Both the position numbers and the translations under genes were made by a program. From Rhodanobacter sp. (GTDB taxonomy: Bacteria; Pseudomonadota; Gammaproteobacteria; Xanthomonadales; Rhodanobacteraceae): a stretch of DNA of 64,000 nucleotides. Below are positions 1 through 64,000 of this stretch, one piece after another. The notes under the pieces were generated by a model. That model searched no databases. It had not been told where the DNA came from and was given only the letters and a program-made list of their open reading frames with translations. The DNA is taken from contig SCRM01000010.1 of assembly GCA_004298045.1 (NCBI GenBank), positions 248,001 through 312,000 on the forward strand. The letters run 5' to 3'. Position 1 is the first letter of the stretch, and each line of letters opens with the position of its first letter.

Positions 1-1099
1 GCGTCTGGTTCTCGCGCTGGATCGGCACGCCCTCCTTCGCCTCCACTGCCTGGTGCAGACCGTCGGACCAGCGCCGGCCCGGCAAGGTGCGGCCGGTGAA
101 CTCGTCGACAATGATCACTTCGCCGTCGCGTACGATGTAATCCACATCGAGCTGGTAAATCGCATTCGCGCGCAACGCGGCGTTCAAGTGATGCACGACA
201 GCGAGGTTCTTGGCGTCATACAGGCTGCTGTCGGCGGTGATGACGCCGGCTTCGTGCAGATATTCCTCGGCGTGCTCCATGCCGTCTTCGGACAGATGCA
301 CCTGCTTCTGCTTTTCGTCGACCCAGAAGTCGCCTTCGCCTTCCTCTTCCTTCTGACGCGTCATGCGCGGCACGATCTTGTTGACCGCGAGGTAGAGCTG
401 CGGGGAGTCCTCGGCGGGGCCGGAAATGATGAGCGGTGTGCGCGCCTCGTCGATCAGGATCGAATCCACCTCGTCGACAATGGCGTAGTTGAGGCCGCGC
501 TGATAGCGCTGCTCCTTGGAAAGCGCCATGTTGTCGCGCAGGTAGTCAAAACCGAACTCGTTGTTGGTGCCGTAGGTAATGTCGGCGGCATACGCCTTGG
601 GCTTGTCGGCGTGATCCATGCCCGGCCACACCACATCGGTGGTAAGGCCGAGAAAACCGTACAGGGCGCCCATCTGCGCGGCGTCGCGCCGCGCCAGGTA
701 GTCGTTCACGGTGACCACGTGCACGCCCTTGCCGGCGAGCGCATTCAAGTACACCGGCAGCGTGGCGACCAGGGTCTTGCCTTCGCCGGTGCGCATCTCG
801 GCGATCTTGCCCTGATGCAGCACGATGCCGCCGACCAGCTGCACGTCGTAGTGGCGCATGCCGAGCACGCGCTTGGCGCCCTCGCGCACGGTGGCAAATG
901 CCTCCGGCAGGAGCTTTTCCAGCGATTCACCCTGGGCAAAACGTTCCTTGAACGCAGCCGTCTTGCCGCGCAGCTCGTCATCGGTCAATTTCTCGAACTC
1001 GGGCTCGAGCGCGTTGATGCGTCCGACGGTTCGATGCAACTGGCGCACGACGCGTTCGTTGCGGCTGCCGAAAAGGCTGGTAAGGGCACGATTGAGCAT
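1..1099 (-). CDS. secA: SecA preprotein translocase ATPase, N-terminal part (runs off the window)
   Basis: The first 366 codons of the ATPase that drives proteins through SecYEG are present; the rest lies beyond base 1. The protein opens [20 protein letters not shown], has the Walker A segment MRTGEGKT about 105 residues in, and further on the [19 protein letters not shown] segment of the DEAD motor, all hallmarks of SecA. The ATG at 1097-1099 gives the standard N-terminus. The gene is divergent from the DUF721 gene and separated from it by 190 bp. A possible -10 (TAACAT on the minus strand, 1150-1155) lies about 50 bp upstream of the start. The identification is certain; only completeness is unknown. 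Confidence 0.97.
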
Positions 1100-1289
1100 C
1101 GAATTTCCGGGTGGATGAGACAACGGCCCGCAACGCGGGCCAATCGAGCATGTTACTACACGCCCACTTTCGACATGCCGCGCGCGGCACCGTGTTCCCC
1201 GGTGGCGACGCGACACGCGCTTTTCAAGGTGAGGTGCCTGCCGGGTACGCCGCTATGATGTGCGGGTCACGTCTGCCGAGCCGCCATCC
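1100..1289. promoter_or_regulatory. Divergent intergenic region between secA and the DUF721 gene
   Basis: This 190-bp gap must carry promoters for both flanking genes. On the plus strand TATGAT at 1254-1259 is a good -10 for the DUF721 gene, 30 bp before its start, but no convincing -35 precedes it. On the minus strand TAACAT (1150-1155) could serve secA. No further structure is evident. Confidence 0.4.
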
Positions 1290-1748
1290 ATGTCCCGCGC
1301 CCGTTCGCCTGCTTCCGGCCCGCGTGCCCTGGGCGCGTGCGGTGCCTTTGCGAGCCTCGCACGCCGCAGCGCCACGCTGGATGCGCTCGATCGCGCCTTG
1401 CGCCAAACCCTGCCGTTGCCGCTGCGCGACGAGGTGCGGTTTGCCAATCGGCGCGGCACGCGTCTGGTGTTCCTCGCCAGCTCGCCCGCCTGGGCCACAC
1501 GCCTGCGCCTGATGCAGGGTTCGATCTTCGCCGCCGCGCACAGCCTCGATGTCGCGGCCGACACGCTGATCGTGAAAGTGACCCCGCTACCGCGGATCAC
1601 GCTGGAGGCGCCACCGGCACGCATCCTGTCGGACCGCGCGGCGGCCCACCTGCGTGCGGTCGCCGCCACCGCCAGCGACCCCGAATGGCGCGCGCTCTAC
1701 GACCGCCTTGCAGCGACCGCGACGCCATCCGATACCCCAAAACGCTGA
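1290..1748 (+). CDS. DUF721 (DciA-like) family protein
   Basis: A 152-residue basic protein. The middle part (segments LVFLASSPAWATRLRLMQ and ADTLIVKVTP) has the spacing of the DUF721 domain: a short helix, then a nucleic-acid-binding KH-like core. DUF721 proteins include DciA, a DnaB helicase loader found in bacteria without DnaC, so a replication role is possible but not shown here. The ATG at 1290 is preferred over a GTG at 1260 because the domain starts soon after it and TATGAT at 1254-1259 would make 1260 part of the promoter. The gene faces lpxC tail to tail; the stop codon is the first base pairs of a 12-bp hairpin shared with lpxC. Confidence 0.7.
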   Translation: MSRARSPASGPRALGACGAFASLARRSATLDALDRALRQTLPLPLRDEVRFANRRGTRLVFLASSPAWATRLRLMQGSIFAAAHSLDVAADTLIVKVTPLPRITLEAPPARILSDRAAAHLRAVAATASDPEWRALYDRLAATATPSDTPKR

Positions 1749-1774
1749 CCGCCGCATCTTGCGATGCGGCGGTC
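1747..1774. terminator. Hairpin between the DUF721 gene and lpxC
   Basis: A perfect 12-bp inverted repeat, GACCGCCGCATC / GATGCGGCGGTC, with a TTGC loop. On the minus strand it is followed after three bases by TTTTGGGG, so it can act as the lpxC terminator. Downstream on the plus strand there is no T run. It overlaps the stop codon of the DUF721 gene. Confidence 0.75.
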
Positions 1775-1794
1775 GGAAGCAACCCGCAATGCGA

Positions 1795-2709
1795 TCAAAT
1801 CGCCTGCGCGGGATGGATGTAGGAGATCGGCGACACCGCCGGCTCCTCCTTGAAGCTGACCTCTTCCCAGGCGGAAGCATCGGCCACCAAGGTACGCAGC
1901 AATTTGTTGTTGAGCTCGTGGCCCGACTTGTGCGCGTTATAGGCGCCGATCAGGCTGTGACCCAGGAGGTACAAATCGCCGATGGCGTCCAGAATCTTGT
2001 GTTTGACGAACTCGTCTTCGTAGCGCAAGCCGTCTTCGTTCAGCACACGGTAGTCGTCGAGCACTACGGCGTTGTCCATCGAACCACCCAGCGCGAGGTT
2101 GTGCTCGCGCAGCATTTCGATGTCGCGCATGAAGCCGAAGGTGCGCGCACGGCTGACTTCCTTCACGAACGAGGTGGTGGAGAAGTCGATCTCGGCGTGC
2201 GAGGTGCGCTTGGAGATGATCGGGTGGTTGAACTCGATCGAGAAGCCGACCTTGAAGCCCTCAAACGGCTCGAAGCTGGCCCACTTGTCGCCTTCCTGCA
2301 CCTTCAACGGCTTTTTGATCCGGATGAAGCGCTTGGCGACGTTCTGCTCCTCAATGCCAGCCGACTGCAGCAGAAACACGAAGGGGCCGGCGCTGCCGTC
2401 CATGATCGGCACTTCGGGCGCGGAGAGGTCGACATAGGCATTGTCGATGCCCAACCCGGCCATCGCGGAAAGGAGATGCTCCACCGTCGCCACCCGCACT
2501 TCGCCGTTCATCAGCGTGGTGGAGAGGCGGGTGTCGCCCACGTTGTCCTGCCGTGCGCGCAGTTCCACCGGCGGGTTCAGGTCGGTGCGACGGAACACGA
2601 TGCCGGTGTTTGGTGCGGCCGGACGCAACGTCATGTACACCTTGTCACCGGTGTGCAAGCCGACGCCGGTGGCGCGGATGACGTTTTTTAGTGTGCGCTG
2701 CTTGATCAT
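1795..2709 (-). CDS. lpxC: UDP-3-O-acyl-N-acetylglucosamine deacetylase
   Basis: This zinc enzyme commits the cell to lipid A synthesis by removing acetate from UDP-3-O-acyl-GlcNAc. The 304-residue protein has the full-length family size. Visible active-site residues are Glu77-His78 (TVEHLL), His237 and Asp241 ([11 protein letters not shown]) and His264 (KSGHEL), which match the E. coli Zn ligands and catalytic pair with an offset of one. As in many gammaproteobacteria it is the last gene of the dcw region after ftsZ, but it is separated by 357 bp and has its own promoter candidate. The product is the target of FtsH-dependent turnover in enterics; nothing in the sequence addresses that here. 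Confidence 0.98.
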
Positions 2710-2750
2710 CGTCGTTGTTACCTGCCAAGTAGCAGCCAGTCAGGGAACGG

Positions 2751-2778
2751 ATGCTAACACAGTTTTAACTAGCTGCAA
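2751..2778 (-). promoter_or_regulatory. Candidate lpxC promoter
   Basis: Read on the minus strand, TTGCAG (2773-2778) and TAGCAT (2751-2756) are separated by 16 bp. Transcription would begin near 2744 and give a 35-nt leader before the lpxC ATG at 2709. The -35 is a 3/6 match and the -10 a 4/6 match, so this is a moderate call from sequence alone. Confidence 0.45.
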
Positions 2779-3066
2779 TAGCAAACCGTACCGTACAGTC
2801 TGGTGTGCGTTCAGGCACCTGTCGAGGTGGCCCTGCCGGCGGCACGCCCGGTGCCAAATGGCACGAGGCACGACACGACAACCGGATAGCAGGACGGGAA
2901 TCCGCTATCCGGTGCCGGAGCGCGCATCAGGCCTGCGCCCGAGGTGCGCTCATGTGCCGTCCCGGCACATCGTCCGTTGGCAAACGACATCAACGCGGCA
3001 AGCCACGCCGCGTGCACACGCGCGTAACAAACGACGCGCACCGTTGCCGATGCGTATCGCCGGTGG
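2779..3066. other. ftsZ-lpxC intergenic region with several hairpins
   Basis: No plausible gene is seen; plus-strand frames here are antisense continuations. There are three small inverted repeats: GTGCC-AAAT-GGCAC near 2850; ACCGGATAGC / GCTATCCGGT (2881-2890 and 2904-2913, 13-base loop); and TGTGCCG-TCC-CGGCACA (2953-2969). None is followed by a T run on the minus strand. They probably end or stabilise the ftsZ transcript. Confidence 0.5.
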
Positions 3067-4242
3067 TCAGTCGGCCTGCCGACGCAGGAACGCCGGAATG
3101 TCGAGGTAACCCGCATCCTGCTGCGCGGCGGGGGTTTCCGCACGCGGGCCGGCATGCATGCTGGGATCGGCCTGGGCGTAGTCCACCACTTCGTTGCCGG
3201 TGCCGGTGCGCAGCACGACCGGACGCGGGCGCGCCCGCATTTCGATCTGCTTGGTCTCGGCCGCGCGCACGGTACGCGAGGCCGGGGCGCGGTTGAGGCC
3301 GGTGGCCACCACGGTGACCCGAACTTCGTCCTTCAGCTCGGAGTCGAGCGAGGTGCCGATCACCACCGTAGCGTCCTCGCTGGCGAAGTCGTGCACGATG
3401 CGGCCAATCTCGTCGAACTCGCGCATGGTGAGGTTCGGGCCGGCGGTGACGTTGACCAGGATGCCGCAGGCGCCGTTGAGGTTCACGTCTTCCAGCAGCG
3501 GATTCTTGATCGCCGCCTCGGCGGCGGCCTGCGCGCGGTCGTCGCCGCTGGCGGTGCCCGAGCCCATCATGGCCAGGCCCATCTCGCTCATCACAGTGCG
3601 CACATCGGCAAAGTCGACGTTGATCAGACCGGGAGCCGTGATCAGGTCGGCAATGCCCTGCACCGCGCCTTGCAGCACGTTGTTCGCGGCCTTGAACGCA
3701 TTAATAAGCGTGACGTCGCGGCCAAGCACGGTGAGCAGCTTCTCGTTCGGCACGGTGATCAGCGAGTCGACGTGCTGGGAGAGGTCCTCAATGCCCTTGT
3801 TCGCCACCTGCATGCGCCGCCGGCCCTCGAACGGGAACGGCTTGGTGACCACCGCCACGGTGAGGATGCCTTTTTCCTTCGCCAGCTGGGCGAAGACCGG
3901 CGCGGCGCCGGTGCCGGTACCGCCACCCATGCCGGCGGTGATGAAGACCATGTCGGCGCCGTCGAGCATGGCCTCGATCGCTTCGCGGTCTTCGAGCGCA
4001 GCCTGGCGGCCGACTTCCGGGTTGGCGCCGGCACCGAGGCCCTTGGTGACATTGGCGCCCAGCTGCAGGTGCGTACGCGAGTTGCAACTGCCCATGGCCT
4101 GGGCGTCGGTGTTGGCCACCACGAACTCCACGCCTTCGATATTGGCGTTGATCATGTGCGCCACGGCATTGCCGCCACCGCCGCCGACACCGATCACCTT
4201 GATAACCGCATTGGGTGCGAGTTTCTCGATCAGTTCAAACAT
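3067..4242 (-). CDS. ftsZ: Cell division protein FtsZ
   Basis: The tubulin-like GTPase that polymerises into the Z ring. The 391-residue protein shows the N-terminal IKVIGVGGGGGNAV loop, the tubulin signature GGGTGTG at residues 106-112, and the conserved C-terminal tail YLDIPAFLRRQAD that binds FtsA and ZipA. Its C-terminal linker (about residues 320-378) is short. The ATG at 4240-4242 gives the standard start. It follows ftsA after 117 bp; that gap contains a 7-bp GC hairpin (4307-4324), so ftsZ may have additional transcription or RNA control of its own. Confidence 0.99.
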   Translation of the reverse strand: MFELIEKLAPNAVIKVIGVGGGGGNAVAHMINANIEGVEFVVANTDAQAMGSCNSRTHLQLGANVTKGLGAGANPEVGRQAALEDREAIEAMLDGADMVFITAGMGGGTGTGAAPVFAQLAKEKGILTVAVVTKPFPFEGRRRMQVANKGIEDLSQHVDSLITVPNEKLLTVLGRDVTLINAFKAANNVLQGAVQGIADLITAPGLINVDFADVRTVMSEMGLAMMGSGTASGDDRAQAAAEAAIKNPLLEDVNLNGACGILVNVTAGPNLTMREFDEIGRIVHDFASEDATVVIGTSLDSELKDEVRVTVVATGLNRAPASRTVRAAETKQIEMRARPRPVVLRTGTGNEVVDYAQADPSMHAGPRAETPAAQQDAGYLDIPAFLRRQAD

Positions 4243-4306
4243 TTCCCGTCCTCCACAGTTTGTTGTCGTTGTAACCGCGGTGCGTCTCCTGTCGCCCCAC
4301 GGTGAT

Positions 4307-4324
4307 GGGCGGGTTGCCCCGCCC
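4307..4324 (-). other. GC hairpin in the ftsA-ftsZ gap
   Basis: GGGCGGG-TTGC-CCCGCCC forms a perfect 7-bp stem 64 bases before the ftsZ start codon. No T run follows, so it is not a typical terminator. It could pause polymerase or mark a processing site between the ftsA and ftsZ messages; this is inference. Confidence 0.4.
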
Positions 4325-4359
4325 GCGGCGTCACTTCCTGTGGCGCCTGAACCCTTGCG

Positions 4360-5601
4360 CTAGAACTCTTTGGTGAACCAGCTGCGCCACTTGCCCAGAA
4401 ACCCGCCCACGTGGCCGAACGACGGCAGGCCGGCGTGCGCCGGCGCGCCGCGCCGCGCGGCCTGCAGCAGCAGGCCGACGCCAGTCGCGTGTTGCGGACT
4501 GGTGACCACTTCGCCCAACCCGGTAACACCCTGGGGCACGCCCAATCGCACCATCTTGTTGAAAATCTCCTCGGCCAGTTCGAGCGCGCCCTCCATCCGC
4601 GCGGCGCCCCCGGTCAACACCACGCCGGCCGCGAGCATGCTGTCGTAGCCGGAGGTGCGCACCCGGTCCTGCACCATCTCGAAGATTTCCTCGTAGCGCG
4701 CCTGCACCGTCTGCGCCAACGCCTGGCGCGCGAGCCGGCGCGGCGGACGATCGCCGACGCTGGGCACCTGGATGGTTTCCTCGGCCCGGGCCAGCGCCGC
4801 CTGCGCGCAGGCGTACTTGATCTTGATTTCCTCGGCGTGGGCGGTCGGCGTGTGGACGCCGTAGGCGATGTCGCCGGTCACCTGATCGCCGCCGATCGGC
4901 AGCGACGCGGTGTAGCGGATCGAACCCTGGGTGTAGATCGCGATGTCGGTGGTACCGGCGCCGACGTCGACCAGGCACACGCCGAGCTCGCGCTCGTCTT
5001 CGGTGAGCACGGCCTTGGCGCTGGCGACCGCGGCCGGCACCAGATCGTCCACCGCGAGGCCGCAGCGCTGGATCGCCTTGGTGATGTTCTGCACCGCGGT
5101 GGTGGCGCCGGTCACCAGGTGCACGTTGGCTTCGAGCCGCACGCCGCTCATGCCGATCGGTGCGCGGATGCCGTCCTGGCCGTCGATGCGGTATTCCTGC
5201 GGCTCGCGGTAAAGCACCGTGTGGTTGGACGAGATCTGCACCGCGCTGGCCGACTCCAGCACCTGGTCGAGGTCGCTGCGGGTCACTTCGTGATCGCGGA
5301 TCGCCGCGCTGCCGCTCAGGTTGCGGGTTTCGAGATGGCTGCCGGAGATCGACGCCGTCACCGAGCGAATGTCGCAGCCGGCGAGCTGCTCGGCCTCGAG
5401 CACCGCCGCCTGGATCGAATTCACCGTGGATTCGATGTCGACCACCATGCCCTTGCGCATGCCGCGCGACTGGTGGGTGCCGACCCCAATCACCGTGATC
5501 GGCTCGTCCGGGCCGTATTCGCCGACGATGGCGGTGACCTTGGAGGTGCCCAGGTCGAGGCCCACCACAAGTTGTTTGTCGTTGCGCGTCTTCATGTGCA
5601 T
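4360..5601 (-). CDS. ftsA: Cell division protein FtsA
   Basis: An actin-like ATPase that tethers FtsZ to the membrane. The 413-residue protein has the phosphate-1 motif VGLDLGTSKVTAIVGE near residue 12, the phosphate-2 motif LVDVGAGTTDIAIY near 205, the adenosine motif VVLTGGAARMEG near 335, and the C-terminal amphipathic helix GKWRSWFTKEF that inserts in the inner membrane. The start used is the ATG at 5601; a second ATG two codons in (5595) is equally possible. It begins 4 bp after ftsQ. Confidence 0.98.
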   Translation of the reverse strand: MHMKTRNDKQLVVGLDLGTSKVTAIVGEYGPDEPITVIGVGTHQSRGMRKGMVVDIESTVNSIQAAVLEAEQLAGCDIRSVTASISGSHLETRNLSGSAAIRDHEVTRSDLDQVLESASAVQISSNHTVLYREPQEYRIDGQDGIRAPIGMSGVRLEANVHLVTGATTAVQNITKAIQRCGLAVDDLVPAAVASAKAVLTEDERELGVCLVDVGAGTTDIAIYTQGSIRYTASLPIGGDQVTGDIAYGVHTPTAHAEEIKIKYACAQAALARAEETIQVPSVGDRPPRRLARQALAQTVQARYEEIFEMVQDRVRTSGYDSMLAAGVVLTGGAARMEGALELAEEIFNKMVRLGVPQGVTGLGEVVTSPQHATGVGLLLQAARRGAPAHAGLPSFGHVGGFLGKWRSWFTKEF

Positions 5602-5605
5602 GGTC

Positions 5606-6349
5606 TCAGGAACGGCGCACCGCGGGAGGCGCCGCGGCGGGCGCGGCGGGTTGCGGCCAACGCACCGCGAATCCGTTCGTGTAGCGCAGGTCGGCGGACT
5701 GGAAACCGGCGTCGTGGCCGGCGATCAATTGCGGATAGACATCAAGGAAGCGGCGCAGGCGGGCGCCGGCCAGATCGCGGTCGCCGATCACGATGCGCGC
5801 GCCGCTGGTGGTGGTGATGCTCCAGCTGCCGCGCGCGGTGAGCGTCACGCCGTTGATGTCGAGATTGGTGCGGGTGAACGCCTTGCGCACGTCGGCGTAG
5901 AACGCGACCACCTCGGCCAGGTGGTCATCCGGCCCGGACAGGCTGGGCAGCGCGGCGGCATCGGCGGCATCCAGCGGCGCGCGGAACAACTGGCCCTGGC
6001 GGCTGATGAGCTCGTCGTGGTTCCAGCGCGCAAACGGCTGGCGCTCAATGATGCGCAACTGCAAGGTATCCGGCCAGCGCTTGCGCGCCTCCACCGATTC
6101 CACCCAGGGCAGCGCCGACACCGCGCGCCGCACGTCGTCCAGATCGAGCGCAAAGAACCCCTTGCCGAGCCGCGGCAGCACTGCGGCGCGCAGCTCCGGC
6201 ATGGTCACGTGGCGAAACTCCGCCTGCACGGTGAGCTGGGTGATCGGCCAGCGCGCGCTGGCAAACCAGCCGCGCAGCGCACCGACGACCGGCAGCGCGA
6301 TCAGCGCCGCCACCAGGCACCACACGACAAGGCGGAGGGTGCCTCTCAT
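5606..6349 (-). CDS. ftsQ: Cell division protein FtsQ
   Basis: A 247-residue bitopic membrane protein that links early and late divisome components through FtsB and FtsL. There is a short cytoplasmic end, one membrane helix at about residues 5-25 and then a POTRA domain ([20 protein letters not shown] onward) and the FtsQ/DivIB C-terminal domain. The ATG at 6347-6349 overlaps the ddl stop as ATGA. A strong SD (GGAGGC) lies 6-11 bases upstream but is enclosed in a 6-bp GC-only hairpin (6355-6369), so initiation probably depends on ribosomes finishing ddl. The C-terminal tail is rich in Ala/Pro. Confidence 0.93.
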
Positions 6350-7392
6350 GGATGGCCTCCGCGGGAGGCTGGGGATTCGGGATTCGGGATGGGGGCTTGG
6401 GCAGCGCCGCCTGCAACCCCGATTCCCGATTGACCAGTCGCTGGTCCCGGACCCGCGAAGCTGGTCTCCAGCACCCGCCAGCACAGGGTCTCGTAGTCGA
6501 TGCCGGCGGCGCGGGCGGCCTTGGGCACCAGCGAGTGCGAGGTCATGCCGGGCGCGGTGTTCACTTCCAAGAGCCAGTTGCGGCCCTGGCGGTCGCGCAT
6601 CACGTCGACCCGCCCCCAGCCGCGGCAGCCCAGCGCGTCGAACGCCGCCAGCGCGAGCGCGCGCAGCTCCGCCTCGGCGTCGCCTTCCAGGCCCGGGCAC
6701 AGGTATTGAGTGTCTTCGGCGACGTACTTCGCGTTGTAGTCGTAGAACGCGGCCTTGGGCACGATGTGGATCGACGGCAGCACCTCGCGGCCAAGGATGC
6801 CGACGGTGAGCTCGGCGCCTTCGATCAGGGTCTCCATCAAGAGGTCGCCGGGGTATTTCGCGGCGAGCGCCACGGCGGCGTCGAGGTCTTGGTCGGCGAA
6901 CACGCGGGTCACCCCGACGCTGGAACCTTCGCACGCCGGCTTGACGATCAGCGGGTAGCCGATGGTACGCGCGGCCGCGTGCACATCGGCGCCGCGCGGC
7001 AGGGCGACGAACTTCGGCGTCGGCAGGCCGTGCGACAGCCACACGCGCTTGGCGCGCACCTTGTCCATCGACAGCGCCGAGCCGAGCACGCCGGAGCCGG
7101 TGTACGGCACGCCGAAGGCTTCGAGCACGCCTTGCAGCACGCCATCCTCGCCGCCGCCGTGCTGGCCGTGCAGGATGTTGAACACACGGTCGAATTTCTT
7201 GTCGCGCAGCGCATCGAGCACGCCGCCGATGCCGTCGACCGCCTGTGCATCGACGCCGCGCGCGATGAGCGCCGCCAGCACGTTGCGCCCGGAATCGAGC
7301 GACACCGCGCGTTCGCTGGAGGTACCGCCCATGACCACGGCCACGCGGCCAAAGTGGCCGGGATGCGGGATACGGGATGGGGGATTGGGCAT
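6346..7392 (-). CDS. ddl: D-alanine--D-alanine ligase
   Basis: An ATP-grasp enzyme that joins two D-Ala for the peptidoglycan stem. The core ([20 protein letters not shown], then [35 protein letters not shown]) is typical of DdlB. The ATG at 7392 shares its A with the murC stop (TGATG); a GTG at 7344 would give the usual N-terminus. Both ends are unusual: the first 13 codons and about 30 codons at the C-terminus are read from 28-bp heptad repeat modules (7360-7387 and 6372-6399), giving Pro/Ile/Asn-rich tails that are absent from typical Ddl. The 348-residue length is therefore about 30-40 above the family norm; catalytic regions look intact. Confidence 0.96.
6355..6369 (-). promoter_or_regulatory. 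Hairpin enclosing the ftsQ ribosome-binding site
   Basis: On the minus strand GCCTCC-CGC-GGAGGC forms a six-pair GC stem whose 3' arm is the ftsQ Shine-Dalgarno. It lies inside the last codons of ddl, which fits translational coupling. Confidence 0.5.
6372..6399. repeat. Four-heptad repeat module at the ddl 3' end (site A)
   Basis: Tandem units GGGATTC, GGGATTC, GGGATGG and a degraded GGGCTTG. A shorter opposite-orientation copy (CCCCGATTCCCGATTG) lies at 6417-6432. Both are translated as part of the Ddl C-terminal tail. Confidence 0.8.
7360..7387. repeat. Four-heptad repeat module at the murC-ddl junction (site B)
   Basis: Four exact tandem heptads: GGGATGC, GGGATAC, GGGATGG, GGGATTG. It lies within codons 2-11 of ddl if the ATG at 7392 is used, immediately after the murC stop. 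Confidence 0.85.
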
Positions 7393-8831
7393 CACGCGCC
7401 TCCCTTGGTCTTCAGTTCGCCGAGCTTCGCCAGTTCCACCGCGGCGGCACCGATGTCGCCGGCACCGAGCAACAGCAGCAGATCGCCGTCGTGCAGCAGC
7501 GCCGGCAAGGTGTCTTTCAATTCGCGCGGATGTTCGATGAACACCGGATCGACCTTGCCGCGCGCGCGCACCGCGCGGGCCAGCGCGCGGCCATCGGCAC
7601 CGGCAATCGGCGCCTCGCCGGCGGCGTACACATCGGTCAGCACCAGCACGTCGACGTCGGCCAGCACGTTGGCGAAATCGTCGATGAGATCGCGCGTGCG
7701 GGTGTAGCGGTGCGGCTGGAAGGCCACCACCAGCCGACGCTCCGGCCAGCCGCCACGGGCAGCAGCAAACACGGCGGCGATTTCGCGCGGATGGTGGCCG
7801 TAGTCGTCGACCAGCAGCGCATGGCCGTGGTCGAGCGCGATCTCGCCGCGTCGATGGAAGCGTCGACCGACGCCCTGGAAATTCGCCAGCGCGCGCTGGA
7901 TCGCCTCGGCCCCCACGCCCAGCTGCCAGCCGATGCTCGCGGCAGCCAGCGCGTTCAACACGTTGTGCCGGCCCGGCAGGTTGAGCGTCACCGGCAGCAC
8001 CACGTCGGCGCCGGGCAGGTGCATGTCGAACTGCATCTGGAACCCGTGCTGCACCACGTTGGCGGCGCGCACGTCGGCGTCCTGCGCGGCAATGCCGTAG
8101 GTCATCACCCGGCGCGTGGTCGACTTGGCGAGCGCCGCCACTTCGGCGTCGTCGACGCACAGCACGGCGAGGCCGTAGAACGGCAGGCGATGCAGGAAAC
8201 TCGCGAACGCCTGCTTCACCTCGGCAAAGTCGCCGTGGTAGTTCTCCAGATGATCGGCGTCGATGTTGGTGATCGCCGCGATCACCGGCGAGAGCAGCAG
8301 GAACGAGCCGTCCGACTCGTCGGCCTCGGCCACCAGGTATTGCCCGGTGCCGAGCCGCGCGTTGGCGCCGGCGGCGTTGAGCTGGCCACCGATGACGAAG
8401 GTCGGGTCGTAGTTGGCCTCGGCCAGCACGCTGGCGACCAGGCTGGTCGTCGTCGTCTTGCCGTGGGTGCCCGCGATCGCGATGCCGCGCCGGAAGCGCA
8501 TCAGCTCGCCGAGCATTTCCGCACGCGGAATCACCGGGATGCGCGCGGCGCGCGCGGCGATCAGCTCCGGGTTCTCGGGATGGATCGCACTGGAGGTGAC
8601 CACCACATCGGCATCGGCCACATACGCGGCGTCGTGGCCGACGTGCACCAGGATGCCGAGTCCGGCGAGGCGTTGCGCGGTCGGCGAGTTCGCCTTGTCC
8701 GAGCCCGATACGGCGTAGCCCAGGTTGTGCAGCACCTCGGCAATGCCGCTCATGCCGACGCCGCCGATGCCGATGAAGTGCACGCGGCGGAACGTGGTCA
8801 TCAAGTCCTCGTGGGCGGACAGGCGTTTCAT
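7392..8831 (-). CDS. murC: UDP-N-acetylmuramate--L-alanine ligase
   Basis: Adds the first amino acid (L-Ala) to UDP-MurNAc in the cytoplasm. The 479-residue protein has the N-terminal nucleotide-binding turn [17 protein letters not shown] (about residue 18), the ATP loop GTHGKTTT at 121-128, and the EADESDGSF and [10 protein letters not shown] segments of Mur ligases. It overlaps murG by 4 bp (ATGA, 8828-8831) and shares one base with ddl. murB, which sits next to murC in many gammaproteobacteria, is absent here and must be elsewhere in the genome. Confidence 0.98.
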
Positions 8832-10042
8832 GCGGCCACCTCCATGCAGGCGCGGGCAATCGCCTCCGCGGCATCCGGTTTTGCCAGGGTGCGCGCCGCC
8901 GCGGCCATCGCCACCAGGTGCGCGCGGTCGTCCAGCAGCGCGCCCAGGCGCTGCGCCAGTTCATCCACGTTCAAATCGCGCTCCTGTATCAATTGCGCCG
9001 CGCCGGCAGCCACCAGCGCTTCAGCGTTGCGGGTCTGGTGGTCGTCCACCGCGTGCGGAAACGGCACCAGCACCGCGCCGAGCCCGGCGGCGGTGAGCTC
9101 CGCCAGGGTCAGCGCGCCGGCCCGGCAAACCGCGAGATCGGCCCACGCATAGGTGCCGGCCATGTCGTCGATGAACGGCACGATGCGCGCCTCGACCCCA
9201 GCCTGCGCGTACGCCGCGCGCGCCTCGGCTTCGCCGCGCTGGCCGGACTGGTGCAGCACTTCCGGCCGCCGATCATGCGGCAAGCGCGCCAATGCCCGTG
9301 GCAACGCCGCGTTCAAGGCGCGCGCGCCGAGGCTGCCGCCCAGTACCAGCAAACGGGCGCGCCCGGCGTGCTGCGCAAAACGTTCGGCCGGCGGCGTCAG
9401 CGCAGCGATCGCGCTGCGCACCGGGTTGCCCACCCAGGTGGCGCCCGGCAAGGTGTCGGCAAAGCCGGCAAGCACGCGCTGCGCGTAGCCGGCGAGCTTG
9501 CGGTTGGTGAACCCCGCCACACGGTTCTGCTCGTGCACCACCAGCGGGCAGTGCAGAAAGCGGGCCGCAACGCCGCCCGGCCCGGCCACGTAGCCACCCA
9601 TCGACAGCACCGCCCGCGGCTTGCACTGGCGCAGCACCACCAGCGCGGAAAGCAGCGCGCGCGCCAGCATCCACGGCGCCGCGAGGCGTGTTTTCCAGCC
9701 CTTGCCGCGCAACCCGCCGACCGCAATCGCATGCAGGTTGATCCCGTGCGCCGGCACCACCCGCGTCTCCATCCCGCCGACTGCGCCGAGCCACGTCACC
9801 GGCACGCCCTGCGCACGCAACGCCTCGGCCACGGCAAGCCCGGGGAAGATGTGTCCGCCAGTGCCGCCGGCCATGATGAGGACGGGCCGGGATTCGGGAT
9901 CCGAGATCCGAGATTCGTCGGAGCGCGGCGCGCGAACACTGGAACTTTCTTGATCCACACCAGACATCAAGGCAACGGCCTCGCCAGCTGCGCTCCGACG
10001 AATCCCCCATCCCCAATCCCGAATCCCGGCTGCGCGCGTCAT
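8828..10042 (-). CDS. murG: Undecaprenyldiphospho-muramoylpentapeptide GlcNAc transferase
   Basis: Converts lipid I to lipid II at the inner face of the membrane. The core begins [20 protein letters not shown] and carries [24 protein letters not shown] and [20 protein letters not shown], all standard MurG motifs. The ATG at 10042 overlaps the ftsW stop (ATGA), matching the coupling of neighbouring genes, but gives 404 residues with a 52-residue N-terminal extension. The extension is encoded almost entirely by a 139-bp inverted-repeat element (9889-10027). An internal ATG at 9967, between the repeat arms, gives 379 residues. The next in-frame ATG would cut into the glycine-rich loop. Which start is used cannot be decided from sequence. 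Confidence 0.95.
9889..10027. repeat. Inverted-repeat element made of two four-heptad modules (site C)
   Basis: The left arm 9889-9926 is GGGATTC, GGGATCC, GAGATCC, GAGATTC followed by GTCGGAGCGC. The right arm 9990-10027 is GCGCTCCGAC followed by GAATCCC, CCATCCC, CAATCCC, GAATCCC. The 38-base arms are complementary at all but six positions and enclose a 63-base spacer. The element lies at the ftsW-murG junction and is an open frame in phase with murG. It looks like a REP/BIME-like or MITE-like unit. Confidence 0.85.
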
Positions 10043-11262
10043 GCGATCGCCCCCTCGTGCCGAGGCACTTCCACGCGCGCGACAGGCGGCACTCCCTGGC
10101 GGGCGGCTTCGCGGCGGGCGAGGGCGCGGTTGATCTCGAAGGTGGCGCGTAGCAGCACGCCGGCCATGGCGCAGGTGAGTACCATCGAGGAGCCGCCGTA
10201 GCTGATGAGCGGCAGGGTGAGGCCCTTGGTCGGCAAGGCGCCGAGGTTGACGCCGATCGAGACGATGGCCTGCATCGCCAGCATCAAGGCAATGCCGAAC
10301 GCGACGTAGCCGGCAAACCGCTGTTCGACCTTGATCCCCTTGAGGCCCATGCGCAGGCCGCGCCAGACCACGATCGCGAACAGGCCCATCACCAGCAGCA
10401 CGCCGGCCAGACCAAGCTCTTCGCCGATCACCGCAAAAATGAAATCGGTGTGCGCCTCGGGCAGGTAGGAAAGCTTGAGCACGCTCGACCCCAGCCCCAC
10501 GCCGGTCCATTCGCCGCGACCGATCGCCATCAGCGACTGGGTGAGCTGGAAACCATCGGTGAACGGGTGCGCCCACGGGTCCATGAACGAGGTCAGGCGC
10601 TTGACGCGATAGCTCTCGCCGGTCGCCGCGATGTACAGCAGCGGCATCAGCGGCAAGCCCATCAGCGCCAGGTGCAGCGGGCGCGCGCCGCCCAGCCACA
10701 CCATCGCGATGGTGACCGAAATCACCAGCGTCGCCGAGCCGAAGTCGGGTTGCGCGAGCAGCAGCAGCACCAGCACCGCGGCCACCACCAGCGGCTTGAA
10801 CAGGCCGAGGAAACTGGTTTCGACACTGTCGCGATGGCGCATGAGGTAACTGGCGACGTACACCACCAGGATCAGCTTCACCGCCTCCACCGGCTGGAAA
10901 CTGGTCACCACGAGATTGAGCCAGCGGTGCGCACCATTGATGCGCATGCCGATGAACGGCAGAAACACCGCCGCCAACAGCAACACGCCCAGCCCCAGCA
11001 GCGGAAAGGCGCGCCGTTCGAGCAGCTTCAGCTCGGTGCGCATGGCAATCGCCGCCGCGGCAACGCCGATCGCGAGGTAGAACAAGTCGCGCTTCAGGAA
11101 ATAGAACGCCCCGCGCGCGCTGTTCTCCGCCACCGCGATCGAGCTCGAAGTCACCATCACCACGCCGATGCCGACCAGCCCGAGCAGCGCCAGCAGCAGC
11201 AGCAAGTCATAGCGACCCGGCGCATCGTCGCGGCGCGTGGCTTGAGAGGCGGCGTCAAGCAT
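10039..11262 (-). CDS. ftsW: Peptidoglycan glycosyltransferase FtsW (SEDS family)
   Basis: A polytopic SEDS polymerase that works with FtsI at the septum. The 407-residue protein has about ten membrane helices from residue 20 on and the family motifs NGAHRWLNL, QPDFGSATL, GVGLGSSVLKLSYLPEAHTDFIFAVIGEELG and the final LPLISYGGSSM. The ATG at 11262 is chosen because the upstream in-frame codons are read from repeat DNA (site D). Downstream it overlaps murG by ATGA. It is the only dcw gene here that starts a fresh transcription-length gap, 120 bp after mraY, and that gap is filled by the repeat. Confidence 0.97.
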   Translation of the reverse strand: MLDAASQATRRDDAPGRYDLLLLLALLGLVGIGVVMVTSSSIAVAENSARGAFYFLKRDLFYLAIGVAAAAIAMRTELKLLERRAFPLLGLGVLLLAAVFLPFIGMRINGAHRWLNLVVTSFQPVEAVKLILVVYVASYLMRHRDSVETSFLGLFKPLVVAAVLVLLLLAQPDFGSATLVISVTIAMVWLGGARPLHLALMGLPLMPLLYIAATGESYRVKRLTSFMDPWAHPFTDGFQLTQSLMAIGRGEWTGVGLGSSVLKLSYLPEAHTDFIFAVIGEELGLAGVLLVMGLFAIVVWRGLRMGLKGIKVEQRFAGYVAFGIALMLAMQAIVSIGVNLGALPTKGLTLPLISYGGSSMVLTCAMAGVLLRATFEINRALARREAARQGVPPVARVEVPRHEGAIA

Positions 11263-11277
11263 GGTCGCCTCCGGCAC

Positions 11278-11375
11278 GGGATTGGGTTTGCGGGATTGGG
11301 GATTGGGCAAGGCGGGCACACGGGAGCGCCGCGGGCTTGCGCCCACGTATCCCGTATCCCGTATCCCGTATCCCG
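11278..11375. repeat. Inverted pair of four-heptad modules between mraY and ftsW (site D)
   Basis: The left module 11278-11305 is GGGATTG, GGTTTGC, GGGATTG, GGGATTG; the right module 11348-11375 is TATCCCG repeated exactly four times, that is, the opposite orientation. The 42-base centre contains a GC-rich inverted repeat. This element occupies almost the whole mraY-ftsW gap and interrupts an otherwise overlapping gene chain. Confidence 0.85.
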
Positions 11376-11382
11376 GCCATCA

Positions 11383-12483
11383 TCACCTCACCTTGAGTGT
11401 TGCCAAGCCGATCAGCACGAGCACCACCGACATGATCCAGAAGCGCACGATCACCCGCGGTTCGGGCCAGCCCTTGAGTTCGAAGTGGTGGTGGATCGGC
11501 GCCATGCGGAACACGCGGCGGCCGGTGAGCTTGAAGCTCGCCACCTGGATCATCACCGAGGCGGTTTCCAGCACGAAGATGCCGCCCATCACCAGCAGCA
11601 CCACTTCTTGCCGCACGATCACCGCGATACAGCCGAGCGCGGCGCCGATCGCGAGCGCGCCGACGTCGCCCATGAACACCTGCGCGGGATAGGTGTTGAA
11701 CCACAGGAAACCCAGCCCCGCCCCGGCGAGCGCGCCGGTGACGATCGCCAGCTCGCCGGCGCCGGGGATCGCGGGAATGCCGAGGTAATCGGAGAACACG
11801 CGGTTGCCGGCGAGATAGGCGAACACGCCGAGCGCGCCGGACACCAGCACCGTCGGCATCGTCGCGAGGCCATCCAGGCCGTCGGTGAGGTTCACCGCGT
11901 TGGAGAAGCCGACGATGATGAAATAGGTGACGACGACGAAGAACCCGCCGAGCGGAATCACCACGTGCTTGAACAGCGGCACGTACAGCGAGGTTTCCGC
12001 CACCGGCAGGCTGCCGACCGCGTGCGGCGCGGTGAAATACAGGAATAGCGCCGCGGCCAGGCCGAACACCGACTGCCAGAAATACTTCCAGCGGCTGGCC
12101 AGCCCACGGCTGTCCTTCAGCACCAGCTTGCGATAATCGTCGTAGAAGCCGATCACGCCGAAGGTGAGCATCACCGCCAGCACGACCCACACGTAGCGGT
12201 TGTGCAGGTCGGCCCACAGGATCGAGGCGACGGTCACCGCGAACAGGATCATCACCCCGCCCATCGTCGGCGTGCCGGCCTTGGACAGGTGCGTCTTCGG
12301 GCCGTCGCTGCGCACCACCTGCCCGGCTTTCAGCACCGCCAGCTCGCGGATCATCGCCGGGCCGAGCAGCAGCGTGATCGCCAGCGCGGTGAGCGCGGCC
12401 ATGATGCTGCGGAAGGTGATGTACTGGAACAGGTGCAGCGCCGTGAAGTGGCGCGCCAACCAGTCCGCGAGTTCAAGCAGCAT
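11383..12483 (-). CDS. mraY: Phospho-N-acetylmuramoyl-pentapeptide transferase
   Basis: An integral membrane enzyme that moves phospho-MurNAc-pentapeptide to undecaprenyl phosphate to form lipid I. The 366 residues contain about ten helices and the signature loops [31 protein letters not shown] (catalytic aspartates) and [13 protein letters not shown]. The ATG at 12483 is preferred over 12492: AAGGGGG then lies 9 bases upstream, whereas it would touch the earlier ATG. It overlaps murF by 11 bp. Confidence 0.97.
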
Positions 12484-13837
12484 CGTTAGCATCCCCCTTG
12501 CCGGCCGCTGCGAGTGCGGCGACGACTTCCCCCATGCCGGCCGAGTGCGAGCCCTTGATCAGGCAACTGACGCCGGCGTGGATCGTGCCGGTCAGTGCCG
12601 CGATCAGCGCCGGCTTGTCGGCGTAGCACTCCGCCCCCGCACCGAAGGCGGTGGCTGCCAACGCGCTGAGCGGGCCCACCGCGTACAGGCGGTCGATGCC
12701 GGCCGCCTTGGCCTTGGCGCCAACGGCCGCGTGCAAGGCGCGCTCGTCCGGCCCCAGCTCGGCCATGTCGCCGATCACCAGCCAGCGCTCGCCCGCGGCC
12801 AGCGCCAAGGTGTCGATTGCGGCTGCCATCGAACTCGGGTTGGCGTTGTAGCTGTCGTCGATCAGCGTCCAGCCCTTGCCGGTCGCGATCCGGCGCAGCC
12901 GCCCCGGCACCGCGCGCGCCTGTTCGAGGCCGGCGACGATGGTGGCCAACGGCACGTCGAGCGCGAGCGCAATGCTGGCCGCCGCCAGCGCATTCCTCAC
13001 GTTGTGGCGCCCCGGCAGCGCGAGATCGACCTCGGTATCGCCCGCCGGCGTGCTGAGCAGAAACCGGCTGCCGTCGGCGCGCTCCTCGACGATGTCGGCG
13101 CCCACATCGGCCTTGTGCTCCAGCCCGAAACGCAGCGTGCGCCGCGCACCCGCCAATCCGGTGAAGAACCCCGCGAACGCATCGTCCGCATTGATGATCG
13201 CCGTGCCATCGGCCGGCAGTGCCTGGTACATCGCGCCCTTGGTCTCGGCAACGACCTCGACGCTGCCCATCCGCTCAAGATGCGCCGGCGCAATGAGGTT
13301 GACGAGGCCGATATCGGGCCGTGCGATGGCGGCGAGGTAGGCGATGTCGCCCGGCTTGCCGGCGCCCATTTCGAGCACCGCGTACTCGGCGTCCTCCGGC
13401 ATCGACAGCAGGGTCAGCGGCAGGCCGATCTCGTTGTTCAAGCTGCCCTGCGTGGCATGCGTGCGGCCGTGCAGGGCGAGGATCGCCGCGGTCAGCGTCT
13501 TGACCGTGGTCTTGCCGTTGGAGCCGGTGATGCCGATCACCCGCGCATGCCGCTGTGCGCGCACCGCGCTGGCGAGGTCGCCCAGCGCGGCCTCCACGTT
13601 TTCCACCAGCACCTGCGAAAGCGGCGAGTCGACCTTGTGCGCCACCAGCGCCCCGGCCGCGCCGGCGGCCAGCGCCTGCGGCAGGTAATCGTGGCCGTCG
13701 ACGTGCTCGCCCTTGAACGCGGCAAACAGGCCGCCAGGGACGATCTTGCGCGTGTCGATCGCGACCCCCGCCACCTCGGCGTCGGCGCCGACGAGGTGCC
13801 CGCGGGTCCACACGGCAATGGAGGAGAGTTTCATCAT
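12473..13837 (-). CDS. murF: UDP-MurNAc-tripeptide--D-alanyl-D-alanine ligase
   Basis: Adds D-Ala-D-Ala to complete the UDP-MurNAc pentapeptide. The 454-residue Mur ligase has the ATP loop [12 protein letters not shown], the [12 protein letters not shown] stretch typical of MurF, and [12 protein letters not shown]. Two adjacent ATGs (13837 and 13834) both overlap the murE stop, so the exact start is uncertain by one codon. The upstream partner murE and the downstream mraY use or feed its product. Confidence 0.97.
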
Positions 13838-15321
13838 GCGCGCCGCTCCAAGGCCGCGCGCGCGACCAGCTGGTCGTCGAACGGATGCTTGCCGGTCGCA
13901 CCCTCCTGATAGGTCTCGTGTCCCTTGCCGGCGATCACCACCGCGTCGCTCGGGCCAGCCTGCGCGATCGCACCGGCGATGGCTGCAGCGCGGTCGCGCT
14001 CGACCGTATAGGGATGTCCGTCGGCCATGCCGGCCACGATCTGCGCCACGATCGCGTCGCCGTCCTCGCCGCGCGGGTTGTCGTCGGTGACGATGGAAAC
14101 GTCGGCGAGCCGCGCCGCCAACGCGCCCATCAGCGGACGCTTGCCGGCGTCGCGCTCGCCGCCGCAACCGAACACGCAAATGAGCTGACCGGCACAATGC
14201 GCGCGCACTGCGTGCAGCACCTTGTCCAGTGCGTCGGGCGTGTGCGCGTAGTCGACCACCACCAGCGGCAGGCCATGGTGGCCGCCAAGGCGGCTCATGC
14301 GGCCGTTCACCGGTTCGAGACCCTGCAACACCTGCACCACGCGGTCGAACGGTTCGTCCAGCGCGCCGAGGCAGGCGGCGACGGTGATGAGGTTGGCGAC
14401 GTTGAAGCGGCCGATCAGATGGCTGCGCACCGAGTGCCGTCCCCATGGTGTGCGCAGGCTGAAGGCCAGGCCCTCGGCCGAGGTCACGACGCCCTCGGCG
14501 GCAATCTCGGCCGCCGCTTCGCCGCTGGCACTCAGACGCAACGCGCGTACATCGGGCGCGAGGCGTTCGAGCAGTTGCACACCAAACGCGTCGTCGCCGT
14601 TGATCGCCGCCGCGCGCAACCCCGGCCACGCGAAGAGCTTCGCCTTGGCCGCGCCATAGGCCTCCATCGTCTTGTGGTAATCGAGATGGTCGCGGGTGAG
14701 GTTGGTGAATGCGGCGACCTCGAAATCGACCGCGCCAACCCGGCCCTGGTCGAGCGCGTGCGAGGAGACCTCCATCGCCACGTGGGTGGCGCCGGCGGCG
14801 CGGAATTCGGCCAGCAGGCGATGCACGCTGATCGCATCCGGTGTGGTCCGCGCGCCCGCCGTCAGGTGTCCATGCAGCCCGGTGCCCAGGGTGCCGATGG
14901 TGGCGGTGCGGTGGCCGAGCGCGGTGAGCGCCTGCGCCAGGAGCTGCACGGTGGAGGTCTTGCCGTTGGTGCCGGTGACGCCGACGATGCGCAGCGCTTC
15001 GGCCGGGCGGTCGTAGAAGCGCGCGGCGATCTCGCCGAGGTGCGCGTGCAGGTGGTCGATCCACACCACCGGCACGCCGATTGCCGGCAGCTCCAGCGCG
15101 GGCGCCTCGGCCAGCACCACCACCGCGCCACGCTCCACCGCGCCATCGGCATACGCCGCGCCGTGGCCGTGCGTGCCGCGCAGGGCCACGAACGCCTGGC
15201 CGCGACCGACCTGACGCGAATCGAGGCTGAGCCCGGACACCACCATGCGCGCCGCCGCCGGCTGCGCCGCCAGTTGGGCGTCGGCGATGCCCAGCAGCAG
15301 CTGGTCGAGATGCCCGCTCAT
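13834..15321 (-). CDS. murE: UDP-MurNAc-L-Ala-D-Glu--meso-diaminopimelate ligase
   Basis: Adds the third stem residue. The ATP loop VTGTNGKTST and the substrate motif DNPR (TDDNPRGED) are visible; DNPR is the signature of enzymes that add meso-diaminopimelate instead of lysine, as expected for a Gram-negative cell. At 495 residues it is full length. It overlaps ftsI by ATGA (15318-15321) and murF by 4 bp. Confidence 0.98.
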   Translation of the reverse strand: MSGHLDQLLLGIADAQLAAQPAAARMVVSGLSLDSRQVGRGQAFVALRGTHGHGAAYADGAVERGAVVVLAEAPALELPAIGVPVVWIDHLHAHLGEIAARFYDRPAEALRIVGVTGTNGKTSTVQLLAQALTALGHRTATIGTLGTGLHGHLTAGARTTPDAISVHRLLAEFRAAGATHVAMEVSSHALDQGRVGAVDFEVAAFTNLTRDHLDYHKTMEAYGAAKAKLFAWPGLRAAAINGDDAFGVQLLERLAPDVRALRLSASGEAAAEIAAEGVVTSAEGLAFSLRTPWGRHSVRSHLIGRFNVANLITVAACLGALDEPFDRVVQVLQGLEPVNGRMSRLGGHHGLPLVVVDYAHTPDALDKVLHAVRAHCAGQLICVFGCGGERDAGKRPLMGALAARLADVSIVTDDNPRGEDGDAIVAQIVAGMADGHPYTVERDRAAAIAGAIAQAGPSDAVVIAGKGHETYQEGATGKHPFDDQLVARAALERRA

Positions 15322-17195
15322 GGCTTGCCTCCGAGCGTGGGCGCCTCGTCGATCGGCGCCTCGTGCGCCGCGTTGTCCACCGCCGGCGCGGGCAGCGCCG
15401 AAGCCGGCGCGGTCGGGTTGCCGACCAGCCCGCCGTTGCCCTGCAACGGACCGCCGACATACCAGCGGCCGATGTTGTCCGGCGGGATGTCAAGCAGACG
15501 CAACGCGCCACCAAGCACCGCGGAAAACGCCGGCGCCGCCACCAGCCCGCCGAAATAACCGTACTGGCTCGTCGTGCCGGTGATGACCACCGCGCCGACC
15601 AGCCGCGGATGGCTCGCCGGCACAATGCCGATGAACAGCGAGTTGTAGGTGTTGGTGGAATACCCGCCCGCGATCGCTTGGTGCGAAGTGCCGGTCTTGC
15701 CGGCCACGCTGTAATTGGCGATGCGCCCGCGCGAGCCGGTGCTGCCCGGGCCGGTGACGGTTTCCAGCATCGACACCAGCTCGTGCGCGACCTGCGGCGA
15801 AACGATCTGCTTGCCGGGGCTGTCGTCGCCCTTGATGAAGGTGGGCGTATGCAACACGCCGTTGTCGGCGATGGTGGCGTAGGCGTTGGCCAGCTGCAGC
15901 GGGGTCACGTTGACGCCGTAGCCGTAGGCCATGATCGCCTTTTCCAGCGGCCGCCAGTCGCGCCCCACCTTGAGGTAACCCGAAGCCTCGCCGGGAAAGC
16001 CGCTGCCGCTGGAGTTGCCGAGCCCGAACGCGCGATAGGTGTCGTACATGAGCGGCGTGTCGAGGCTCATCGCGATCTTCGCTGCGCCGACGTTGCTCGA
16101 ACGGGTGATGACGCCGGTCGGGGTCAGCAGGCCATTCGGATCGTCGTCGCGGATGTCGTGGCCGTAGAAGTACCAGTGGCCGTTGCCGGTATCGACGATC
16201 GGGCTGGTCGGGGTGTACTTGCCGCTGGACAGCGCCGCCGCCAGCGTCAGCGCTTTCATCGTCGAGCCCGGCTCCACCACGTCGGTGACCGCGCGGTTGC
16301 GCCGCTGCCCCGGCTTGCTGTCGGCCACCGCATTCGGGTTGAACGTGGGCAGGCTCGCCATCGCCAGCACCTCGCCGGTGTGCACGTCGAGCACCACGAT
16401 CGAGCCGGCGGCGGCATGAAACTTGTCCAGCGTGTTCTTGAGCTCGTTGTAGGCGAGAAACTGGATGCCGCGGTCGATGCTGAGCGTCAGGTTCTGGCCC
16501 GGCTTGGGCGCCCGCACCTGTTCAAGATCCTCGACGATGTGGCCCTTGCCGTCGCGGATCACGCGCTTGGCCCCCGGCTTGCCGGCAAGCCAATCGTCGT
16601 AGGCCAGCTCCAGACCTTCCTGGCCGTGGTCGTCGATATTGGTAAAACCGAGGATGTGCGCGGTGACTTCACCCGACGGGTAAAACCGCTTGAACTCGCG
16701 CTGGCCGTTGACGCCGGGAATGTCCAGCGCCAGCACCGCCTGCGCCGCCTCGGGCGCCATCTGGCGGCGCAGGTAGACGAACTCGCGGTTGGCGCGCGCT
16801 TCGAGGTATTGGCGGATGTCCGCCACGTTGCCGCCGATCGCCTGCGCCAGCGCCGGCAAACGGTCATCGTTCGCCAGCAACTCTGCCGGGTTGGCCCAGA
16901 TCGAGGTGACCGGCGTCGATACCGCCAGCGGCTCGCCGTTGCGGTCGAAAATGGTGCCGCGCGAAACCGGGATCGGCACCTCGCGCAGAAACCGCGCATC
17001 GCCCTGCTTCTGGTAGAACTGCTTGCGCACCACCTGCAGGTCGAACGCACGCGCGGCGAGGCCAAGCGAAGTCAAGCCCAGCAGCACCGCCACCACCGTC
17101 ATGCGGTGCTGCACATTCGGGCCGCCACCATGGCGGCGGTTGCTCGCCGGGCTGCCGTGCAGGAGACGGGCGATGGCGTGCTCGCGCCAGCTCAT
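15318..17195 (-). CDS. ftsI: Septal peptidoglycan transpeptidase FtsI (PBP3)
   Basis: A class B penicillin-binding protein of 625 residues. There is a short cytoplasmic tail and one membrane helix (about residues 32-50), a dimerisation/pedestal domain (VSRGTIFDRNGEPLA) and the transpeptidase domain with Ser311-Thr-Met-Lys314, Ser366-Ser-Asn368 and Lys500-Thr-Gly-Thr503. The C-terminus carries an extra Ala/Pro-rich tail of about 40 residues. The ATG at 17195 overlaps the ftsL stop by ATGA. It acts with FtsW under control of FtsQLB. Confidence 0.98.
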   Translation of the reverse strand: MSWREHAIARLLHGSPASNRRHGGGPNVQHRMTVVAVLLGLTSLGLAARAFDLQVVRKQFYQKQGDARFLREVPIPVSRGTIFDRNGEPLAVSTPVTSIWANPAELLANDDRLPALAQAIGGNVADIRQYLEARANREFVYLRRQMAPEAAQAVLALDIPGVNGQREFKRFYPSGEVTAHILGFTNIDDHGQEGLELAYDDWLAGKPGAKRVIRDGKGHIVEDLEQVRAPKPGQNLTLSIDRGIQFLAYNELKNTLDKFHAAAGSIVVLDVHTGEVLAMASLPTFNPNAVADSKPGQRRNRAVTDVVEPGSTMKALTLAAALSSGKYTPTSPIVDTGNGHWYFYGHDIRDDDPNGLLTPTGVITRSSNVGAAKIAMSLDTPLMYDTYRAFGLGNSSGSGFPGEASGYLKVGRDWRPLEKAIMAYGYGVNVTPLQLANAYATIADNGVLHTPTFIKGDDSPGKQIVSPQVAHELVSMLETVTGPGSTGSRGRIANYSVAGKTGTSHQAIAGGYSTNTYNSLFIGIVPASHPRLVGAVVITGTTSQYGYFGGLVAAPAFSAVLGGALRLLDIPPDNIGRWYVGGPLQGNGGLVGNPTAPASALPAPAVDNAAHEAPIDEAPTLGGKP

Positions 17196-17464
17196 CGGTG
17201 CAACAACCGGATGTCTTGCGGGCGCGGATCGAGCATGCCGAGCTGCTTGCGCGCCTCCTCGTCGATCCGCCGCGGCTCGGCAAAGGTCGCCTGCTCCAGC
17301 TCCAGCCGGCCAAACTCGATATTCATTTCGTCGCGCTGGTTTTGCAGCGCCGTCAGCTTGACGAACAGTGCGCGGCTTTCGTAGCGCGCCCACACCACGC
17401 CGATGGCACTGGTGATCACGGCGGCGAACAGCGCCAGCAGCAGGGTGAGCTGCAGCGCCTTCAT
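17192..17464 (-). CDS. ftsL: Cell division protein FtsL
   Basis: A 90-residue bitopic protein: one helix at about residues 5-25, then a periplasmic coiled coil ([20 protein letters not shown]) and the short conserved EARKQLGM segment. Position between rsmH and ftsI and size fit FtsL. The ATG at 17464 overlaps the rsmH stop as ATGA and has GGAGGC seven bases upstream. Its partner FtsB is not in this window. Confidence 0.93.
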
Positions 17465-18396
17465 GCTGCCTCCCGGGCGGGCAGCTTTTCCGCCACGCGC
17501 AGCACCGCCGAGCGCGCGCGCGGGTTGCGCGCCAGCTCGGCAGCCGAGGGGAACCGTGCCTTGCCGACCGCTGCCAGCTCGGCCACCGGGGCGGCGCGCG
17601 GCGGCGCACGGCGACTGCCCTGCACACGGCCGGAATGGTCGCGAATGAATTGCTTGACGATGCGGTCTTCGAGCGAGTGGAAGCTGATCACCGCCAGCCG
17701 GCCGCCCGGCGCCAGCCGGGCCAGCGCGCCCGCCAGCCCGCGCTGCACGGCATCGAGCTCGCCGTTGACCGCAATGCGCAGCGCCTGAAAGCTGCGCGTG
17801 GCCGGATGCTTGCCCGGTTCGCGCCGGCCGATGGTGGCCTCGATCAACGCCGCCAGTTCGCCGGTGCGCGTGATCGGCACCGCGCCGCGGCGCTCGACGA
17901 TGGCGTGCGCGATCTTGCGGCTGAACCGCTCCTCGCCATAGCGCCACAGGACGTCGGCGATGTCGCGCTCGTCGGCGCGGGCGAGGAAATCCGCGGCGCT
18001 TTCGCCGGCCGTGGTGTCCATCCGCATGTCGAGCGGCGCGTCATGCATGAAGCTGAAACCGCGCGCGGCGTCGTCCAGTTGCGGCGAGGAGACGCCGAGA
18101 TCGAGCAACACGCCATCCAGGCCTGCGGCGGTCGCGTCCCAGTCGGCGAGGTCGGCAAAATTGGCATGCCGGATCGCCACCCGCGGGTCGCCGGCAAAAT
18201 CCGTCTGCGCGGCGGCAATCGCCTGCGGGTCGCGATCCATCAACAGCAAGCGTCCGCCGGGGCCGAGGCGTGACAGCACGGCGCGCGCATGTCCGCCGCG
18301 TCCAAACGTGCCATCCAGGTACCGCCCGCCTGCCTGCACGGCAAGGCCCTCCACCGCTTCTTCCAGCATCACCGGGATGTGCTGCCACTGCGTCAC
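17461..18396 (-). CDS. rsmH: 16S rRNA (cytosine(1402)-N(4))-methyltransferase
   Basis: Formerly mraW. The 311-residue SAM-dependent enzyme starts [14 protein letters not shown], carries the SAM motif [21 protein letters not shown] and ILLDLGVSS-type segment (CDS residues near 110), and [17 protein letters not shown]-like motif near residue 225. Second gene of the dcw operon, 46 bp after mraZ. Confidence 0.97.
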
Positions 18397-18442
18397 GCCG
18401 CACCTCCCGCCCAGTCAAGCACGCACTCGGCCGCGCGCCGGC

Positions 18443-18889
18443 TCAGAGCGCCAGCGCCGCCATGTCGTCGGTGATCTCGTCTTCGCCGATGGTCTGGCGG
18501 ATCTTGGCCAGGTGAGCCTGCTCGCTCCACAACTCGAACTTGTTGCCCATGCCCAGGAGAACCGCCTTCTTCTCGATGCCGGTGGTGGCCCGCTGGCTGG
18601 CGGGCAGCAGGATGCGTGCCGCGCCGTCGGGCTCGACCACCGTCGCCGCACCGACCAGCTTCATCTGCAGATCGCGATGCGCCTTCACGACTTTGGGGAG
18701 CTGGTTGACCTGATCGCGCACCGCTTCCCACTCCGCGTAGGGAAACAGCCACAGGCAGCCCGGCTCGAAGGGGTTGTAGGTCACCACCAGCCGGTTCGCG
18801 CAGGCGCCCGCCACCAACTCGCGGTAGGCGGTTGGTATGGCCAAGCGGCCCTTGTCGTCGACAGTGATGGCGGTCTCGCCTTGGAACAC
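18443..18889 (-). CDS. mraZ: Transcriptional regulator MraZ
   Basis: A 148-residue protein with two SpoVT/AbrB-like MraZ domains: [18 protein letters not shown] at the N-terminus and [12 protein letters not shown] near residue 90. MraZ binds GTGG-type repeats in front of its own gene and controls the dcw operon. The start codon is GTG at 18887-18889, since no upstream ATG is in frame with the domain; GGAG 8-11 bases before it is the SD and is also part of the fourth operator repeat. First gene of the operon. Confidence 0.97.
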
Positions 18890-18897
18890 GGGTCGGC

Positions 18898-18932
18898 TCC
18901 ACTAAAACCCACGATTTCACACTGTTTGCCAC
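18898..18932 (-). promoter_or_regulatory. MraZ operator: four GTGG-type repeats
   Basis: On the minus strand GTGGC (18928-18932), GTGTG (18918-18922), GTGGG (18908-18912) and GTGGA (18898-18902) follow each other at exactly 10-bp intervals, from the -10 into the leader. This matches the known MraZ box arrangement upstream of mraZ. The last repeat contains the mraZ SD. Confidence 0.88.
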
Positions 18933-18959
18933 CTTAGTCTCGCCAAGTGAGACTGTCAA
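18931..18959 (-). promoter_or_regulatory. Promoter of the dcw operon
   Basis: On the minus strand a perfect TTGACA (18954-18959) and TAAGGT (18931-18936) are 17 bp apart, predicting a start near 18924. An inverted repeat AGTCTC-GCCAAGT-GAGACT (18936-18954) fills the spacer. Confidence 0.88.
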
Positions 18960-19157
18960 GGTGTTTTTGCTTGTGAATCAATGGGAAAGACGCACCTGCT
19001 CAGTATTTCCAGCACTTCCTGAGGAACGTTTTAGAGGTGCTTGAATGCAGTCGCTTTTTTATGAACCATGGCGATGCCGTGGTGGGGATGCCACCTGAAC
19101 CGCCCGCACCGCCGCGGCTTCCGGCGCATGCCTGCGCCGGAAGCCGTGATGGATGAG
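18960..19157. other. Intergenic region between the dcw promoter and rnpB
   Basis: No gene is visible. Its right end holds the rnpB hairpin listed separately; the rest is unstructured, locally AT-rich sequence (TTTTTGC at 18963, CTTTTTTA at 19054) of no assigned role. Confidence 0.5.
19115..19146 (-). terminator. Hairpin downstream of rnpB
   Basis: CGGCTTCCGGCGCA / TGCGCCGGAAGCCG is a perfect 14-bp stem with a TGCC loop, starting 12 bases after the 3' end of rnpB. No T run follows, so termination or 3'-end protection is inferred from position and stability. Confidence 0.65.
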
Positions 19158-19524
19158 GTGGAGTCGGCCGATAAGCCGGGTTCTGTGCGCCTCGCGGCGT
19201 GACAGTCATTCCTCTCGGCCAGGCGTCGCCGCCTGGCTCCAGCAACCTACCCGGGGACGACGCGGGCCACGCCAATGTCCCCCTATTTGGTCTTGCTCCG
19301 AGTGGGGTTTGCCGTGCCGTGCGGCGTTGGCCCCGCACGCGGTGCGCTCTTGCCGCACCCTTTCACCCTTGCCACGCGCACCCGAAGATGCCGTTCGGCG
19401 GTCTGCTCTCTGTTGCACTTTCCGTCGGCTCACGCCGCCCAGGCGTTACCTGGCACTCTGCCCTGTGGAGCCCGGACTTTCCTCGACGCGCTCGCGCGCG
19501 ACGCGACTGTCTGGCCTACTCCGC
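19158..19524 (-). ncRNA. rnpB: RNase P RNA (M1 RNA, bacterial class A)
   Basis: The catalytic RNA of RNase P. On the minus strand the conserved 5' region GAGGAAAGTCCGGGCTCC, the P4-adjacent GCCAGGTAACGCCTGG, the AACGGCATCTTCGG-like middle, and the 3' part CACAGAACCCGGCTTATCGG are all present. GGAGTAGGCC at the 5' end pairs with GGCCGACTCC at the 3' end as P1, which sets the ends to within a few bases. Length about 367 nt is normal for type A RNA. Confidence 0.96.
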
Positions 19525-19529
19525 TGACC

Positions 19530-19535
19530 ATTGTA
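19530..19535 (-). promoter_or_regulatory. rnpB -10 element
   Basis: TACAAT on the minus strand (5/6 to consensus) places the start at about 19523, exactly at the predicted 5' end of RNase P RNA. No TTGACA-like -35 is found; the region where it should be is occupied by a four-heptad repeat module. Confidence 0.65.
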
Positions 19536-19541
19536 ATGGCT

Positions 19542-19569
19542 GGGATTCGGGATTTGGGATACGGGATTT
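19542..19569. repeat. Four-heptad repeat module upstream of rnpB (site E)
   Basis: Exact tandem GGGATTC, GGGATTT, GGGATAC, GGGATTT between the rsmI stop (19594) and the rnpB -10 (19530-19535). It covers the expected -35 region of rnpB. Confidence 0.85.
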
Positions 19570-19593
19570 GGAGAGGCGCACCTGCGGAAACCA

Positions 19594-20427
19594 TCACGAC
19601 TCATATAGCGCCTTGCGCGGCGCGCCGCTGATCGCCGCCGCCAGCTTGGCGGCCTTGGCCGGTGACAGCTCTTCGCGCAGGATGGCGAACACGCGGCGGC
19701 CTTCGACGAGTTTCGCATCGACGTCGGCTTCGTCGGCGTGGCCGGCGACGAGGATCACGCATTCCCCACGCTGCTGGTCGGGGTCGGCTGCGACTCGCTC
19801 GGCGAGCGCGGCAAGCGGCTCGCCAAGGACGGTTTCGAACACTTTGGTCAACTCGCGCGCCAGCACCGCCTCGCGCTCACCACCGAACACGTCGCGCAGG
19901 TCGGCCAGGCTCTCGGCGATGCGGTGCGAAGATTCATAAAAGATGAGGGTGCGCGGTTCGCCGGCCAGCGCCTGCAAGCGCGCCCGCCGCGCGGCGGATT
20001 TCGGCGGCAGAAAACCTTCGAACACGAAGCGGTCGCTGGGCAACCCGGCCACCGACAACGCGGCGATCGCGGCGCAGGCGCCGGGGATCGGTGCGCAGCG
20101 GATGCCGGCGGCACGCGCGGCGCGCACCAGGCGGAAACCGGGGTCGGACACCAGCGGTGTGCCGGCATCCGAAATCAGCGCCACCGATTCGCCCTCACCC
20201 AGGCGCCGCACCAGGGCCGCCACGGCCTCGCGCTCGTTGTATTCGTGCAGCGCGACCAGCGGGGTATCGATGCCGTGGTGCATCAGCAACGGTCGGCTGT
20301 GGCGCGTGTCCTCGGCGGCAATCACCGCCACGGCGCGCAAGGTCGCGATCGCGCGCGCCGAAAGATCGTCACGATGGCCAATCGGTGTTGCAACGACCCA
20401 CAGGCAACCGGGCGGGACAGCGGACAT
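19594..20427 (-). CDS. rsmI: 16S rRNA (cytidine(1402)-2'-O)-methyltransferase
   Basis: A 277-residue SAM methyltransferase that modifies C1402 of 16S rRNA, the same base methylated by RsmH. Motifs: LWVVATPIGHRDDLSARA at the N-terminus, ISDAGTPLVSDPG near residue 90 and PIPGACAAIAALSVAGLP near 120. The ATG at 20425-20427 gives the standard start. The gene is divergent from lpoA (69-bp gap), as in many gammaproteobacteria where yraL, yraM and yraN are neighbours. Confidence 0.96.
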   Translation of the reverse strand: MSAVPPGCLWVVATPIGHRDDLSARAIATLRAVAVIAAEDTRHSRPLLMHHGIDTPLVALHEYNEREAVAALVRRLGEGESVALISDAGTPLVSDPGFRLVRAARAAGIRCAPIPGACAAIAALSVAGLPSDRFVFEGFLPPKSAARRARLQALAGEPRTLIFYESSHRIAESLADLRDVFGGEREAVLARELTKVFETVLGEPLAALAERVAADPDQQRGECVILVAGHADEADVDAKLVEGRRVFAILREELSPAKAAKLAAAISGAPRKALYES

Positions 20428-20496
20428 GCACAAGCTCCAAAAAAGCGATCCGCTATCATCGCCCATTCGTCGCCCATGCCGACAAGGAGGCTCTCG
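20428..20496. promoter_or_regulatory. Divergent rsmI-lpoA promoter region
   Basis: A 69-bp gap with TATCAT (20454-20459 region) as possible lpoA -10 and a perfect SD, AAGGAGG at 20484-20490, six bases before the lpoA ATG. Confidence 0.45.
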
Positions 20497-22353
20497 ATGC
20501 GCCCGTTTTCCGTGATCCGGCCGCTGGTCGTGCTGCTGACCTGCCTGCTGATGCTGAGCGCCTGTGCGCTGGTCGCCACGAAAACCTCGCCGGAGGAACT
20601 GGCCGCCGCACAAAGCGCGGCAATGCTGGCGCGCCAGGGGCAACTGGACCAGGCCGCGCGGGCCTACCTGGTGTTGGCCGACCGCTACGGCGGCAACGCC
20701 GACCACTACCGCGTGCTGGCCGCCGACGCGTGGAGCGAGAGCGGCCATATCGACACCGCGGCGCCGGTACTGGCCAGGATTCGCCGCAACAACCTCACCG
20801 GCAGCGACCCGGTGCGTCTGGATCTGCTGCGTGCCAACCTCGCCCTGCACCACCACGACGCCGCCACCGCGTTGCGCCTGACCACGCAGCCCACGGTGGC
20901 AGTGCCGGACGACCTGCAACTGCGGCTGTACGAATTGCGCGCCCGCGCGCTTACCGCCACCGGCGACCGCTGGGGCGCCGCCCGCACACGCGCCGAAATG
21001 GACTCGCGGCTGCACGGCCTCGACCGCGCGCAAAACCGCAGGGCGATCGTGCACGAACTGACCGCCCTGGGCGTGGGCCCACTCAAGCAACGCGCCGCCG
21101 CGATGCAGCCGGGCGACCGCATGCTGCCGTGGATCAACCAGGCCCTGCAGCAACTCGGTGTCGCCGTGGCGCAGCCACAGCCCACGCTCAACCAGCCGGT
21201 CGGCACCTTGCTGCCCGGCACCGGCGCGGACGTGCGCGAGGGCTACCGGATGCCGGCACACGTAGCCTTGCTGCTGCCGGAAAGCGGCGCTTTCGCCGAT
21301 GCCAGCGAAGCCATCCGCGAGGGCTTTTTTGCCGCCTACGCCGAAGCGGCGCGCAACCACGCGCCACGTGCATCAGTGCGCATCTACGACACGCTCGGCA
21401 CCACCTCTGGCGCGGTCGGCGCCTACCAGCAGGCCACCAAGGATGGCGCGCAACTCGTGGTCGGCCCGCTCACCCGCAACGCCGTCGCCGCCGTGTTTGC
21501 GTTGCCGCAACTGCCGGTGCCGGTGCTGGCGCTGAACCACCCGGACGACAAGCAGTTGCCAGCGAGCGAGGCCAGCGAGTTCGGGTTGTTGCCGGAAACC
21601 GAAGGCGCACAGGCCGCCGACCACATGGCCGAGCGCAACCTGCTGCAGGCCTACGTGATCGTTTCCAGCGACGACTTTGCCCAGCGCGCGGCGGCCGCGT
21701 TCAAGGCCGAGATGGCAGCCCGTGGCGGCAACGTCGCCGGCATGGCGACACTGCCCACCGGCAGCGTCAACTACACCAGCACGATCGCCCAGCTTGGCGC
21801 GAATGGCGCCGGTGACGGTGCCGGCATCTTCATCAGCATGCGCCCGGCACAGGCGCGCCTGCTGGTGCCGCAACTGCTGACGGCCAAGATCACCCTGCCG
21901 GTGTTCGCCACCTCGCACGTCTATGCCGGCAACGACAACCCCACCGCCGACAACGATCTCAATGGTGTCGAGTTTCCCGACGCGCCGTGGCTGTTCGACG
22001 CCCAACCCGGCCTGCCGAAACATGCCGATGTCGCCAACCTGCTGCCCGCCGCGCGCGATGCCGGCGCGCGCTTGTTCGCCTTCGGCATGGATGCGTGGAA
22101 CCTCGTGCCCTACCTGCACTGGTTGCGCGACCACCCCGGCAGCTACCTGCCCGGTGCCACCGGCCAGCTCACCGCCGACGAGTTCGGCCAGATCCGCCGC
22201 GTCATGACCTGGGCCAGATTCGACAACGGCGTCGCCCGCCCACTCAGCGACAGCCTGCAGGTCGACAACGCGCCGGCCCCCGCGGGCACCAGCCCGACGC
22301 CGGCCACCCCGGCGCCGGCAGGCAGCGCCGCCGCCCCGGCCGGCGCCGGCTGA
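20497..22353 (+). CDS. lpoA: Outer-membrane lipoprotein LpoA (LppC), PBP1A activator
   Basis: A 618-residue lipoprotein. It has a type II signal with lipobox LSAC (Cys23), then an N-terminal TPR-like helical half (about residues 30-240, repeated AAR/ALxAAD) and a C-terminal periplasmic-binding-protein-like half (HVALLLPESGAFADASEAIR, LVVGPLTRNAVAAVF, RLFAFGMDAWNL). In enterics LpoA crosses the periplasm to stimulate PBP1A. The final 35 residues are Pro/Ala/Gly-rich and low complexity. Start chosen from the AAGGAGG SD. It overlaps yraN by one base (TGATG). Confidence 0.92.
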   Translation: MRPFSVIRPLVVLLTCLLMLSACALVATKTSPEELAAAQSAAMLARQGQLDQAARAYLVLADRYGGNADHYRVLAADAWSESGHIDTAAPVLARIRRNNLTGSDPVRLDLLRANLALHHHDAATALRLTTQPTVAVPDDLQLRLYELRARALTATGDRWGAARTRAEMDSRLHGLDRAQNRRAIVHELTALGVGPLKQRAAAMQPGDRMLPWINQALQQLGVAVAQPQPTLNQPVGTLLPGTGADVREGYRMPAHVALLLPESGAFADASEAIREGFFAAYAEAARNHAPRASVRIYDTLGTTSGAVGAYQQATKDGAQLVVGPLTRNAVAAVFALPQLPVPVLALNHPDDKQLPASEASEFGLLPETEGAQAADHMAERNLLQAYVIVSSDDFAQRAAAAFKAEMAARGGNVAGMATLPTGSVNYTSTIAQLGANGAGDGAGIFISMRPAQARLLVPQLLTAKITLPVFATSHVYAGNDNPTADNDLNGVEFPDAPWLFDAQPGLPKHADVANLLPAARDAGARLFAFGMDAWNLVPYLHWLRDHPGSYLPGATGQLTADEFGQIRRVMTWARFDNGVARPLSDSLQVDNAPAPAGTSPTPATPAPAGSAAAPAGAG

Positions 22354-22709
22354 TGCGCGAGCGTGGCGCCCGCTTTGAACAGCGCGCCGCCACCGAGCTG
22401 GAGCGCGCCGGGCTGAAAACCCTGGCCCGCAACTACACCACGCGCCACGGCGAGCTCGACCTCGTCATGCTCGACGGCGCCACCGTCGTGTTCGTTGAAG
22501 TGCGCCAGCGCGCGCACGCCGAGCACGGCGACGCGCTCGCCTCGATCACCCGCAGCAAGCGCGACAAGCTCATCCGCACCGCCCAACTGTGGCTCGCCGC
22601 CAACCCGCCCCACGCCCACCGCACCTGCCGCTTCGATGTGGTGACGTTCGACGGCAGTGCCGACGCCGCGCGCGGGCACTGGCTGCGCGCGGCGTTCGAG
22701 GCGGATTGA
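22353..22709 (+). CDS. yraN: UPF0102 (YraN) endonuclease-like protein
   Basis: A 118-residue protein of the UPF0102 family with the PD-(D/E)XK-like core: LARNYTTRHGELDLVMLDGA followed by VVFVEVRQR. The family has a nuclease-like fold with no settled function. Its ATG shares a base with the lpoA stop, so it is probably translated by re-initiation. lpoA-yraN adjacency is conserved in gammaproteobacteria. Confidence 0.92.
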   Translation: MRERGARFEQRAATELERAGLKTLARNYTTRHGELDLVMLDGATVVFVEVRQRAHAEHGDALASITRSKRDKLIRTAQLWLAANPPHAHRTCRFDVVTFDGSADAARGHWLRAAFEAD

Positions 22710-22734
22710 AGCGCCGAGGCATTATTCTTCGCGC

Positions 22735-24108
22735 ATGGCTCTGACCGTTTCTGCACTCGCCGCCCTGCGCGGCATCTTCCCCGGCGACAGCCTCGTCACC
22801 GATCCGGCGCGGCGCGAAACCTGCAGCCACGACCACTCGCGCTGCCACGGCCTGCCAGATGCGGTGGCGCTACCGAGCACGCATGCCCAAGTCGAAGCCC
22901 TGGTGCAGCTGTGCCGTGCCGAGCGCATCGCGCTCACGGCGCGTGGCGGCGGCACCAGTTCCACCGGCGCGTCGGTGCCATTGGCGGGCGGCGTGGTGGT
23001 GGATTTCGGACGCATGAATCGCATCGTGCGGATCGATCCGGATGACCGCCTGGCAGTGGTCGAGCCGGGGGTGACCAACGAGGCACTGCAGCAGGCGTTG
23101 GCGCCGCACGGTTTCTTCTGGGCGCCCGATCCGGGCTCGGCGCCGTGGTGCACGGTGGGCGGCAACCTCGCGTGCAATGCGGGTGGGCCGCACGCGGTGA
23201 AATACGGCGCCACGCGCGACAACGTGCTCGGCTTGCGCGCGGTGGCCGGCACCGGGGTCGGGTTTCGCTGCGGCACGCAGACCACCAAGGATTCCACCGG
23301 CTACGACCTGACCCGCCTGCTGGTCGGCTCGGAGGGCACGCTGGCGCTGATCACCGAAGCCACGCTCAAGCTCACACCGAAGCCGCCGGCAACGCGCAGC
23401 CTGCTGGCGAGCTATGCCAGCGCCGATGCCGCGGCGCAGGCGGTGGCGCGGATCATGGCGCAAGCCACCACGCCCTGCGCACTGGAATTCATGGACGCGC
23501 TGGCGCTCAAGCTGGCGCGCGATACCCACTCCGATGCCGGCGTGCCGGATGCCGCGGCGCTGTTGATCGTCGAGGTGGATGGCGAGGACGCCACGGTCGA
23601 TGTTGCTGCTGCCGCCGTGGCGCGTGCCGCACGCGGCGACGGGCTCGAAACGCTGCACGTGGCCCGCGATGCCGGCGAGAATGCGGCGCTGTGGGCTGCG
23701 CGCAAGGCGCTGTCGCAGGCGCAGAAACAGGTCACCACGCACAAGATCAACGAGGACGTGGTGGTGCCGGTCAGCCGCCTGCCGGAGCTGGTGCGCGGCG
23801 TGCATGCACTCGGCGAGCGGCACGCAGTGCCAGTGGTGAGCTTTGGCCACGCCGGCAACGGCAACCTGCACGTGAACTTTTTGCCGCGTGACGAAGCGGA
23901 AATTGCGCGTGCGGAAACCGCGCTGCCGAAACTGTTTGAACTGGTCGTTGCGCTGGGCGGCACGCTCTCCGGCGAGCACGGCATCGGCCGGGTGAAGCGC
24001 GACTACCTGCCGCTCGCGATTGGCGCGGAAACGCTGGGCCTGATGCACGCGGTGAAAGCCGCGTTCGACCCCGACGGCGTCCTCAATCCGGGCAAAGTCC
24101 TGCCGTGA
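22735..24108 (+). CDS. FAD-linked oxidase of the GlcD / D-lactate dehydrogenase family
   Basis: A 457-residue flavoprotein that likely oxidises a D-2-hydroxy acid. The PCMH-type FAD domain (about residues 35-215) shows LTARGGGTSSTGASVPL and PGSAPWCTVGGNLACNAGGPHAVKYG-type segments; the C-terminal FAD-oxidase domain has VVSFGHAGNGNLHVN and the closing GTLSGEHGIGRVKRDYLP, all diagnostic of GlcD/Dld2 proteins. The substrate (glycolate, D-lactate or 2-hydroxyglutarate) cannot be fixed. TATTCT (22723-22728) ends six bases before the ATG and no SD is seen, suggesting a leaderless message. It overlaps the next gene by GTGA. Confidence 0.9.
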   Translation: MALTVSALAALRGIFPGDSLVTDPARRETCSHDHSRCHGLPDAVALPSTHAQVEALVQLCRAERIALTARGGGTSSTGASVPLAGGVVVDFGRMNRIVRIDPDDRLAVVEPGVTNEALQQALAPHGFFWAPDPGSAPWCTVGGNLACNAGGPHAVKYGATRDNVLGLRAVAGTGVGFRCGTQTTKDSTGYDLTRLLVGSEGTLALITEATLKLTPKPPATRSLLASYASADAAAQAVARIMAQATTPCALEFMDALALKLARDTHSDAGVPDAAALLIVEVDGEDATVDVAAAAVARAARGDGLETLHVARDAGENAALWAARKALSQAQKQVTTHKINEDVVVPVSRLPELVRGVHALGERHAVPVVSFGHAGNGNLHVNFLPRDEAEIARAETALPKLFELVVALGGTLSGEHGIGRVKRDYLPLAIGAETLGLMHAVKAAFDPDGVLNPGKVLP

Positions 24109-24794
24109 ACCGCGTCGAGCCATTCGATCACCTGATGGCGCGCATCCGTGCGTGCACCCTTTGCGCGGCGCACCTGCCGCTCGGACCGCGGCCGGTGCTG
24201 CAGGCATCCCGGACATCGCGCCTGCTGGTGACCAGCCAGGCGCCGGGACGCAAGGTGCACGAGAGCGGCGTCCCGTTCAACGACGTCAGCGGCAACCGCC
24301 TGCGTGAGTGGATGGGGATCGACCGCGAGACGTTCTACGATGCGGCGCAGGTCGCCATCATCCCGATGGGTTTTTGCTACCCCGGCACCGGCAAGGGCGG
24401 CGATCTGCCGCCGCGGCCGGAATGCGCGCCCACCTGGCACCCGCAACTGCTGCCGCGACTGACGCAACTGCAGCTCACGTTGGCAATCGGCCAGTACGCG
24501 CTCGTCGGCATGCTCGGCAAGGAGCACTGCGCGAAGCGGCTCACCGACACCGTGCGCGCCTGGCGCGAACACCTCGCGCGCGCCAGCGTGCTGCCGCTGC
24601 CGCACCCCAGCCCGCGCAACAAGCTGTGGATGCAACGCAACCCGTGGTTCGAGGCGGAACTGCTGCCGGTGCTGCGCGAGCGCGTGGCGGCGGCGCTGGC
24701 TCAGAGCGCGCCGCGGGTGACGATGAGTTCCAGCCCGAACCCGACAAAGATCAGCCCGGCGCCGCCATCCACGAATCGGCGCAGCCGCAGGTAG
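24105..24794 (+). CDS. Uracil-DNA glycosylase superfamily protein
   Basis: A 229-residue protein with a UDG-fold layout: CTLC near residue 17, LLVTSQAPGRKVHESGVPF (the motif I equivalent) near 40, a central MGFCYPGTGKGGDLPPRPE, and the motif II-like PLPHPSPRNKLW near 165. A base-excision repair role is plausible but catalytic specificity is unproven. The start is GTG at 24105 overlapping the previous stop. The last 31 residues (after AAALAQ) are simply the complement of the lysE 3' end, so the gene has lost a normal stop and runs 94 bp into the convergent lysE gene. Confidence 0.8.
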   Translation: MNRVEPFDHLMARIRACTLCAAHLPLGPRPVLQASRTSRLLVTSQAPGRKVHESGVPFNDVSGNRLREWMGIDRETFYDAAQVAIIPMGFCYPGTGKGGDLPPRPECAPTWHPQLLPRLTQLQLTLAIGQYALVGMLGKEHCAKRLTDTVRAWREHLARASVLPLPHPSPRNKLWMQRNPWFEAELLPVLRERVAAALAQSAPRVTMSSSPNPTKISPAPPSTNRRSRR

Positions 24795-25324
24795 CCGGCA
24801 CGCACGCGCGGCAACGCAAACACGCTGGCCACCAGCGCAAACCACGCCAAGGTCTCGGCCACGATCATCAGCCACAGCCCCCAGCGTTGCGCCAGCGTGA
24901 GCGGGGTGCGGATGAAGGCCGCGAAAATGCTACCGAAATACACCACCACCTTGGGGTTGGACAGGTTGGTGGCGAGCCCGGCGCGCAGTGCCTGGCGGGC
25001 ACTGGCCGCCGCTACGGTGGCAACGGCCGCCGTGGGCAGCGGGCGCAGTGCACCGCGCAGCAGGTGCGCGCCCATCCACACGAGGTACACCCCGCCAGCC
25101 ACTGCCACCACCTGCGCCAGCACGCTGGCCCGCGCGAACAGCCACGTCAGCCCGGCCAGTGCCAGCGCCGCCCAGATCGCGACCCCGAGCGCGATGCCCG
25201 CCACGCCGGCCAGCGCCTCGCGCCGGGAGCGGCTGGCCGCGGTCTGCGACACATAGAAAAAATCCGGCCCCGGACTCATCAGTGCCACCCATTGCACCAG
25301 CGCCAGCGTCAACCATTGCCCCAC
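24701..25324 (-). CDS. LysE family amino-acid/threonine exporter
   Basis: A 207-residue inner-membrane protein with about six helices. The N-terminal LMSPGPDFFYVSQTAASRSR is the LysE/RhtB signature, followed by GIALGVAIWA. It probably exports an amino acid; substrate unknown. It converges with and overlaps the uracil-DNA-glycosylase-like gene by 94 bp and is divergent from the nucleoside-type transporter. Confidence 0.92.
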   Translation of the reverse strand: MGQWLTLALVQWVALMSPGPDFFYVSQTAASRSRREALAGVAGIALGVAIWAALALAGLTWLFARASVLAQVVAVAGGVYLVWMGAHLLRGALRPLPTAAVATVAAASARQALRAGLATNLSNPKVVVYFGSIFAAFIRTPLTLAQRWGLWLMIVAETLAWFALVASVFALPRVRAGYLRLRRFVDGGAGLIFVGFGLELIVTRGAL

Positions 25325-25436
25325 GCACTTCTCCTTCCTGTCCAGCGGCTTGCCGCGTCAGCAACCCATCTTCTACGCTGCGACGATTCCAGCACCAAGG
25401 CCACGGGCTCGTTCCCGGCCACCCCGGGGAGATGCC

Positions 25437-26717
25437 ATGCGCCTCAAGCTGCGCCTGATCGTGATGAACTTCCTCCAGTTCTACATCTGGGGGGCGTGGC
25501 TGCTGACGATCGGCACCTGGTGGTTCCACACCCAGCACTGGTCGGGCACCAGCTTTGGCGCGATCTTTTCGACCATGGGCATCGCCTCGCTGTTCATGCC
25601 CTCGATCGCCGGGATCATCGCCGACAAGTGGATCAACGCCGAGCGGCTGTACGGGCTGTTCCAGATTGCCGGCGCGCTGGTACTGCTGGCGCTGCCAATG
25701 GTCGGCGACCCGCACCTGATGTTCTGGGTGATGCTGCTCAACATGTGTTTCTACATGCCGACGATCGCGCTGTCGATTGCGGTCGCCTACAACGCGCTCA
25801 AGCAGGATGGCCAGGACGTGGTGGTGGCCTACCCGCCGATCCGGGTGTGGGGCACGGTGGGTTTCATTGCGGCAACCTGGACCGTGAGCCTGCTCGGCTT
25901 CGAGGCTTCCGCCACGCAGTTCCACGTGGCCGCCGGCGCCTCGCTGCTGCTTGGCGTGTACGCCTTCACGCTGCCCAAGTGCCCACCCAAACTCGATGCC
26001 GCGCACAGCCGCACGCTGGTCGATCGCCTCGGCCTCACCTCGTTCGTGCTGTTCAGGAACCGCAACATGGCGGTGTTCTTCATCTTTGCCATGCTGCTGG
26101 GCGCCGCGCTGCAGCTCACCAACGCCTATGGCGACACCTTCCTCAAGGATTTTTCCAAGGTACCGGCCTACGCCAACCTGCTGACCGTCAAATACTCGGC
26201 GATCATCATTTCGATCTCGCAGTTCTCGGAAACCGCGTTCATCCTCACCATCCCGTTTTTCCTGAAGCGCTTCGGCATCAAGGCGGTGATGACGATGAGC
26301 ATGCTGGCGTGGGTGCTGCGCTTCGGCCTGTTCGGTTTCGGCAACCCCGGCGACGGGCTATGGATGATCGTGCTGTCGTGCCTCATCTACGGCATGGCGT
26401 TCGACTTCTTCAACATCTCCGGCTCGCTGTTCGTCGAGAGCCAGGCCGACCCGAAGATCCGCGCCAGCGCGCAGGGGCTGTTCATGCTGATGACGAACGG
26501 GGTCGGCGCGGTGCTCGGCAGCCTCGTCGCCGGCTGGATGATCGACCGTTTCTTCACCAACCCGGTGTGCAACGACGCGGTCGCCATCTGCAAGAACTGG
26601 CAGGGCATCTGGCTGGCGTTTGCCGCCTATGCGCTGGTGATGGCATTGCTGTTCGTGCCGCTGTTCAAGCAAAAACACGACCCGGCGGCAGCCCGCCGGG
26701 TCGTGCCGACACACTGA
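25437..26717 (+). CDS. Nucleoside:proton symporter-like MFS transporter (NupG/XapB family)
   Basis: A 426-residue membrane protein with twelve predicted helices. The opening LRLIVMNFLQFYIWGAWLLT, AGIIADKWINAERLYGLFQ, IRVWGTVGFIAATW and the RASAQGLFMLMTNGVGAVLG segment are typical of the nucleoside H+ symporter family. The likely cargo is a nucleoside. The ATG at 25437 has GGGGA six bases upstream. Its last codons contain the terminator hairpin of the oppositely directed nor operon. Confidence 0.88.
   Translation: MRLKLRLIVMNFLQFYIWGAWLLTIGTWWFHTQHWSGTSFGAIFSTMGIASLFMPSIAGIIADKWINAERLYGLFQIAGALVLLALPMVGDPHLMFWVMLLNMCFYMPTIALSIAVAYNALKQDGQDVVVAYPPIRVWGTVGFIAATWTVSLLGFEASATQFHVAAGASLLLGVYAFTLPKCPPKLDAAHSRTLVDRLGLTSFVLFRNRNMAVFFIFAMLLGAALQLTNAYGDTFLKDFSKVPAYANLLTVKYSAIIISISQFSETAFILTIPFFLKRFGIKAVMTMSMLAWVLRFGLFGFGNPGDGLWMIVLSCLIYGMAFDFFNISGSLFVESQADPKIRASAQGLFMLMTNGVGAVLGSLVAGWMIDRFFTNPVCNDAVAICKNWQGIWLAFAAYALVMALLFVPLFKQKHDPAAARRVVPTH
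26671..26704 (-). terminator. Rho-independent terminator of the nor operon, inside the MFS gene
   Basis: ACGACCCGGCGG / CCGCCGGGTCGT is a perfect 12-bp stem (loop of four) at 26677-26704; on the minus strand it is followed by GTTTTTGC. It starts 23 bp after the norB stop and lies wholly within the last codons of the convergent MFS gene. Confidence 0.85.
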
Positions 26718-26726
26718 CTTCCGTGC

Positions 26727-28412
26727 TCAGCCGGCGACCGCCACCGCCGCGGCCGGCATCACCGCCGGCGCGGTGGCCGTGCGCGCTTCCATCGACGCCA
26801 GGAACCGCCACACGAACAGCACCGTCACCAGCAGCAGGCCGGGATAGCCGATGCCAGCCAGCAGGTACGGCAAGGTCGGATCGCCATCCACGCGTACCCG
26901 CGGCAGGTTGTAGCTCAGGAGACTGAGCGTGACGATACCGCCGAACACCCACATCGCGGTCAGCCAGATCCCGGCCTCGAACCCCGACAACGGCCGCCCC
27001 CAACCGGATGCCGCACGCGGCGCACGATGGTTGGCCATGACACTGCGGGTGCGTTTGCCGATGGTCGCCAGATCGAACGCGATGAGTCCGGCACCCACGG
27101 CCAGCAGGAAACCGAACACCGCCACCAGCAGGCGATACACACCCATCGCCGGGAACAGGTCGCCACCAAACCAGTGCAATCCGAGCGTGCGGTAGACGTA
27201 GATCTGCACCGTGCCGCCCAGCGCAAAGGAGAGCGCCATGCCGAGCACGCCGATCATCACCATCCAGAACGCCAGGCGCCCGATGCGCTGGTCGAAGTTG
27301 GCCGCCTCGCGCATCGCCGGCACTGCGTAATACGCCGCACCGATGCCAAGCATGCCAAAGGTGCCGAACAACGCCAGATGCGCGTGCGCCGGCGTGATCC
27401 AGGTGCCGTGCGACCATGCGTTGGTGAGCGCAAACGTCATGCTGAAACCGAGGATGCCGGCACCCACCTGCTCCAGTACCACCGAGCCCAGGATGAAGTA
27501 GAACGCGGGCGCGTTTTCCAGTGGTCGACGATTCTGGTGCGCATCGAGATAGATGTGCCAGAAACAGAACACCAGCGGCAACGGTTCCATCGCGCTCAAC
27601 AGCGAGCCCCAGAACTGCCAGAACTCCGGCGTGCCGATCCAGAAGTAATGGTGTGCATTACCCAAGAGTCCGGATAACCATACCAGCGCCACACCCCAGA
27701 ACACGGCATAACCGACCGATTTCACATCCACCTTGAACAGCAATACCAGGAGGAAACCAATCAGGCTGATGTGGATCACCTCCCACACGCCTTCCACCCA
27801 GTAATGCACGACAAACCAGCGGAAGTATTCCTGCAAATCCAGGCGGCTTACGTAAAACATGCCGAACAGCCAAACCGCGGTCAACGCCACCACGCCAATC
27901 GCCAACCCCCAGTGGATTTCATTCCACTCCTTGCGGGGCGGGAATGTGCGCAATACCACGCCGGCAAGAATGCTGAAGCCAATCAGGATCACGACCTGCG
28001 CAGCGCGCCCGGCTTCGAGATATTCCAACCCTTGCTGCAACCACGGCTGGCCTTCCCACCATCCGGCAATGCCCTTCATCGCCAGCGATTGGGTGGCCAT
28101 GTTCCAGACAATGGTGACGATCAGCGCATAGAACAGGAACTTGATGAGCCATGGTGCCGCCAGCTCGCGCTTGGACAGCAGCGGACCGACAAACAGGATG
28201 GCGCCGATGAACCCGGAGAGGATCCAGAATATGCCGAGGCTCAGGTGCTCGGCGCGCACCACGTTGAAATTGAGCGTGCCGGCGAGCACCGTCGGGTCGG
28301 CCTGCTGCAAGCCCAGCAACAGGCCAAAGCCCACTTGCACGACAAACAAGGTGGCCATCAGCATGAAGAACCGCATGCTCAAGCGTTGTGTCTGGTATGA
28401 AATCTGCATCAT
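26727..28412 (-). CDS. norB: Nitric oxide reductase large subunit (NorB)
   Basis: A haem-copper-oxidase-family enzyme that reduces NO to N2O at the membrane. In the 561-residue protein His56 and His345 fit the low-spin haem b, His343 the high-spin haem, and His203, His254, His255 with Glu207 (VVHYWVEGVWE) the non-haem iron; the Glu of the FeB site and Glu276 (MEPLPL) mark it as a NOR, not an oxygen reductase. It is about 100 residues longer than ordinary cNorB because of extra C-terminal membrane helices. It overlaps norC by ATGA, and the operon is headed by an FNR/DNR-type site. Confidence 0.93.
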   Translation of the reverse strand: MMQISYQTQRLSMRFFMLMATLFVVQVGFGLLLGLQQADPTVLAGTLNFNVVRAEHLSLGIFWILSGFIGAILFVGPLLSKRELAAPWLIKFLFYALIVTIVWNMATQSLAMKGIAGWWEGQPWLQQGLEYLEAGRAAQVVILIGFSILAGVVLRTFPPRKEWNEIHWGLAIGVVALTAVWLFGMFYVSRLDLQEYFRWFVVHYWVEGVWEVIHISLIGFLLVLLFKVDVKSVGYAVFWGVALVWLSGLLGNAHHYFWIGTPEFWQFWGSLLSAMEPLPLVFCFWHIYLDAHQNRRPLENAPAFYFILGSVVLEQVGAGILGFSMTFALTNAWSHGTWITPAHAHLALFGTFGMLGIGAAYYAVPAMREAANFDQRIGRLAFWMVMIGVLGMALSFALGGTVQIYVYRTLGLHWFGGDLFPAMGVYRLLVAVFGFLLAVGAGLIAFDLATIGKRTRSVMANHRAPRAASGWGRPLSGFEAGIWLTAMWVFGGIVTLSLLSYNLPRVRVDGDPTLPYLLAGIGYPGLLLVTVLFVWRFLASMEARTATAPAVMPAAAVAVAG

Positions 28413-29377
28413 CGCTTCTCCAGGCTGCGGATATACGCAACGATGGCCTTGACGTCATCCGGCTTGAGCAGTTGGTCGTACTGCTGCGGCATCACGCCAG
28501 GGGTATAGCCGGCCACGATCTTCGCGTTCGGCTTGAGGATCGACTCGGTGAGGTAGGCATCGTCGGCGGCCACACTGCTGCCGTCGGTCAACTTGACCTG
28601 CGCGCCGTACAAATGGCCCCAGTCCGGGCCGACCAGCGGCTTGCCGTCGACCGCGTGGCAGGCGAGGCAACCAAAGTCCTTCGCCACCGCCTCGCCGTGT
28701 TCGGCAAGATCGTGCGTGTCTGCCACATTGGCTGCCGCTGCGGGTGCAACCGGTGCGGCGACCACGAGTGGTGTGCCGTGCAGCAGCGCCAAACGGTGAT
28801 CGAGGGTGCCGGTCATGACCTTCGGCGGCCAGCCTTCGGTATCCATTTCCGAGGTGTACTTGAGATAGGCGATCAGCTCGCCGACCTCGTTGCCGTGGAA
28901 CGGCAGGTTCGGCATGAACGTGGTTTTGCCGCCACGCCGATCAACGCGATCCTTTGCGCCCGGATACTTGCGGTAATACGCATCCAGTGAATCGACACCG
29001 GCATCCGCCGCCACCTCCTTGTTCAGGAGCTGGGTGCGCAGCGCGGCCTCGGTCGGCCAGCCACCGGCGGAAGGCAGGAACGCGGCCAGCCAGGCCGGGC
29101 CGGCATCCTGGTACTCCTTGGTGAGGTCGGGTGCGAGATACGCACCATTGCCAACCAGCGTGTGGCAATCCATGCAGTTGTACGCCTGGAATACCCGCTT
29201 GCCGGCGGTGGCCTGATTGGCGCCGAACGAAACCTGGTCGGGCGTGACCTGCCCACGCGAGCTGAGGAACGAGAAGCCGGACAGCACGATGAATACCAGC
29301 ATCATCAAGCCGAACATCACCAGCGCGAGGCGCCGTCGGCGCACCTCCGGGCAGTTTTTTTCGTCGAGGCAACTCAT
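28409..29377 (-). CDS. norC: Di-haem cytochrome c subunit of nitric oxide reductase (NorC with an extra cytochrome c domain)
   Basis: A 322-residue membrane-anchored cytochrome. One helix (about residues 17-38), then a NorC-type domain with CMDCH at 68-72, LVGNGAYLAPDLT and a candidate axial Met155 (TTFMPNLPF). After an Ala/Pro linker (about 205-222) comes a second class I cytochrome c domain with CLACH at 237-241, PLVGPDWGHLYG and Met296 (GVMPQQY), resembling the C-terminal cytochrome of caa3-type oxidase subunit II. Standard NorC has one haem and about 150 residues, so this is a fusion that would supply an additional electron-entry haem. It overlaps the genes on both sides by 4 bp. Confidence 0.93.
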   Translation of the reverse strand: MSCLDEKNCPEVRRRRLALVMFGLMMLVFIVLSGFSFLSSRGQVTPDQVSFGANQATAGKRVFQAYNCMDCHTLVGNGAYLAPDLTKEYQDAGPAWLAAFLPSAGGWPTEAALRTQLLNKEVAADAGVDSLDAYYRKYPGAKDRVDRRGGKTTFMPNLPFHGNEVGELIAYLKYTSEMDTEGWPPKVMTGTLDHRLALLHGTPLVVAAPVAPAAAANVADTHDLAEHGEAVAKDFGCLACHAVDGKPLVGPDWGHLYGAQVKLTDGSSVAADDAYLTESILKPNAKIVAGYTPGVMPQQYDQLLKPDDVKAIVAYIRSLEKR

Positions 29378-29631
29378 GGCGCACGCCCCTCGTCTTTACC
29401 GTTGATGGGGGCCTGCTTGCCCAAAGCGTCGTGCGCAAACAAAGTGCGCAGACAAATGACGAAAACGTAGAACACGTAAATTGCCAGCAAGAAACCGGTG
29501 CCGATATAAACCCACCACATTTCCGGCGATTCGGCCCAATAGCGGTGGTCGCGGAAAAACGGCCACGAAAGCAGAACGCCGGCAAATGCCGCCAGCGTGG
29601 AAAGCGATAAATCGATGGTGCGTTGAGACAT
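29374..29631 (-). CDS. Small two-helix membrane protein at the head of the nor operon
   Basis: An 85-residue protein of unknown family. Two hydrophobic segments, about residues 8-22 and 36-62 (VYIGTGFLLAIYVFYVFVIC), separated by a Trp-rich loop with FFRDHRYWAESPEMWW. The start is the ATG at 29631; an upstream in-frame start at 29694 would add 21 non-conserved-looking residues. It overlaps norC by ATGA and is the first gene after the FNR-type promoter, so it is probably an accessory or assembly subunit of this NOR. A small NorH protein is known beside norCB in Thermus; homology is not established. Confidence 0.75.
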   Translation of the reverse strand: MSQRTIDLSLSTLAAFAGVLLSWPFFRDHRYWAESPEMWWVYIGTGFLLAIYVFYVFVICLRTLFAHDALGKQAPINGKDEGRAP

Positions 29632-29715
29632 GGGACAACCCCTTACACGATGGCCGAGATGGATCGGTACCGCGCCACCGTGTCGAACGCGCAACGGACA
29701 CTGTGGACACGGACG

Positions 29716-29721
29716 AATATA
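29716..29721 (-). promoter_or_regulatory. -10 element of the nor promoter
   Basis: TATATT on the minus strand, 23 bp downstream of the FNR-type site and about 85 bp before the first nor gene. No -35 is needed in class II activation. Confidence 0.7.
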
Positions 29722-29744
29722 GAAAGTGTGGCCGGGGTTTGGGC

Positions 29745-29758
29745 TTGACGCGTATCAA
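29745..29758 (-). promoter_or_regulatory. FNR/DNR-type binding site of the nor operon
   Basis: TTGACGCGTATCAA fits TTGAT-N4-ATCAA with one mismatch. Its centre is 42.5 bp upstream of the predicted start (near 29709), the position for class II activation by FNR-family regulators that sense oxygen or NO. Confidence 0.8.
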
Positions 29759-29935
29759 GAGTGGCGGCACTTCGGCACGGCGCACATTGACCAGCACCGG
29801 GGATTGAAACGGGATGCCACAAGGCTTGCGCAGCGATTGCCCCGGCGCCACGCGCACCTGCGGCAAATTGTCCCAGCGCTTGAAATAGCCGTTATCAACC
29901 CACGGCAGCGTTCACGCCGCGCGCGGCGGCGCCAC

Positions 29936-31717
29936 TCATGAGCCAGCCACGACGCTCGCGGCCACGACGCGGTTGCGCCCATAGGATTTTGCCGAATACA
30001 ACGCGCTGTCCGCCGCCCGCATCCAGCCGCTGAGGTCGCGGCAGCAGCGGCCGTCAAACATCGCCACACCGATGCTGATCGTCATGCGTTGTGTCTCCAC
30101 GGCCGCCGGCATCGGCAGCGCCGCCACCGCGGCACGCAAACCCTCCGCCAGCCGCACACCGCTTTCCGCCCCCACCCGTGGGCACAGCACGGCAAACTCC
30201 TCACCGCCGACGCGCGCCACCAAGCTGGGCTCGAGCACGCGTTGCGCGAGGCAGGCAGCCACCAGCGTCAACACACGGTCGCCCACCGGATGGCCGGCGC
30301 TGTCGTTGATGCGCTTGAAGTGATCGAAGTCGATCAGCATCAGCACATGCCCGGCGGTCGGGCCGGGGTCGGTCGCCAACAGCTCACCCGCGCGCTGCAT
30401 GAACGCCCGCCGGTTGGGGATGCCGGTCAACGGATCGCGCAACGTCTGCTGCTGCAGCTCGGCGGCATACCGGCTCTTGGCGCGCAACAGCAACACCAGC
30501 ATCGCCACTACCGCCAGCAAGCCGATAGCCACGGTCACGATGGTGACACTGACCATGCGTTGCCGCTGCTCGTGCTCGTGCCGCCGCGCCGCTTCGGCGC
30601 GCACCGCTTTGAGCTGCAGCGCCTGCATCTGGTTGGCGCGCTCCAGTTCGTTGATGCGCAGCTCCTTCTCGCGTACCGCGTAACGCTGGGACAGCTCCGC
30701 TTCGATCGCGCGCACGGCCGGGGTTTCGTAACGGGCCTCCAGCGCGGTCGCTTCGCGCTCGTCGGCCAATGCCTGGTGCAGATCGCCGACGCGCTCGGCG
30801 AGGCCGCCTTCGATCCGCAGAAAGTCGATCAATTGCCCTTTGATGCCGGCCTTGCGCGCCTGCGCCACCACGGCGCGCATGCCGGCGTACGCCTTGCGGT
30901 GATGGCCAAGCGCCGCTTCGGCGCGCGCGATGTCGGTCATCGACCCCAGCGCGTCGCTGACGCGGCCAGAGGCCTGCTCCTGCTTGAGCGAGGCTCGCGA
31001 CAAGGCCAGCGCCTCCCGTGCGCGGCCCTGTTGCAGATACATCTGGGCCAGGTTGTCGCCCACCATGACCACCAGCTCGTCCGCACGTGCTTCGCGGAAA
31101 TGCTGGCGCGCGCGGTGGTACGCGGCAGCGGCGTCGTCCACGCGGTTTTGCGTGGCCAGCGCCAGTCCGACGTCGTTCTCCGCGTCGCCCATGCCATACG
31201 CGTCGCCGAGCGCGCGGTATGCCGCCACCGCCTGGTAACAAGAGGGCAACGCCTTGTCTGGCTTTTCGTCCAGCGTATAGGCGTCGCACAACTGGAAGCG
31301 CGCCCACGCAGCCAGCGCCGGCTCGACCTGCCCCTGCACCGCGCTCGCGGCGCGCAACGCCTCGCCCAGACCGTCGCCATCGCCATTGGCAATGCCGTGC
31401 CGCGCCCGCAAAAAGCCGGCGGTAGCAGCGGCCACGGGATCATGGGTTGCCGTGGCAAGACCATCCAGGCGCAGCGTGGCCTCGGCCAGCGCCGCATCGT
31501 CGTTGAGGTTGATCGCGGCAGTGCCCATGCCCCAGAGCATCGCGCGTTCACGCTCCGGTGCCAGCGTGGACCCGGCCTGATCCAGCGCCCGGCGCACATC
31601 GGCAATCACGCCGCGCGGGTCGACCACCGCACGTTCGCGATACGTGTTGATGGACGTCGCCAGCGCCGGCAACGCCGCCACCAGCAGCAGACATCCAAAA
31701 GCCCCCTGTCGTCGCAT
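29936..31717 (-). CDS. Periplasmic-sensor diguanylate cyclase: TPR repeats, membrane helix, GGDEF
   Basis: A 593-residue protein. There is a signal peptide (about residues 1-21), a helical TPR-like sensor region (about 25-330), a coiled coil (330-385), one membrane helix at 389-413 and a GGDEF domain with RDPLTGIPNRRAF and catalytic GGEEF at 504-508. The product would be cyclic-di-GMP. The inhibitory RxxD site five residues before GGEEF is missing (LEPS), so product inhibition may be absent. The ATG at 31717 is chosen because GGGAGGCGGG lies in front; earlier starts at 31735 and 31738 have none. Divergent from dusB. Confidence 0.88.
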   Translation of the reverse strand: MRRQGAFGCLLLVAALPALATSINTYRERAVVDPRGVIADVRRALDQAGSTLAPERERAMLWGMGTAAINLNDDAALAEATLRLDGLATATHDPVAAATAGFLRARHGIANGDGDGLGEALRAASAVQGQVEPALAAWARFQLCDAYTLDEKPDKALPSCYQAVAAYRALGDAYGMGDAENDVGLALATQNRVDDAAAAYHRARQHFREARADELVVMVGDNLAQMYLQQGRAREALALSRASLKQEQASGRVSDALGSMTDIARAEAALGHHRKAYAGMRAVVAQARKAGIKGQLIDFLRIEGGLAERVGDLHQALADEREATALEARYETPAVRAIEAELSQRYAVREKELRINELERANQMQALQLKAVRAEAARRHEHEQRQRMVSVTIVTVAIGLLAVVAMLVLLLRAKSRYAAELQQQTLRDPLTGIPNRRAFMQRAGELLATDPGPTAGHVLMLIDFDHFKRINDSAGHPVGDRVLTLVAACLAQRVLEPSLVARVGGEEFAVLCPRVGAESGVRLAEGLRAAVAALPMPAAVETQRMTISIGVAMFDGRCCRDLSGWMRAADSALYSAKSYGRNRVVAASVVAGS

Positions 31718-31801
31718 CGGTCGCCCGCCTCCCATCAAGCGCCTGATCGGTGCCGATCATACGGATTTCGATGCCAATCTGCGCCCCATTACAATGCGCG
31801 C

Positions 31802-32788
31802 ATGCAGATCGGGCTCTACCGCATCGACCCACCGCTCGCGCTGGCACCGATGGCCGGCGTGACCGACAAACCGTTTCGCCTCCTGTGCAAGCGGCTCGGC
31901 GCAGGGCTGGCGGTATCCGAGATGACCACCGCCGACCCCACGCTGTGGCATACGGCCAAGTCGCTGCACCGCATGGATCACGCCGGCGAGCCGGAGCCGG
32001 TCAGCGTGCAGATTGCCGGCGCCGACCCGCTGGTGCTGGCCGAGGCCGCGCGCGTCAACGTGGCGAACGGTGCGCAGCTGATCGACATCAACATGGGCTG
32101 CCCGGCGAAGAAGGTGTGCAATGTGTGGGCCGGCTCGGCGCTGCTGCAGGACGAAGCGCTGGTGGCGCGCATCCTGCACGCGGTGGCCAGCGCGGTCGAA
32201 GTGCCGGTGACGCTCAAGATGCGCACCGGCTGGGATCGCGAGCATCGCAACGCGCTGGCGATCGCGCATGTCGCCGAGGACGCCGGCATCGCTGCGCTGG
32301 CGATCCACGGCCGCACGCGCGCCGACAAGTACCTGGGCGAGGCGGAGTACGCCACCATCGCCGCGGTGAAGGCCGCGGTGCGCATTCCGGTGTTCGCCAA
32401 TGGCGACGTCGCCTCGCCGCTGCAGGCGCGCCACGTGCTGGACGCCACTGGCGCCGACGCGCTGATGATCGGCCGCGGTGCGCAGGGGCGGCCGTGGATC
32501 TTCCGCGAGATCGCACATTACCTCGCCACCGGCGAAACGCTGCCGGAGCCGACGCCGGCGGAAGTGGCGGCGATCCTCATCGGCCACCTCGAAGCGCTGT
32601 ATGCGTTTTACGGCGAGGAGACCGGCGTGCGCATCGCGCGCAAGCACCTCGGCTGGTACGCCAAGGATCGCCCGGAGAACGCCGCGTTCCGGCAGGTGGT
32701 CAACCGTGCCGAAACCGCGCGCGAGCAACTGCGCCTCACCCGCAATTACTTCGCCGCGCTGGCCGCCGGCGTCGCGCTGGCGGCCTGA
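31802..32788 (+). CDS. dusB: tRNA-dihydrouridine synthase B
   Basis: An FMN enzyme that reduces uridines in the tRNA D-loop. The 328-residue protein has PLALAPMAGVTDKPFR, the catalytic-Cys loop NMGCPAKKVC (Cys100) and NGDVASPLQA, IGRGAQGRPWIF of Dus proteins; GSALL after the Cys loop favours DusB. A -10-like TACAAT (31790-31795) ends six bases before the ATG and there is no SD, so the message is probably leaderless. The usual partner fis does not follow; the next gene is a convergent ABC permease. Confidence 0.94.
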   Translation: MQIGLYRIDPPLALAPMAGVTDKPFRLLCKRLGAGLAVSEMTTADPTLWHTAKSLHRMDHAGEPEPVSVQIAGADPLVLAEAARVNVANGAQLIDINMGCPAKKVCNVWAGSALLQDEALVARILHAVASAVEVPVTLKMRTGWDREHRNALAIAHVAEDAGIAALAIHGRTRADKYLGEAEYATIAAVKAAVRIPVFANGDVASPLQARHVLDATGADALMIGRGAQGRPWIFREIAHYLATGETLPEPTPAEVAAILIGHLEALYAFYGEETGVRIARKHLGWYAKDRPENAAFRQVVNRAETAREQLRLTRNYFAALAAGVALAA

Positions 32789-32795
32789 TCCGGAT

Positions 32796-33581
32796 TCAAG
32801 CCTCGCCGCTGCCACGCGCCCAGCGCCGATGCAGCCATTGCGCGGCGCCGTCGAGCAGAAAGCCGAGCGCACCAATCAGAAGGATGGCCGCCATCAGCTC
32901 GGAATAGGCGAGGCGGTCGCGGGTATCCAGGATGAAATAGCCGAGGCCGGAGCTCACGCCGAGCATTTCGCACGGGATCAGCAAGATCCAGATCATGCCG
33001 ATCGCGACCCGCACACCGGTCAGCACGTGGCCGAGGATGCCGGGCACCACGATCCGCCGCAGCATCTCCCCGCGCGTGGCGCACAGGCTGCGGCCGAGCA
33101 GCAGCCAGCCGGGGTCGAGCTGGCGCACGCCGGCGGCGGTGTTGAGGATGATCGGCCACACCGCGGTGATGGTCAAAAGAAAATAGATCGGCATGTCGCC
33201 GATGCCGAACGCCATCACCGCGATCGGCATCCACGACAACGGCGAGATCATGCGCAGGAACTGGAATGGCGCGCTGGTGGCGGCATCCAGCGTGTGCGAG
33301 CTGCCGACCGCGACGCCGATCGGCACGCCGAGGATCAGCGCGGCGGCCAGGCTCACCAGCACCCGGCGCAGGCTGGTGAGCGTGTGGCGCGTGAGCTCGT
33401 TGTCGGCGATGAGTTCCCACAGGCTGCGGAACGCGTCGGCGGGCGCAAGGTTGGCGGCCATCGGGGTGTCGTCCCGGAGCAGACGGATACCGACCGACCA
33501 CAGGGCCAGCAGGGCGCCGAGGCCGATGAGGCCAAGCGCGATGCGGGTGCTGGAGCGGGGAACGGCGATACGGGCATTCAT
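32796..33581 (-). CDS. ABC transporter permease, nitrate/sulfonate/taurine type
   Basis: A 261-residue inner-membrane permease with about six helices and the EAA-like loop GEMLRRIVVPGILGHVLTGV that contacts the ATPase. It resembles SsuC/TauC/NrtB proteins. It is the last gene of the ahpD-like / acyl-CoA-dehydrogenase-like / ATPase / binding-protein / permease operon, 32 bp after the binding-protein gene. Substrate undetermined. Confidence 0.9.
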   Translation of the reverse strand: MNARIAVPRSSTRIALGLIGLGALLALWSVGIRLLRDDTPMAANLAPADAFRSLWELIADNELTRHTLTSLRRVLVSLAAALILGVPIGVAVGSSHTLDAATSAPFQFLRMISPLSWMPIAVMAFGIGDMPIYFLLTITAVWPIILNTAAGVRQLDPGWLLLGRSLCATRGEMLRRIVVPGILGHVLTGVRVAIGMIWILLIPCEMLGVSSGLGYFILDTRDRLAYSELMAAILLIGALGFLLDGAAQWLHRRWARGSGEA

Positions 33582-33613
33582 GGCAAAAACCGGTGGCGTG
33601 GTGCCGCGCAAAG

Positions 33614-34816
33614 TCAGGTGGTGATCTGTTCGGTGCGGGTGAAACCGTTCGGCACGCCGAACGCCTGCATGCCGCCCGCGGCCGCAATCGCCTGCTTGAC
33701 GAAGCGGTCGTCGACCAGGTCGCGCGCGGCAAACGCCGGGTCGAGTTTGGCGAGAAATTCGTTGCGGCCTTCGACGTAGGTGCCTTTGAGCATCTGCACC
33801 AGGGTTTCGGTGTAGCTCGGGTACGGATACGGCTGGAAATCGATGCGGTGCTCGTGCCACTCCGGGTGACGGATGGCGCCGCTCTTGACGTAGGCGGCAT
33901 CGTCCGACGCCGGCGGCGCCAGCACCTTGGCCAGCGCCGGGTAGCCGTGCGGGGTGTAGCGGCCGGGCGCATCCTTGGCCAAGAGGCGCGCGGTGTCGTC
34001 GCGGTGCGTGCGCGTCCACGCCTGCGCCTGCACGATGGCGTTGACCACTTTCTGCGTCCACTGCGGTCGCTGGTTCAGATCGCGCTCATGCATCTGCACC
34101 ACGCAGCAGGCGTGGTCCTTCCACACGTCGCCGGTGAAGCGCAGCACCTTGCCGACCCTCAAAATCTCGGCCAGCGCCACGAACGGCTCGGCCACGATGT
34201 AGCCCGAGATGCGCCCGCCGGCGAGCGCAGGCAGCATGTCCGAAGGCGCCATCACCGCCAGCTTCACCTGCTTCGGCCCCGGCTTGCCGCTGCCGATCGA
34301 GGTCAGGCCTTCGTGCTTCAAAAGGTGCTGCAGCACCACGTTGTGCACCGAGTACCAGAACGGAATGGCGAACGTGGTGCCGGCGATGTCGGCCAGCTTG
34401 GCCACGTTCGGCCTGACCGCGGCGGCGAGCGCCGAGCCGCACACGTGGTTCCACGCCACCACCTTGGAGGGCGACTTGGAGCCGTAGCGCGCCCACACCG
34501 TCATCGGCGAGAGCATGTGCACCACGTTCACCTGCCCGCTCAGGAACGCCTCGACGATCTCGGCCCAACTGCGGAACAGCCGCGGGCGTTCGACCTTGAG
34601 TCCCTGGGCCTGATACAGACCGCGCTCGTGCGCCACCAAGAGCGGCGTGGCATCGGTAATCGGCAGGTAGCCGATGCGCAGCGGCGCATCCGGCTCGGCC
34701 GCCACGGCACGCTCGAAGTTCTGCAGCAGCGGCAAGGCACCGGCGGCAGTGAACAGCGCCGACAGCTTGAGAAAGCGGCGGCGCGAGGAAACGGTATCCC
34801 CAGTATCGGCAGTCAT
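33614..34816 (-). CDS. ABC transporter substrate-binding protein, NrtA/SsuA-like, Tat-exported
   Basis: A 400-residue periplasmic protein. The N-terminus has a perfect twin-arginine motif, SRRRFLK, at about residues 11-17, followed by a hydrophobic stretch to AVAAEP. Then IGYLPITDATPLLVAHERGLY, the opening of NMT1/NrtA-like binding proteins. The CC pair in HACCVVQMHERD is distinctive. Tat export suggests that it folds or binds a cofactor before export. Sulfonate, taurine, nitrate or another small anion are possible ligands; a met-box-like operator before the operon favours a sulfur compound (inference). Confidence 0.88.
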   Translation of the reverse strand: MTADTGDTVSSRRRFLKLSALFTAAGALPLLQNFERAVAAEPDAPLRIGYLPITDATPLLVAHERGLYQAQGLKVERPRLFRSWAEIVEAFLSGQVNVVHMLSPMTVWARYGSKSPSKVVAWNHVCGSALAAAVRPNVAKLADIAGTTFAIPFWYSVHNVVLQHLLKHEGLTSIGSGKPGPKQVKLAVMAPSDMLPALAGGRISGYIVAEPFVALAEILRVGKVLRFTGDVWKDHACCVVQMHERDLNQRPQWTQKVVNAIVQAQAWTRTHRDDTARLLAKDAPGRYTPHGYPALAKVLAPPASDDAAYVKSGAIRHPEWHEHRIDFQPYPYPSYTETLVQMLKGTYVEGRNEFLAKLDPAFAARDLVDDRFVKQAIAAAGGMQAFGVPNGFTRTEQITT

Positions 34817-34848
34817 GGTGATCTCGATCGGAAAAGGGTAGCGCGGCG

Positions 34849-35673
34849 TCAGGCGACGGCGCGTTCGGCCGCGGCCGGCGCGTCCGTGCGCGCGGCGCGC
34901 AGCGCCTGCACGATGTCCACCCGCATGCGCGTCAGCTCGCCGGACACCGCGTCGCGCGGCTGCGCGGCGGCGAGCGTCCATTCGCCGAGCAGTTCAGCCG
35001 GCACGCCACCGAGCAGCAGGATGCGGTCGGCGAGCAGCAAGGCCTCGTCGATGTCGTGGGTGACCAGCACCGCTGCAGTCTGGCTGCGCTTGGCCAGCAC
35101 GAGCAGCAGTTGCTGCATCTCGCCGCGGGTGATCTCGTCCAGCGCGCTGAAGGGTTCGTCCAGCAGCAGCAGCTCCGGCCGACGCACCAGGCTGCGCGCG
35201 AGCGCCACGCGCTGCGCCATGCCGCCCGAAAGCTCGGACGGATAGCGCCCGAGCGCCGAAGTCAGGCCAACCTCGTCGATCAAGGCATGCACGCGGCGAC
35301 GACGCTCATTGCGGTCCAGCACCGGCTGGCGCGCAAAATCCAGGCCGAAACCGACGTTCTCTTCGAGTGTCAGCCACGGCAACAGGCAGGGGTCCTGGAA
35401 CATCAGGCTCACGCGCGGATGGGTGTCGTGCAGCACTTCGCCGCGCACGCGCACGCTGCCGCGGTCAGGCTTCTGCAAGCCGCCGAGCACGCGCAGGAGC
35501 GAGGATTTGCCGGCGCCACTCGGGCCGAGCACGGCGACGATCTCCCCCGCGCGCAGCTGCAACGAGAAATCGCGCAGCACCGGGTACCGCACCTGGCCGT
35601 GGCGGCCGTAGCTCAGGGCGATGTGGCTGGCATCGAGAAGGGCCGGATGTAGCGGCGTGGGTTGGTCGGTCAT
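34849..35673 (-). CDS. ABC transporter ATP-binding protein, nitrate/sulfonate type
   Basis: A 274-residue ATPase with Walker A GPSGAGKSS, Q-loop MFQDPCLLPW, signature LSGGMAQR, Walker B LLLLDEPFSALD and switch His in VTHDIDEALLL. The PCLLPW motif is typical of the SsuB/TauB/NrtD group. The ATG at 35673 gives the normal N-terminus. It sits 32 bp before the binding-protein gene. Confidence 0.93.
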   Translation of the reverse strand: MTDQPTPLHPALLDASHIALSYGRHGQVRYPVLRDFSLQLRAGEIVAVLGPSGAGKSSLLRVLGGLQKPDRGSVRVRGEVLHDTHPRVSLMFQDPCLLPWLTLEENVGFGLDFARQPVLDRNERRRRVHALIDEVGLTSALGRYPSELSGGMAQRVALARSLVRRPELLLLDEPFSALDEITRGEMQQLLLVLAKRSQTAAVLVTHDIDEALLLADRILLLGGVPAELLGEWTLAAAQPRDAVSGELTRMRVDIVQALRAARTDAPAAAERAVA

Positions 35674-35774
35674 GGCGGTGAAGCTCGCAGCCGGAGAGAG
35701 GGGTTCGTCCTTGCGTACAGCCGTGTCAGGGCCACACCCTGCGTCCGACTTCCATGCGTCGACCGCACGCACCG

Positions 35775-36887
35775 TCACGCCGCCTCGGCGCGTGACGCCG
35801 CCTGCTCAAGGTCATGGATCTCCTTGCGCAGATGCTTGAGTGCCGGAGTGACAATGGCGACGAACACCGCTTCGCGCAGCAGACGCTGCGCCGCGTGGCG
35901 GCGAATGTAGCCGCGTGCGCCGGCATGCAGCACCGCCGCGTTGCCAGCGCGCAGCGCCAGCTCCGAAGCCTCCGCGCGCAGGCGCAACACCGGCAGCAGC
36001 GCGGCCTTGCCCACTTGCGCCTGGGCGGCCAACAACGCCGTCTCGGCCACCAACACGTCGCGGGCAGCCTGCAGATCGTCTTCCTGCACGTCGAGATAGG
36101 CGTTGACGTCGTTCTGTCCACCGCCGTGTTCGTGCAGCACCTTGATGCAGGCGTCGACCACGCCGAGGCCCATGCCAACCTGGCCCAGCAGAAAACCCGG
36201 CTTGATGCGCGCGATGAAGGCGTCGAACTGCTCCGGATGCGCCAGCACCTGGTCGGCGGCGACCCGCACCTGCTTGAAGCGCAGGCTGAGCGTGCGCGAG
36301 CCCTCCATGCCGGAAAACTCCGGGCACGGATGATTGGCGTAGCCGGGCGTGCCGGTTTCCACCGCAAACATCGCGTAGCCGCCGGTATCCACCGCGGCGG
36401 CCACGATCACCAGATGGTGCGCGGCCAGGTTCGACACCCACGGCAACACGCCGTTCAGCACGTAGCCGTCGCCTTCGCGGCGGGCGCTCAAGCGGATCTT
36501 CTCGATGCCGGCAAGGTGCTTCATGGTGTTGGACATGCCGGTGCCGGCCAGCAGCTCGCCGCGCACCACGGCATCGAGATAGCGCGCGCGCGTTGCCGGC
36601 ACCGTCGCGTGGCGCAAGTACCACGCGCAGGTGAACTGGCACCACACCGCAAACGCCGCCGCACCGGATACCGCGCCCACGTGCGCAGCCACCGTCAGCA
36701 CGTGGCGCAGATCGAGCGGATGGTGCTCGTCGGCCACCAGGCTGGCGCCGTAACCACCCAGCGCACCGAGGTGACGCAGGAACGCCTCCGGGTAGACGCC
36801 GTCGACGTCGATATCGACCGCCAGCGGCGCCAACTCGGCGTGCACCGCGGCGTCGATGGCCTCAAGGGATGGCAAGGAAGCGTTCAC
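35775..36887 (-). CDS. Acyl-CoA-dehydrogenase-fold flavoprotein of an ABC-transporter operon
   Basis: A 370-residue protein with the three-part acyl-CoA dehydrogenase layout: helical N-domain, middle beta domain (LAGTGMSNTMKHLAGIEKIR and GYVLNGVLPWVSNLAAHH) and helical C-domain ending in a coiled coil. No clear catalytic Glu can be assigned, and members next to sulfonate/sulfur transporters (SfnB/DszC-like) are FMN monooxygenases, so a monooxygenase role on the imported compound is a reasonable alternative. The start is GTG at 36887, 17 bp after the ahpD-like stop and preceded by GAGG; an earlier ATG (36968) would overlap that gene by 64 bp. Confidence 0.8.
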   Translation of the reverse strand: MNASLPSLEAIDAAVHAELAPLAVDIDVDGVYPEAFLRHLGALGGYGASLVADEHHPLDLRHVLTVAAHVGAVSGAAAFAVWCQFTCAWYLRHATVPATRARYLDAVVRGELLAGTGMSNTMKHLAGIEKIRLSARREGDGYVLNGVLPWVSNLAAHHLVIVAAAVDTGGYAMFAVETGTPGYANHPCPEFSGMEGSRTLSLRFKQVRVAADQVLAHPEQFDAFIARIKPGFLLGQVGMGLGVVDACIKVLHEHGGGQNDVNAYLDVQEDDLQAARDVLVAETALLAAQAQVGKAALLPVLRLRAEASELALRAGNAAVLHAGARGYIRRHAAQRLLREAVFVAIVTPALKHLRKEIHDLEQAASRAEAA

Positions 36888-36904
36888 GGCAGGCCTCGCG
36901 GGAC

Positions 36905-37447
36905 TCAGGCGTACGCCTGCAGTTCGGGATTGATCGGCGTGCGGGCCAGGTTGTTGCTGTAGTTGCACAAGGTGGCGAGGCTCACGCCCAGCACCACTTC
37001 GAGCGCATTGCCTTGGCTGTAGCCGGCGGCCAGGAACTGCTTGAGTTCGTCATCGGTGACGCCGCCCTTGTGCTCGATCACGGCCAGCGTGAAGCGCGCC
37101 AGCGCATTGAGTTTGGAGTCTTCCAGCGCATGCGTGTGGCGCAGCGCATCGACCAGCTCGGCCGGCAGGTTGAGCTTGTTGCGCGCGATCTTGGTATGCC
37201 CGGCTACGCAGAACCCGCAACCGTTGCGGCTGGCGGCGGTGATCTGGATGACCTCGCGCTCGGTCGCGGTGAGGCCGTTGCGCGCATTGATCGCGCTCAC
37301 GGTCTGGTAGGTCTCGAGCGCAGTCGGTGCGTTTGCCAGCACCCCGAGCAGATTGGGCACGAACCCGCTGGCCTTGCGTGCCGATTCAAGACGTGGGCGC
37401 GCCTCGGCCGGTGCACTGTCGGGGGTCTGGATGGCGATGCGACTCAT
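36905..37447 (-). CDS. AhpD-like carboxymuconolactone-decarboxylase-family protein
   Basis: A 180-residue all-helical protein with the redox motif Cys77-Gly-Phe-Cys80-x3-His84 (NGCGFCVAGH), the AhpD core peroxidase signature. It probably acts as a thiol peroxidase or disulfide shuttle. The ATG at 37447 is used; two tandem AGACGTCC boxes lie 18-33 bp upstream. First gene of the ABC-transporter operon, so it likely protects or serves the flavoprotein chemistry encoded next. Confidence 0.9.
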   Translation of the reverse strand: MSRIAIQTPDSAPAEARPRLESARKASGFVPNLLGVLANAPTALETYQTVSAINARNGLTATEREVIQITAASRNGCGFCVAGHTKIARNKLNLPAELVDALRHTHALEDSKLNALARFTLAVIEHKGGVTDDELKQFLAAGYSQGNALEVVLGVSLATLCNYSNNLARTPINPELQAYA

Positions 37448-37464
37448 GGTAAGGACCTTCATTT

Positions 37465-37480
37465 GGACGTCTGGACGTCT
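37465..37480 (-). promoter_or_regulatory. Tandem met-box-like octamers before the ahpD-like operon
   Basis: On the plus strand GGACGTCT occurs twice with no spacer (37465-37472, 37473-37480); on the minus strand this reads AGACGTCC AGACGTCC, each 7/8 to the enteric MetJ box AGACGTCT. Abutting 8-bp copies are how MetJ dimers bind. Confidence 0.65.
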
Positions 37481-37629
37481 GCGCACGTTACTTATTGGCG
37501 GCGTGCGGCAACAAAGGACGCTTGCGCATTCCGATATAACCAGAACGCATGTTTGCCAAACCGGATCGCCTGACCATGGTCATTGACGCGCGCTCGTCCG
37601 ACTCACTACCGTTGGCGTCAATTGCTTGC

Positions 37630-37653
37630 ATCTTTCTATTCGAATCGAAAGAT
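37630..37653 (+). promoter_or_regulatory. 24-bp near-palindrome upstream of metE
   Basis: ATCTTTC and GAAAGAT flank a central TTCGAA; only one symmetric pair of bases breaks the 24-bp palindrome. A related sequence occurs in front of metK (41720-41743; 18 of 24 positions identical). It overlaps a possible metE promoter (TTGCAT at 37626). Confidence 0.6.
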
Positions 37654-37781
37654 ATACGACAGAAAACCGCGATCGGTCCGGCCCTGCCAACCGGCTCACC
37701 AGCGGAACAACGACGGCAAATGCACCCGCTGGCACACCGCCGCCTTTGGTTCGCCACACCATTGCAACGAGGAATCAACCG

Positions 37782-40067
37782 ATGTCTACCGTCACCTATG
37801 CAGGCTTCCCGCGCATCGGACTCAAGCGCGAGCTCAAGCGCGCGCTGGAAGCCCACTGGAGCGGCGAGTTGGATGCCGCCAGCCTGCTGGAAACCGCACG
37901 CACACTGCGCGCCCGCCACTGGCAACTTGGCCGCGATGCCGGCGCCGGCGTGGTGCCCAGCAATGATTTCAGCCTGTACGACCACGTGCTCGACACCGCG
38001 GTGCTGTTCGACGCCATCCCGGCGCGCTACCGCCCGGTGTTTGCGAAGGATCCGCTCGCCGGCTACTTCGCCATGGCGCGCGGCCACAAGCGCGATGGCT
38101 TCGACCTGCACGCGCTGGAAATGACCAAGTGGTTCGACACCAACTACCACTACCTGGTGCCGGAGCTCGAGGCCAGGCAGAAGTTCCGGCTGGTGGGCGA
38201 CAAGCCGGTCGCGGAGTTTCTCGAAGCCCGGGCGCTCGGCCACCGCGCGCGGCCGGTGCTGGTCGGTCCGGTCACCTTCCTGCTGCTGTCCAAGACAGTG
38301 GACGACAGCGACCGCCTCGCCCTGCTCGATGCGCTGCTGCCCGCCTACGCCGAACTGCTGCAGAAGCTGGCGGCTGCCGGCGCCGACTGGGTGCAACTGG
38401 ATGAACCCTGCCTGGTGCTCGACCTGGACGCCGCGACGCACGCCGCCTACCGCAAGGCCTATGCCGCGCTGGCGGCCGCGGGCGGACCGAAGATCCTGCT
38501 GGCCACGTATTTCGGCGCGCTCGGCGACAACCTTGCGCTGGCCGCGAGCCTGCCGGTGGCCGGCCTGCACGTGGATCTCGTGCGTGCGCCGCAGCAGCTC
38601 GACACCGTGCTCGCCGCGCTGCCCGCCGACCGCGTGCTCAGCGCCGGCGTGATCGACGGCCGCAACGTGTGGCGCAGCCGGCCGAACGCGGTGCTGGCGC
38701 GCCTGCACCAGGCGCAGGATCGGGTCGGCAGCGAACAGCTCTGGATCGCGCCCTCGTGCTCGCTGCTGCATGTGCCGATCGACATCGAGGCGGAAACCGC
38801 GCTCGATCCCACCCGCCGCGCGACGATGGCATTTGCCCGGCAGAAGCTCGAAGAGCTGCGCGTCTACGCCGATGCACTCGCCGGCCAGACCGAAGCCGCC
38901 GCCGCGCTCCAGGCGCAGCAGACCCTGCTCGACCACCAGGCCGAACACGTCGGCGTGAAAAACCCGGCGGTGCGCGCCCGCCTGCATGCGATCAGCCCGC
39001 AGATGGCGCTGCGCCGCTCGCCTTACGCTACCCGCCGCGTGGCGCAGGCCGAAGCACTCACGCTGCCGCCGCTGCCCACCACCACCATCGGCTCGTTCCC
39101 GCAGACCGAGGAGGTGCGCAAGGCGCGCGCCGCGCACCGCGCCGGCAAGCTCGACGACGCCAGCTACGAGGCCCGCATCAAGGCCGAGGTGGAGCGCGTG
39201 ATCCGCTTCCAGGAGCGCATCGGGCTGGACGTGCTGGTGCACGGCGAGCCGGAGCGCAACGACATGGTGGAGTATTTCGGCGAGCAGCTCGACGGGTTCC
39301 TGTTCACCAAGCTCGGCTGGGTGCAAAGCTACGGTTCGCGCTGCGTGAAGCCGCCGGTGATCTGGGGCGACGTCGCGCGCCCGCAGCCGATGACCGTGAC
39401 CTGGGCCACCTACGCGCAATCGCTCACACCGAAGCCGGTGAAGGGCATGCTCACCGGCCCGGTAACCATGCTGCAGTGGTCGTTCGTGCGCGACGACCTG
39501 CCGCGCGAAACCGTGTGCCACGAAATCGCGCTCGCGCTGCGCGACGAAGTGCACGACCTCGAAGCGGCCGGCATCCAGGTGATCCAGATCGACGAGCCGG
39601 CGTTCCGCGAAGGGCTGCCGCTGCGGCGCGCCGAGTGGCCGGCATATCTCGCCTGGGCAGTGGAGTGCTTCCGCATCACCGCTGGCGGCGTGCGCGACAC
39701 CACGCAGATCCACACCCACATGTGCTACTCGGAGTTCAACGACATCATCGAGGCGGTGGCCGCGATGGACGCCGACGTGATCTCGATCGAGACCAGCCGC
39801 TCGCGGATGGAACTGCTGGACGCCTTCGTGCGCTTCAAGTACCCGAACGGGATCGGCCCCGGCGTGTACGACATCCACTCGCCGCGCGTGCCAGCCAAGG
39901 CCGAGATGACCGAACTGGTGCACAAGGCGCTCAAGGTGCTGCGCCCCGACCAGCTGTGGATCAACCCCGACTGCGGGCTGAAGACCCGGCGCTGGGCCGA
40001 GGTGGAGCCGGCACTCGAACACATGGCGGCCAGTGCGCGCGAGTTGCGCGGCGAAATCACTGTGTAA
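37782..40067 (+). CDS. metE: Cobalamin-independent methionine synthase
   Basis: Transfers a methyl group from 5-methyl-tetrahydrofolate to homocysteine. The 761-residue protein has both barrel domains: it starts VTYAGFPRIGLKRELKRALE and the C-terminal half carries the zinc ligands His646, Cys648 (HTHMCYSEFND), Glu670 and Cys731 (NPDCGLKT), offset by five from E. coli MetE. The ATG at 37782 has GAGGA upstream. It sits with metK, ahcY and metF in a 17-kb stretch and is divergent from the ahpD-like/ABC operon across a region with shared regulatory sites. Confidence 0.98.
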   Translation: MSTVTYAGFPRIGLKRELKRALEAHWSGELDAASLLETARTLRARHWQLGRDAGAGVVPSNDFSLYDHVLDTAVLFDAIPARYRPVFAKDPLAGYFAMARGHKRDGFDLHALEMTKWFDTNYHYLVPELEARQKFRLVGDKPVAEFLEARALGHRARPVLVGPVTFLLLSKTVDDSDRLALLDALLPAYAELLQKLAAAGADWVQLDEPCLVLDLDAATHAAYRKAYAALAAAGGPKILLATYFGALGDNLALAASLPVAGLHVDLVRAPQQLDTVLAALPADRVLSAGVIDGRNVWRSRPNAVLARLHQAQDRVGSEQLWIAPSCSLLHVPIDIEAETALDPTRRATMAFARQKLEELRVYADALAGQTEAAAALQAQQTLLDHQAEHVGVKNPAVRARLHAISPQMALRRSPYATRRVAQAEALTLPPLPTTTIGSFPQTEEVRKARAAHRAGKLDDASYEARIKAEVERVIRFQERIGLDVLVHGEPERNDMVEYFGEQLDGFLFTKLGWVQSYGSRCVKPPVIWGDVARPQPMTVTWATYAQSLTPKPVKGMLTGPVTMLQWSFVRDDLPRETVCHEIALALRDEVHDLEAAGIQVIQIDEPAFREGLPLRRAEWPAYLAWAVECFRITAGGVRDTTQIHTHMCYSEFNDIIEAVAAMDADVISIETSRSRMELLDAFVRFKYPNGIGPGVYDIHSPRVPAKAEMTELVHKALKVLRPDQLWINPDCGLKTRRWAEVEPALEHMAASARELRGEITV

Positions 40068-40162
40068 ACGCGCTGGCGCGGGCCTCGACCGCCCGCGCCA
40101 GCGCCTGCCGCCGGCACCCATTCCCACTAGAATCACGGCGTCCTGCCTGGCCGGAGCCGCCA

Positions 40163-41491
40163 ATGGAACCAGTGCAACCCGATTCGCCGACGCTTGCCTC
40201 GATCGAACAGATCCAGCAACGCGAGCAGCAATGGCGGCGGGTGGGTGAACTGCTGCACCGGCTGCTCGCCCAACTGGCAAAACCCGCAGAAACCGGCGGC
40301 GCCGCGCTGGATGCGACGCTGGGAGAGTTGCGCCGGATTGTGCGCCAGCCGACCGATGCCGCCCGCATCCCCACCCTGCTGCGCGCCCTCGCACAGGCGA
40401 TGCAGAACGTTGACCCGCCAGGCAGCGCGCCAGCGCCTCTCCCGGCTGCGGCCACGTCGCCCGTGCCGGCGCTGGATGAACTCCTGCTTGCCGTGCTCGA
40501 CCGGCTCGACCCCGACGAAGGCTCGGCCGCCGAGATGACGGCCTTGCGTACGGCCATCGTCGGTTGCACCGACGTTGAGGCTCTGCGCGAACACGGCCGC
40601 AAACTCGCCGAGCTGGTGAGCTGCCAGTTGCACCGGCTCGCCACCGACCACCGCGCCGCCTTGCGCCTGCTGCACCAGATCGGCAGCGAGCTGGGCGACA
40701 TGGCGGAGTTCATCGAGGAAAACGCGGCCGAGTACAGCGACGCCGCGGCAGCGCGCGTCACGCTGGACGCCAGCGTGCTGGACGATGTCGAAGCCATCGA
40801 TGACTGCATCGAAACCGCCAGCGACCTTGCCGAACTGCGCACCACGTTACGCGCCCACCTGGCGACGATCCGCGGCCACCTCGCCGCCACCCAGAAACGC
40901 GAGCACGCACGCGAAGACGCCTGGCGCCAACGCGTCGACAACCTGCGCCGGCGCGTGCAAAAGCTCGAACAAAGCACGCGCGACATGGAAACCATGCTGG
41001 TGACCAAGGGCCACCTGCTGGATACCGACGCATTGACCGGCCTCGCCAACCGGCGTGCGCTCGACGCGCGCATGGCCACGCTCAAGGCGCCGGCAACCGG
41101 CACGTTGTGCGTGCTGATGATGGACATCGATCATTTCAAGAGCATCAACGATCGTCTCGGCCACGGCGCCGGCGACCGTGCACTGCGCATCGTGGCCGAG
41201 CAATTGCAAACCACGCTGCGCCCGGGCGATTTTCTTGCCCGTTACGGCGGCGAGGAATTCCTTGCCATCGTCGAAGCCGATCTGCCCGAAGCGCTGGAAA
41301 TGGCCGAGCGCCTGCGCAGCCGACTCGAACGCACACGCTTCCGCAGTCAGCAAGAGCCGGTGCAACTGACGCTTTCCTGTGGCGTCACCGCGGTGCGCAC
41401 GGGCGACACACCTGAAAGCGTGATCGAGCGCGCCGACCAGGCGCTGTACCGCGCCAAGCGCGCCGGACGCAACCGTTGCGAGTCGCTGTAA
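40163..41491 (+). CDS. Cytosolic diguanylate cyclase (GGDEF) with N-terminal helical region
   Basis: A 442-residue soluble protein. Residues 1-275 are helical with no recognised sensor domain, ending in a coiled coil; the GGDEF domain has LDTDALTGLANRRALDARM, the catalytic GGEEF at 362-366 and a canonical inhibitory RxxD site (Arg353-Asp356). It should make cyclic-di-GMP with product inhibition, unlike the other GGDEF gene in this window. TAGAAT at 40128 could be its -10. It follows metE by 95 bp but is not part of methionine metabolism by sequence. Confidence 0.9.
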   Translation: MEPVQPDSPTLASIEQIQQREQQWRRVGELLHRLLAQLAKPAETGGAALDATLGELRRIVRQPTDAARIPTLLRALAQAMQNVDPPGSAPAPLPAAATSPVPALDELLLAVLDRLDPDEGSAAEMTALRTAIVGCTDVEALREHGRKLAELVSCQLHRLATDHRAALRLLHQIGSELGDMAEFIEENAAEYSDAAAARVTLDASVLDDVEAIDDCIETASDLAELRTTLRAHLATIRGHLAATQKREHAREDAWRQRVDNLRRRVQKLEQSTRDMETMLVTKGHLLDTDALTGLANRRALDARMATLKAPATGTLCVLMMDIDHFKSINDRLGHGAGDRALRIVAEQLQTTLRPGDFLARYGGEEFLAIVEADLPEALEMAERLRSRLERTRFRSQQEPVQLTLSCGVTAVRTGDTPESVIERADQALYRAKRAGRNRCESL

Positions 41492-41640
41492 CACCAGCCC
41501 CGTCACGCAGGGTGGTTCAGGTCCTCCGGCGCACCGCCACCCGCCGGCGGCCCCAGTCAGTGCACGGCTACACCCCGTGTCGGGCCGAGAATGGCGAATG
41601 CGGCGATGGTGCATTGCACGGAGCCGTCAGCACGTCCGCC

Positions 41641-41656
41641 AGACGTCCATCCGTCC
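41641..41656 (+). promoter_or_regulatory. Met-box-like octamers upstream of metK
   Basis: AGACGTCC (41641-41648, 7/8 to AGACGTCT) is followed directly by ATCCGTCC (5/8). They lie about 55-70 bp before the predicted metK start site. Confidence 0.5.
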
Positions 41657-41698
41657 ATTTGCCCGACATGGTTGCTGCATCGGCATCGCGCCAAATGC

Positions 41699-41704
41699 TA
41701 TGAT
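41699..41704 (+). promoter_or_regulatory. metK extended -10 element
   Basis: TGCTATGAT at 41696-41704 is an extended -10, predicting a start near 41711 and a 43-nt leader. No strong -35 accompanies it. Confidence 0.6.
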
Positions 41705-41719
41705 GTCGAACCTTTGTTT

Positions 41720-41743
41720 ATCTCTCTATCCGTAGAGAAGGAT
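41720..41743 (+). promoter_or_regulatory. 24-bp imperfect palindrome in the metK leader
   Basis: It matches the metE element at 18 of 24 positions. In RNA the part TCTCTA-TCCG-TAGAGA could form a 6-bp hairpin directly before AAGGA, the metK ribosome-binding site, so it could be a protein operator or an RNA control element. Confidence 0.55.
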
Positions 41744-41753
41744 ATTTCCCGCG

Positions 41754-42953
41754 ATGAGCAACTCCCTGTTCACCTCCGAATCGGTTTCCGAAGGCCATCC
41801 GGACAAGGTTGCCGACCAGATTTCCGACGCCGTGCTGGACGCGATCATCGCGCAGGATCCGCGCGCCCGCGTCGCCTGCGAGACCATGGTCAAGACCGGC
41901 GTGGCGATCGTCGCCGGCGAGATCACCACCAATGCGTGGATCGACCTTGAGGCCATCACCCGCAAGGTGATCCTGGACATCGGCTACAACTCGTCCGACG
42001 TCGGCTTCGACGGCGCCACCTGCGGCGTGATCAACCTGATCGGCAAGCAGTCGCCCAACATCAACCAGGGCGTGGACCGCAAGAAGCCGGAGGAACAGGG
42101 TGCTGGCGACCAGGGCCTGATGTTCGGCTACGCGACCAACGAAACCCAGGACTACATGCCGGCGGCGATCTACTACTCGCACCGGCTGGTCGAGCGCCAG
42201 GCCAAGGTGCGCAAGCAGAAGAACTCGCCGCTGCCGTGGCTGCGCCCGGACGCGAAGAGCCAGGTCACGCTGCGCTACGAGAACGGCGTCGCCACCGCCA
42301 TCGACGCGGTCGTCCTCAGCACCCAGCACGCGCCGGGCGTCAAGCAGAAGGACCTGATCGAAGCCGTGCGCGAGCACATCATCAAGCCGGTGCTGCCGGC
42401 CAAGCTCCTGCACAAGGGCACCAAGTTCCACATCAACCCGACCGGCCGGTTTGAGATCGGCGGTCCGGTGGGCGACTGCGGCCTGACCGGCCGCAAGATC
42501 ATCGTCGACACCTACGGCGGCTGGGCCCGGCATGGCGGTGGCGCGTTCAGCGGCAAGGATCCGTCCAAGGTCGACCGTTCGGCCGCCTACGCCGCGCGCT
42601 ACGTGGCCAAGAACATCGTGGCCGCCGGCATCGCCGACCGCTGCGAGGTGCAGGTGAGCTACGCCATCGGCGTGGCCGAGCCGACCTCGATCTCGGTCAC
42701 CACCTTCGGCACCGGCAAGATCAGCGACGACAAGATCGAACGGCTGATCCGCAAGCACTTCGACCTGCGGCCCTACGGCATCCTCAAGATGCTTGACCTG
42801 ATCCACCCGATCTACCAGCGCACCGCCAGCTACGGCCACTTCGGCCGCAAGCCGGTACAGGTCAAGGGTGCCGACGGCAGCGTGTTCACCGCGTTCTCGT
42901 GGGAGAACACGGACAAGGCCGAAGCGCTGCGCGCGGACGCCAAGCTCAAGTAA
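41754..42953 (+). CDS. metK: S-adenosylmethionine synthetase
   Basis: Makes SAM from methionine and ATP. The 399-residue protein begins [20 protein letters not shown] and has [16 protein letters not shown], the P-loop-like [19 protein letters not shown] and the C-terminal [13 protein letters not shown] segments. Full length, single start. Upstream are a met-box-like pair, an extended -10 and a 24-bp palindrome adjacent to the SD. A terminator follows at 42980. Confidence 0.99.
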
Positions 42954-42979
42954 GCCGGCAACGGCTCTCCGCCATGCAA

Positions 42980-43013
42980 ACGGGCCGCCCTTGAGCGGCC
43001 CGTTCCTGTTTCG
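42980..43013 (+). terminator. metK terminator
   Basis: ACGGGCCGC / GCGGCCCGT (9-bp stem, six-base loop), followed by TCCTGTTT. Confidence 0.75.
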
Positions 43014-43277
43014 GCGTCGACGCCCTGTACCTGCAGGTCGGATGTAGGTCGGACTTCAGTCCGACAAGCCGGCCGGCGACGCGGGGTGTGCGGAAAATCG
43101 CCACAGAACACGCGGCCATATCGCCGCAAACTCCGCCTCTGCGCGACGCGCCACACAAAACCCCCGGCACCCCAAAGCCGCATTCCCGCGGGTCGGGATT
43201 CAGCCCGGCAGGCTTTCCGCAACGTGTTGTCGGGCCGAAGCCCAACCCACAAAGGTGGATTTCAAGCGGCTCCGCGC
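43014..43277. repeat. Intergenic cluster of three GTCGG-type hairpin repeats (cluster 1)
   Basis: Hairpins GTCGGACT-TC-AGTCCGAC (43048-43065), GTCGGG...CCCGGC (43192-43209) and GTCGGGC-CGAA-GCCCAAC (about 43229-43246). The same motif recurs three times at 57875-57973. No gene is seen in this stretch. Confidence 0.8.
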
Positions 43278-44381
43278 TCAGCCATCCACCTGGCGGCGGG
43301 CGGCAACGACCACCGCCTTCTTCGTCGGGTGATGGGCGGCGACGCGGGTGGTTGCCGCGTGGCGCACACGGCGCGACGCGGTCGCGCGGCGGCAAGCGGC
43401 AGTGTGCCGGGTGCAAGCGCTGGCCGCGGCAACCTTGCGATCCGACCGCGACTGGTGGGTGTGCGCGGCAACCCGCACCGAATGCGCGGACTTGGCGCGC
43501 CGCGAGGCCACGGCGGGCAACGGCGTGCGCGAGGCATCGGCGATGACGGCCAGCGGCGTTTCCTGCCCCGCGAAGCCGTCGTCCAGCAACCGCGCCATGA
43601 GGTTGTCGCGCACCGCAGCGGTGCGCCCGCCCAGCACCACGGCAAACAGCCGGCGCCCGTCGCGCACGGCGGTGGAGGCAAGGTTGAAACCGGAAGCGTC
43701 GATGTAGCCCGTCTTCAAGCCATCCATGCCGGGGTAGCGGTACATCAGGTGGTTGTGTCCGCGCACGATCTGGCCGCGAAACACGAACTCCTGGGTGGCG
43801 AAGAAATGCGCGTATTGCGGGAAATCGCGATACAGCGCCATTGCCAGCCGCACCAGGTCGTGCGCGGTGGAGGTGTTGTCGGGGTTGGGCAACCCGGAGG
43901 CATTCGCGAAATGGGTTTCGCCCATGCCCAGCAGATGCGCCTGCGCAGTCATCATGTCGGCAAACGCCGGTTCGCTGCCGCCAATGTTCTCGGCCATCAC
44001 CGCGGCGGCATCGTTCGCCGACTTGGTGATCATGCCAAGGATGCAATCCCGCACGGAAATGGTCTGTCCGGCGCGCAGGCCAAGCCGGGTCGGCGACATG
44101 TTGGCGGCATGCGCGGAAACCTGCATTGGTTCATCGAGCTGCAGCTTGCCGCTCTTCAGCCCCTGAAACGTGAGGTACAGCGTCATCATCTTGGTGAGCG
44201 AAGCCGGATAATCGCGCTGGTCGGCATTCACCTGCTGCAGCACCTGGCCACTCGACGCGTCGACCACGATGGCGGCGTAACCCGCGTGCGCGGCACCGGC
44301 AAAGCCGGTCAGACACAGCAGCGCAACCCACGCGCGCATGCGCCAGCGCCGCAACACGCCCCCCCACGTCATCGGCTTCAT
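43278..44381 (-). CDS. D-alanyl-D-alanine carboxypeptidase (S11 family) with a basic tail
   Basis: A periplasmic low-molecular-mass penicillin-binding protein of 367 residues. It has a signal sequence ending AHA-G (about residue 33), SLTK with Ser61/Lys64, SAN at 121-123 and KTG at 223-225. The usual PBP5 C-terminal beta domain and membrane-anchor helix are missing; residues 281-367 are instead an Arg/Ala/His/Thr-rich basic tail. Such endings occur in some D,D-endopeptidases/carboxypeptidases of the PbpG type, and a PBP7-like endopeptidase is an alternative. The start at 44381 is somewhat uncertain (44339 also possible). Divergent from uup. Confidence 0.88.
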   Translation of the reverse strand: MKPMTWGGVLRRWRMRAWVALLCLTGFAGAAHAGYAAIVVDASSGQVLQQVNADQRDYPASLTKMMTLYLTFQGLKSGKLQLDEPMQVSAHAANMSPTRLGLRAGQTISVRDCILGMITKSANDAAAVMAENIGGSEPAFADMMTAQAHLLGMGETHFANASGLPNPDNTSTAHDLVRLAMALYRDFPQYAHFFATQEFVFRGQIVRGHNHLMYRYPGMDGLKTGYIDASGFNLASTAVRDGRRLFAVVLGGRTAAVRDNLMARLLDDGFAGQETPLAVIADASRTPLPAVASRRAKSAHSVRVAAHTHQSRSDRKVAAASACTRHTAACRRATASRRVRHAATTRVAAHHPTKKAVVVAARRQVDG

Positions 44382-44568
44382 TGTCACCCGGATTCCTCGC
44401 AACAGCCACATCGTCACCACATATTGCCGCCGACCATAACGCAACGCCGCCGTCAGTTCCACACGCGGTGCATCAACTCGCTGCGTTAAATATATGTTTT
44501 GGCACACAATGTCGACGGCGAAGCATCGCGCGTGCCGGTATTGGCTTGGCAGCCCGTTAGAATAAGGC
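44382..44568. other. Divergent gap between the carboxypeptidase gene and uup
   Basis: A 187-bp gap. TAGAAT (44558-44563) ends five bases before the uup ATG, compatible with a leaderless start. No clear element for the carboxypeptidase gene is seen. Confidence 0.4.
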
Positions 44569-46425
44569 ATGTCCCTGATCCAATTGCAGCGCGTCGACTT
44601 CAGCATCGGCGGCCCGCTCCTGCTCGAACACGTCGATCTTGCGATCGAACCCCGCGAACGCATCTGCATCGTCGGCCGCAACGGTGAGGGCAAATCCACC
44701 CTGCTGCGCCTGATCGACGGCGAGTTCAAACCCGACGACGGCGAAATCCGCGTGCAAAGCGGCACCGTGATTGCGCGCATGGCACAAGAAGTGCCGCAAC
44801 ACACCGCGGGCAGCGTGTTTCACGTCGTGGCGCAAGGGTTGGGCGACCTCGGCGCACTGCTGGCGCGCTACCACCAATTGCTGGGCGCCAACGATCTCGA
44901 TGCACTCGGCGAAGTGCAGCAGGCGATCGAAGCGCGTCACGGGTGGGACCTCGACCGCCGCGTGGCCGGCGTGCTGGAGCGGCTGGAGTTGCCGGGCGAT
45001 GCCGATTTCGCCGCGCTTTCCGGCGGCATGAAGCGCCGCGTGCTGCTCGCGCAGGCGCTGGTGGCGCAGCCCGACGTGCTGCTGCTGGATGAGCCGACCA
45101 ACCACCTCGACATCGAGGCGATCGACTGGCTCGAAGGCTTTCTCAAGGCGTTTGCCGGCACCCTGCTGTTCATCACCCACGACCGCAGCTTTCTGCAGGC
45201 GCTGGCCACGCGCATCGTCGAGATCGACCGCGGCGCAGTGACGGACTGGCCGGGCGACTACGCCAATTACCTGCGCCGCCGCGACGAACGCCTGCACGCC
45301 GAGGCGCAGGCCAACGCGCACTTCGACAAGAAGCTGGCGCAGGAGGAGGCCTGGATCCGCCAGGGCATCAAGGCCCGGCGCACGCGCAACGAAGGGCGCG
45401 TGCGGGCGCTGAAATCGCTGCGCGTCGAACGCGCGCAGCGGCGCGAACTGACCGGCAAGGCACGGATGACGGCCGCCACCGCGCAGGCTTCCGGCAAAAA
45501 AGTGATCGAGCTGGAGCACGTGTCCCAAAGCTTTGCCGGGCACGTGCTGTTTGACGACCTCTCCACCACCGTGATGCGCGGCGACCGGGTTGGCATCATC
45601 GGCCCGAACGGCGCCGGCAAAAGCACGCTGATCCGCATCATGCTGGGCGAGCTCACGCCCGCGCACGGCAGCGTGACGCGCGGCACCGGCATCGAACTGG
45701 CGTATTTCGACCAGCACCGCGTGCAGCTCGACGACACGCTGAACGCGCTGGACAACGTGGCCGAGGGTCGCGAGTACATCGAGCTGAACGGCCAACGCAA
45801 GCACATCATCGGTTACCTGCAGGATTTCCTGTTTTCCCCCGAGCGCGCCCGCGCGCCGATCACCCGACTTTCCGGCGGCGAGCGCAACCGCCTGCTGCTG
45901 GCCAAGCTGTTCGCCCAACCGTCCAACCTGCTGGTGATGGACGAGCCCACCAACGACCTCGACGTGGAGACGCTGGAGCTGCTCGAAGAACTGCTCACCG
46001 ACTACACCGGCACCCTGCTCTTGGTGTCGCACGACCGCGCGTTTCTCGACAACGTGGTGTCCTCCACGCTGGTGCTCGAAGGCAATGGCCACGTGGGCGA
46101 ATACGTGGGCGGCTACAGCGACTGGCTGCGCCAGCGGCCGGTCGCCGCCACCCCGGTCGTACCCGCACCTGCGCCGGCGGCGGTACCGCCACCCGTTGCC
46201 ATCGCCAAGCGCAAGCTGAGCTACAAGGACCAGCGCGAACTGGAACAGCTGCCGGCCCGCATCGAAGCGCTGGAACAGGACATTGCCGCACGCGGCGCAG
46301 CGATGAATGCACCGGCTTTCTTCCAGCAGGAAAGCACCACCATCGTCGCCGCCAACGAGGCCCTGGCCAAGCTGCAGGGCGAACTCGACGCCGCCTACGT
46401 GCGCTGGACGGAACTGGACGGCTGA
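44569..46425 (+). CDS. uup: ABC-F ATPase of the Uup type
   Basis: A 618-residue cytosolic protein with two ABC ATPase cassettes: Walker A GRNGEGKST and GPNGAGKST, signatures LSGGMKRR and LSGGERNR, Walker B LLLDEPTNHLDIEAI and LVMDEPTNDLDVETL, and the linker of about 80 residues between them. A Pro/Ala stretch then leads to a C-terminal coiled coil (YKDQRELEQLPARIEALEQD), the part that binds DNA in E. coli Uup. ABC-F proteins act at the ribosome or in genome maintenance. The start codon lies next to a -10-like hexamer and lacks an SD. Confidence 0.93.
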   Translation: MSLIQLQRVDFSIGGPLLLEHVDLAIEPRERICIVGRNGEGKSTLLRLIDGEFKPDDGEIRVQSGTVIARMAQEVPQHTAGSVFHVVAQGLGDLGALLARYHQLLGANDLDALGEVQQAIEARHGWDLDRRVAGVLERLELPGDADFAALSGGMKRRVLLAQALVAQPDVLLLDEPTNHLDIEAIDWLEGFLKAFAGTLLFITHDRSFLQALATRIVEIDRGAVTDWPGDYANYLRRRDERLHAEAQANAHFDKKLAQEEAWIRQGIKARRTRNEGRVRALKSLRVERAQRRELTGKARMTAATAQASGKKVIELEHVSQSFAGHVLFDDLSTTVMRGDRVGIIGPNGAGKSTLIRIMLGELTPAHGSVTRGTGIELAYFDQHRVQLDDTLNALDNVAEGREYIELNGQRKHIIGYLQDFLFSPERARAPITRLSGGERNRLLLAKLFAQPSNLLVMDEPTNDLDVETLELLEELLTDYTGTLLLVSHDRAFLDNVVSSTLVLEGNGHVGEYVGGYSDWLRQRPVAATPVVPAPAPAAVPPPVAIAKRKLSYKDQRELEQLPARIEALEQDIAARGAAMNAPAFFQQESTTIVAANEALAKLQGELDAAYVRWTELDG

Positions 46426-46454
46426 GCGCCGCGTATCATCGGCGGATACATCCT

Positions 46455-47096
46455 ATGGAACGCGCCATGTACACGCTCTATTACGCCCCCGGATCGGCCA
46501 ACCTCGTCGTGCATCTCGCACTGATCGAAACCGGCGCCCGCTACGAGCTCAAGAAGATCGACATCGAAAACGGCGAGCAGCGCACGCCGGCTTACCTCGC
46601 CATCAATCCGCTCGGCGTGGTACCAACGCTGATCGTCGATGGTGTCGCGCATACCGAGGCCGCGTCGCTAGCGATGCTGCTTGCCGAACGCCACCCGGAT
46701 GCACGCCTCGCCCCAGCCGTCGGCAGCGCCCAACGTGCCGATTACCTGCAGTGGATGTTCTATCTCGCCAACAACCTGCAGTCGCTGTTCCGCCAGTGGT
46801 TCTACCCGGGCGACCACCTCGCCGAAGGCGCTGAGGCCGTCAAGGAACATTCGCGCATCGGCATCGAGAAGGGCTGGACCTTCCTCGACCGCCATCTCGC
46901 CGAACACGGTCCCTACCTGTTGGGCGACACCTTCACCCTGCCCGACCTCTACGCCCTGATGCTGATGCGCTGGGCGCGCCACATGCCCAGGCCCGCCACC
47001 GAATGGCCGCACATTGCGGCGCTGGCCACGCGGCTCAAGGCACGACCGGCGTGGCAGCGGATGTGCGAGGAAGAAGCGCTGGTGGAGTGGGCCTGA
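46455..47096 (+). CDS. Glutathione S-transferase family protein
   Basis: A 213-residue protein with a thioredoxin-like N-domain (YTLYYAPGSANLVVHLALIE, then NPLGVVPTLIVDG and TEAASLAMLL, the glutathione-binding signature) and an all-helical C-domain (YLLGDTFTLPDLYALMLMRW). The substrate is unknown. An internal ATG at 46467 gives a more usual N-terminus; the SD does not discriminate. TATCAT at 46434 may be the -10. Confidence 0.9.
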   Translation: MERAMYTLYYAPGSANLVVHLALIETGARYELKKIDIENGEQRTPAYLAINPLGVVPTLIVDGVAHTEAASLAMLLAERHPDARLAPAVGSAQRADYLQWMFYLANNLQSLFRQWFYPGDHLAEGAEAVKEHSRIGIEKGWTFLDRHLAEHGPYLLGDTFTLPDLYALMLMRWARHMPRPATEWPHIAALATRLKARPAWQRMCEEEALVEWA

Positions 47097-47140
47097 AAGG
47101 CCGGGATTCGGAAACGCTGTTCCCTTCGCCCCTGGCCGAT

Positions 47141-47638
47141 CTACGCGATGACCTGCAGGGCGGCGTCGCCGCCCTGCACCGCGCTGGTCACCAGGCGCTT
47201 GTCGAAAGTGGCGAGTTTGCCGCCGCGCTGCACCGCCAACGCGAGCAGCCAGGTGTCGGTGACCTGCTCTGAAGTGAGCAGCCGGCTGCGATCGATCAGC
47301 GGCGAATCGAGCAGACTGAGGTCGGCGGGCCAGTACACGTGGCCGGGCTGACTGCACAGCTCAGCCAGCAAGTCGGCGGCGATGGCCGTGGTGGCCACGG
47401 CGTTGCCATAGCGCGGATGCGACATGTTGTGCAGTGCGCCGTTCTCGGTGAGGTTGCAGCTGGCCCGCGACGCACGCGCGGTGGCAAACCACGCGTGCGC
47501 CGGGGCGTGGTGCGGATGAGTCGGATCGAGCAGCGCGAGCAGCACGTTGACGTCGAGTAGCCACGTCGTGGCGCCGTTCGACCACTCGCCGCGTGCGTCG
47601 CGCACCCCTTGCTTCGCCTTGCGGGTCACGGTGCCCAT
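47141..47638 (-). CDS. VapC-like PIN-domain ribonuclease toxin
   Basis: A 165-residue protein whose PIN domain starts TTWLLDVNVLLALLDPTHPHH, with the first catalytic Asp in LLDVN, a Glu in NLTENGALHN and acidic residues near EQVTDTWLLALA and ATFDKRL. PIN toxins cut RNA, often initiator tRNA or rRNA. It overlaps its antitoxin by 13 bp. The N-terminal 25 residues before the PIN domain are unusual, so a GTG near 47605 could be the real start. Confidence 0.85.
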   Translation of the reverse strand: MGTVTRKAKQGVRDARGEWSNGATTWLLDVNVLLALLDPTHPHHAPAHAWFATARASRASCNLTENGALHNMSHPRYGNAVATTAIAADLLAELCSQPGHVYWPADLSLLDSPLIDRSRLLTSEQVTDTWLLALAVQRGGKLATFDKRLVTSAVQGGDAALQVIA

Positions 47639-47862
47639 GGCGACTCGTCGCGCAGGGCATTGATCTCGGCCAGGCTGGTCGGCTTCGCATCGGCGCGCAC
47701 TGGCATCAGCCGGATGCCGTTGCGGAATTGCGGCGCTGCGACCGGTGCCAACCCCTTGCGGGCCAGCTCGGACACCACCTCGCCCAGCGTGCGCCCTTCG
47801 CGCTCCGCCAGCGCCCGCGCTGCGGCCAGCACGTCTTCATCGAGTTGGATCGTGGTGCGCAT
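47626..47862 (-). CDS. VapB-like ribbon-helix-helix antitoxin
   Basis: A 78-residue protein. The N-terminus MRTTIQLDEDVLAAARALAE is a ribbon-helix-helix DNA-binding motif and the C-terminal half is the flexible toxin-binding tail. It is directly upstream of the PIN toxin and overlaps it, the standard antitoxin-toxin order, and would autoregulate the pair. Confidence 0.85.
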   Translation of the reverse strand: MRTTIQLDEDVLAAARALAEREGRTLGEVVSELARKGLAPVAAPQFRNGIRLMPVRADAKPTSLAEINALRDESPWAP

Positions 47863-47903
47863 GGCAGGCTCCAGACGCCAGCTGCACGACTGGCCGGTGT
47901 CAG

Positions 47904-47931
47904 GCATCACGCATCACGCATCACGCATCAC
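47904..47931. repeat. Four-heptad repeat module upstream of the vapB-like gene (site F)
   Basis: GCATCAC repeated exactly four times, 41 bp upstream of the antitoxin start. Unit length and number match the GGGATNN modules at sites A-E, although the unit sequence differs. Confidence 0.75.
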
Positions 47932-47997
47932 TGGTCAACTCGTGCGGCCGCATCGCATAGCGTCGCCCAGCATGGCTGGCGCTCCGCATGCACCGCC

Positions 47998-50727
47998 TCA
48001 ACCCGTGTTCTGCAGCCCCTGCGCCACGCCGTTGACGCAGGCCACCAGCGACTTCAGCAGCGCGGCATCTTTCCGGTCGCTGGCCCGCCAGCGCTGGAGC
48101 AGGTCGACTTGCAGCAGGCTGACGGGGTCGATGTAGGGGTTGCGCAACGTGATCGAGGCGGCCAGCCGGGGGTTGCCGGCGAGCAGGTCGGCGTGGCCCT
48201 GCAGACGCAGCAGCCAGTGGCGGGTGCGCTCATATTCGTCGCGGATCAGCGCGTAGAAGCCGCCATGCAACGAGCCGGAAAGCCGGGAATAGGTTTCGGC
48301 AATGTCGAGGTCGCACTTGGCCAGCACCATTTCCACGTCGTCGACGACGTTGGCGAAGAACGGCCAGTCACGCGCCATTTCCGCCAATGCCTGCTCGCCG
48401 AATTGCTGCGCGCCGCGTTCGAGCGCGCTGCCCAGGCCATACCAGCCGGTGAGGATCGAGCGGTTCTGCGTCCACGCGAACACCCACGGGATGCAGCGCA
48501 GATCCTGTACGCCGTGCATGCTGCGGCGGCTCGCCGGGCGCGAGCCGAGCGTCATCTTTTCGATCACGTCGATCGGCGTCGCGCTGCGAAAATATTCGAC
48601 GAAGCCTTCGCGCTCGACGAATGCGCGATAGGTTTGCCGGCTCACCGCGGACAGCACGCCCATGCGCGCGATCCATTGCTCCTCGCGTGGCTCGGCGCTG
48701 CGCGGACGCAGGCTGGCGCGCAGCACGGCACCCACGGTCTGCTCCAGGTTGCGCAGCGCCAGCGCGCGGATGCCGTACTTGCGGTGGATCACCTCGCCCT
48801 GCTCGGTGACGCGCAGCACGCCGGCCACCGAGCCGCGCGGCGAGGACATCAGCGCCGGGGTGACGCGCGCGCCGCCGCGACTGGCCGAGCCGCCGCGGCC
48901 GTGGAAAAACGCCAGCTCGATGCCGCCCTCACGCGCCACTTTCAGCAGCTCCGCCTGCGCGCGCTGCAAACCCCAGCGCGAGGCCAAGGTGCCGCCATCC
49001 TTGCCGCTGTCGGAGTAGCCGAGCATCACCCACTGCTGGTCGTTGCGCGCACGCAAGTGGTCGCGATACACCGGATCGGCCAGCAGGGCGCACAGCGTTG
49101 CCGGCGCGCTCTCCAGGTCGTCCACGGTTTCGAACAGCGGCGCAATGTCGATCGGCACCCGGCTGCCGGCCGCATCGACCAACCCGCCGTGGCGCGCCAG
49201 CGCCAGCACCGCGAGTACGTCGGCGGGCGTGCGCGCCATGCTGATGATGTACAGCCCGGTCGCATCCACGCCATAGCGCGTGCGGCTGGTCTTGACGGTG
49301 GCGAACACCGCCTGCAAGCGGGTGACGACGGGGTCGTCGGACGCCGCAAACGCCGCTTCGCCGCGCGCATACGGGCGCAGACGCTCGGCACGCGCCTCGG
49401 CGCTGCGGCCCGCCCACTCGGGGTCGGCAAACAGGATCGCCAGTGCGTCGTCGTGCACGCGCGAATCCTGGCGCACGTCGAGCCGCGCCAGATGGAAACC
49501 GAAGCTGCGCACGCGCCACACCAGGCGACGCACCGCATAGGCGCCGGCGTGGTCGCCCTTGTTGGCGGCCAGGCTGGTCTCGATGAGGCGGAGATCGCCG
49601 AGCCATTCGTCGACGCTGGGGTAGCCGCCTTCGGCATCGTCCTGGGTCAGTGCGAGACGCGCGCCGATCAGGTGCAGCAGGCAGCGGTACGGCATGTCCG
49701 CGTGGCGTGGGCGGATGGTCGCCGCCGCCTGCGGGAAACGCGCGCGGTAGGCGGCAAGGCGTTCCTGCAAGGCATCCGTCACCGCCACGCGGTCGTCGGT
49801 CTGGCTGAGCAGGCGGCCAAGCGCCGCAACATCCTCGCGATAACGCGCCAGTACCAGCTCGCGCTGCGCGTGCAGGCATTCCTCAATGGTGTCGGCACCC
49901 ACCGCCGGGTTGCCGTCCATGTCGCCACCCACCCAGCTGGCAAACCGCAGCAGGCGCGGCAGGGGCACTGCCACGCCGTACACCTGGTTCAGGGCCTGCG
50001 CCAGCGATTCATACAACGCCGGCACGATGCGGTAGAGCGGATCGGCCAGATAGAAGTCCACATGCTCGCGCTCGTCCTGCACGCTCGGCTGCACCGGCGA
50101 GGCTTCGGCCGTTTGCCAGCCGGAGGTGAGCGCCATGTACATGCGTGCCTCGTCCTCCTGCTGCTCCTGCGGAGTACGCCCGCCGTCAAAGCCGTCGACC
50201 AGGGCACGCACGATCGCCTGCTCTTTTTCCAGCAACGAAGCGCGCACGGCTTCGGTCGGATGCGCGGTGAACACCGGCTCGACGTGCAGGCGGTTGAGCC
50301 ACGCGATCAGCTCATCGGCCGTGACGCCGGCGGCTTTGAGGCGGGTGAGCACATCCAGCAGCGACTCCGGCTGCATCGCGTCGCCGGCACGCTGGTAGTC
50401 GCGACGCCGGCGGATGCGATGCACCCGCTCGGCAATATTCACTGCCTGGAAATAGGTGGCGAACGCGCGCGCCAGCGCTTCGGCGTGCGCCGGCGGCAAG
50501 CCGGCAAGCGGGTCGGCAAGCTTTGCCAGCGGGGAGTTTTTCTGTCGCCGTGCAATTGCTGCGGTGCGTATGCGCTCCACCTCCGCGAGAAAGCCGGGGT
50601 CGGCTTGCTCGGCCAGCATCTGGCCGACAAGCGCGCCAAGCCGCCGCACATCGTTGCGCAACGGCGCGTCGGGCAGGGCGGCATCGGGACTGCGGGAAGC
50701 ATTCGGCACAGCGGCGTCAACTCGCAC
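47998..50727 (-). CDS. ppc: Phosphoenolpyruvate carboxylase
   Basis: Makes oxaloacetate from PEP and bicarbonate to refill the TCA cycle. The 909-residue protein has the active-site [12 protein letters not shown] (His156), the [12 protein letters not shown] phosphate loop, and the C-terminal [11 protein letters not shown] and final NTG tripeptide required for activity and allosteric control. The start codon is GTG at 50727. A met-box-like octamer lies 68 bp upstream. Confidence 0.97.
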
Positions 50728-50794
50728 GAAGGAAGTCCAAGCCTAACGCAAGCGCCGTGGTTTTGTGCATCGCCGCAAAACTTTTTTTGCAAAT

Positions 50795-50802
50795 GGACGT
50801 CT
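50795..50802 (+). promoter_or_regulatory. Met-box-like octamer between ppc and ahcY
   Basis: A single GGACGTCT, same octamer as before metE/ahpD-like and metF. It is about 200 bp upstream of the ahcY -10 and 68 bp upstream of ppc, so its target is unclear. Confidence 0.4.
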
Positions 50803-50998
50803 GAATGCGGAAAGCCGCCGCGGCAACCCGGGGCATGGGGCAAAGCCGTTTGGCGTCAGCGCGTACGCAGGTTCCCCTGCCCGGTGCTGTGCCACTGGCC
50901 GCTCAAGACGCCCAGGACGGATGCGGTCGCAGCGGCTGGCGTCGCTGCCATCCCCGACTCCCCAGCCCGCAACGGTCTGCGCGTGGCAGGTGCGCCGC

Positions 50999-51004
50999 TA
51001 TACT
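50999..51004 (+). promoter_or_regulatory. ahcY -10 element
   Basis: TATACT, 5/6 to consensus, places transcription start at about 51011, immediately in front of the SAH riboswitch stem P1. Confidence 0.65.
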
Positions 51005-51013
51005 TTGCAGCTC

Positions 51014-51087
51014 CCGTCGAGGGGCGCTGCGACCACGGCAATCGAACCGTGGCCAGGCTCGGCGGAACCTGACTGCAACGGCGCCCG
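51014..51087 (+). promoter_or_regulatory. S-adenosylhomocysteine (SAH) riboswitch
   Basis: Stem P1 pairs CCGTCGAG (51014-51021) with CTCGGCGG (51058-51065); P2 pairs CCACGG (51033-51038) with CCGTGG (51047-51052); the pseudoknot pairs GGGCGC (51022-51027) with GCGCCC (51081-51086). The conserved core GAGGGGCGCTGC, CCAGGCTCGG and AACGGCGCCC matches the SAH-riboswitch consensus. These elements turn on ahcY when SAH accumulates. Confidence 0.92.
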
Positions 51088-51167
51088 GTTGGCTGCAATG
51101 CACCTGTCTGACAGGCGCGGCGCGGCACCGGCCACACGGCCGGCCCCCTACAAGAACCGGAGTACGC

Positions 51168-52607
51168 ATGAACGCTGTCACCCAGATCCTCGCCACCGCC
51201 GCCAACAAGGTGCGCGACATCGGTCTCGCCGATTTCGGCCGCAAGGAGCTCGACATTGCCGAGCACGAAATGCCCGGCCTGATGGCGATCCGCAAGAAGC
51301 ACGCCGCCACGCAGCCGCTCAAGGGCGTGCGCGTGTCCGGCTCGCTGCACATGACGATCCAGACCGCGGTGCTGATCGAGACGCTGAAAGCCGTGGGCGC
51401 CGACGTGCGCTGGGCTTCGTGCAACATTTTCAGCACCCAGGACCACGCCGCGGCCGCGATCGCCGCCACCGGCACCCCGGTGTTCGCCTGGAAGGGCGAG
51501 ACGCTGGAGGAATACTGGGATTGCACGCTCGCCGCGCTCTCCTTCCCCGACGGCAACGGCGGCTTTCTCGGCCCGCAGCTGGTGGTGGACGACGGCGGCG
51601 ACGCCACGCTCCTGATCCACAAGGGCTACGAGCTGGAAAACGGCAGCGACTGGGTCAACGGCGCCGCCGGCAGCCACGAGGAGCAGGTCATCAAGAACCT
51701 GCTGAAGCGCGTGGCGCAGGAGCGCCCGGGTTTCTGGCACACCGTGGTGCGCGACTGGAAGGGCGTTTCCGAGGAAACCACCACCGGCGTGCACCGCCTC
51801 TACCAGCTCGCCGAGGCGGGCAAGCTGCTGGTGCCGGCGATCAACGTCAACGACTCGGTGACCAAGAGCAAATTCGACAACCTGTACGGCTGCCGCGAAT
51901 CGCTGGCCGACGGCCTGAAGCGCGCGATGGACGTGATGCTCGCCGGCAAGGTGGCCGTGGTGTGCGGCTACGGCGACGTCGGCAAGGGCTGCTCGCACTC
52001 CCTGCGCAACTACGGCGCGCGCGTGATCGTGACCGAGGTCGACCCGATCTGCGCGCTGCAGGCGGCGATGGAAGGCTTCGAGGTGAACACGGTGGAATCC
52101 ACGCTCGGCGTGGGCGACATCTACGTCACCACCACCGGCAACTGCGACATCATCCGGCTGGAACACATGCAGGCGATGAAGGACCAGGCCATCGTCTGCA
52201 ACATCGGCCACTTCGACAACGAGATCCAGGTGGACGCGCTGAACGAGTGCGGCGCGGTGCGCCTCAACATCAAGCCGCAGGTGGACAAGTACACCTTCAA
52301 GGATGGCCACGCGATCTTCCTGCTCGCCGAAGGCCGGCTGGTGAACCTCGGCTGCGCCACCGGTCACCCGAGCTTCGTGATGAGCAACAGCTTCGCCAAC
52401 CAGACGCTGGCGCAGATCGACCTGTGGGAACACAAGGACAGCTACCAGCCCAAGGTCTACATGCTGCCGAAGAAGCTCGACGAGGAGGTCGCCCGCCTGC
52501 ACCTGGACAAGATCGGCGTGAAGCTCACCACGCTCACCGCCAAGCAGGCCGCCTACCTCGGCGTGCCGGTGGAAGGGCCGTACAAGGCGGGGCATTACCG
52601 TTATTGA
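51168..52607 (+). CDS. ahcY: Adenosylhomocysteinase (SAH hydrolase)
   Basis: Splits SAH to adenosine and homocysteine, relieving inhibition of methyltransferases and feeding metE. The 479-residue protein has [21 protein letters not shown], the NAD-binding [20 protein letters not shown], and the C-terminal DKYTFKDG and [10 protein letters not shown] that close the active site. The ATG at 51168 has GGAG six bases upstream. Expression is controlled by the SAH riboswitch in its leader. Confidence 0.99.
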
Positions 52608-52625
52608 GCCGCTGGTTCAAGCCGG

Positions 52626-52663
52626 TGAAACACAACGGGCGCCGCGGGGCGCCCGTTGTGTTT
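52626..52663. terminator. Bidirectional terminator between ahcY and the mazF-like gene
   Basis: A perfect 17-bp inverted repeat, GAAACACAACGGGCGCC and its complement, with a GCGG loop. The AT-rich ends (TGTGTTTC / GAAACACA) give T-rich tails both ways. It ends at the stop of the convergent toxin gene. Confidence 0.8.
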
Positions 52664-53043
52664 CAGGCCAGCTGCACAATCTGGTTCAGTACCAGCAGCA
52701 CCTCGGCAAACGGCCGGTCATCCAGGCTGCGCATCGGATGCGGCCTGCCGCCGCGCAGGCGCCAGTCGAACGACTTGGGCTGGTGGCACAGCACATAGCC
52801 GGTTGCGCCGGCTTTGCGTCCGCCGACCACACCTGCCGCGACCGCGAACGGGTTGGAGGCGTTATGGGCGGCCGTCGTCATGGGCAGTCCGACGACCAGC
52901 GAGGTGTGTTCATTGAAGGCTCGTGGCGAAAGCACCAGGAACGGACGCACATCGCGCATTTCCCGCCCGGCCTGCGGGCTGCAGTCGATCCAGATCACAT
53001 CCTGACGATCCGGTACCCAGCTCTGCTTCGCCTTGGCTACCAC
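52663..53043 (-). CDS. MazF/PemK-family mRNA interferase toxin
   Basis: A 126-residue protein with the CcdB/MazF fold signatures: PDRQDVIWIDCSPQAGREMRDVRPFLVLS (conserved GRE/RPxLVLS) and VVGLPMTT, then GYVLCHQPKSFDW. MazF toxins cut mRNA at short sequences. It overlaps the antitoxin gene by 7 bp. Confidence 0.9.
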   Translation of the reverse strand: MVAKAKQSWVPDRQDVIWIDCSPQAGREMRDVRPFLVLSPRAFNEHTSLVVGLPMTTAAHNASNPFAVAAGVVGGRKAGATGYVLCHQPKSFDWRLRGGRPHPMRSLDDRPFAEVLLVLNQIVQLA

Positions 53044-53291
53044 CGTTCGGCACCGATTCGCCCATCGGCAACCATGGCCTCGCCGCCGTGCTTGCGTGGA
53101 TCGAACCGGGCCAACCGTTGTTCGAGCGTCAGTGGCACGCCTTCCATTGGCGTCACCACCACGCGGCCATCTTCCACCGCCACGCTCACCCGTTGATCCG
53201 CGCGCAGACGGGCTGCGCGCACGATGGCCGCAGGCAAGCGCACGCCGAGATTGTTGCCCCAGTGCTTGATGTCCAGCTCGACGCTCGTCAT
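53037..53291 (-). CDS. MazE/AbrB-type antitoxin
   Basis: An 84-residue protein with an N-terminal SpoVT/AbrB swapped-hairpin domain (IKHWGNNLGVRLPAAIVRAARL) and an acidic/polar C-terminal tail that would occupy the toxin. It precedes the toxin and overlaps it. Its operator candidate lies 18-36 bp upstream. Confidence 0.9.
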   Translation of the reverse strand: MTSVELDIKHWGNNLGVRLPAAIVRAARLRADQRVSVAVEDGRVVVTPMEGVPLTLEQRLARFDPRKHGGEAMVADGRIGAERW

Positions 53292-53308
53292 GGCATGTCC
53301 TGTCCGAT

Positions 53309-53327
53309 GTTTATACGCGGTTTAAAC
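53309..53327 (-). promoter_or_regulatory. mazEF operator/promoter candidate
   Basis: GTTTA-N9-TAAAC is a perfect 5-bp inverted repeat and includes TATAAA on the minus strand (53310-53315) as a -10. MazE-type antitoxins repress through such palindromes. Confidence 0.5.
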
Positions 53328-53447
53328 AAAGGTGCGTACAACGGCAACGGTGCGTCACCGGCGGACCGTCTCACATCACAGCCCCGGTCGGCATACATCC
53401 CGCCCTACCGATCACCGGAGCGGCACGCGGCATTCAACCATGCCCCA

Positions 53448-54005
53448 TCACGCCCGCCAGTTCGCATGCCGCTCCCAGAAATCCACGCTGTGGCGGTACG
53501 CGGCGTGGTTGAGCGGCACGCCGGAACCGCCCTCGTCGACGCCCAGCGCGTTGCGCATCATGGTGATCGGCGCCATCGGGATTTCTTCCGGCGCCAGCGT
53601 ATACAGGCAACCAACGATGCCCCACTGGGCAGTGATCGGCTCGTGCTCCTTGGCCAGTTGCTCGCGGCTGTAAAGAATCACGACGAGGTATTCGGCCACC
53701 GGCGGCTCGACGCCTTCGAACCAGCGCACCAGCACCGGCAGTTCGGTCTTGGTGCGCGCCTCGTAACCGCTGCGCAACAGGTGCCGGTTGGCGTCGGTGA
53801 TGGGCTGGGTCAGGCAGCGTGTACTGGTCCAGTTGCGGTGGACATGCAACTTGCAGAACGGCGCGTAACCATCCAGCACACGCAGCGGCGGCTCGGCGTT
53901 CAGGCGTTCGACAAAGCTTTCGGGCGTGCAGTCGCGAATGGTGTTGGCCCGCGCCTCGCGCGGAAACAGGCGGGCACGGGCAAACGGGGTGAGTTCGATC
54001 GACAT
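53448..54005 (-). CDS. DUF3228 family protein
   Basis: A 185-residue protein of unknown function. It begins SIELTPFARARLFPREARAN and has VLDGYAPFCKLHVHRNWTST and a C-terminal VGCLYTLAPEEIPMAPITMMRNALGVDEGGSGVPLN-type region, both typical of DUF3228. No catalytic motif or signal is evident. It is divergent from metF, with 138 bp between starts. Confidence 0.75.
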   Translation of the reverse strand: MSIELTPFARARLFPREARANTIRDCTPESFVERLNAEPPLRVLDGYAPFCKLHVHRNWTSTRCLTQPITDANRHLLRSGYEARTKTELPVLVRWFEGVEPPVAEYLVVILYSREQLAKEHEPITAQWGIVGCLYTLAPEEIPMAPITMMRNALGVDEGGSGVPLNHAAYRHSVDFWERHANWRA

Positions 54006-54078
54006 GGCAGGGTCGCTGCGGAAACCGGCCGCCAGCGTAGCCCAAGCGCCGGCAGGGCATTTCCTACCTTATGCATTC

Positions 54079-54086
54079 GGACGTCT
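54079..54086 (+). promoter_or_regulatory. Met-box-like octamer in the metF promoter
   Basis: GGACGTCT covers the metF -35 position. A second weaker match, AGATGTAT (6/8), lies at 54103-54110 in the same 8-bp phase. TCTATC...GATAGA (54084-54105) forms an inverted repeat across the spacer. Confidence 0.55.
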
Positions 54087-54107
54087 ATCTTTGCATCGCG
54101 ATAGATG

Positions 54108-54115
54108 TATACAAT
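54108..54115 (+). promoter_or_regulatory. metF -10 element
   Basis: TATACAAT contains two overlapping -10 matches. It predicts a start near 54121, which rules out the in-frame ATG at 54114 as the metF start. Confidence 0.6.
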
Positions 54116-54143
54116 GACTGCCGCCACGCCCCGAAGGACCTCC

Positions 54144-54968
54144 ATGGCCGCGTTCAGCTTTGAATTCTTTCCGCCCAAGACCGACGAACAGCGCGCGCAG
54201 CTCGACCAGACCGCTGCGCAGCTGCTGGCCTGGCACCCGGATTACGTCTCGGTGACCTTCGGCGCCGGGGGCTCCACCCTCAGCTACACCGCGGAAACCG
54301 CGCAGCACCTCAAGCAGACCCACGGGCTCAAGGTGGCCCCGCACCTGTCATGCATGGGCGGCAGCCGCGCGGAGATTGCCGCGCTGCTCGACCAGTACCG
54401 GACAGCGGGCTTTCGGCGCATCGTCGCGCTGCGCGGCGACCTGCCCTCGGGCATGGCTTCGCCGGGCGATTTCCGCTACGCCGCCGAGCTGGTGCGTTTC
54501 ATCCGCGAGCACGCCGGAGATCAGTTCCACATTGAGGTGGCCGCCTACCCGGAAACCCACCCGCAGGCGGAAAACGCGCATGCCGACCTGCGCAACTTCA
54601 AGGCCAAGGTGGACGCCGGCGCAAACGGCGCCATCACCCAGTACTTTTTCAACCCGGATGCGTATTTCCGCTTTGTCGACGATGTGCGCAAGCTCGGGGT
54701 GAACGTGCCGGTGGTGCCGGGCATCATGCCGATCGCCAATTACAGCCAGCTGCAGCGGTTCTCCGACATGTGTGGCGCCGAGATTCCGCGCTGGATCGGC
54801 AAGCGCATGCAGGCGCACGGCGACGATGCCGCGTCGATCCGCGCGCTGGGCGCCGAAGTGGTGGCGCAACTATGTCGCCGGCTGCTCGATGGCGGTGCGC
54901 CGGGGCTGCATTTCTACACGCTCAACCGCGTGCGGGCGACCCGTGCGGTGCTGGAGCAGCTCGACTGA
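54144..54968 (+). CDS. metF: 5,10-methylenetetrahydrofolate reductase
   Basis: An FAD enzyme that makes the methyl donor for MetE. The 274-residue barrel has FSFEFFPPKTDEQRAQL (catalytic Glu in FEFFPPK), SVTFGAGGST, ALRGDLP and the GANGAITQYFFN active-site segment. The ATG at 54144 is chosen: AAGGA lies five bases upstream, and the earlier ATG at 54114 is inside the -10. The promoter overlaps a met-box-like site. Confidence 0.97.
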   Translation: MAAFSFEFFPPKTDEQRAQLDQTAAQLLAWHPDYVSVTFGAGGSTLSYTAETAQHLKQTHGLKVAPHLSCMGGSRAEIAALLDQYRTAGFRRIVALRGDLPSGMASPGDFRYAAELVRFIREHAGDQFHIEVAAYPETHPQAENAHADLRNFKAKVDAGANGAITQYFFNPDAYFRFVDDVRKLGVNVPVVPGIMPIANYSQLQRFSDMCGAEIPRWIGKRMQAHGDDAASIRALGAEVVAQLCRRLLDGGAPGLHFYTLNRVRATRAVLEQLD

Positions 54969-55008
54969 CGCACGGTTCGCGGCGGGCGCACACGCTACGC
55001 TCGAGGCC

Positions 55009-55563
55009 ATGCGTTGCACGATCTTCCTGTGGTGGCTGGCCTTGCTTGCCTGCGCCTTGCCGGCGCACGCGCAAACCACCGTGCATCGCTGCATCGACGC
55101 CCATGGCTCGCCGGTGTTCAGCGATCAACCCTGCGCCACGCTGGCTGCCACACCGGTGCAGCAACCCGCTGCCGCGCGCAGCGCAGCAGGGCCGACAGGT
55201 GGGCCGGTCCCGCTGCAGCGTTGCGCTGCCTCGCCCGCAGCGTTGCGCCAGCACGTGATCGACGCCTTCGCCGCACGCGACCCCAACCGACTCGCCGGCC
55301 TCATGCTGTGGCGCGGCTACGGCAGCCATGCAGCCGTGGGCGATATCCGCACCCTGGACGCGCTGGTGCGCGCGCCACTGATCGGCATCCATCTGGGCGA
55401 CGAGGAAGAAACCGAAGCCGCGCCCGCGACCAGCGCGCCACCTCCCACACAAACCGTTGACGCCCGCAGCTTGCAAGTGCGTACCGGCGGCGCCGGCGGA
55501 CGCCGCGCACGTTTCGAGATCGCGCGTCGGGCGGGCTGCCTCTGGCTGCGTTTCGCCGGCTGA
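55009..55563 (+). CDS. Periplasmic DUF4124-like protein
   Basis: A 184-residue exported protein: a signal peptide ending AHA-QT (about residue 21), then VHRCIDAHGSPVFSDQPC, the DUF4124 signature. The rest is Ala/Pro-rich with no recognised domain. It starts 40 bp after metF and may be co-transcribed. Function unknown. Confidence 0.75.
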   Translation: MRCTIFLWWLALLACALPAHAQTTVHRCIDAHGSPVFSDQPCATLAATPVQQPAAARSAAGPTGGPVPLQRCAASPAALRQHVIDAFAARDPNRLAGLMLWRGYGSHAAVGDIRTLDALVRAPLIGIHLGDEEETEAAPATSAPPPTQTVDARSLQVRTGGAGGRRARFEIARRAGCLWLRFAG

Positions 55564-55635
55564 TTGCGTGCGGGCGCAGCATGCTTGCGTGCGGGGCGCG
55601 GACTACCATACGCAGTCCCCCAATGGAGCATTGTC

Positions 55636-56553
55636 ATGGCGCAGCAGTACCCGGATTGGCTTTGGCAGAACGGCGAGATGAAGCCGTGGGCCCAAGCCAC
55701 CACCCACGTGATGTCGCACGCGTTGCATTACGGCTCCTCGGTGTTCGAAGGCATCCGCAGCTACGCGACGCCGGACGGCGCAGCGATTTTCCGCCTTACC
55801 GACCACCTCAAGCGCTTCTACAACTCCGCCAAGATCTATGACATGGCGCTACCGTACACGCGCGAGGAACTCGCGGCGGTATGCCGCGACGTGTTGCGCA
55901 AGAACAAGCAGACGGCGTCCTATATCCGACCGGTCGCCTGGCGCGGCCTGGGCGGCTTTGGCATCTCGGCCGAAACCCCGATCGAAGTGGCGGTTGCCGC
56001 CTGGCCGATGGGCCCTTACCTCGGGCCAGAGGCGCTGGAAAACGGCATCACCGCGTGCGTGTCGAGCTGGCACCGGTTTGCCCCCAACACCATCCCGGCC
56101 GGCGCGAAAGCCGGCGGCAATTACCTTTCCGGCCAGCTGATCGCGCGTGAAGCGCGCAGCCGCGGGTTCGGCGAAGGCATTGCCCTTACGCCGAACGGCC
56201 TGCTGTCCGAGGGTGCCGGGGAAAACCTGTTCCTGGTGTTTGACGGCGCGCTGCACACCACCCCGGCCAGCGCATCGATCCTGTCCGGCATCACCCGCCA
56301 CTCGCTGATCACGCTGGCGCACGAAAACGGTATCGAGGTGATCGAGCGCGACCTGCCGCGCGAGTATCTCTACCTCGCCGACGAGGTGTTCATGTGCGGC
56401 ACCGCCGCCGAAATCACCCCGATCCGCGAAGTGGACGGCAAGCAGGTCGGCGCCGGCAAGGCCGGCCCGGTCACCCGCCACCTGCAGGAGTTGTTCTTCG
56501 GCCTGTTCAACGGCAAGACCAACGACCAGTGGGGGTGGCTGGAAGCGGTCTGA
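55636..56553 (+). CDS. ilvE: Branched-chain amino-acid aminotransferase
   Basis: A PLP class IV aminotransferase for leucine, isoleucine and valine. The 305-residue protein has HALHYGSSVFEGIRSY at the N-terminus, KAGGNYLSGQLIAREARSRG with the PLP lysine, and GAGENLFLV and EVFMCGTAAEITPI of IlvE. The ATG at 55636 has GGAG upstream. A strong terminator follows. Confidence 0.96.
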   Translation: MAQQYPDWLWQNGEMKPWAQATTHVMSHALHYGSSVFEGIRSYATPDGAAIFRLTDHLKRFYNSAKIYDMALPYTREELAAVCRDVLRKNKQTASYIRPVAWRGLGGFGISAETPIEVAVAAWPMGPYLGPEALENGITACVSSWHRFAPNTIPAGAKAGGNYLSGQLIAREARSRGFGEGIALTPNGLLSEGAGENLFLVFDGALHTTPASASILSGITRHSLITLAHENGIEVIERDLPREYLYLADEVFMCGTAAEITPIREVDGKQVGAGKAGPVTRHLQELFFGLFNGKTNDQWGWLEAV

Positions 56554-56583
56554 CCGGACGGTTGGCCGACGCGACACGACGAG

Positions 56584-56611
56584 GCCCCGGCGCAAGCCGG
56601 GGCTTTGTTTT
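56584..56611 (+). terminator. ilvE terminator
   Basis: GCCCCGGC / GCCGGGGC with a GCAA loop, followed by TTTGTTTT. A classic rho-independent terminator. Confidence 0.9.
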
Positions 56612-56669
56612 GCCGGATCGCCGGCGCCCAAGGCGCGGGAAGCCGGACAACGACCGCTATCATGGCCAC

Positions 56670-57845
56670 ATGCCCGACTCCCCTGCCGCACTGCCCGCCA
56701 TCCAGCTCAAATCCGACCGCGCGCCCGGCCACCCGTGGGTGTGGTCGGCCCAGGTGGTCAAGCCCGAAACCCGGCTGCCGCCCGGCAGCGTGGTCGACGT
56801 GCTAGATGCCAAGGGCCGCTTTGTCGGCCGCGGTTTCTGGAACGGCCACGCGCGCATCGCGCTGCGCCTCCTGACCCAGCACGCCAATGAAATCATCGAC
56901 GCCAACTGGATCGCCGCGCGCATCGATCGCGCTGTGCGCCTGCGCCGCGAGCTGCTGGATCTCGACCGCGACACCGACGCTTGGCGCGTCGTGCACAGCG
57001 AGGGCGACGGGCTTTCCGGCCTGGTCGTCGACCGTTACGCCGACGTGCTGGTGGTCGAATACTTCGCCGCCGGCATGTGGAAGTTCCGCGATGCGATCCA
57101 CGCCGCGCTGCTCACGCAGTTTCCCGGCGCGCGCATCTACCGCTTTGCCGAAGCCCACGTGCAGAAGCAGGAATCCTTCGACTGCCGCGCCGAGGAGCCG
57201 CCCGCACCGGTTGCCGTGCATGAATTCGGCCTCACGTTCCACGCCGCCCCCGGCGCCGGCCACAAGACCGGTTTCTTTGCCGACCAGCGCGATAACCGCC
57301 GCCGCTTCGCCCAGCTCGCCCGCGGCCGCCGCGTGCTCGACCTGTGCTGCAACGCCGGCGGCTTCGCGGTGCACGCGCGGGCACACGGCGCACAGGCGGC
57401 CATTGGCGTGGACATGGATGCCGGCATTCTCGACATCGCCCGCGCCAACGCGCAGGCCAACCGCGTGGCGGTGGATTTCCAGCAGGCCGACATTTTCGAC
57501 TGGCTGCGCGCCGCCGTTGCGCGCGGCGAGCGCTACGACGCGGTGGTGCTCGACCCGGCGAAGCTCACGCGCGACCGCAGCAAGCTCCACGACGCGCTGA
57601 AAAAATATTTCGCCATGAATCGCCTCGCGCTGGATGCGCTGGCGTCCGGCGGCATCCTCCTCACCTGCTCATGCACCGGGCTGGTCACCACCGCGGATTT
57701 TCTCGAAATGCTGCGCCGGGTGGCGCTCAACGCCGGGCGCGGGATCCAGATCCTCGGCGTGCATGGTGCCGGCCCCGACCACCCGGTGCGCACCGACGTG
57801 CCGGAAAGCCGCTACCTCAAGGCGGTGTTCTGCCGGGTGGAATGA
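56670..57845 (+). CDS. rlmI: Class I SAM-dependent rRNA methyltransferase, RlmI type
   Basis: A 391-residue protein with an N-terminal PUA domain (SDRAPGHPWVWSAQVVK), a central EEHUD-like part (VVHSEGDGLSGLVVDRYAD) and a Rossmann methyltransferase with DLCCNAGGFAVHA as motif I, LDPAKLTRDRS and the catalytic-Cys loop TCSCTGLV. This is the layout of RlmI, which makes m5C1962 in 23S rRNA. TATCAT (56658-56663) ends six bases before the ATG and no SD exists, so the message may be leaderless. Confidence 0.9.
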   Translation: MPDSPAALPAIQLKSDRAPGHPWVWSAQVVKPETRLPPGSVVDVLDAKGRFVGRGFWNGHARIALRLLTQHANEIIDANWIAARIDRAVRLRRELLDLDRDTDAWRVVHSEGDGLSGLVVDRYADVLVVEYFAAGMWKFRDAIHAALLTQFPGARIYRFAEAHVQKQESFDCRAEEPPAPVAVHEFGLTFHAAPGAGHKTGFFADQRDNRRRFAQLARGRRVLDLCCNAGGFAVHARAHGAQAAIGVDMDAGILDIARANAQANRVAVDFQQADIFDWLRAAVARGERYDAVVLDPAKLTRDRSKLHDALKKYFAMNRLALDALASGGILLTCSCTGLVTTADFLEMLRRVALNAGRGIQILGVHGAGPDHPVRTDVPESRYLKAVFCRVE

Positions 57846-57874
57846 CGTCTCGCCGCGCGGCTTGCGGCAATCCC

Positions 57875-57973
57875 GGTCGGGATGAATCCCGACCCACAAG
57901 ACGCGGCGCTTCGTGGATCGGACTTCAGTCCGACAACGACCTCGCGAAAAGCCCAGTCGGGCCTCAGCCCGAC
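57875..57973. repeat. Cluster of three GTCGG-type hairpin repeats (cluster 2)
   Basis: Hairpins at 57875-57894 (GGTCGGGAT-GA-ATCCCGACC), 57918-57933 (TCGGACT-TC-AGTCCGA) and 57956-57973 (GTCGGGC-CTCA-GCCCGAC). Same family as the three hairpins after metK. They fill the gap between rlmI and the convergent flavin reductase. Confidence 0.82.
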
Positions 57974-57997
57974 CGGCTTCTACCTAAAGCGCCGCCA

Positions 57998-59191
57998 TCA
58001 CCCCGCCACCGGCAACCGCCCCTTGAGCGTGGTGGCGTCGAACGGCCCCTTCTCCGCGATCAGCGCGCGCGCGGCGTCGACCTGGCCCCACACGTTCCAC
58101 AGCAGCACGCCGCGCACGCGGCCGTGCTCGAGGTAATACACGACCCCTTCGCGGTACGGCACCTTCCAGTCCTCGACCATCTGCAGGCGCGCGTCGAGCA
58201 GGCCGACGGCCTCGTAGCCCAGGTCGAACAGGTCGGAATAGAAGAACGGCAGAGTGTCGTAGCTGGCGTCCTTGCCGGCCATCGACAGGCCGGCAACGCG
58301 GCCCTGCGAAAGCGCGGCGTCTTCGTGCTCCACGCGCAGGTTGCGTTCGAGCGCATCGCTGCGGAAATTGGCGACGTCGCCGGCGGCCCAGATGTCCGGG
58401 TCGCTGGTGCGCATGTGCGCGTTGACCAGGATGCCGTTGTCCACCGCCAGCCCGGCCTGCTCGGCCAGCGCCACGTTGGGCACCACGCCGATCCCGGCTA
58501 CCACCAGTTGCACGCGCAACAGCTCGCGCTCGGGCAGGGTGAGCTCGACGCCGCCGTCAATCGGCTGGCTGCCGGCGATGCGGGTGTCGTTGCGCACGAT
58601 CACGCCGTGCTGGCGGTAATAGTCGTCGAGAAACTTCGCCAACCCATCGGGGTAGCGCAGTGCGCCGATGTGCGCGTCCGGAAACAACATGCACACCTCG
58701 CAGCCCACGCCGGCAAGTGCAGCGGCGATTTCGGCGCCGATGAAACCGGCGCCGACCACGCCGACGATCGACCCGCGCTCAACCTGCCCGCGCAGCGCCT
58801 GATAGTCGTCCAACGTGCGGAAGTGAATGATCTTTTCGCCGCCTTCCAGCGGCAACTGCCTGGGGCTGGTACCGGTCGCCAACAGCAACCGCCGATAGTG
58901 GTACTGGTCGCCGCGGTCGTCGTGCACCACGTGCGCCTTGCGGTCCGCCATCACCGCGCGTCGGCCGAGGTGCAACGTGGCACCGGTGGCGGCAGTACCG
59001 AGATCGATCTCGGCCACCGTCTTGTCACCCTTCCACAGCGCCTTGGACAGCGGTGGGCGCTGGTACGGGGCGTGGTTCTCGGCGCCGACGATGCCGATGC
59101 TTGCTGCCGCATCCACTTCGCGAATGGCCTTGGCTGCCGCATCCGCGGTCATGCCCCCGCCGACAATCAGGTAATCGTGCGTATGTTCCAT
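57998..59191 (-). CDS. FAD/NAD(P)-dependent reductase, AIF/ferredoxin-reductase type
   Basis: A 397-residue cytosolic flavoprotein. FAD-binding DYLIVGGGMTADAAAKAIRE at the N-terminus, ENHAPYQRPPLSK, NAD-binding VGVVGAGFIGAEIAAAL and SDPDIWAAGDVANF, and a C-terminal reductase-dimerisation domain. It probably passes electrons to a ferredoxin or a Rieske partner; none is adjacent. The ATG at 59191 gives the normal N-terminus. Confidence 0.88.
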   Translation of the reverse strand: MEHTHDYLIVGGGMTADAAAKAIREVDAAASIGIVGAENHAPYQRPPLSKALWKGDKTVAEIDLGTAATGATLHLGRRAVMADRKAHVVHDDRGDQYHYRRLLLATGTSPRQLPLEGGEKIIHFRTLDDYQALRGQVERGSIVGVVGAGFIGAEIAAALAGVGCEVCMLFPDAHIGALRYPDGLAKFLDDYYRQHGVIVRNDTRIAGSQPIDGGVELTLPERELLRVQLVVAGIGVVPNVALAEQAGLAVDNGILVNAHMRTSDPDIWAAGDVANFRSDALERNLRVEHEDAALSQGRVAGLSMAGKDASYDTLPFFYSDLFDLGYEAVGLLDARLQMVEDWKVPYREGVVYYLEHGRVRGVLLWNVWGQVDAARALIAEKGPFDATTLKGRLPVAG

Positions 59192-59320
59192 CTCCACTCC
59201 CCTCGCTGGGCGGCTGGCGTCGTCGGTGACGATGGCGAAAGCCGCGTGAATCCGGCGTCGCAAGCCGTGCGACGTCAGGTCGTAAACTGCCGGTCGATCC
59301 TACCTGCGTGAAACCCGTTC

Positions 59321-60775
59321 ATGGAAGCTGGCTCCATCATGCTGATCGTCCTGCTGTTGCTGCTCATCCTCGTGCTCGTGCTGCAAGGCGTGCTGCTCGT
59401 GCGTGGCCGCGGCGACGACGGCCTCGCGACGCGGCTGGACGGCCTGCGTGACGACAACGAACGCCTCGAGCGCGCGTTGCGCGAGGAACAACGCAGCGGC
59501 CGCGAGGAGCTGCAGCAGGGTTTCGAGCGCTTCCGCGGCCACGTCAACGAGCAGCTCGACGGCATGTCGCGCGCGCAGGCCGAGCGCATCGACGGCTTCG
59601 GCCAGCGCCTCGCCACACTGACCACGCAAACCAGTGGCGGACTGGACACCCTGGCCCAGCGGCTCACCGAGGACGCGCGCAAGAGCCGCGCCGAGCTGGC
59701 ACAGGCACTGGCGAACTTCGGCGAGCAGCAGCAGCAACGCCTGGGCGCGCTCGGCGCCGAGCACGAAAAGCGCATGGGCGAAGTGCGCGCCACGCTCGAA
59801 GGCCAGCTCAAGACGCTGCGCGAGGACAACGCCGCACAGCTCGAAAAAATGCGTGCCACGGTGGACGAAAAACTGCAGAACACGCTGGAAAACCGCCTCG
59901 GCCAATCGTTCAAGCTGGTCTCCGAGCGGCTCGAAGCGGTACAGCGCGGGCTGGGCGAAATGCAGAGCCTCGCCACCGGCGTGGGCGACCTGAAGCGCGT
60001 GCTGGGCAACGTCAAGAACCGCGGCATCCTGGGCGAAGTGCAGCTCGGCGCGCTGCTGGAACAACTGCTCACGCCCGACCAGTACGCCGCCAACTGCGCC
60101 ACCGTGCCGGGCTCGAACGAGCGCGTGGAATACGCCATCCGCCTGCCGGGCGCCGAACGCGACCACCCGGTATGGCTGCCGGTGGACGCGAAGTTTCCGC
60201 GCGAGGACTACGAGCGCCTGCTCGACGCCCAGGAGCGTGCCGATGCCGAAGCCGCGGGCGCCGCCGCCCTCGCGCTCGAACGCCGCATCCGCGACGAGGC
60301 CAGGACCATCCGCGACAAATACGTGGCCCCGCCGCACACCACCGACTTCGCCATCCTGTTCCTGCCCACCGAAGGCCTGTACGCCGAAGTCATCCGCCGC
60401 CCCGGCCTGTTCGAGGCACTGCAGCGCGAGCAGCGGGTGACGGTGGCCGGGCCAACCACGCTCAGCGCGCTGCTCAACAGCCTGCAGATGGGCTTTCGCA
60501 CGCTGGCGATCCAGCAGCGTTCGAGCGAGGTGTGGCAACTGCTGGGCGCGGTGAAAACCGAGTTCGGCAAGTTCGGCGACATTCTGGACAAGGCCAAGCG
60601 CCAGCTCGACAGCGCGCGCAACAACCTTGACGACCTGGTCGGCAAGCGCAGCCGCGCGATCGCGCGCAAGCTGCGCGGCGTCGAGTCGCTTGGCGGCGAC
60701 GATGCGCAACGCCTGCTTGGCGGCCCCGCGGTCGACGACGAGATCGGTGACGAGGCCGGCGACGATGAAGCGTGA
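59321..60775 (+). CDS. rmuC: DNA recombination protein RmuC
   Basis: A 484-residue protein with an N-terminal membrane helix (about residues 7-28), a long coiled coil (30-200) and the RmuC nuclease-like domain ([48 protein letters not shown]). RmuC limits inversions at short repeats. Start 59321 or an ATG at 59339 are both possible. Its stop overlaps a GTG near folE. Confidence 0.92.
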
Positions 60776-60822
60776 GCGGGCGCGAACGCTACACTGATGC
60801 TTTCGGAACCTTCGAGAATCCC

Positions 60823-61428
60823 ATGAGCGAACCACCGTCGCCGCGCACCGTCACCCGCGAACAGGCCGAAGACGCCGTGCGCACGCTGCTGCGCTGGGCC
60901 GGCGACGATCCGGCGCGCGAAGGCCTGCTGGACACCCCGGCGCGCGTCGCGCGCGCCTACCGCGACTGGTTCTCCGGCTACGACGAGGACCCGGCCGAAT
61001 TCCTGCTGCGCACGTTCAAGGAAGTGGACGGCTACGACGAGATGGTGGTGCTGCGCGACATCGAGTTCGAGAGCCATTGCGAACACCACCTCGCGCCGAT
61101 CATCGGCCGCGCGCACGTGGGCTACCTGCCGACCAACCGCGTGGTCGGCATCTCGAAGCTCGCGCGCGTGGTCGACGGTTTCGCGCGCCGCCTGCAGGTG
61201 CAGGAAAAACTCACGGCGCAGATCGCCCAGTGCATCCAGGACACGCTGCAGCCGGCCGGCGTCGCGGTGGTGATCGACGCCACCCACGGCTGCATGACCA
61301 CCCGCGGCGTGCACAAGACGGGGGTGTCGATGATCACCAGCCACATGCTCGGCGCGTTCCGCAACGACGCCCGCACCCGCGCGGAGTTCCTCGAATTCAT
61401 AGGCCTGCACGGCAGCATGCGGCGGTGA
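60823..61428 (+). CDS. folE: GTP cyclohydrolase I
   Basis: First enzyme of folate synthesis; supplies the pterin that metF and metE use. The 201-residue protein has zinc ligands Cys86 and His89 (HCEHHLAP) and Cys157 (THGCMTTRG), and [21 protein letters not shown]. The ATG at 60823 is preferred over a GTG at 60772, because TACACT (60790-60795) could be its -10. Confidence 0.96.
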
Positions 61429-61754
61429 GAGCCGCGGCAGTCGCCGCGCTGCTTGCGCTGCTGCCGCTCGCGGCGGCGGCGCAAACCACGCGCCACGCCT
61501 ACCTGGATCAATTCGACACCGACGGCGATGGCTGCGTGAGCGAGGCGGAATACGTGGCCTACATGATGCGCGGTTTCGACCAGATGGACACCAACCACGA
61601 TGGCGCGCTCGCAGCCGAAGAGCTGCCTGGCCACCATGGCAAGCCGGTCACGCGCACGCAGTGGCAAGCCGATCTGCACCGCCAGTTTCATCGGCTCGAC
61701 CGCCGCCATACCGGCTGCCTCGACGCGCAAGAACTCACGGCGCCGCCGGGCTGA
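61425..61754 (+). CDS. Exported EF-hand calcium-binding protein
   Basis: A 109-residue protein. Signal peptide ending AAA-QT (about residue 20), then two canonical EF-hand loops, [13 protein letters not shown] and [13 protein letters not shown], and a third degenerate one, [13 protein letters not shown]. It likely binds calcium in the periplasm. The start is GTG at 61425 overlapping the folE stop (GTGA). Function unknown. Confidence 0.82.
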
Positions 61755-61832
61755 CCGGCGCATTTCGCCACGGGCCAGCCGCACGGTGCGGCACTGCGTT
61801 ATCGTTGTCCATTCGTTGCCGTTTCCGCCTGC

Positions 61833-63125
61833 ATGAACGAGCCTGCCCTCTCTGCGTCGCGCCACCATGCCGCGCTCGCCTTCATCTTCGTCACCGTCAC
61901 GCTCGACATGCTGGCGTTCGGCATCATCATCCCGGTGCTGCCGCACCTGGTGCTGGAGCTGACCGGCGGCGGGCTGGCGCACGCGGCGATGTGGGTGGGC
62001 GTCATCAGCACCTTGTTCATGCTGATGCAGTTCGTGTTTTCGCCGGTGCAGGGCGCGCTGTCGGACCGCTACGGGCGGCGCGCGGTGATCCTGGTGTCGA
62101 GCTTCGGGCTCGGTGTGGATTTCATCCTGATGGCGCTGGCGCCGGTGATGTGGCTGCTGCTCATCGGCCGTGCGGTGTCGGGTATCTGCTCGGCGAGTTT
62201 CTCCACCGCCAACGCCTACATTGCCGACGTGGTACCGCATGAAAAACGCGCGGCGGCATTTGGCATGCTGGGCGCGGCCTTCAGCATCGGCTTCGTGCTC
62301 GGGCCCGCGCTGGGTGGCGTGCTCGGCCACTGGCACCTGCGCCTGCCGTTCTGGGTCGCCGCTGCGCTGGCGCTGGCCAATTTCGTCTACGGCTGGTTCG
62401 TGCTGCCCGAGTCGCTGCCGAAGGAGCGCCGCACGCCGCGGGTTGTCTGGCGCGACGCGAACCCGCTGGGCGCCATCGTGCTGCTGCGCCGCTACCCGCA
62501 GGTGTTCGGCCTGGCGGTGGTGTTTTTCCTGATCAACCTCGCGCAGTTCTCGCTCAACTCCACCTACGTGCTGTATGCCGATTACCGCTTCGGCTGGGGC
62601 CCGCAGGCGGTCGGCTATGCGCTGGCGCTGCTCGGCGTGTGTGCCGGCATCGTGCAGGGCGGGATGGTGCGCCGGCTGATGCCGCGGCTGGGCGAGCGGC
62701 GCATGATCATCGCCGGCCTGGCGTTGTGCGTGGCCGGCTACCTGCTGTTCGGGCTGGCCGGTTCGGTGACGCTGTTCATCCTCGCCATCCCGGTGTTCAG
62801 CCTCGGCGGCCTCGCCGGCCCGCCGGCGCAATCGCTGATGACGCATCAGGTCGATCCGCACGAACAGGGCCGCCTGCAGGGCGCGCTGTCCAGCCTGCGC
62901 GGGCTCGCCGGCATCGTCGGCCCGGTGCTGTTCGCCGATCTGTTCGCGCTGTCCATCAGCAAGCACGCGCCGGTGCCGCACCTGCCCGGCGCCGCGTTCC
63001 TGCTGGCCGCGCTGCTGTGCGCGCTGGCGGTCTGGGTCGCGCTGCGTGCGATGCGGATGCGAACCGCCGACAATGGCGGCAGCCACAAGGATTCTTCCCC
63101 CGGTTCCATGGAGCAAACGTCATGA
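61833..63125 (+). CDS. MFS drug-exporter-like transporter, TetA/DHA1 type
   Basis: A 430-residue membrane protein with twelve helices. Motif A between helices 2 and 3 is GALSDRYGRRAVIL, and GFVLGPALGGVLG in helix 5 is antiporter motif C. This is the tetracycline-exporter-like DHA1 group, but the substrate is unknown and resistance should not be assumed. It overlaps the DUF1993 gene by ATGA. Confidence 0.9.
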   Translation: MNEPALSASRHHAALAFIFVTVTLDMLAFGIIIPVLPHLVLELTGGGLAHAAMWVGVISTLFMLMQFVFSPVQGALSDRYGRRAVILVSSFGLGVDFILMALAPVMWLLLIGRAVSGICSASFSTANAYIADVVPHEKRAAAFGMLGAAFSIGFVLGPALGGVLGHWHLRLPFWVAAALALANFVYGWFVLPESLPKERRTPRVVWRDANPLGAIVLLRRYPQVFGLAVVFFLINLAQFSLNSTYVLYADYRFGWGPQAVGYALALLGVCAGIVQGGMVRRLMPRLGERRMIIAGLALCVAGYLLFGLAGSVTLFILAIPVFSLGGLAGPPAQSLMTHQVDPHEQGRLQGALSSLRGLAGIVGPVLFADLFALSISKHAPVPHLPGAAFLLAALLCALAVWVALRAMRMRTADNGGSHKDSSPGSMEQTS

Positions 63126-63628
63126 GTCTTTCGATGCACCAATCTTCCATCGCCGTTTTCGCCCGCGCGCTGCGCAACCTGCGCCACGTGCTGCAACAGG
63201 GCGAGGCATGGGCGAAAAGCCACAACGTCAGCGACGCCGTACTGCTGCAGACGCGGCTGATCCCCGACATGTTCCCGCTGGTGAAGCAGGTGCAGATCGC
63301 CTGCGATACCGCCGCGCGCAGCGCCGCGCGGCTGGCGAACGCCGAGGCCAAGTCGTTCCCCGACAACGAGGCCACACTGGTTGATCTCTACGCCCGCATC
63401 GACGGCACCATCGCCTACATCGAGAGCTTCAAGCCGACTCAGATCGACGGCGCGGAAACCCGCACCATCACCCTGCCGCGCCACTCCGGCGACGTGAAGC
63501 TCAGCGGCGAGGCCTATCTGCACGAGTACGCGCTGCCCAACTTCTTCTTCCACTGCACCACGGCCTACGCGCTGCTGCGCCGCGCCGGCACGCAGATCGG
63601 CAAGAGCGATTTCCTCGGCAAGATCTGA
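63122..63628 (+). CDS. DUF1993 family protein
   Basis: A 168-residue all-helical protein of the DinB-like superfamily: ALRNLRHVLQQGEAWAKSHN, LLQTRLIPDMFPLVKQVQIA and a C-terminal HEYALPNFFFHCTTAYALLR. These are DUF1993 signatures. Function unknown. Its ATG overlaps the transporter stop. Confidence 0.88.
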   Translation: MSLSMHQSSIAVFARALRNLRHVLQQGEAWAKSHNVSDAVLLQTRLIPDMFPLVKQVQIACDTAARSAARLANAEAKSFPDNEATLVDLYARIDGTIAYIESFKPTQIDGAETRTITLPRHSGDVKLSGEAYLHEYALPNFFFHCTTAYALLRRAGTQIGKSDFLGKI

Positions 63629-63643
63629 TTCGTCGCTGCAACC

Positions 63644-63675
63644 CGCCCTTGCCGTTCGCGGCAGGGGCGTTTTTT
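63644..63675 (+). terminator. Terminator after the DUF1993 gene
   Basis: CGCCCTTGCCG / CGGCAGGGGCG (11 bp, one wobble) with a UUCG-type loop, followed by TTTTTT. Confidence 0.92.
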
Positions 63676-63731
63676 CGGGCTGACGGCTGCGATCTGCGAG
63701 AATCGCCGCATCTTCTCCACCTCCGCCCGCC

Positions 63732-64000
63732 ATGCTTCGCCTCACCGATCTCAAGCTGCCGCTCGACCACGCCGAGGAGGCGCTGCCCGCCGCCATCTGC
63801 GCGAAGCTGGGCATCGCGCGCGCCGCGCTGCGCAGCTTCCGCGTGGCGCGCCGCGGCTACGACGCGCGCAAGCGCGGGCACATCGCGCTGATCTACACGG
63901 TGGACGTGGAACTGGCCGACGAGCCGGCGCTGCTCGCACGCCACGCCGACGACCGCCACGTGCAAGTCACACCGGATACCGGCTACCACTTCGTGGCGCG
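63732..64000 (+). CDS. FAD-dependent dehydrogenase of the COG2509 type, N-terminal part
   Basis: The first 89 codons are present, starting LRLTDLKLPLDHAEEALPAA and continuing with FRVARRGYDARKRGHIALIY, VDVELADEPALL and TPDTGYHFVA, the N-terminal module of large uncharacterised FAD-dependent proteins. The nucleotide-binding part lies beyond base 64000. Confidence 0.8.
   Translation, partial: MLRLTDLKLPLDHAEEALPAAICAKLGIARAALRSFRVARRGYDARKRGHIALIYTVDVELADEPALLARHADDRHVQVTPDTGYHFVA

Follow-up and report, generated by a model that had tools for sequence, protein, structure and literature searches.

The question raised by this locus is what a five-gene operon that lies beside metE in a Rhodanobacter sp. 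genome might do, and whether it is controlled together with methionine synthesis. Within the window, by which we mean the whole 64,000-nucleotide stretch that was analysed, the genes for an AhpD-like protein, a flavoprotein, an ABC ATPase, a Tat-type binding protein and a permease are five intact collinear open reading frames on the minus strand (32796-37447) with matching Pfam domains, as the first-pass annotation had described (Table 1). A literature search turned up no function for this gene set, and because it also recurs in distant bacteria (it spans Rhodanobacter, Castellaniella and Neisseria) it is a good candidate for function assignment.

Table 1. Positions of the operon, its upstream sites and the neighbouring methionine genes in the window
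Feature	Position	Strand	Evidence or remark
AhpD-like protein, CMD family, first gene	36905..37447	-	Pfam CMD and TIGR00778 above cut-off; PDB 6e8l
Acyl-CoA-dehydrogenase-fold flavoprotein	35775..36887	-	Pfam Acyl-CoA_dh_N; structure model pLDDT 90
Gap, without rubredoxin gene	35674..35774	-	Comparison with Rhodanobacter fulvus and Rhodanobacter sp. Root480
ABC importer ATPase	34849..35673	-	Pfam ABC_tran; top NCBIfam match ntrCD, below cut-off
Tat-type substrate-binding protein, NrtA/CmpA-like model	33614..34816	-	Pfam NMT1_2; His235-x-Cys237-Cys238 conserved
ABC importer permease	32796..33581	-	Pfam BPD_transp_1; ntrB second-best match
Tandem MET box GGACGTCTGGACGTCT	37465..37480	+	14/16 to AGACGTCTAGACGTCT; 17 bp from AhpD ATG
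24-bp palindrome ATCTTTCTATTCGAATCGAAAGAT	37630..37653	.	Many members of the family have it upstream of metE
metE, cobalamin-independent methionine synthase, divergent from operon	37782..40067	+	
Weaker box-like site, 2 mismatches	41641..41656	-	97 bp upstream of metK
metK	41754..42953	+	

The first gene product scores 48.3 bits against TIGR00778 (cut-off 27.8), matches PDB entry 6e8l, titled AhpD, with an E value of 2.7e-62, and contains Glu65, Cys77-x-x-Cys80 and His84, the full set of what we take to be the AhpD family motif. Among 62 relatives the Glu is found in 60 and each Cys and the His in 61, the remainder being unaligned at those positions. The flavoprotein is above the Pfam cut-off for Acyl-CoA_dh_N and below it for the middle domain. 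Its structure model (pLDDT 90) gives Z scores of 36.9-40.7 over 341-360 residues among the 50 structural matches listed, these neighbours being members of the acyl-CoA dehydrogenase family, and as modelled the protein has the classic fold of that family. However, no catalytic glutamate was found in the alignments at the IVD position or the SCAD/MCAD position, which we take to be the known sites of the acyl-CoA dehydrogenase base. The former corresponds to Gly231 in the HMM alignment to 4kto, the same stretch being an insertion in the alignment to 1ivh, and the latter to Thr347 when an alignment that ends just short of this residue is continued by hand; in 100 relatives Gly231 is conserved in 93, Thr347 in 98 and Pro348 in 100. 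DszC- and MsuC-type enzymes (group D flavin monooxygenases) are absent among the 50 structural matches listed. The monooxygenation proposed earlier was not borne out, since the fold comes without the known bases, the operon contains no flavin reductase and nothing in it is specific to a monooxygenase. Between the flavoprotein and ATPase genes, where the window operon has a gap, both R. fulvus and Rhodanobacter sp. Root480 encode a rubredoxin of 54 amino acids. The gene is also lacking in 27 of the 50 loci with the full gene order, so that rubredoxin is not essential, and one rubredoxin is encoded elsewhere in the genome of the window.

The N-terminus of the binding protein (...SSRRRFLKLS...) agrees with the predicted Tat export, judged by what we take to be the Tat consensus. 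The protein had also been called NrtA/SsuA-like, and it does score 90.1 bits against TIGR01728 (the SsuA family), under the curated cut-off of 163.5. Its structure model, in contrast, compares with NrtA at Z 35.5 and with CmpA at Z 34.6, versus Z 24.6-25.8 for sulfonate and taurine binders, about 10 units under NrtA, which places it structurally nearest NrtA/CmpA, not the sulfonate binders, and leaves the SsuA part of that label unsupported. The importer proteins score below the cut-off for every NCBIfam importer family among the matches listed. The best PDB sequence match of the binding protein is S. aureus 3un6, with "zinc bound" in its title; we know of no function assigned to it.

The tandem met-box-like site noted earlier close upstream is present as GGACGTCTGGACGTCT at 37465-37480. 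It matches the GACGTCNRGACGTC core exactly and lies 17 bp from the start codon of AhpD (ATG at 37447) and 317 bp from that of metE (ATG at 37782). Counted loosely, boxes are not significant in the window (two at three mismatches or fewer; shuffle mean 0.59, with 13 of 100 shuffles reaching two). In the 3.26-Mb genome, exact GACGTCNRGACGTC occurs at five sites versus about 0.3 expected from the base composition of the window (67.7% G+C), and with at most one mismatch there are 17 matches per strand, whereas the pattern reversed as a control gives 5 and 8. The exact sites lie between AhpD and metE, upstream of metJ, upstream of a porin gene, within an open reading frame and beside an open reading frame that is read as a transposase. 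The porin whose gene has the upstream box shares 30% identity along its length with one encoded in the cluster at locus L115 and shows no detectable similarity to that of the Acetobacter cluster. MetJ itself is encoded in the genome (PF01340, 119 bits against a cut-off of 25), and is present in 96 of 299 Xanthomonadales genomes, 76 of the 96 belonging to the same family.

R. fulvus and Rhodanobacter sp. Root480 each carry a 14/16 box, placed 18 bp from AhpD and likewise beside metE. The conservation of the box across Xanthomonadales, suggested earlier as a check, stands to the extent that all three carriers of the operon seen have it, 17-18 bp from AhpD, but the carriers are few. Boxes of at least 13/16 also occur upstream of metE in eight of 22 operon-free leaders, against a shuffle mean of 0.04 of 23 and a maximum of 1 in 200 rounds (23 of 27 leaders were used, the four without a recognisable start motif being left out), and MET boxes upstream of metE are ancestral in the family. 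We therefore considered that the box of the operon is merely the ancestral box of metE, an explanation that is weakened by its spacing from the palindrome. Of the six operon-free leaders with a box of at least 12/16 and a palindrome of at least 18/24, five have the starts of the two elements 40-41 bp from each other and one has them at 87 bp, whereas the spacing is 165 bp in the window and 178 and 191 bp in the two Rhodanobacter. Because of this difference, the box is probably not simply the old metE box in its former position, although it could still serve metE alone.

A related stretch was found 517 times, and 80 loci were fetched. The full order AhpD-ACAD-(rubredoxin)-ATPase-SBP-permease is kept in 50 of these, mostly from Alcaligenaceae; AhpD occurs in 61 and OsmC in 15, never together, and neither occurs in four. 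Castellaniella caeni, for example, has the AhpD version, and Azoarcus indigens the OsmC version with cyanase. Gene order is thus widely kept, but mostly outside Xanthomonadales, and as a conserved trait of that order it has to be rejected. A close flavoprotein relative is absent from the other 298 of the 299 Xanthomonadales genomes, ten of which show only matches of 26-29% identity. The operon was seen in one of 15 genomes of the genus and two of 45 of a related genus, the remaining 14 and 43 showing no close flavoprotein relative; two Rhodanobacter carry it at the same site as the window. Because it is rare among near relatives the operon is an accessory module, and its patchy distribution alone suggests that it may be mobile.

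Outside Xanthomonadales it is the neighbouring genes alone that would connect the set to methionine. In an Alcaligenaceae MAG (locus L165) LysR-MesX-MesD immediately precedes the operon, MesD lies about 7.5 kb from it on a second Alcaligenaceae contig (locus L160), and on an Acetobacter plasmid about 6 kb separate DUF1852 and a methionine synthase from the OsmC version. In both Rhodobacterales plasmids examined, the OsmC version is followed immediately by a sulfurtransferase gene; seven plasmid records were examined in all, two of them without annotation in the relevant stretch. No sulfur gene family is prominent in 125 flank proteins, judged by the 25 most frequent of their 158 families; UvrD (8/125) and SecDF (6/125) come first, and none of the 25 is enriched; this tally covers 125 of 150 open reading frames, the 25 omitted including the two Rhodanobacter metE frames, short frames and several near-duplicates. 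Since MetJ is encoded, two Rhodanobacter have the box at a like distance from AhpD and methionine-synthase neighbours occur elsewhere, the proposal that the operon shares its methionine control with metE is plausible from sequence.

Our tentative reading, to which we give close to an even chance, is an accessory sulfur-acquisition operon for MetJ-controlled import and redox desulfuration of a small sulfur-bearing anion. At low S-adenosylmethionine, MetJ would leave the box and the operon, perhaps with metE, would be transcribed. The Tat-exported NrtA/CmpA-type binding protein would capture the anion and the ABC importer would take it in. The flavoprotein may then break or oxidise a bond to sulfur, with rubredoxin as electron carrier where it is encoded, while AhpD (OsmC in other lineages) could handle a thiol or peroxide by-product; the released sulfur would pass to cysteine and methionine synthesis.

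It is also conceivable, but in our view unlikely, that the operon handles an anion without sulfur (nitrate, nitrite, cyanate or bicarbonate-like), the adjacency of metE being accidental and the box that of metE. The binding-protein model is closest to NrtA/CmpA, the operon-free leaders with boxes of at least 13/16 (8/22) would fit as well, and cyanase is encoded in 10 of 15 OsmC loci and, together with sigma-54 regulators, near the OsmC version on two plasmids, which points to nitrogen no less than to sulfur. However, cyanase was found in none of the 61 AhpD loci. The position of the box in all three carriers, 17-18 bp from AhpD and 165-191 bp instead of 40-41 bp from the palindrome, and the methionine-synthase neighbours in other lineages also speak against this explanation.

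Uptake of an alkanesulfonate or sulfone with a flavin monooxygenase, in the manner of Ssu, Tau or Sfn, would agree with the methionine context and with the sub-threshold scores for TIGR01728 (90.1 bits, cut-off 163.5) and SfnB (28.8, cut-off 430.9). We regard it as improbable because the sulfonate and taurine binders fall about 10 Z units below NrtA, the operon has neither an SsuD- or TauD-like oxygenase nor a flavin reductase, and the listed structural neighbours of the flavoprotein are all of the acyl-CoA dehydrogenase family. Quite improbable, too, is a detoxification module for peroxide, cyanide or nitrile stress, in which an AhpD or OsmC peroxidase would accompany a flavoprotein that inactivates the toxic compound. 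In its favour are the complete Glu, CxxC and His motif of AhpD and, for the second version of the set, the presence of OsmC-family proteins and of cyanase, but a conserved importer would be odd in such a role, the context is of methionine type, and 30 of 33 rows of OsmC partners have no cysteine at what we take to be the expected place of the second OsmC cysteine.

The imported anion could be thiocyanate and the operon a dedicated system for its assimilation, a bolder reading that we consider decidedly doubtful. It is prompted by the occurrence of one core in both sulfur-type and nitrogen-type settings, thiocyanate holding both elements. The NrtA/CmpA-type importer with its His-x-Cys-Cys motif would import SCN-, and the base-less flavoprotein with AhpD or OsmC, often with rubredoxin, would cleave it to cyanate and sulfur that the cell can use. 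Where sulfur is wanted the core would be under methionine control (MET box, metE and MesXD neighbours), and where nitrogen is wanted it would travel with cyanase and a sigma-54 regulator. If true, this would be relevant to mine-water treatment and, for the Neisseria carriers, to life in saliva, which is rich in thiocyanate. It would also place a further route beside the two described in PMC6504805, one by hydrolysis and the other the cyanate pathway, which uses thiocyanate dehydrogenase. For the cyanate pathway, cyanase was found in the genome of the window neither by a protein search nor by a family search, the control for the latter being positive in one of 14 genomes and missing E. coli, which has cynS. 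On the regulatory side, the main text of Leyn 2014 (PMC4239095) gives SamR, MetR and the SAH riboswitch, and no MetJ, for its four Xanthomonadales genomes, and neither "acyl-CoA dehydrogenase" nor "sulfonate" appears in it; compared with that text, our results suggest an accessory operon put under MetJ in this order.

Among known systems, NrtABCD and CmpABCD (nitrate, bicarbonate) have a binding-protein fold like that of our model (Z 34.5-35.5 over 331-333 residues), and the best match of the operon ATPase is ntrCD and the second-best of the permease ntrB, all below cut-off. The binding protein is, however, only 17-21% identical to NrtA/CmpA, and in printed alignments NrtA and the Cmp regulatory domains keep its His but lack its Cys-Cys pair. 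S. aureus 3un6 (Z 30.7) shares the Cys-Cys pair in the alignment but not the His, and is shorter. SsuABC and TauABC belong to the same superfamily by their binding proteins but differ in the sulfonate oxygenase, which is absent from the operon. The flavoprotein has its acyl-CoA dehydrogenase fold in common with the sulfur-acquisition flavoproteins of the SfnB family (TIGR04022), against which it scores 28.8 bits with a cut-off of 430.9, and reaches Z 37.4 with 3-sulfinopropionyl-CoA desulfinase (5ahs) but only 32.3 of 600 bits; the operon has no CoA ligase. The likeness to the MetJ regulon lies in the metJ gene, in the boxes of tandem AGACGTCT type that accompany metJ, metE and, more weakly, metK of this genome, and in the placing of tandem 8-bp boxes near the start of a transcription unit, as in the operon.

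We tentatively read the five-gene operon divergent from metE as being under methionine control, with its importer and flavoprotein handling a small anion that carries sulfur; this reading best accounts for the box, the position, the neighbours and the importer class. The first-pass annotation had the coordinates, the gene calls and the tandem MetJ-type (MET) box right. With metE, metK and an SAH riboswitch, the window is a methionine-cycle neighbourhood.

Features of the operon and its surroundings, in window coordinates
Feature	Position	Strand	Remark
AhpD	36905-37447	-	intact, first in order
Acyl-CoA-dehydrogenase-fold protein	35775-36887	-	intact, second
ABC ATPase	34849-35673	-	intact, third
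Binding protein	33614-34816	-	intact, fourth
His-x-Cys-Cys of binding protein	34103-34114	-	residues 235-238
Permease	32796-33581	-	intact, fifth
Tandem MET box GGACGTCTGGACGTCT	37465-37480		17 bp from AhpD start codon
metE start	37782		divergent from operon
SAH riboswitch	51013-51093	+	59.7 bits

Five exact copies of the GGACGTCTGGACGTCT core are present genome-wide, against about 0.3 expected from composition. The second exact site lies upstream of metJ, the gene for the MetJ that this genome encodes; another (G000:C10:255485; box at 1986 in L006) lies upstream of a porin gene (ORF to 3390 +), and the other two are within an ORF and beside an ORF read as a transposase. The boxed porin is of the alginate-export type (PF13372) and 30% identical to a porin within the related cluster of locus L115; it may serve as an outer-membrane partner within this regulon. 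A one-mismatch site lies in the gap separating a LysR-type regulator from an ORF read as cysG-like (G000:C19:55480, L019), and a triple box that includes a one-mismatch site lies upstream of a PALP-family gene read as cysteine synthase (G000:C20:36423, L020); from these box-like sites, the supply of cysteine may be under MetJ here too. MetJ is present in 96 of 299 genomes of the order, 76 of the 96 being from the window's family, and, judged from the genomes without a match that were listed (all but 183), which begin at the rank of the order, it seems to be missing from no genome of that family.

A close metE was found in 27 of the 59 family genomes searched, and 23 leaders could be anchored for a box scan. 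Boxes scoring at least 13/16 occur in 9 of the 23 (8 of 22 without our own genome), far above the shuffle control (mean 0.04, maximum 1 in 200 rounds), so a MET box upstream of metE predates the operon. In 15 of the 23 leaders there is also a 24-bp palindrome, ATCTTTCNATTCGAATNGAAAGAT, at a score of at least 18/24; our genome has it once at up to three mismatches. It has the length of the palindrome reported for SamR, but its ATC-GAT ends are 18 bp apart rather than the 10 of the quoted SamR consensus, and we therefore do not claim it as a SamR site. Six operon-free leaders have both signals, and the starts of box and palindrome are separated by 40-41 bp in five of them and by 87 bp in the sixth; with the operon, the spacing is 165 bp in the window, 178 in R. 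fulvus and 191 in Rhodanobacter sp. Root480, while the distance from box to AhpD stays at 17-18 bp in all three. From this arrangement of sites, the box seems to serve the operon specifically, or else to be shared with metE. Nine of the 26 operon-free relatives were tested, and each has a strong cobalamin riboswitch (83-116 bits) before metE. In the two Rhodanobacter that carry the operon its score falls to 34-36 bits; no match to it reached the gathering score in the metE leader of the window (37480-37782). Decay of this riboswitch coincides with presence of the operon.

A scan with an 11-sequence alignment gave 517 relatives, and the loci of the best 80 were fetched. Among these 80, AhpD is present in 61 (directly upstream of the flavoprotein in 59), OsmC in 15, neither in 4 and both in none; the full order AhpD-flavoprotein-(rubredoxin)-ATPase-binding protein-permease is found in 50, with a rubredoxin motif in 23 of them, and cyanase accompanies 10 of the 15 OsmC loci and no AhpD locus among the 61. 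Going by the titles of the records, most carriers of the AhpD version belong to the Alcaligenaceae, along with Rhodanobacter, Polaromonas, Neisseria and others, and those of the OsmC version include Thiomonas, Thioalkalivibrio and Azoarcus. The flavoprotein is rare in the window's own order, which marks the operon as accessory. Two Neisseria loci (L185, L187) keep the AhpD and flavoprotein genes together with a rubredoxin-like ORF, with no ABC gene detected in about 9 kb downstream.

A family scan of proteins flanking the AhpD version, which took in 125 of 150 listed flank ORFs, found no common family among the 25 commonest beyond what the kinship of the species accounts for; the metE ORFs of the two Rhodanobacter were outside this set. 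Methionine-synthase genes nevertheless recur near the gene set: it adjoins metE in the window and in both Rhodanobacter carriers, and an Acetobacter plasmid has DUF1852 and a methionine synthase about 6 kb away. In locus L165, LysR, MesX and MesD genes lie directly upstream of the operon, and in L160 MesD sits at the contig edge, about 7.5 kb from the gene set; MesD is reported to require MesX and oxygen (PMC7857596). Companions of the OsmC version at various loci are sigma-54 regulators, sulfurtransferases, DUF302, cyanase, and rubredoxin or its fusion to a rubredoxin reductase. Cyanase by itself is described as an unreliable marker of thiocyanate use (PMC6504805).

Among the 50 structural matches listed for the flavoprotein model (pLDDT 90), members of the acyl-CoA-dehydrogenase family score Z 36.9-40.7. 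In an HMM alignment to the isovaleryl-CoA dehydrogenase 4kto, the glutamate position falls on Gly231, and the SCAD/MCAD base position, matched by hand, falls on Thr347 (of 100 relatives, 98 have Thr347 and all have Pro348); given these residues at the base positions, a classical dehydrogenase is unlikely, and the protein may instead oxygenate, reduce or desulfurate. AhpD keeps its Glu, Cys, Cys and His. In 30 of 33 aligned OsmC partners (L104-L116 and other loci), the residue before Ser-Pro, at the position expected for the second OsmC cysteine, is Trp, Phe, Tyr or Asn, the other 3 rows showing no such motif; 10 of the 33 aligned stretches have a single cysteine, so that, judged from these residues, the OsmC partners may not be ordinary peroxidases.

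As to the imported compound, the sulfonate and monooxygenase chemistry proposed in the first-pass annotation is without support. Thiocyanate is the candidate that would account for both the methionine setting and the cyanase setting, but we consider this identity of the anion improbable. The binding-protein model (pLDDT 81; poor at residues 1-36 and at 229-233, the latter close to the His-Cys-Cys motif) is nearest to NrtA (Z 35.5), followed by CmpA (34.5-34.6), then S. aureus 3un6 (30.7) and, below it, sulfonate and taurine binders (24.6-25.8). Of 90 relatives, 88 retain His235, Cys237 and Cys238, and the remaining two are not aligned at the site. Both operon versions have His-x-Cys-Cys in their binding proteins, and it may be a site for a metal or a thiol; 3un6, whose PDB title mentions zinc, also has a Cys-Cys. 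The best NCBIfam match of the permease is SaoP (145.1 of 295 bits), and SaoX is matched by the binding protein (68.3 of 300 bits); both point to a remote connection with a different set of importer genes.

In a published regulon reconstruction, the four Xanthomonadales are listed with SamR, MetR and the SAH riboswitch, and MetJ is given for other gammaproteobacteria (PMC4239095). MetJ has nevertheless been mentioned in this group before: a Rhodanobacter strain is described in 2025 as having it as a putative repressor of methionine genes (PMC12146267). A possible parallel to the OsmC version of the gene set comes from 'Ca. Pelagibacter ubique', where the transcript reported to be induced most strongly under sulfur limitation is that of an osmC preceded by a SAM riboswitch (PMC5069961).
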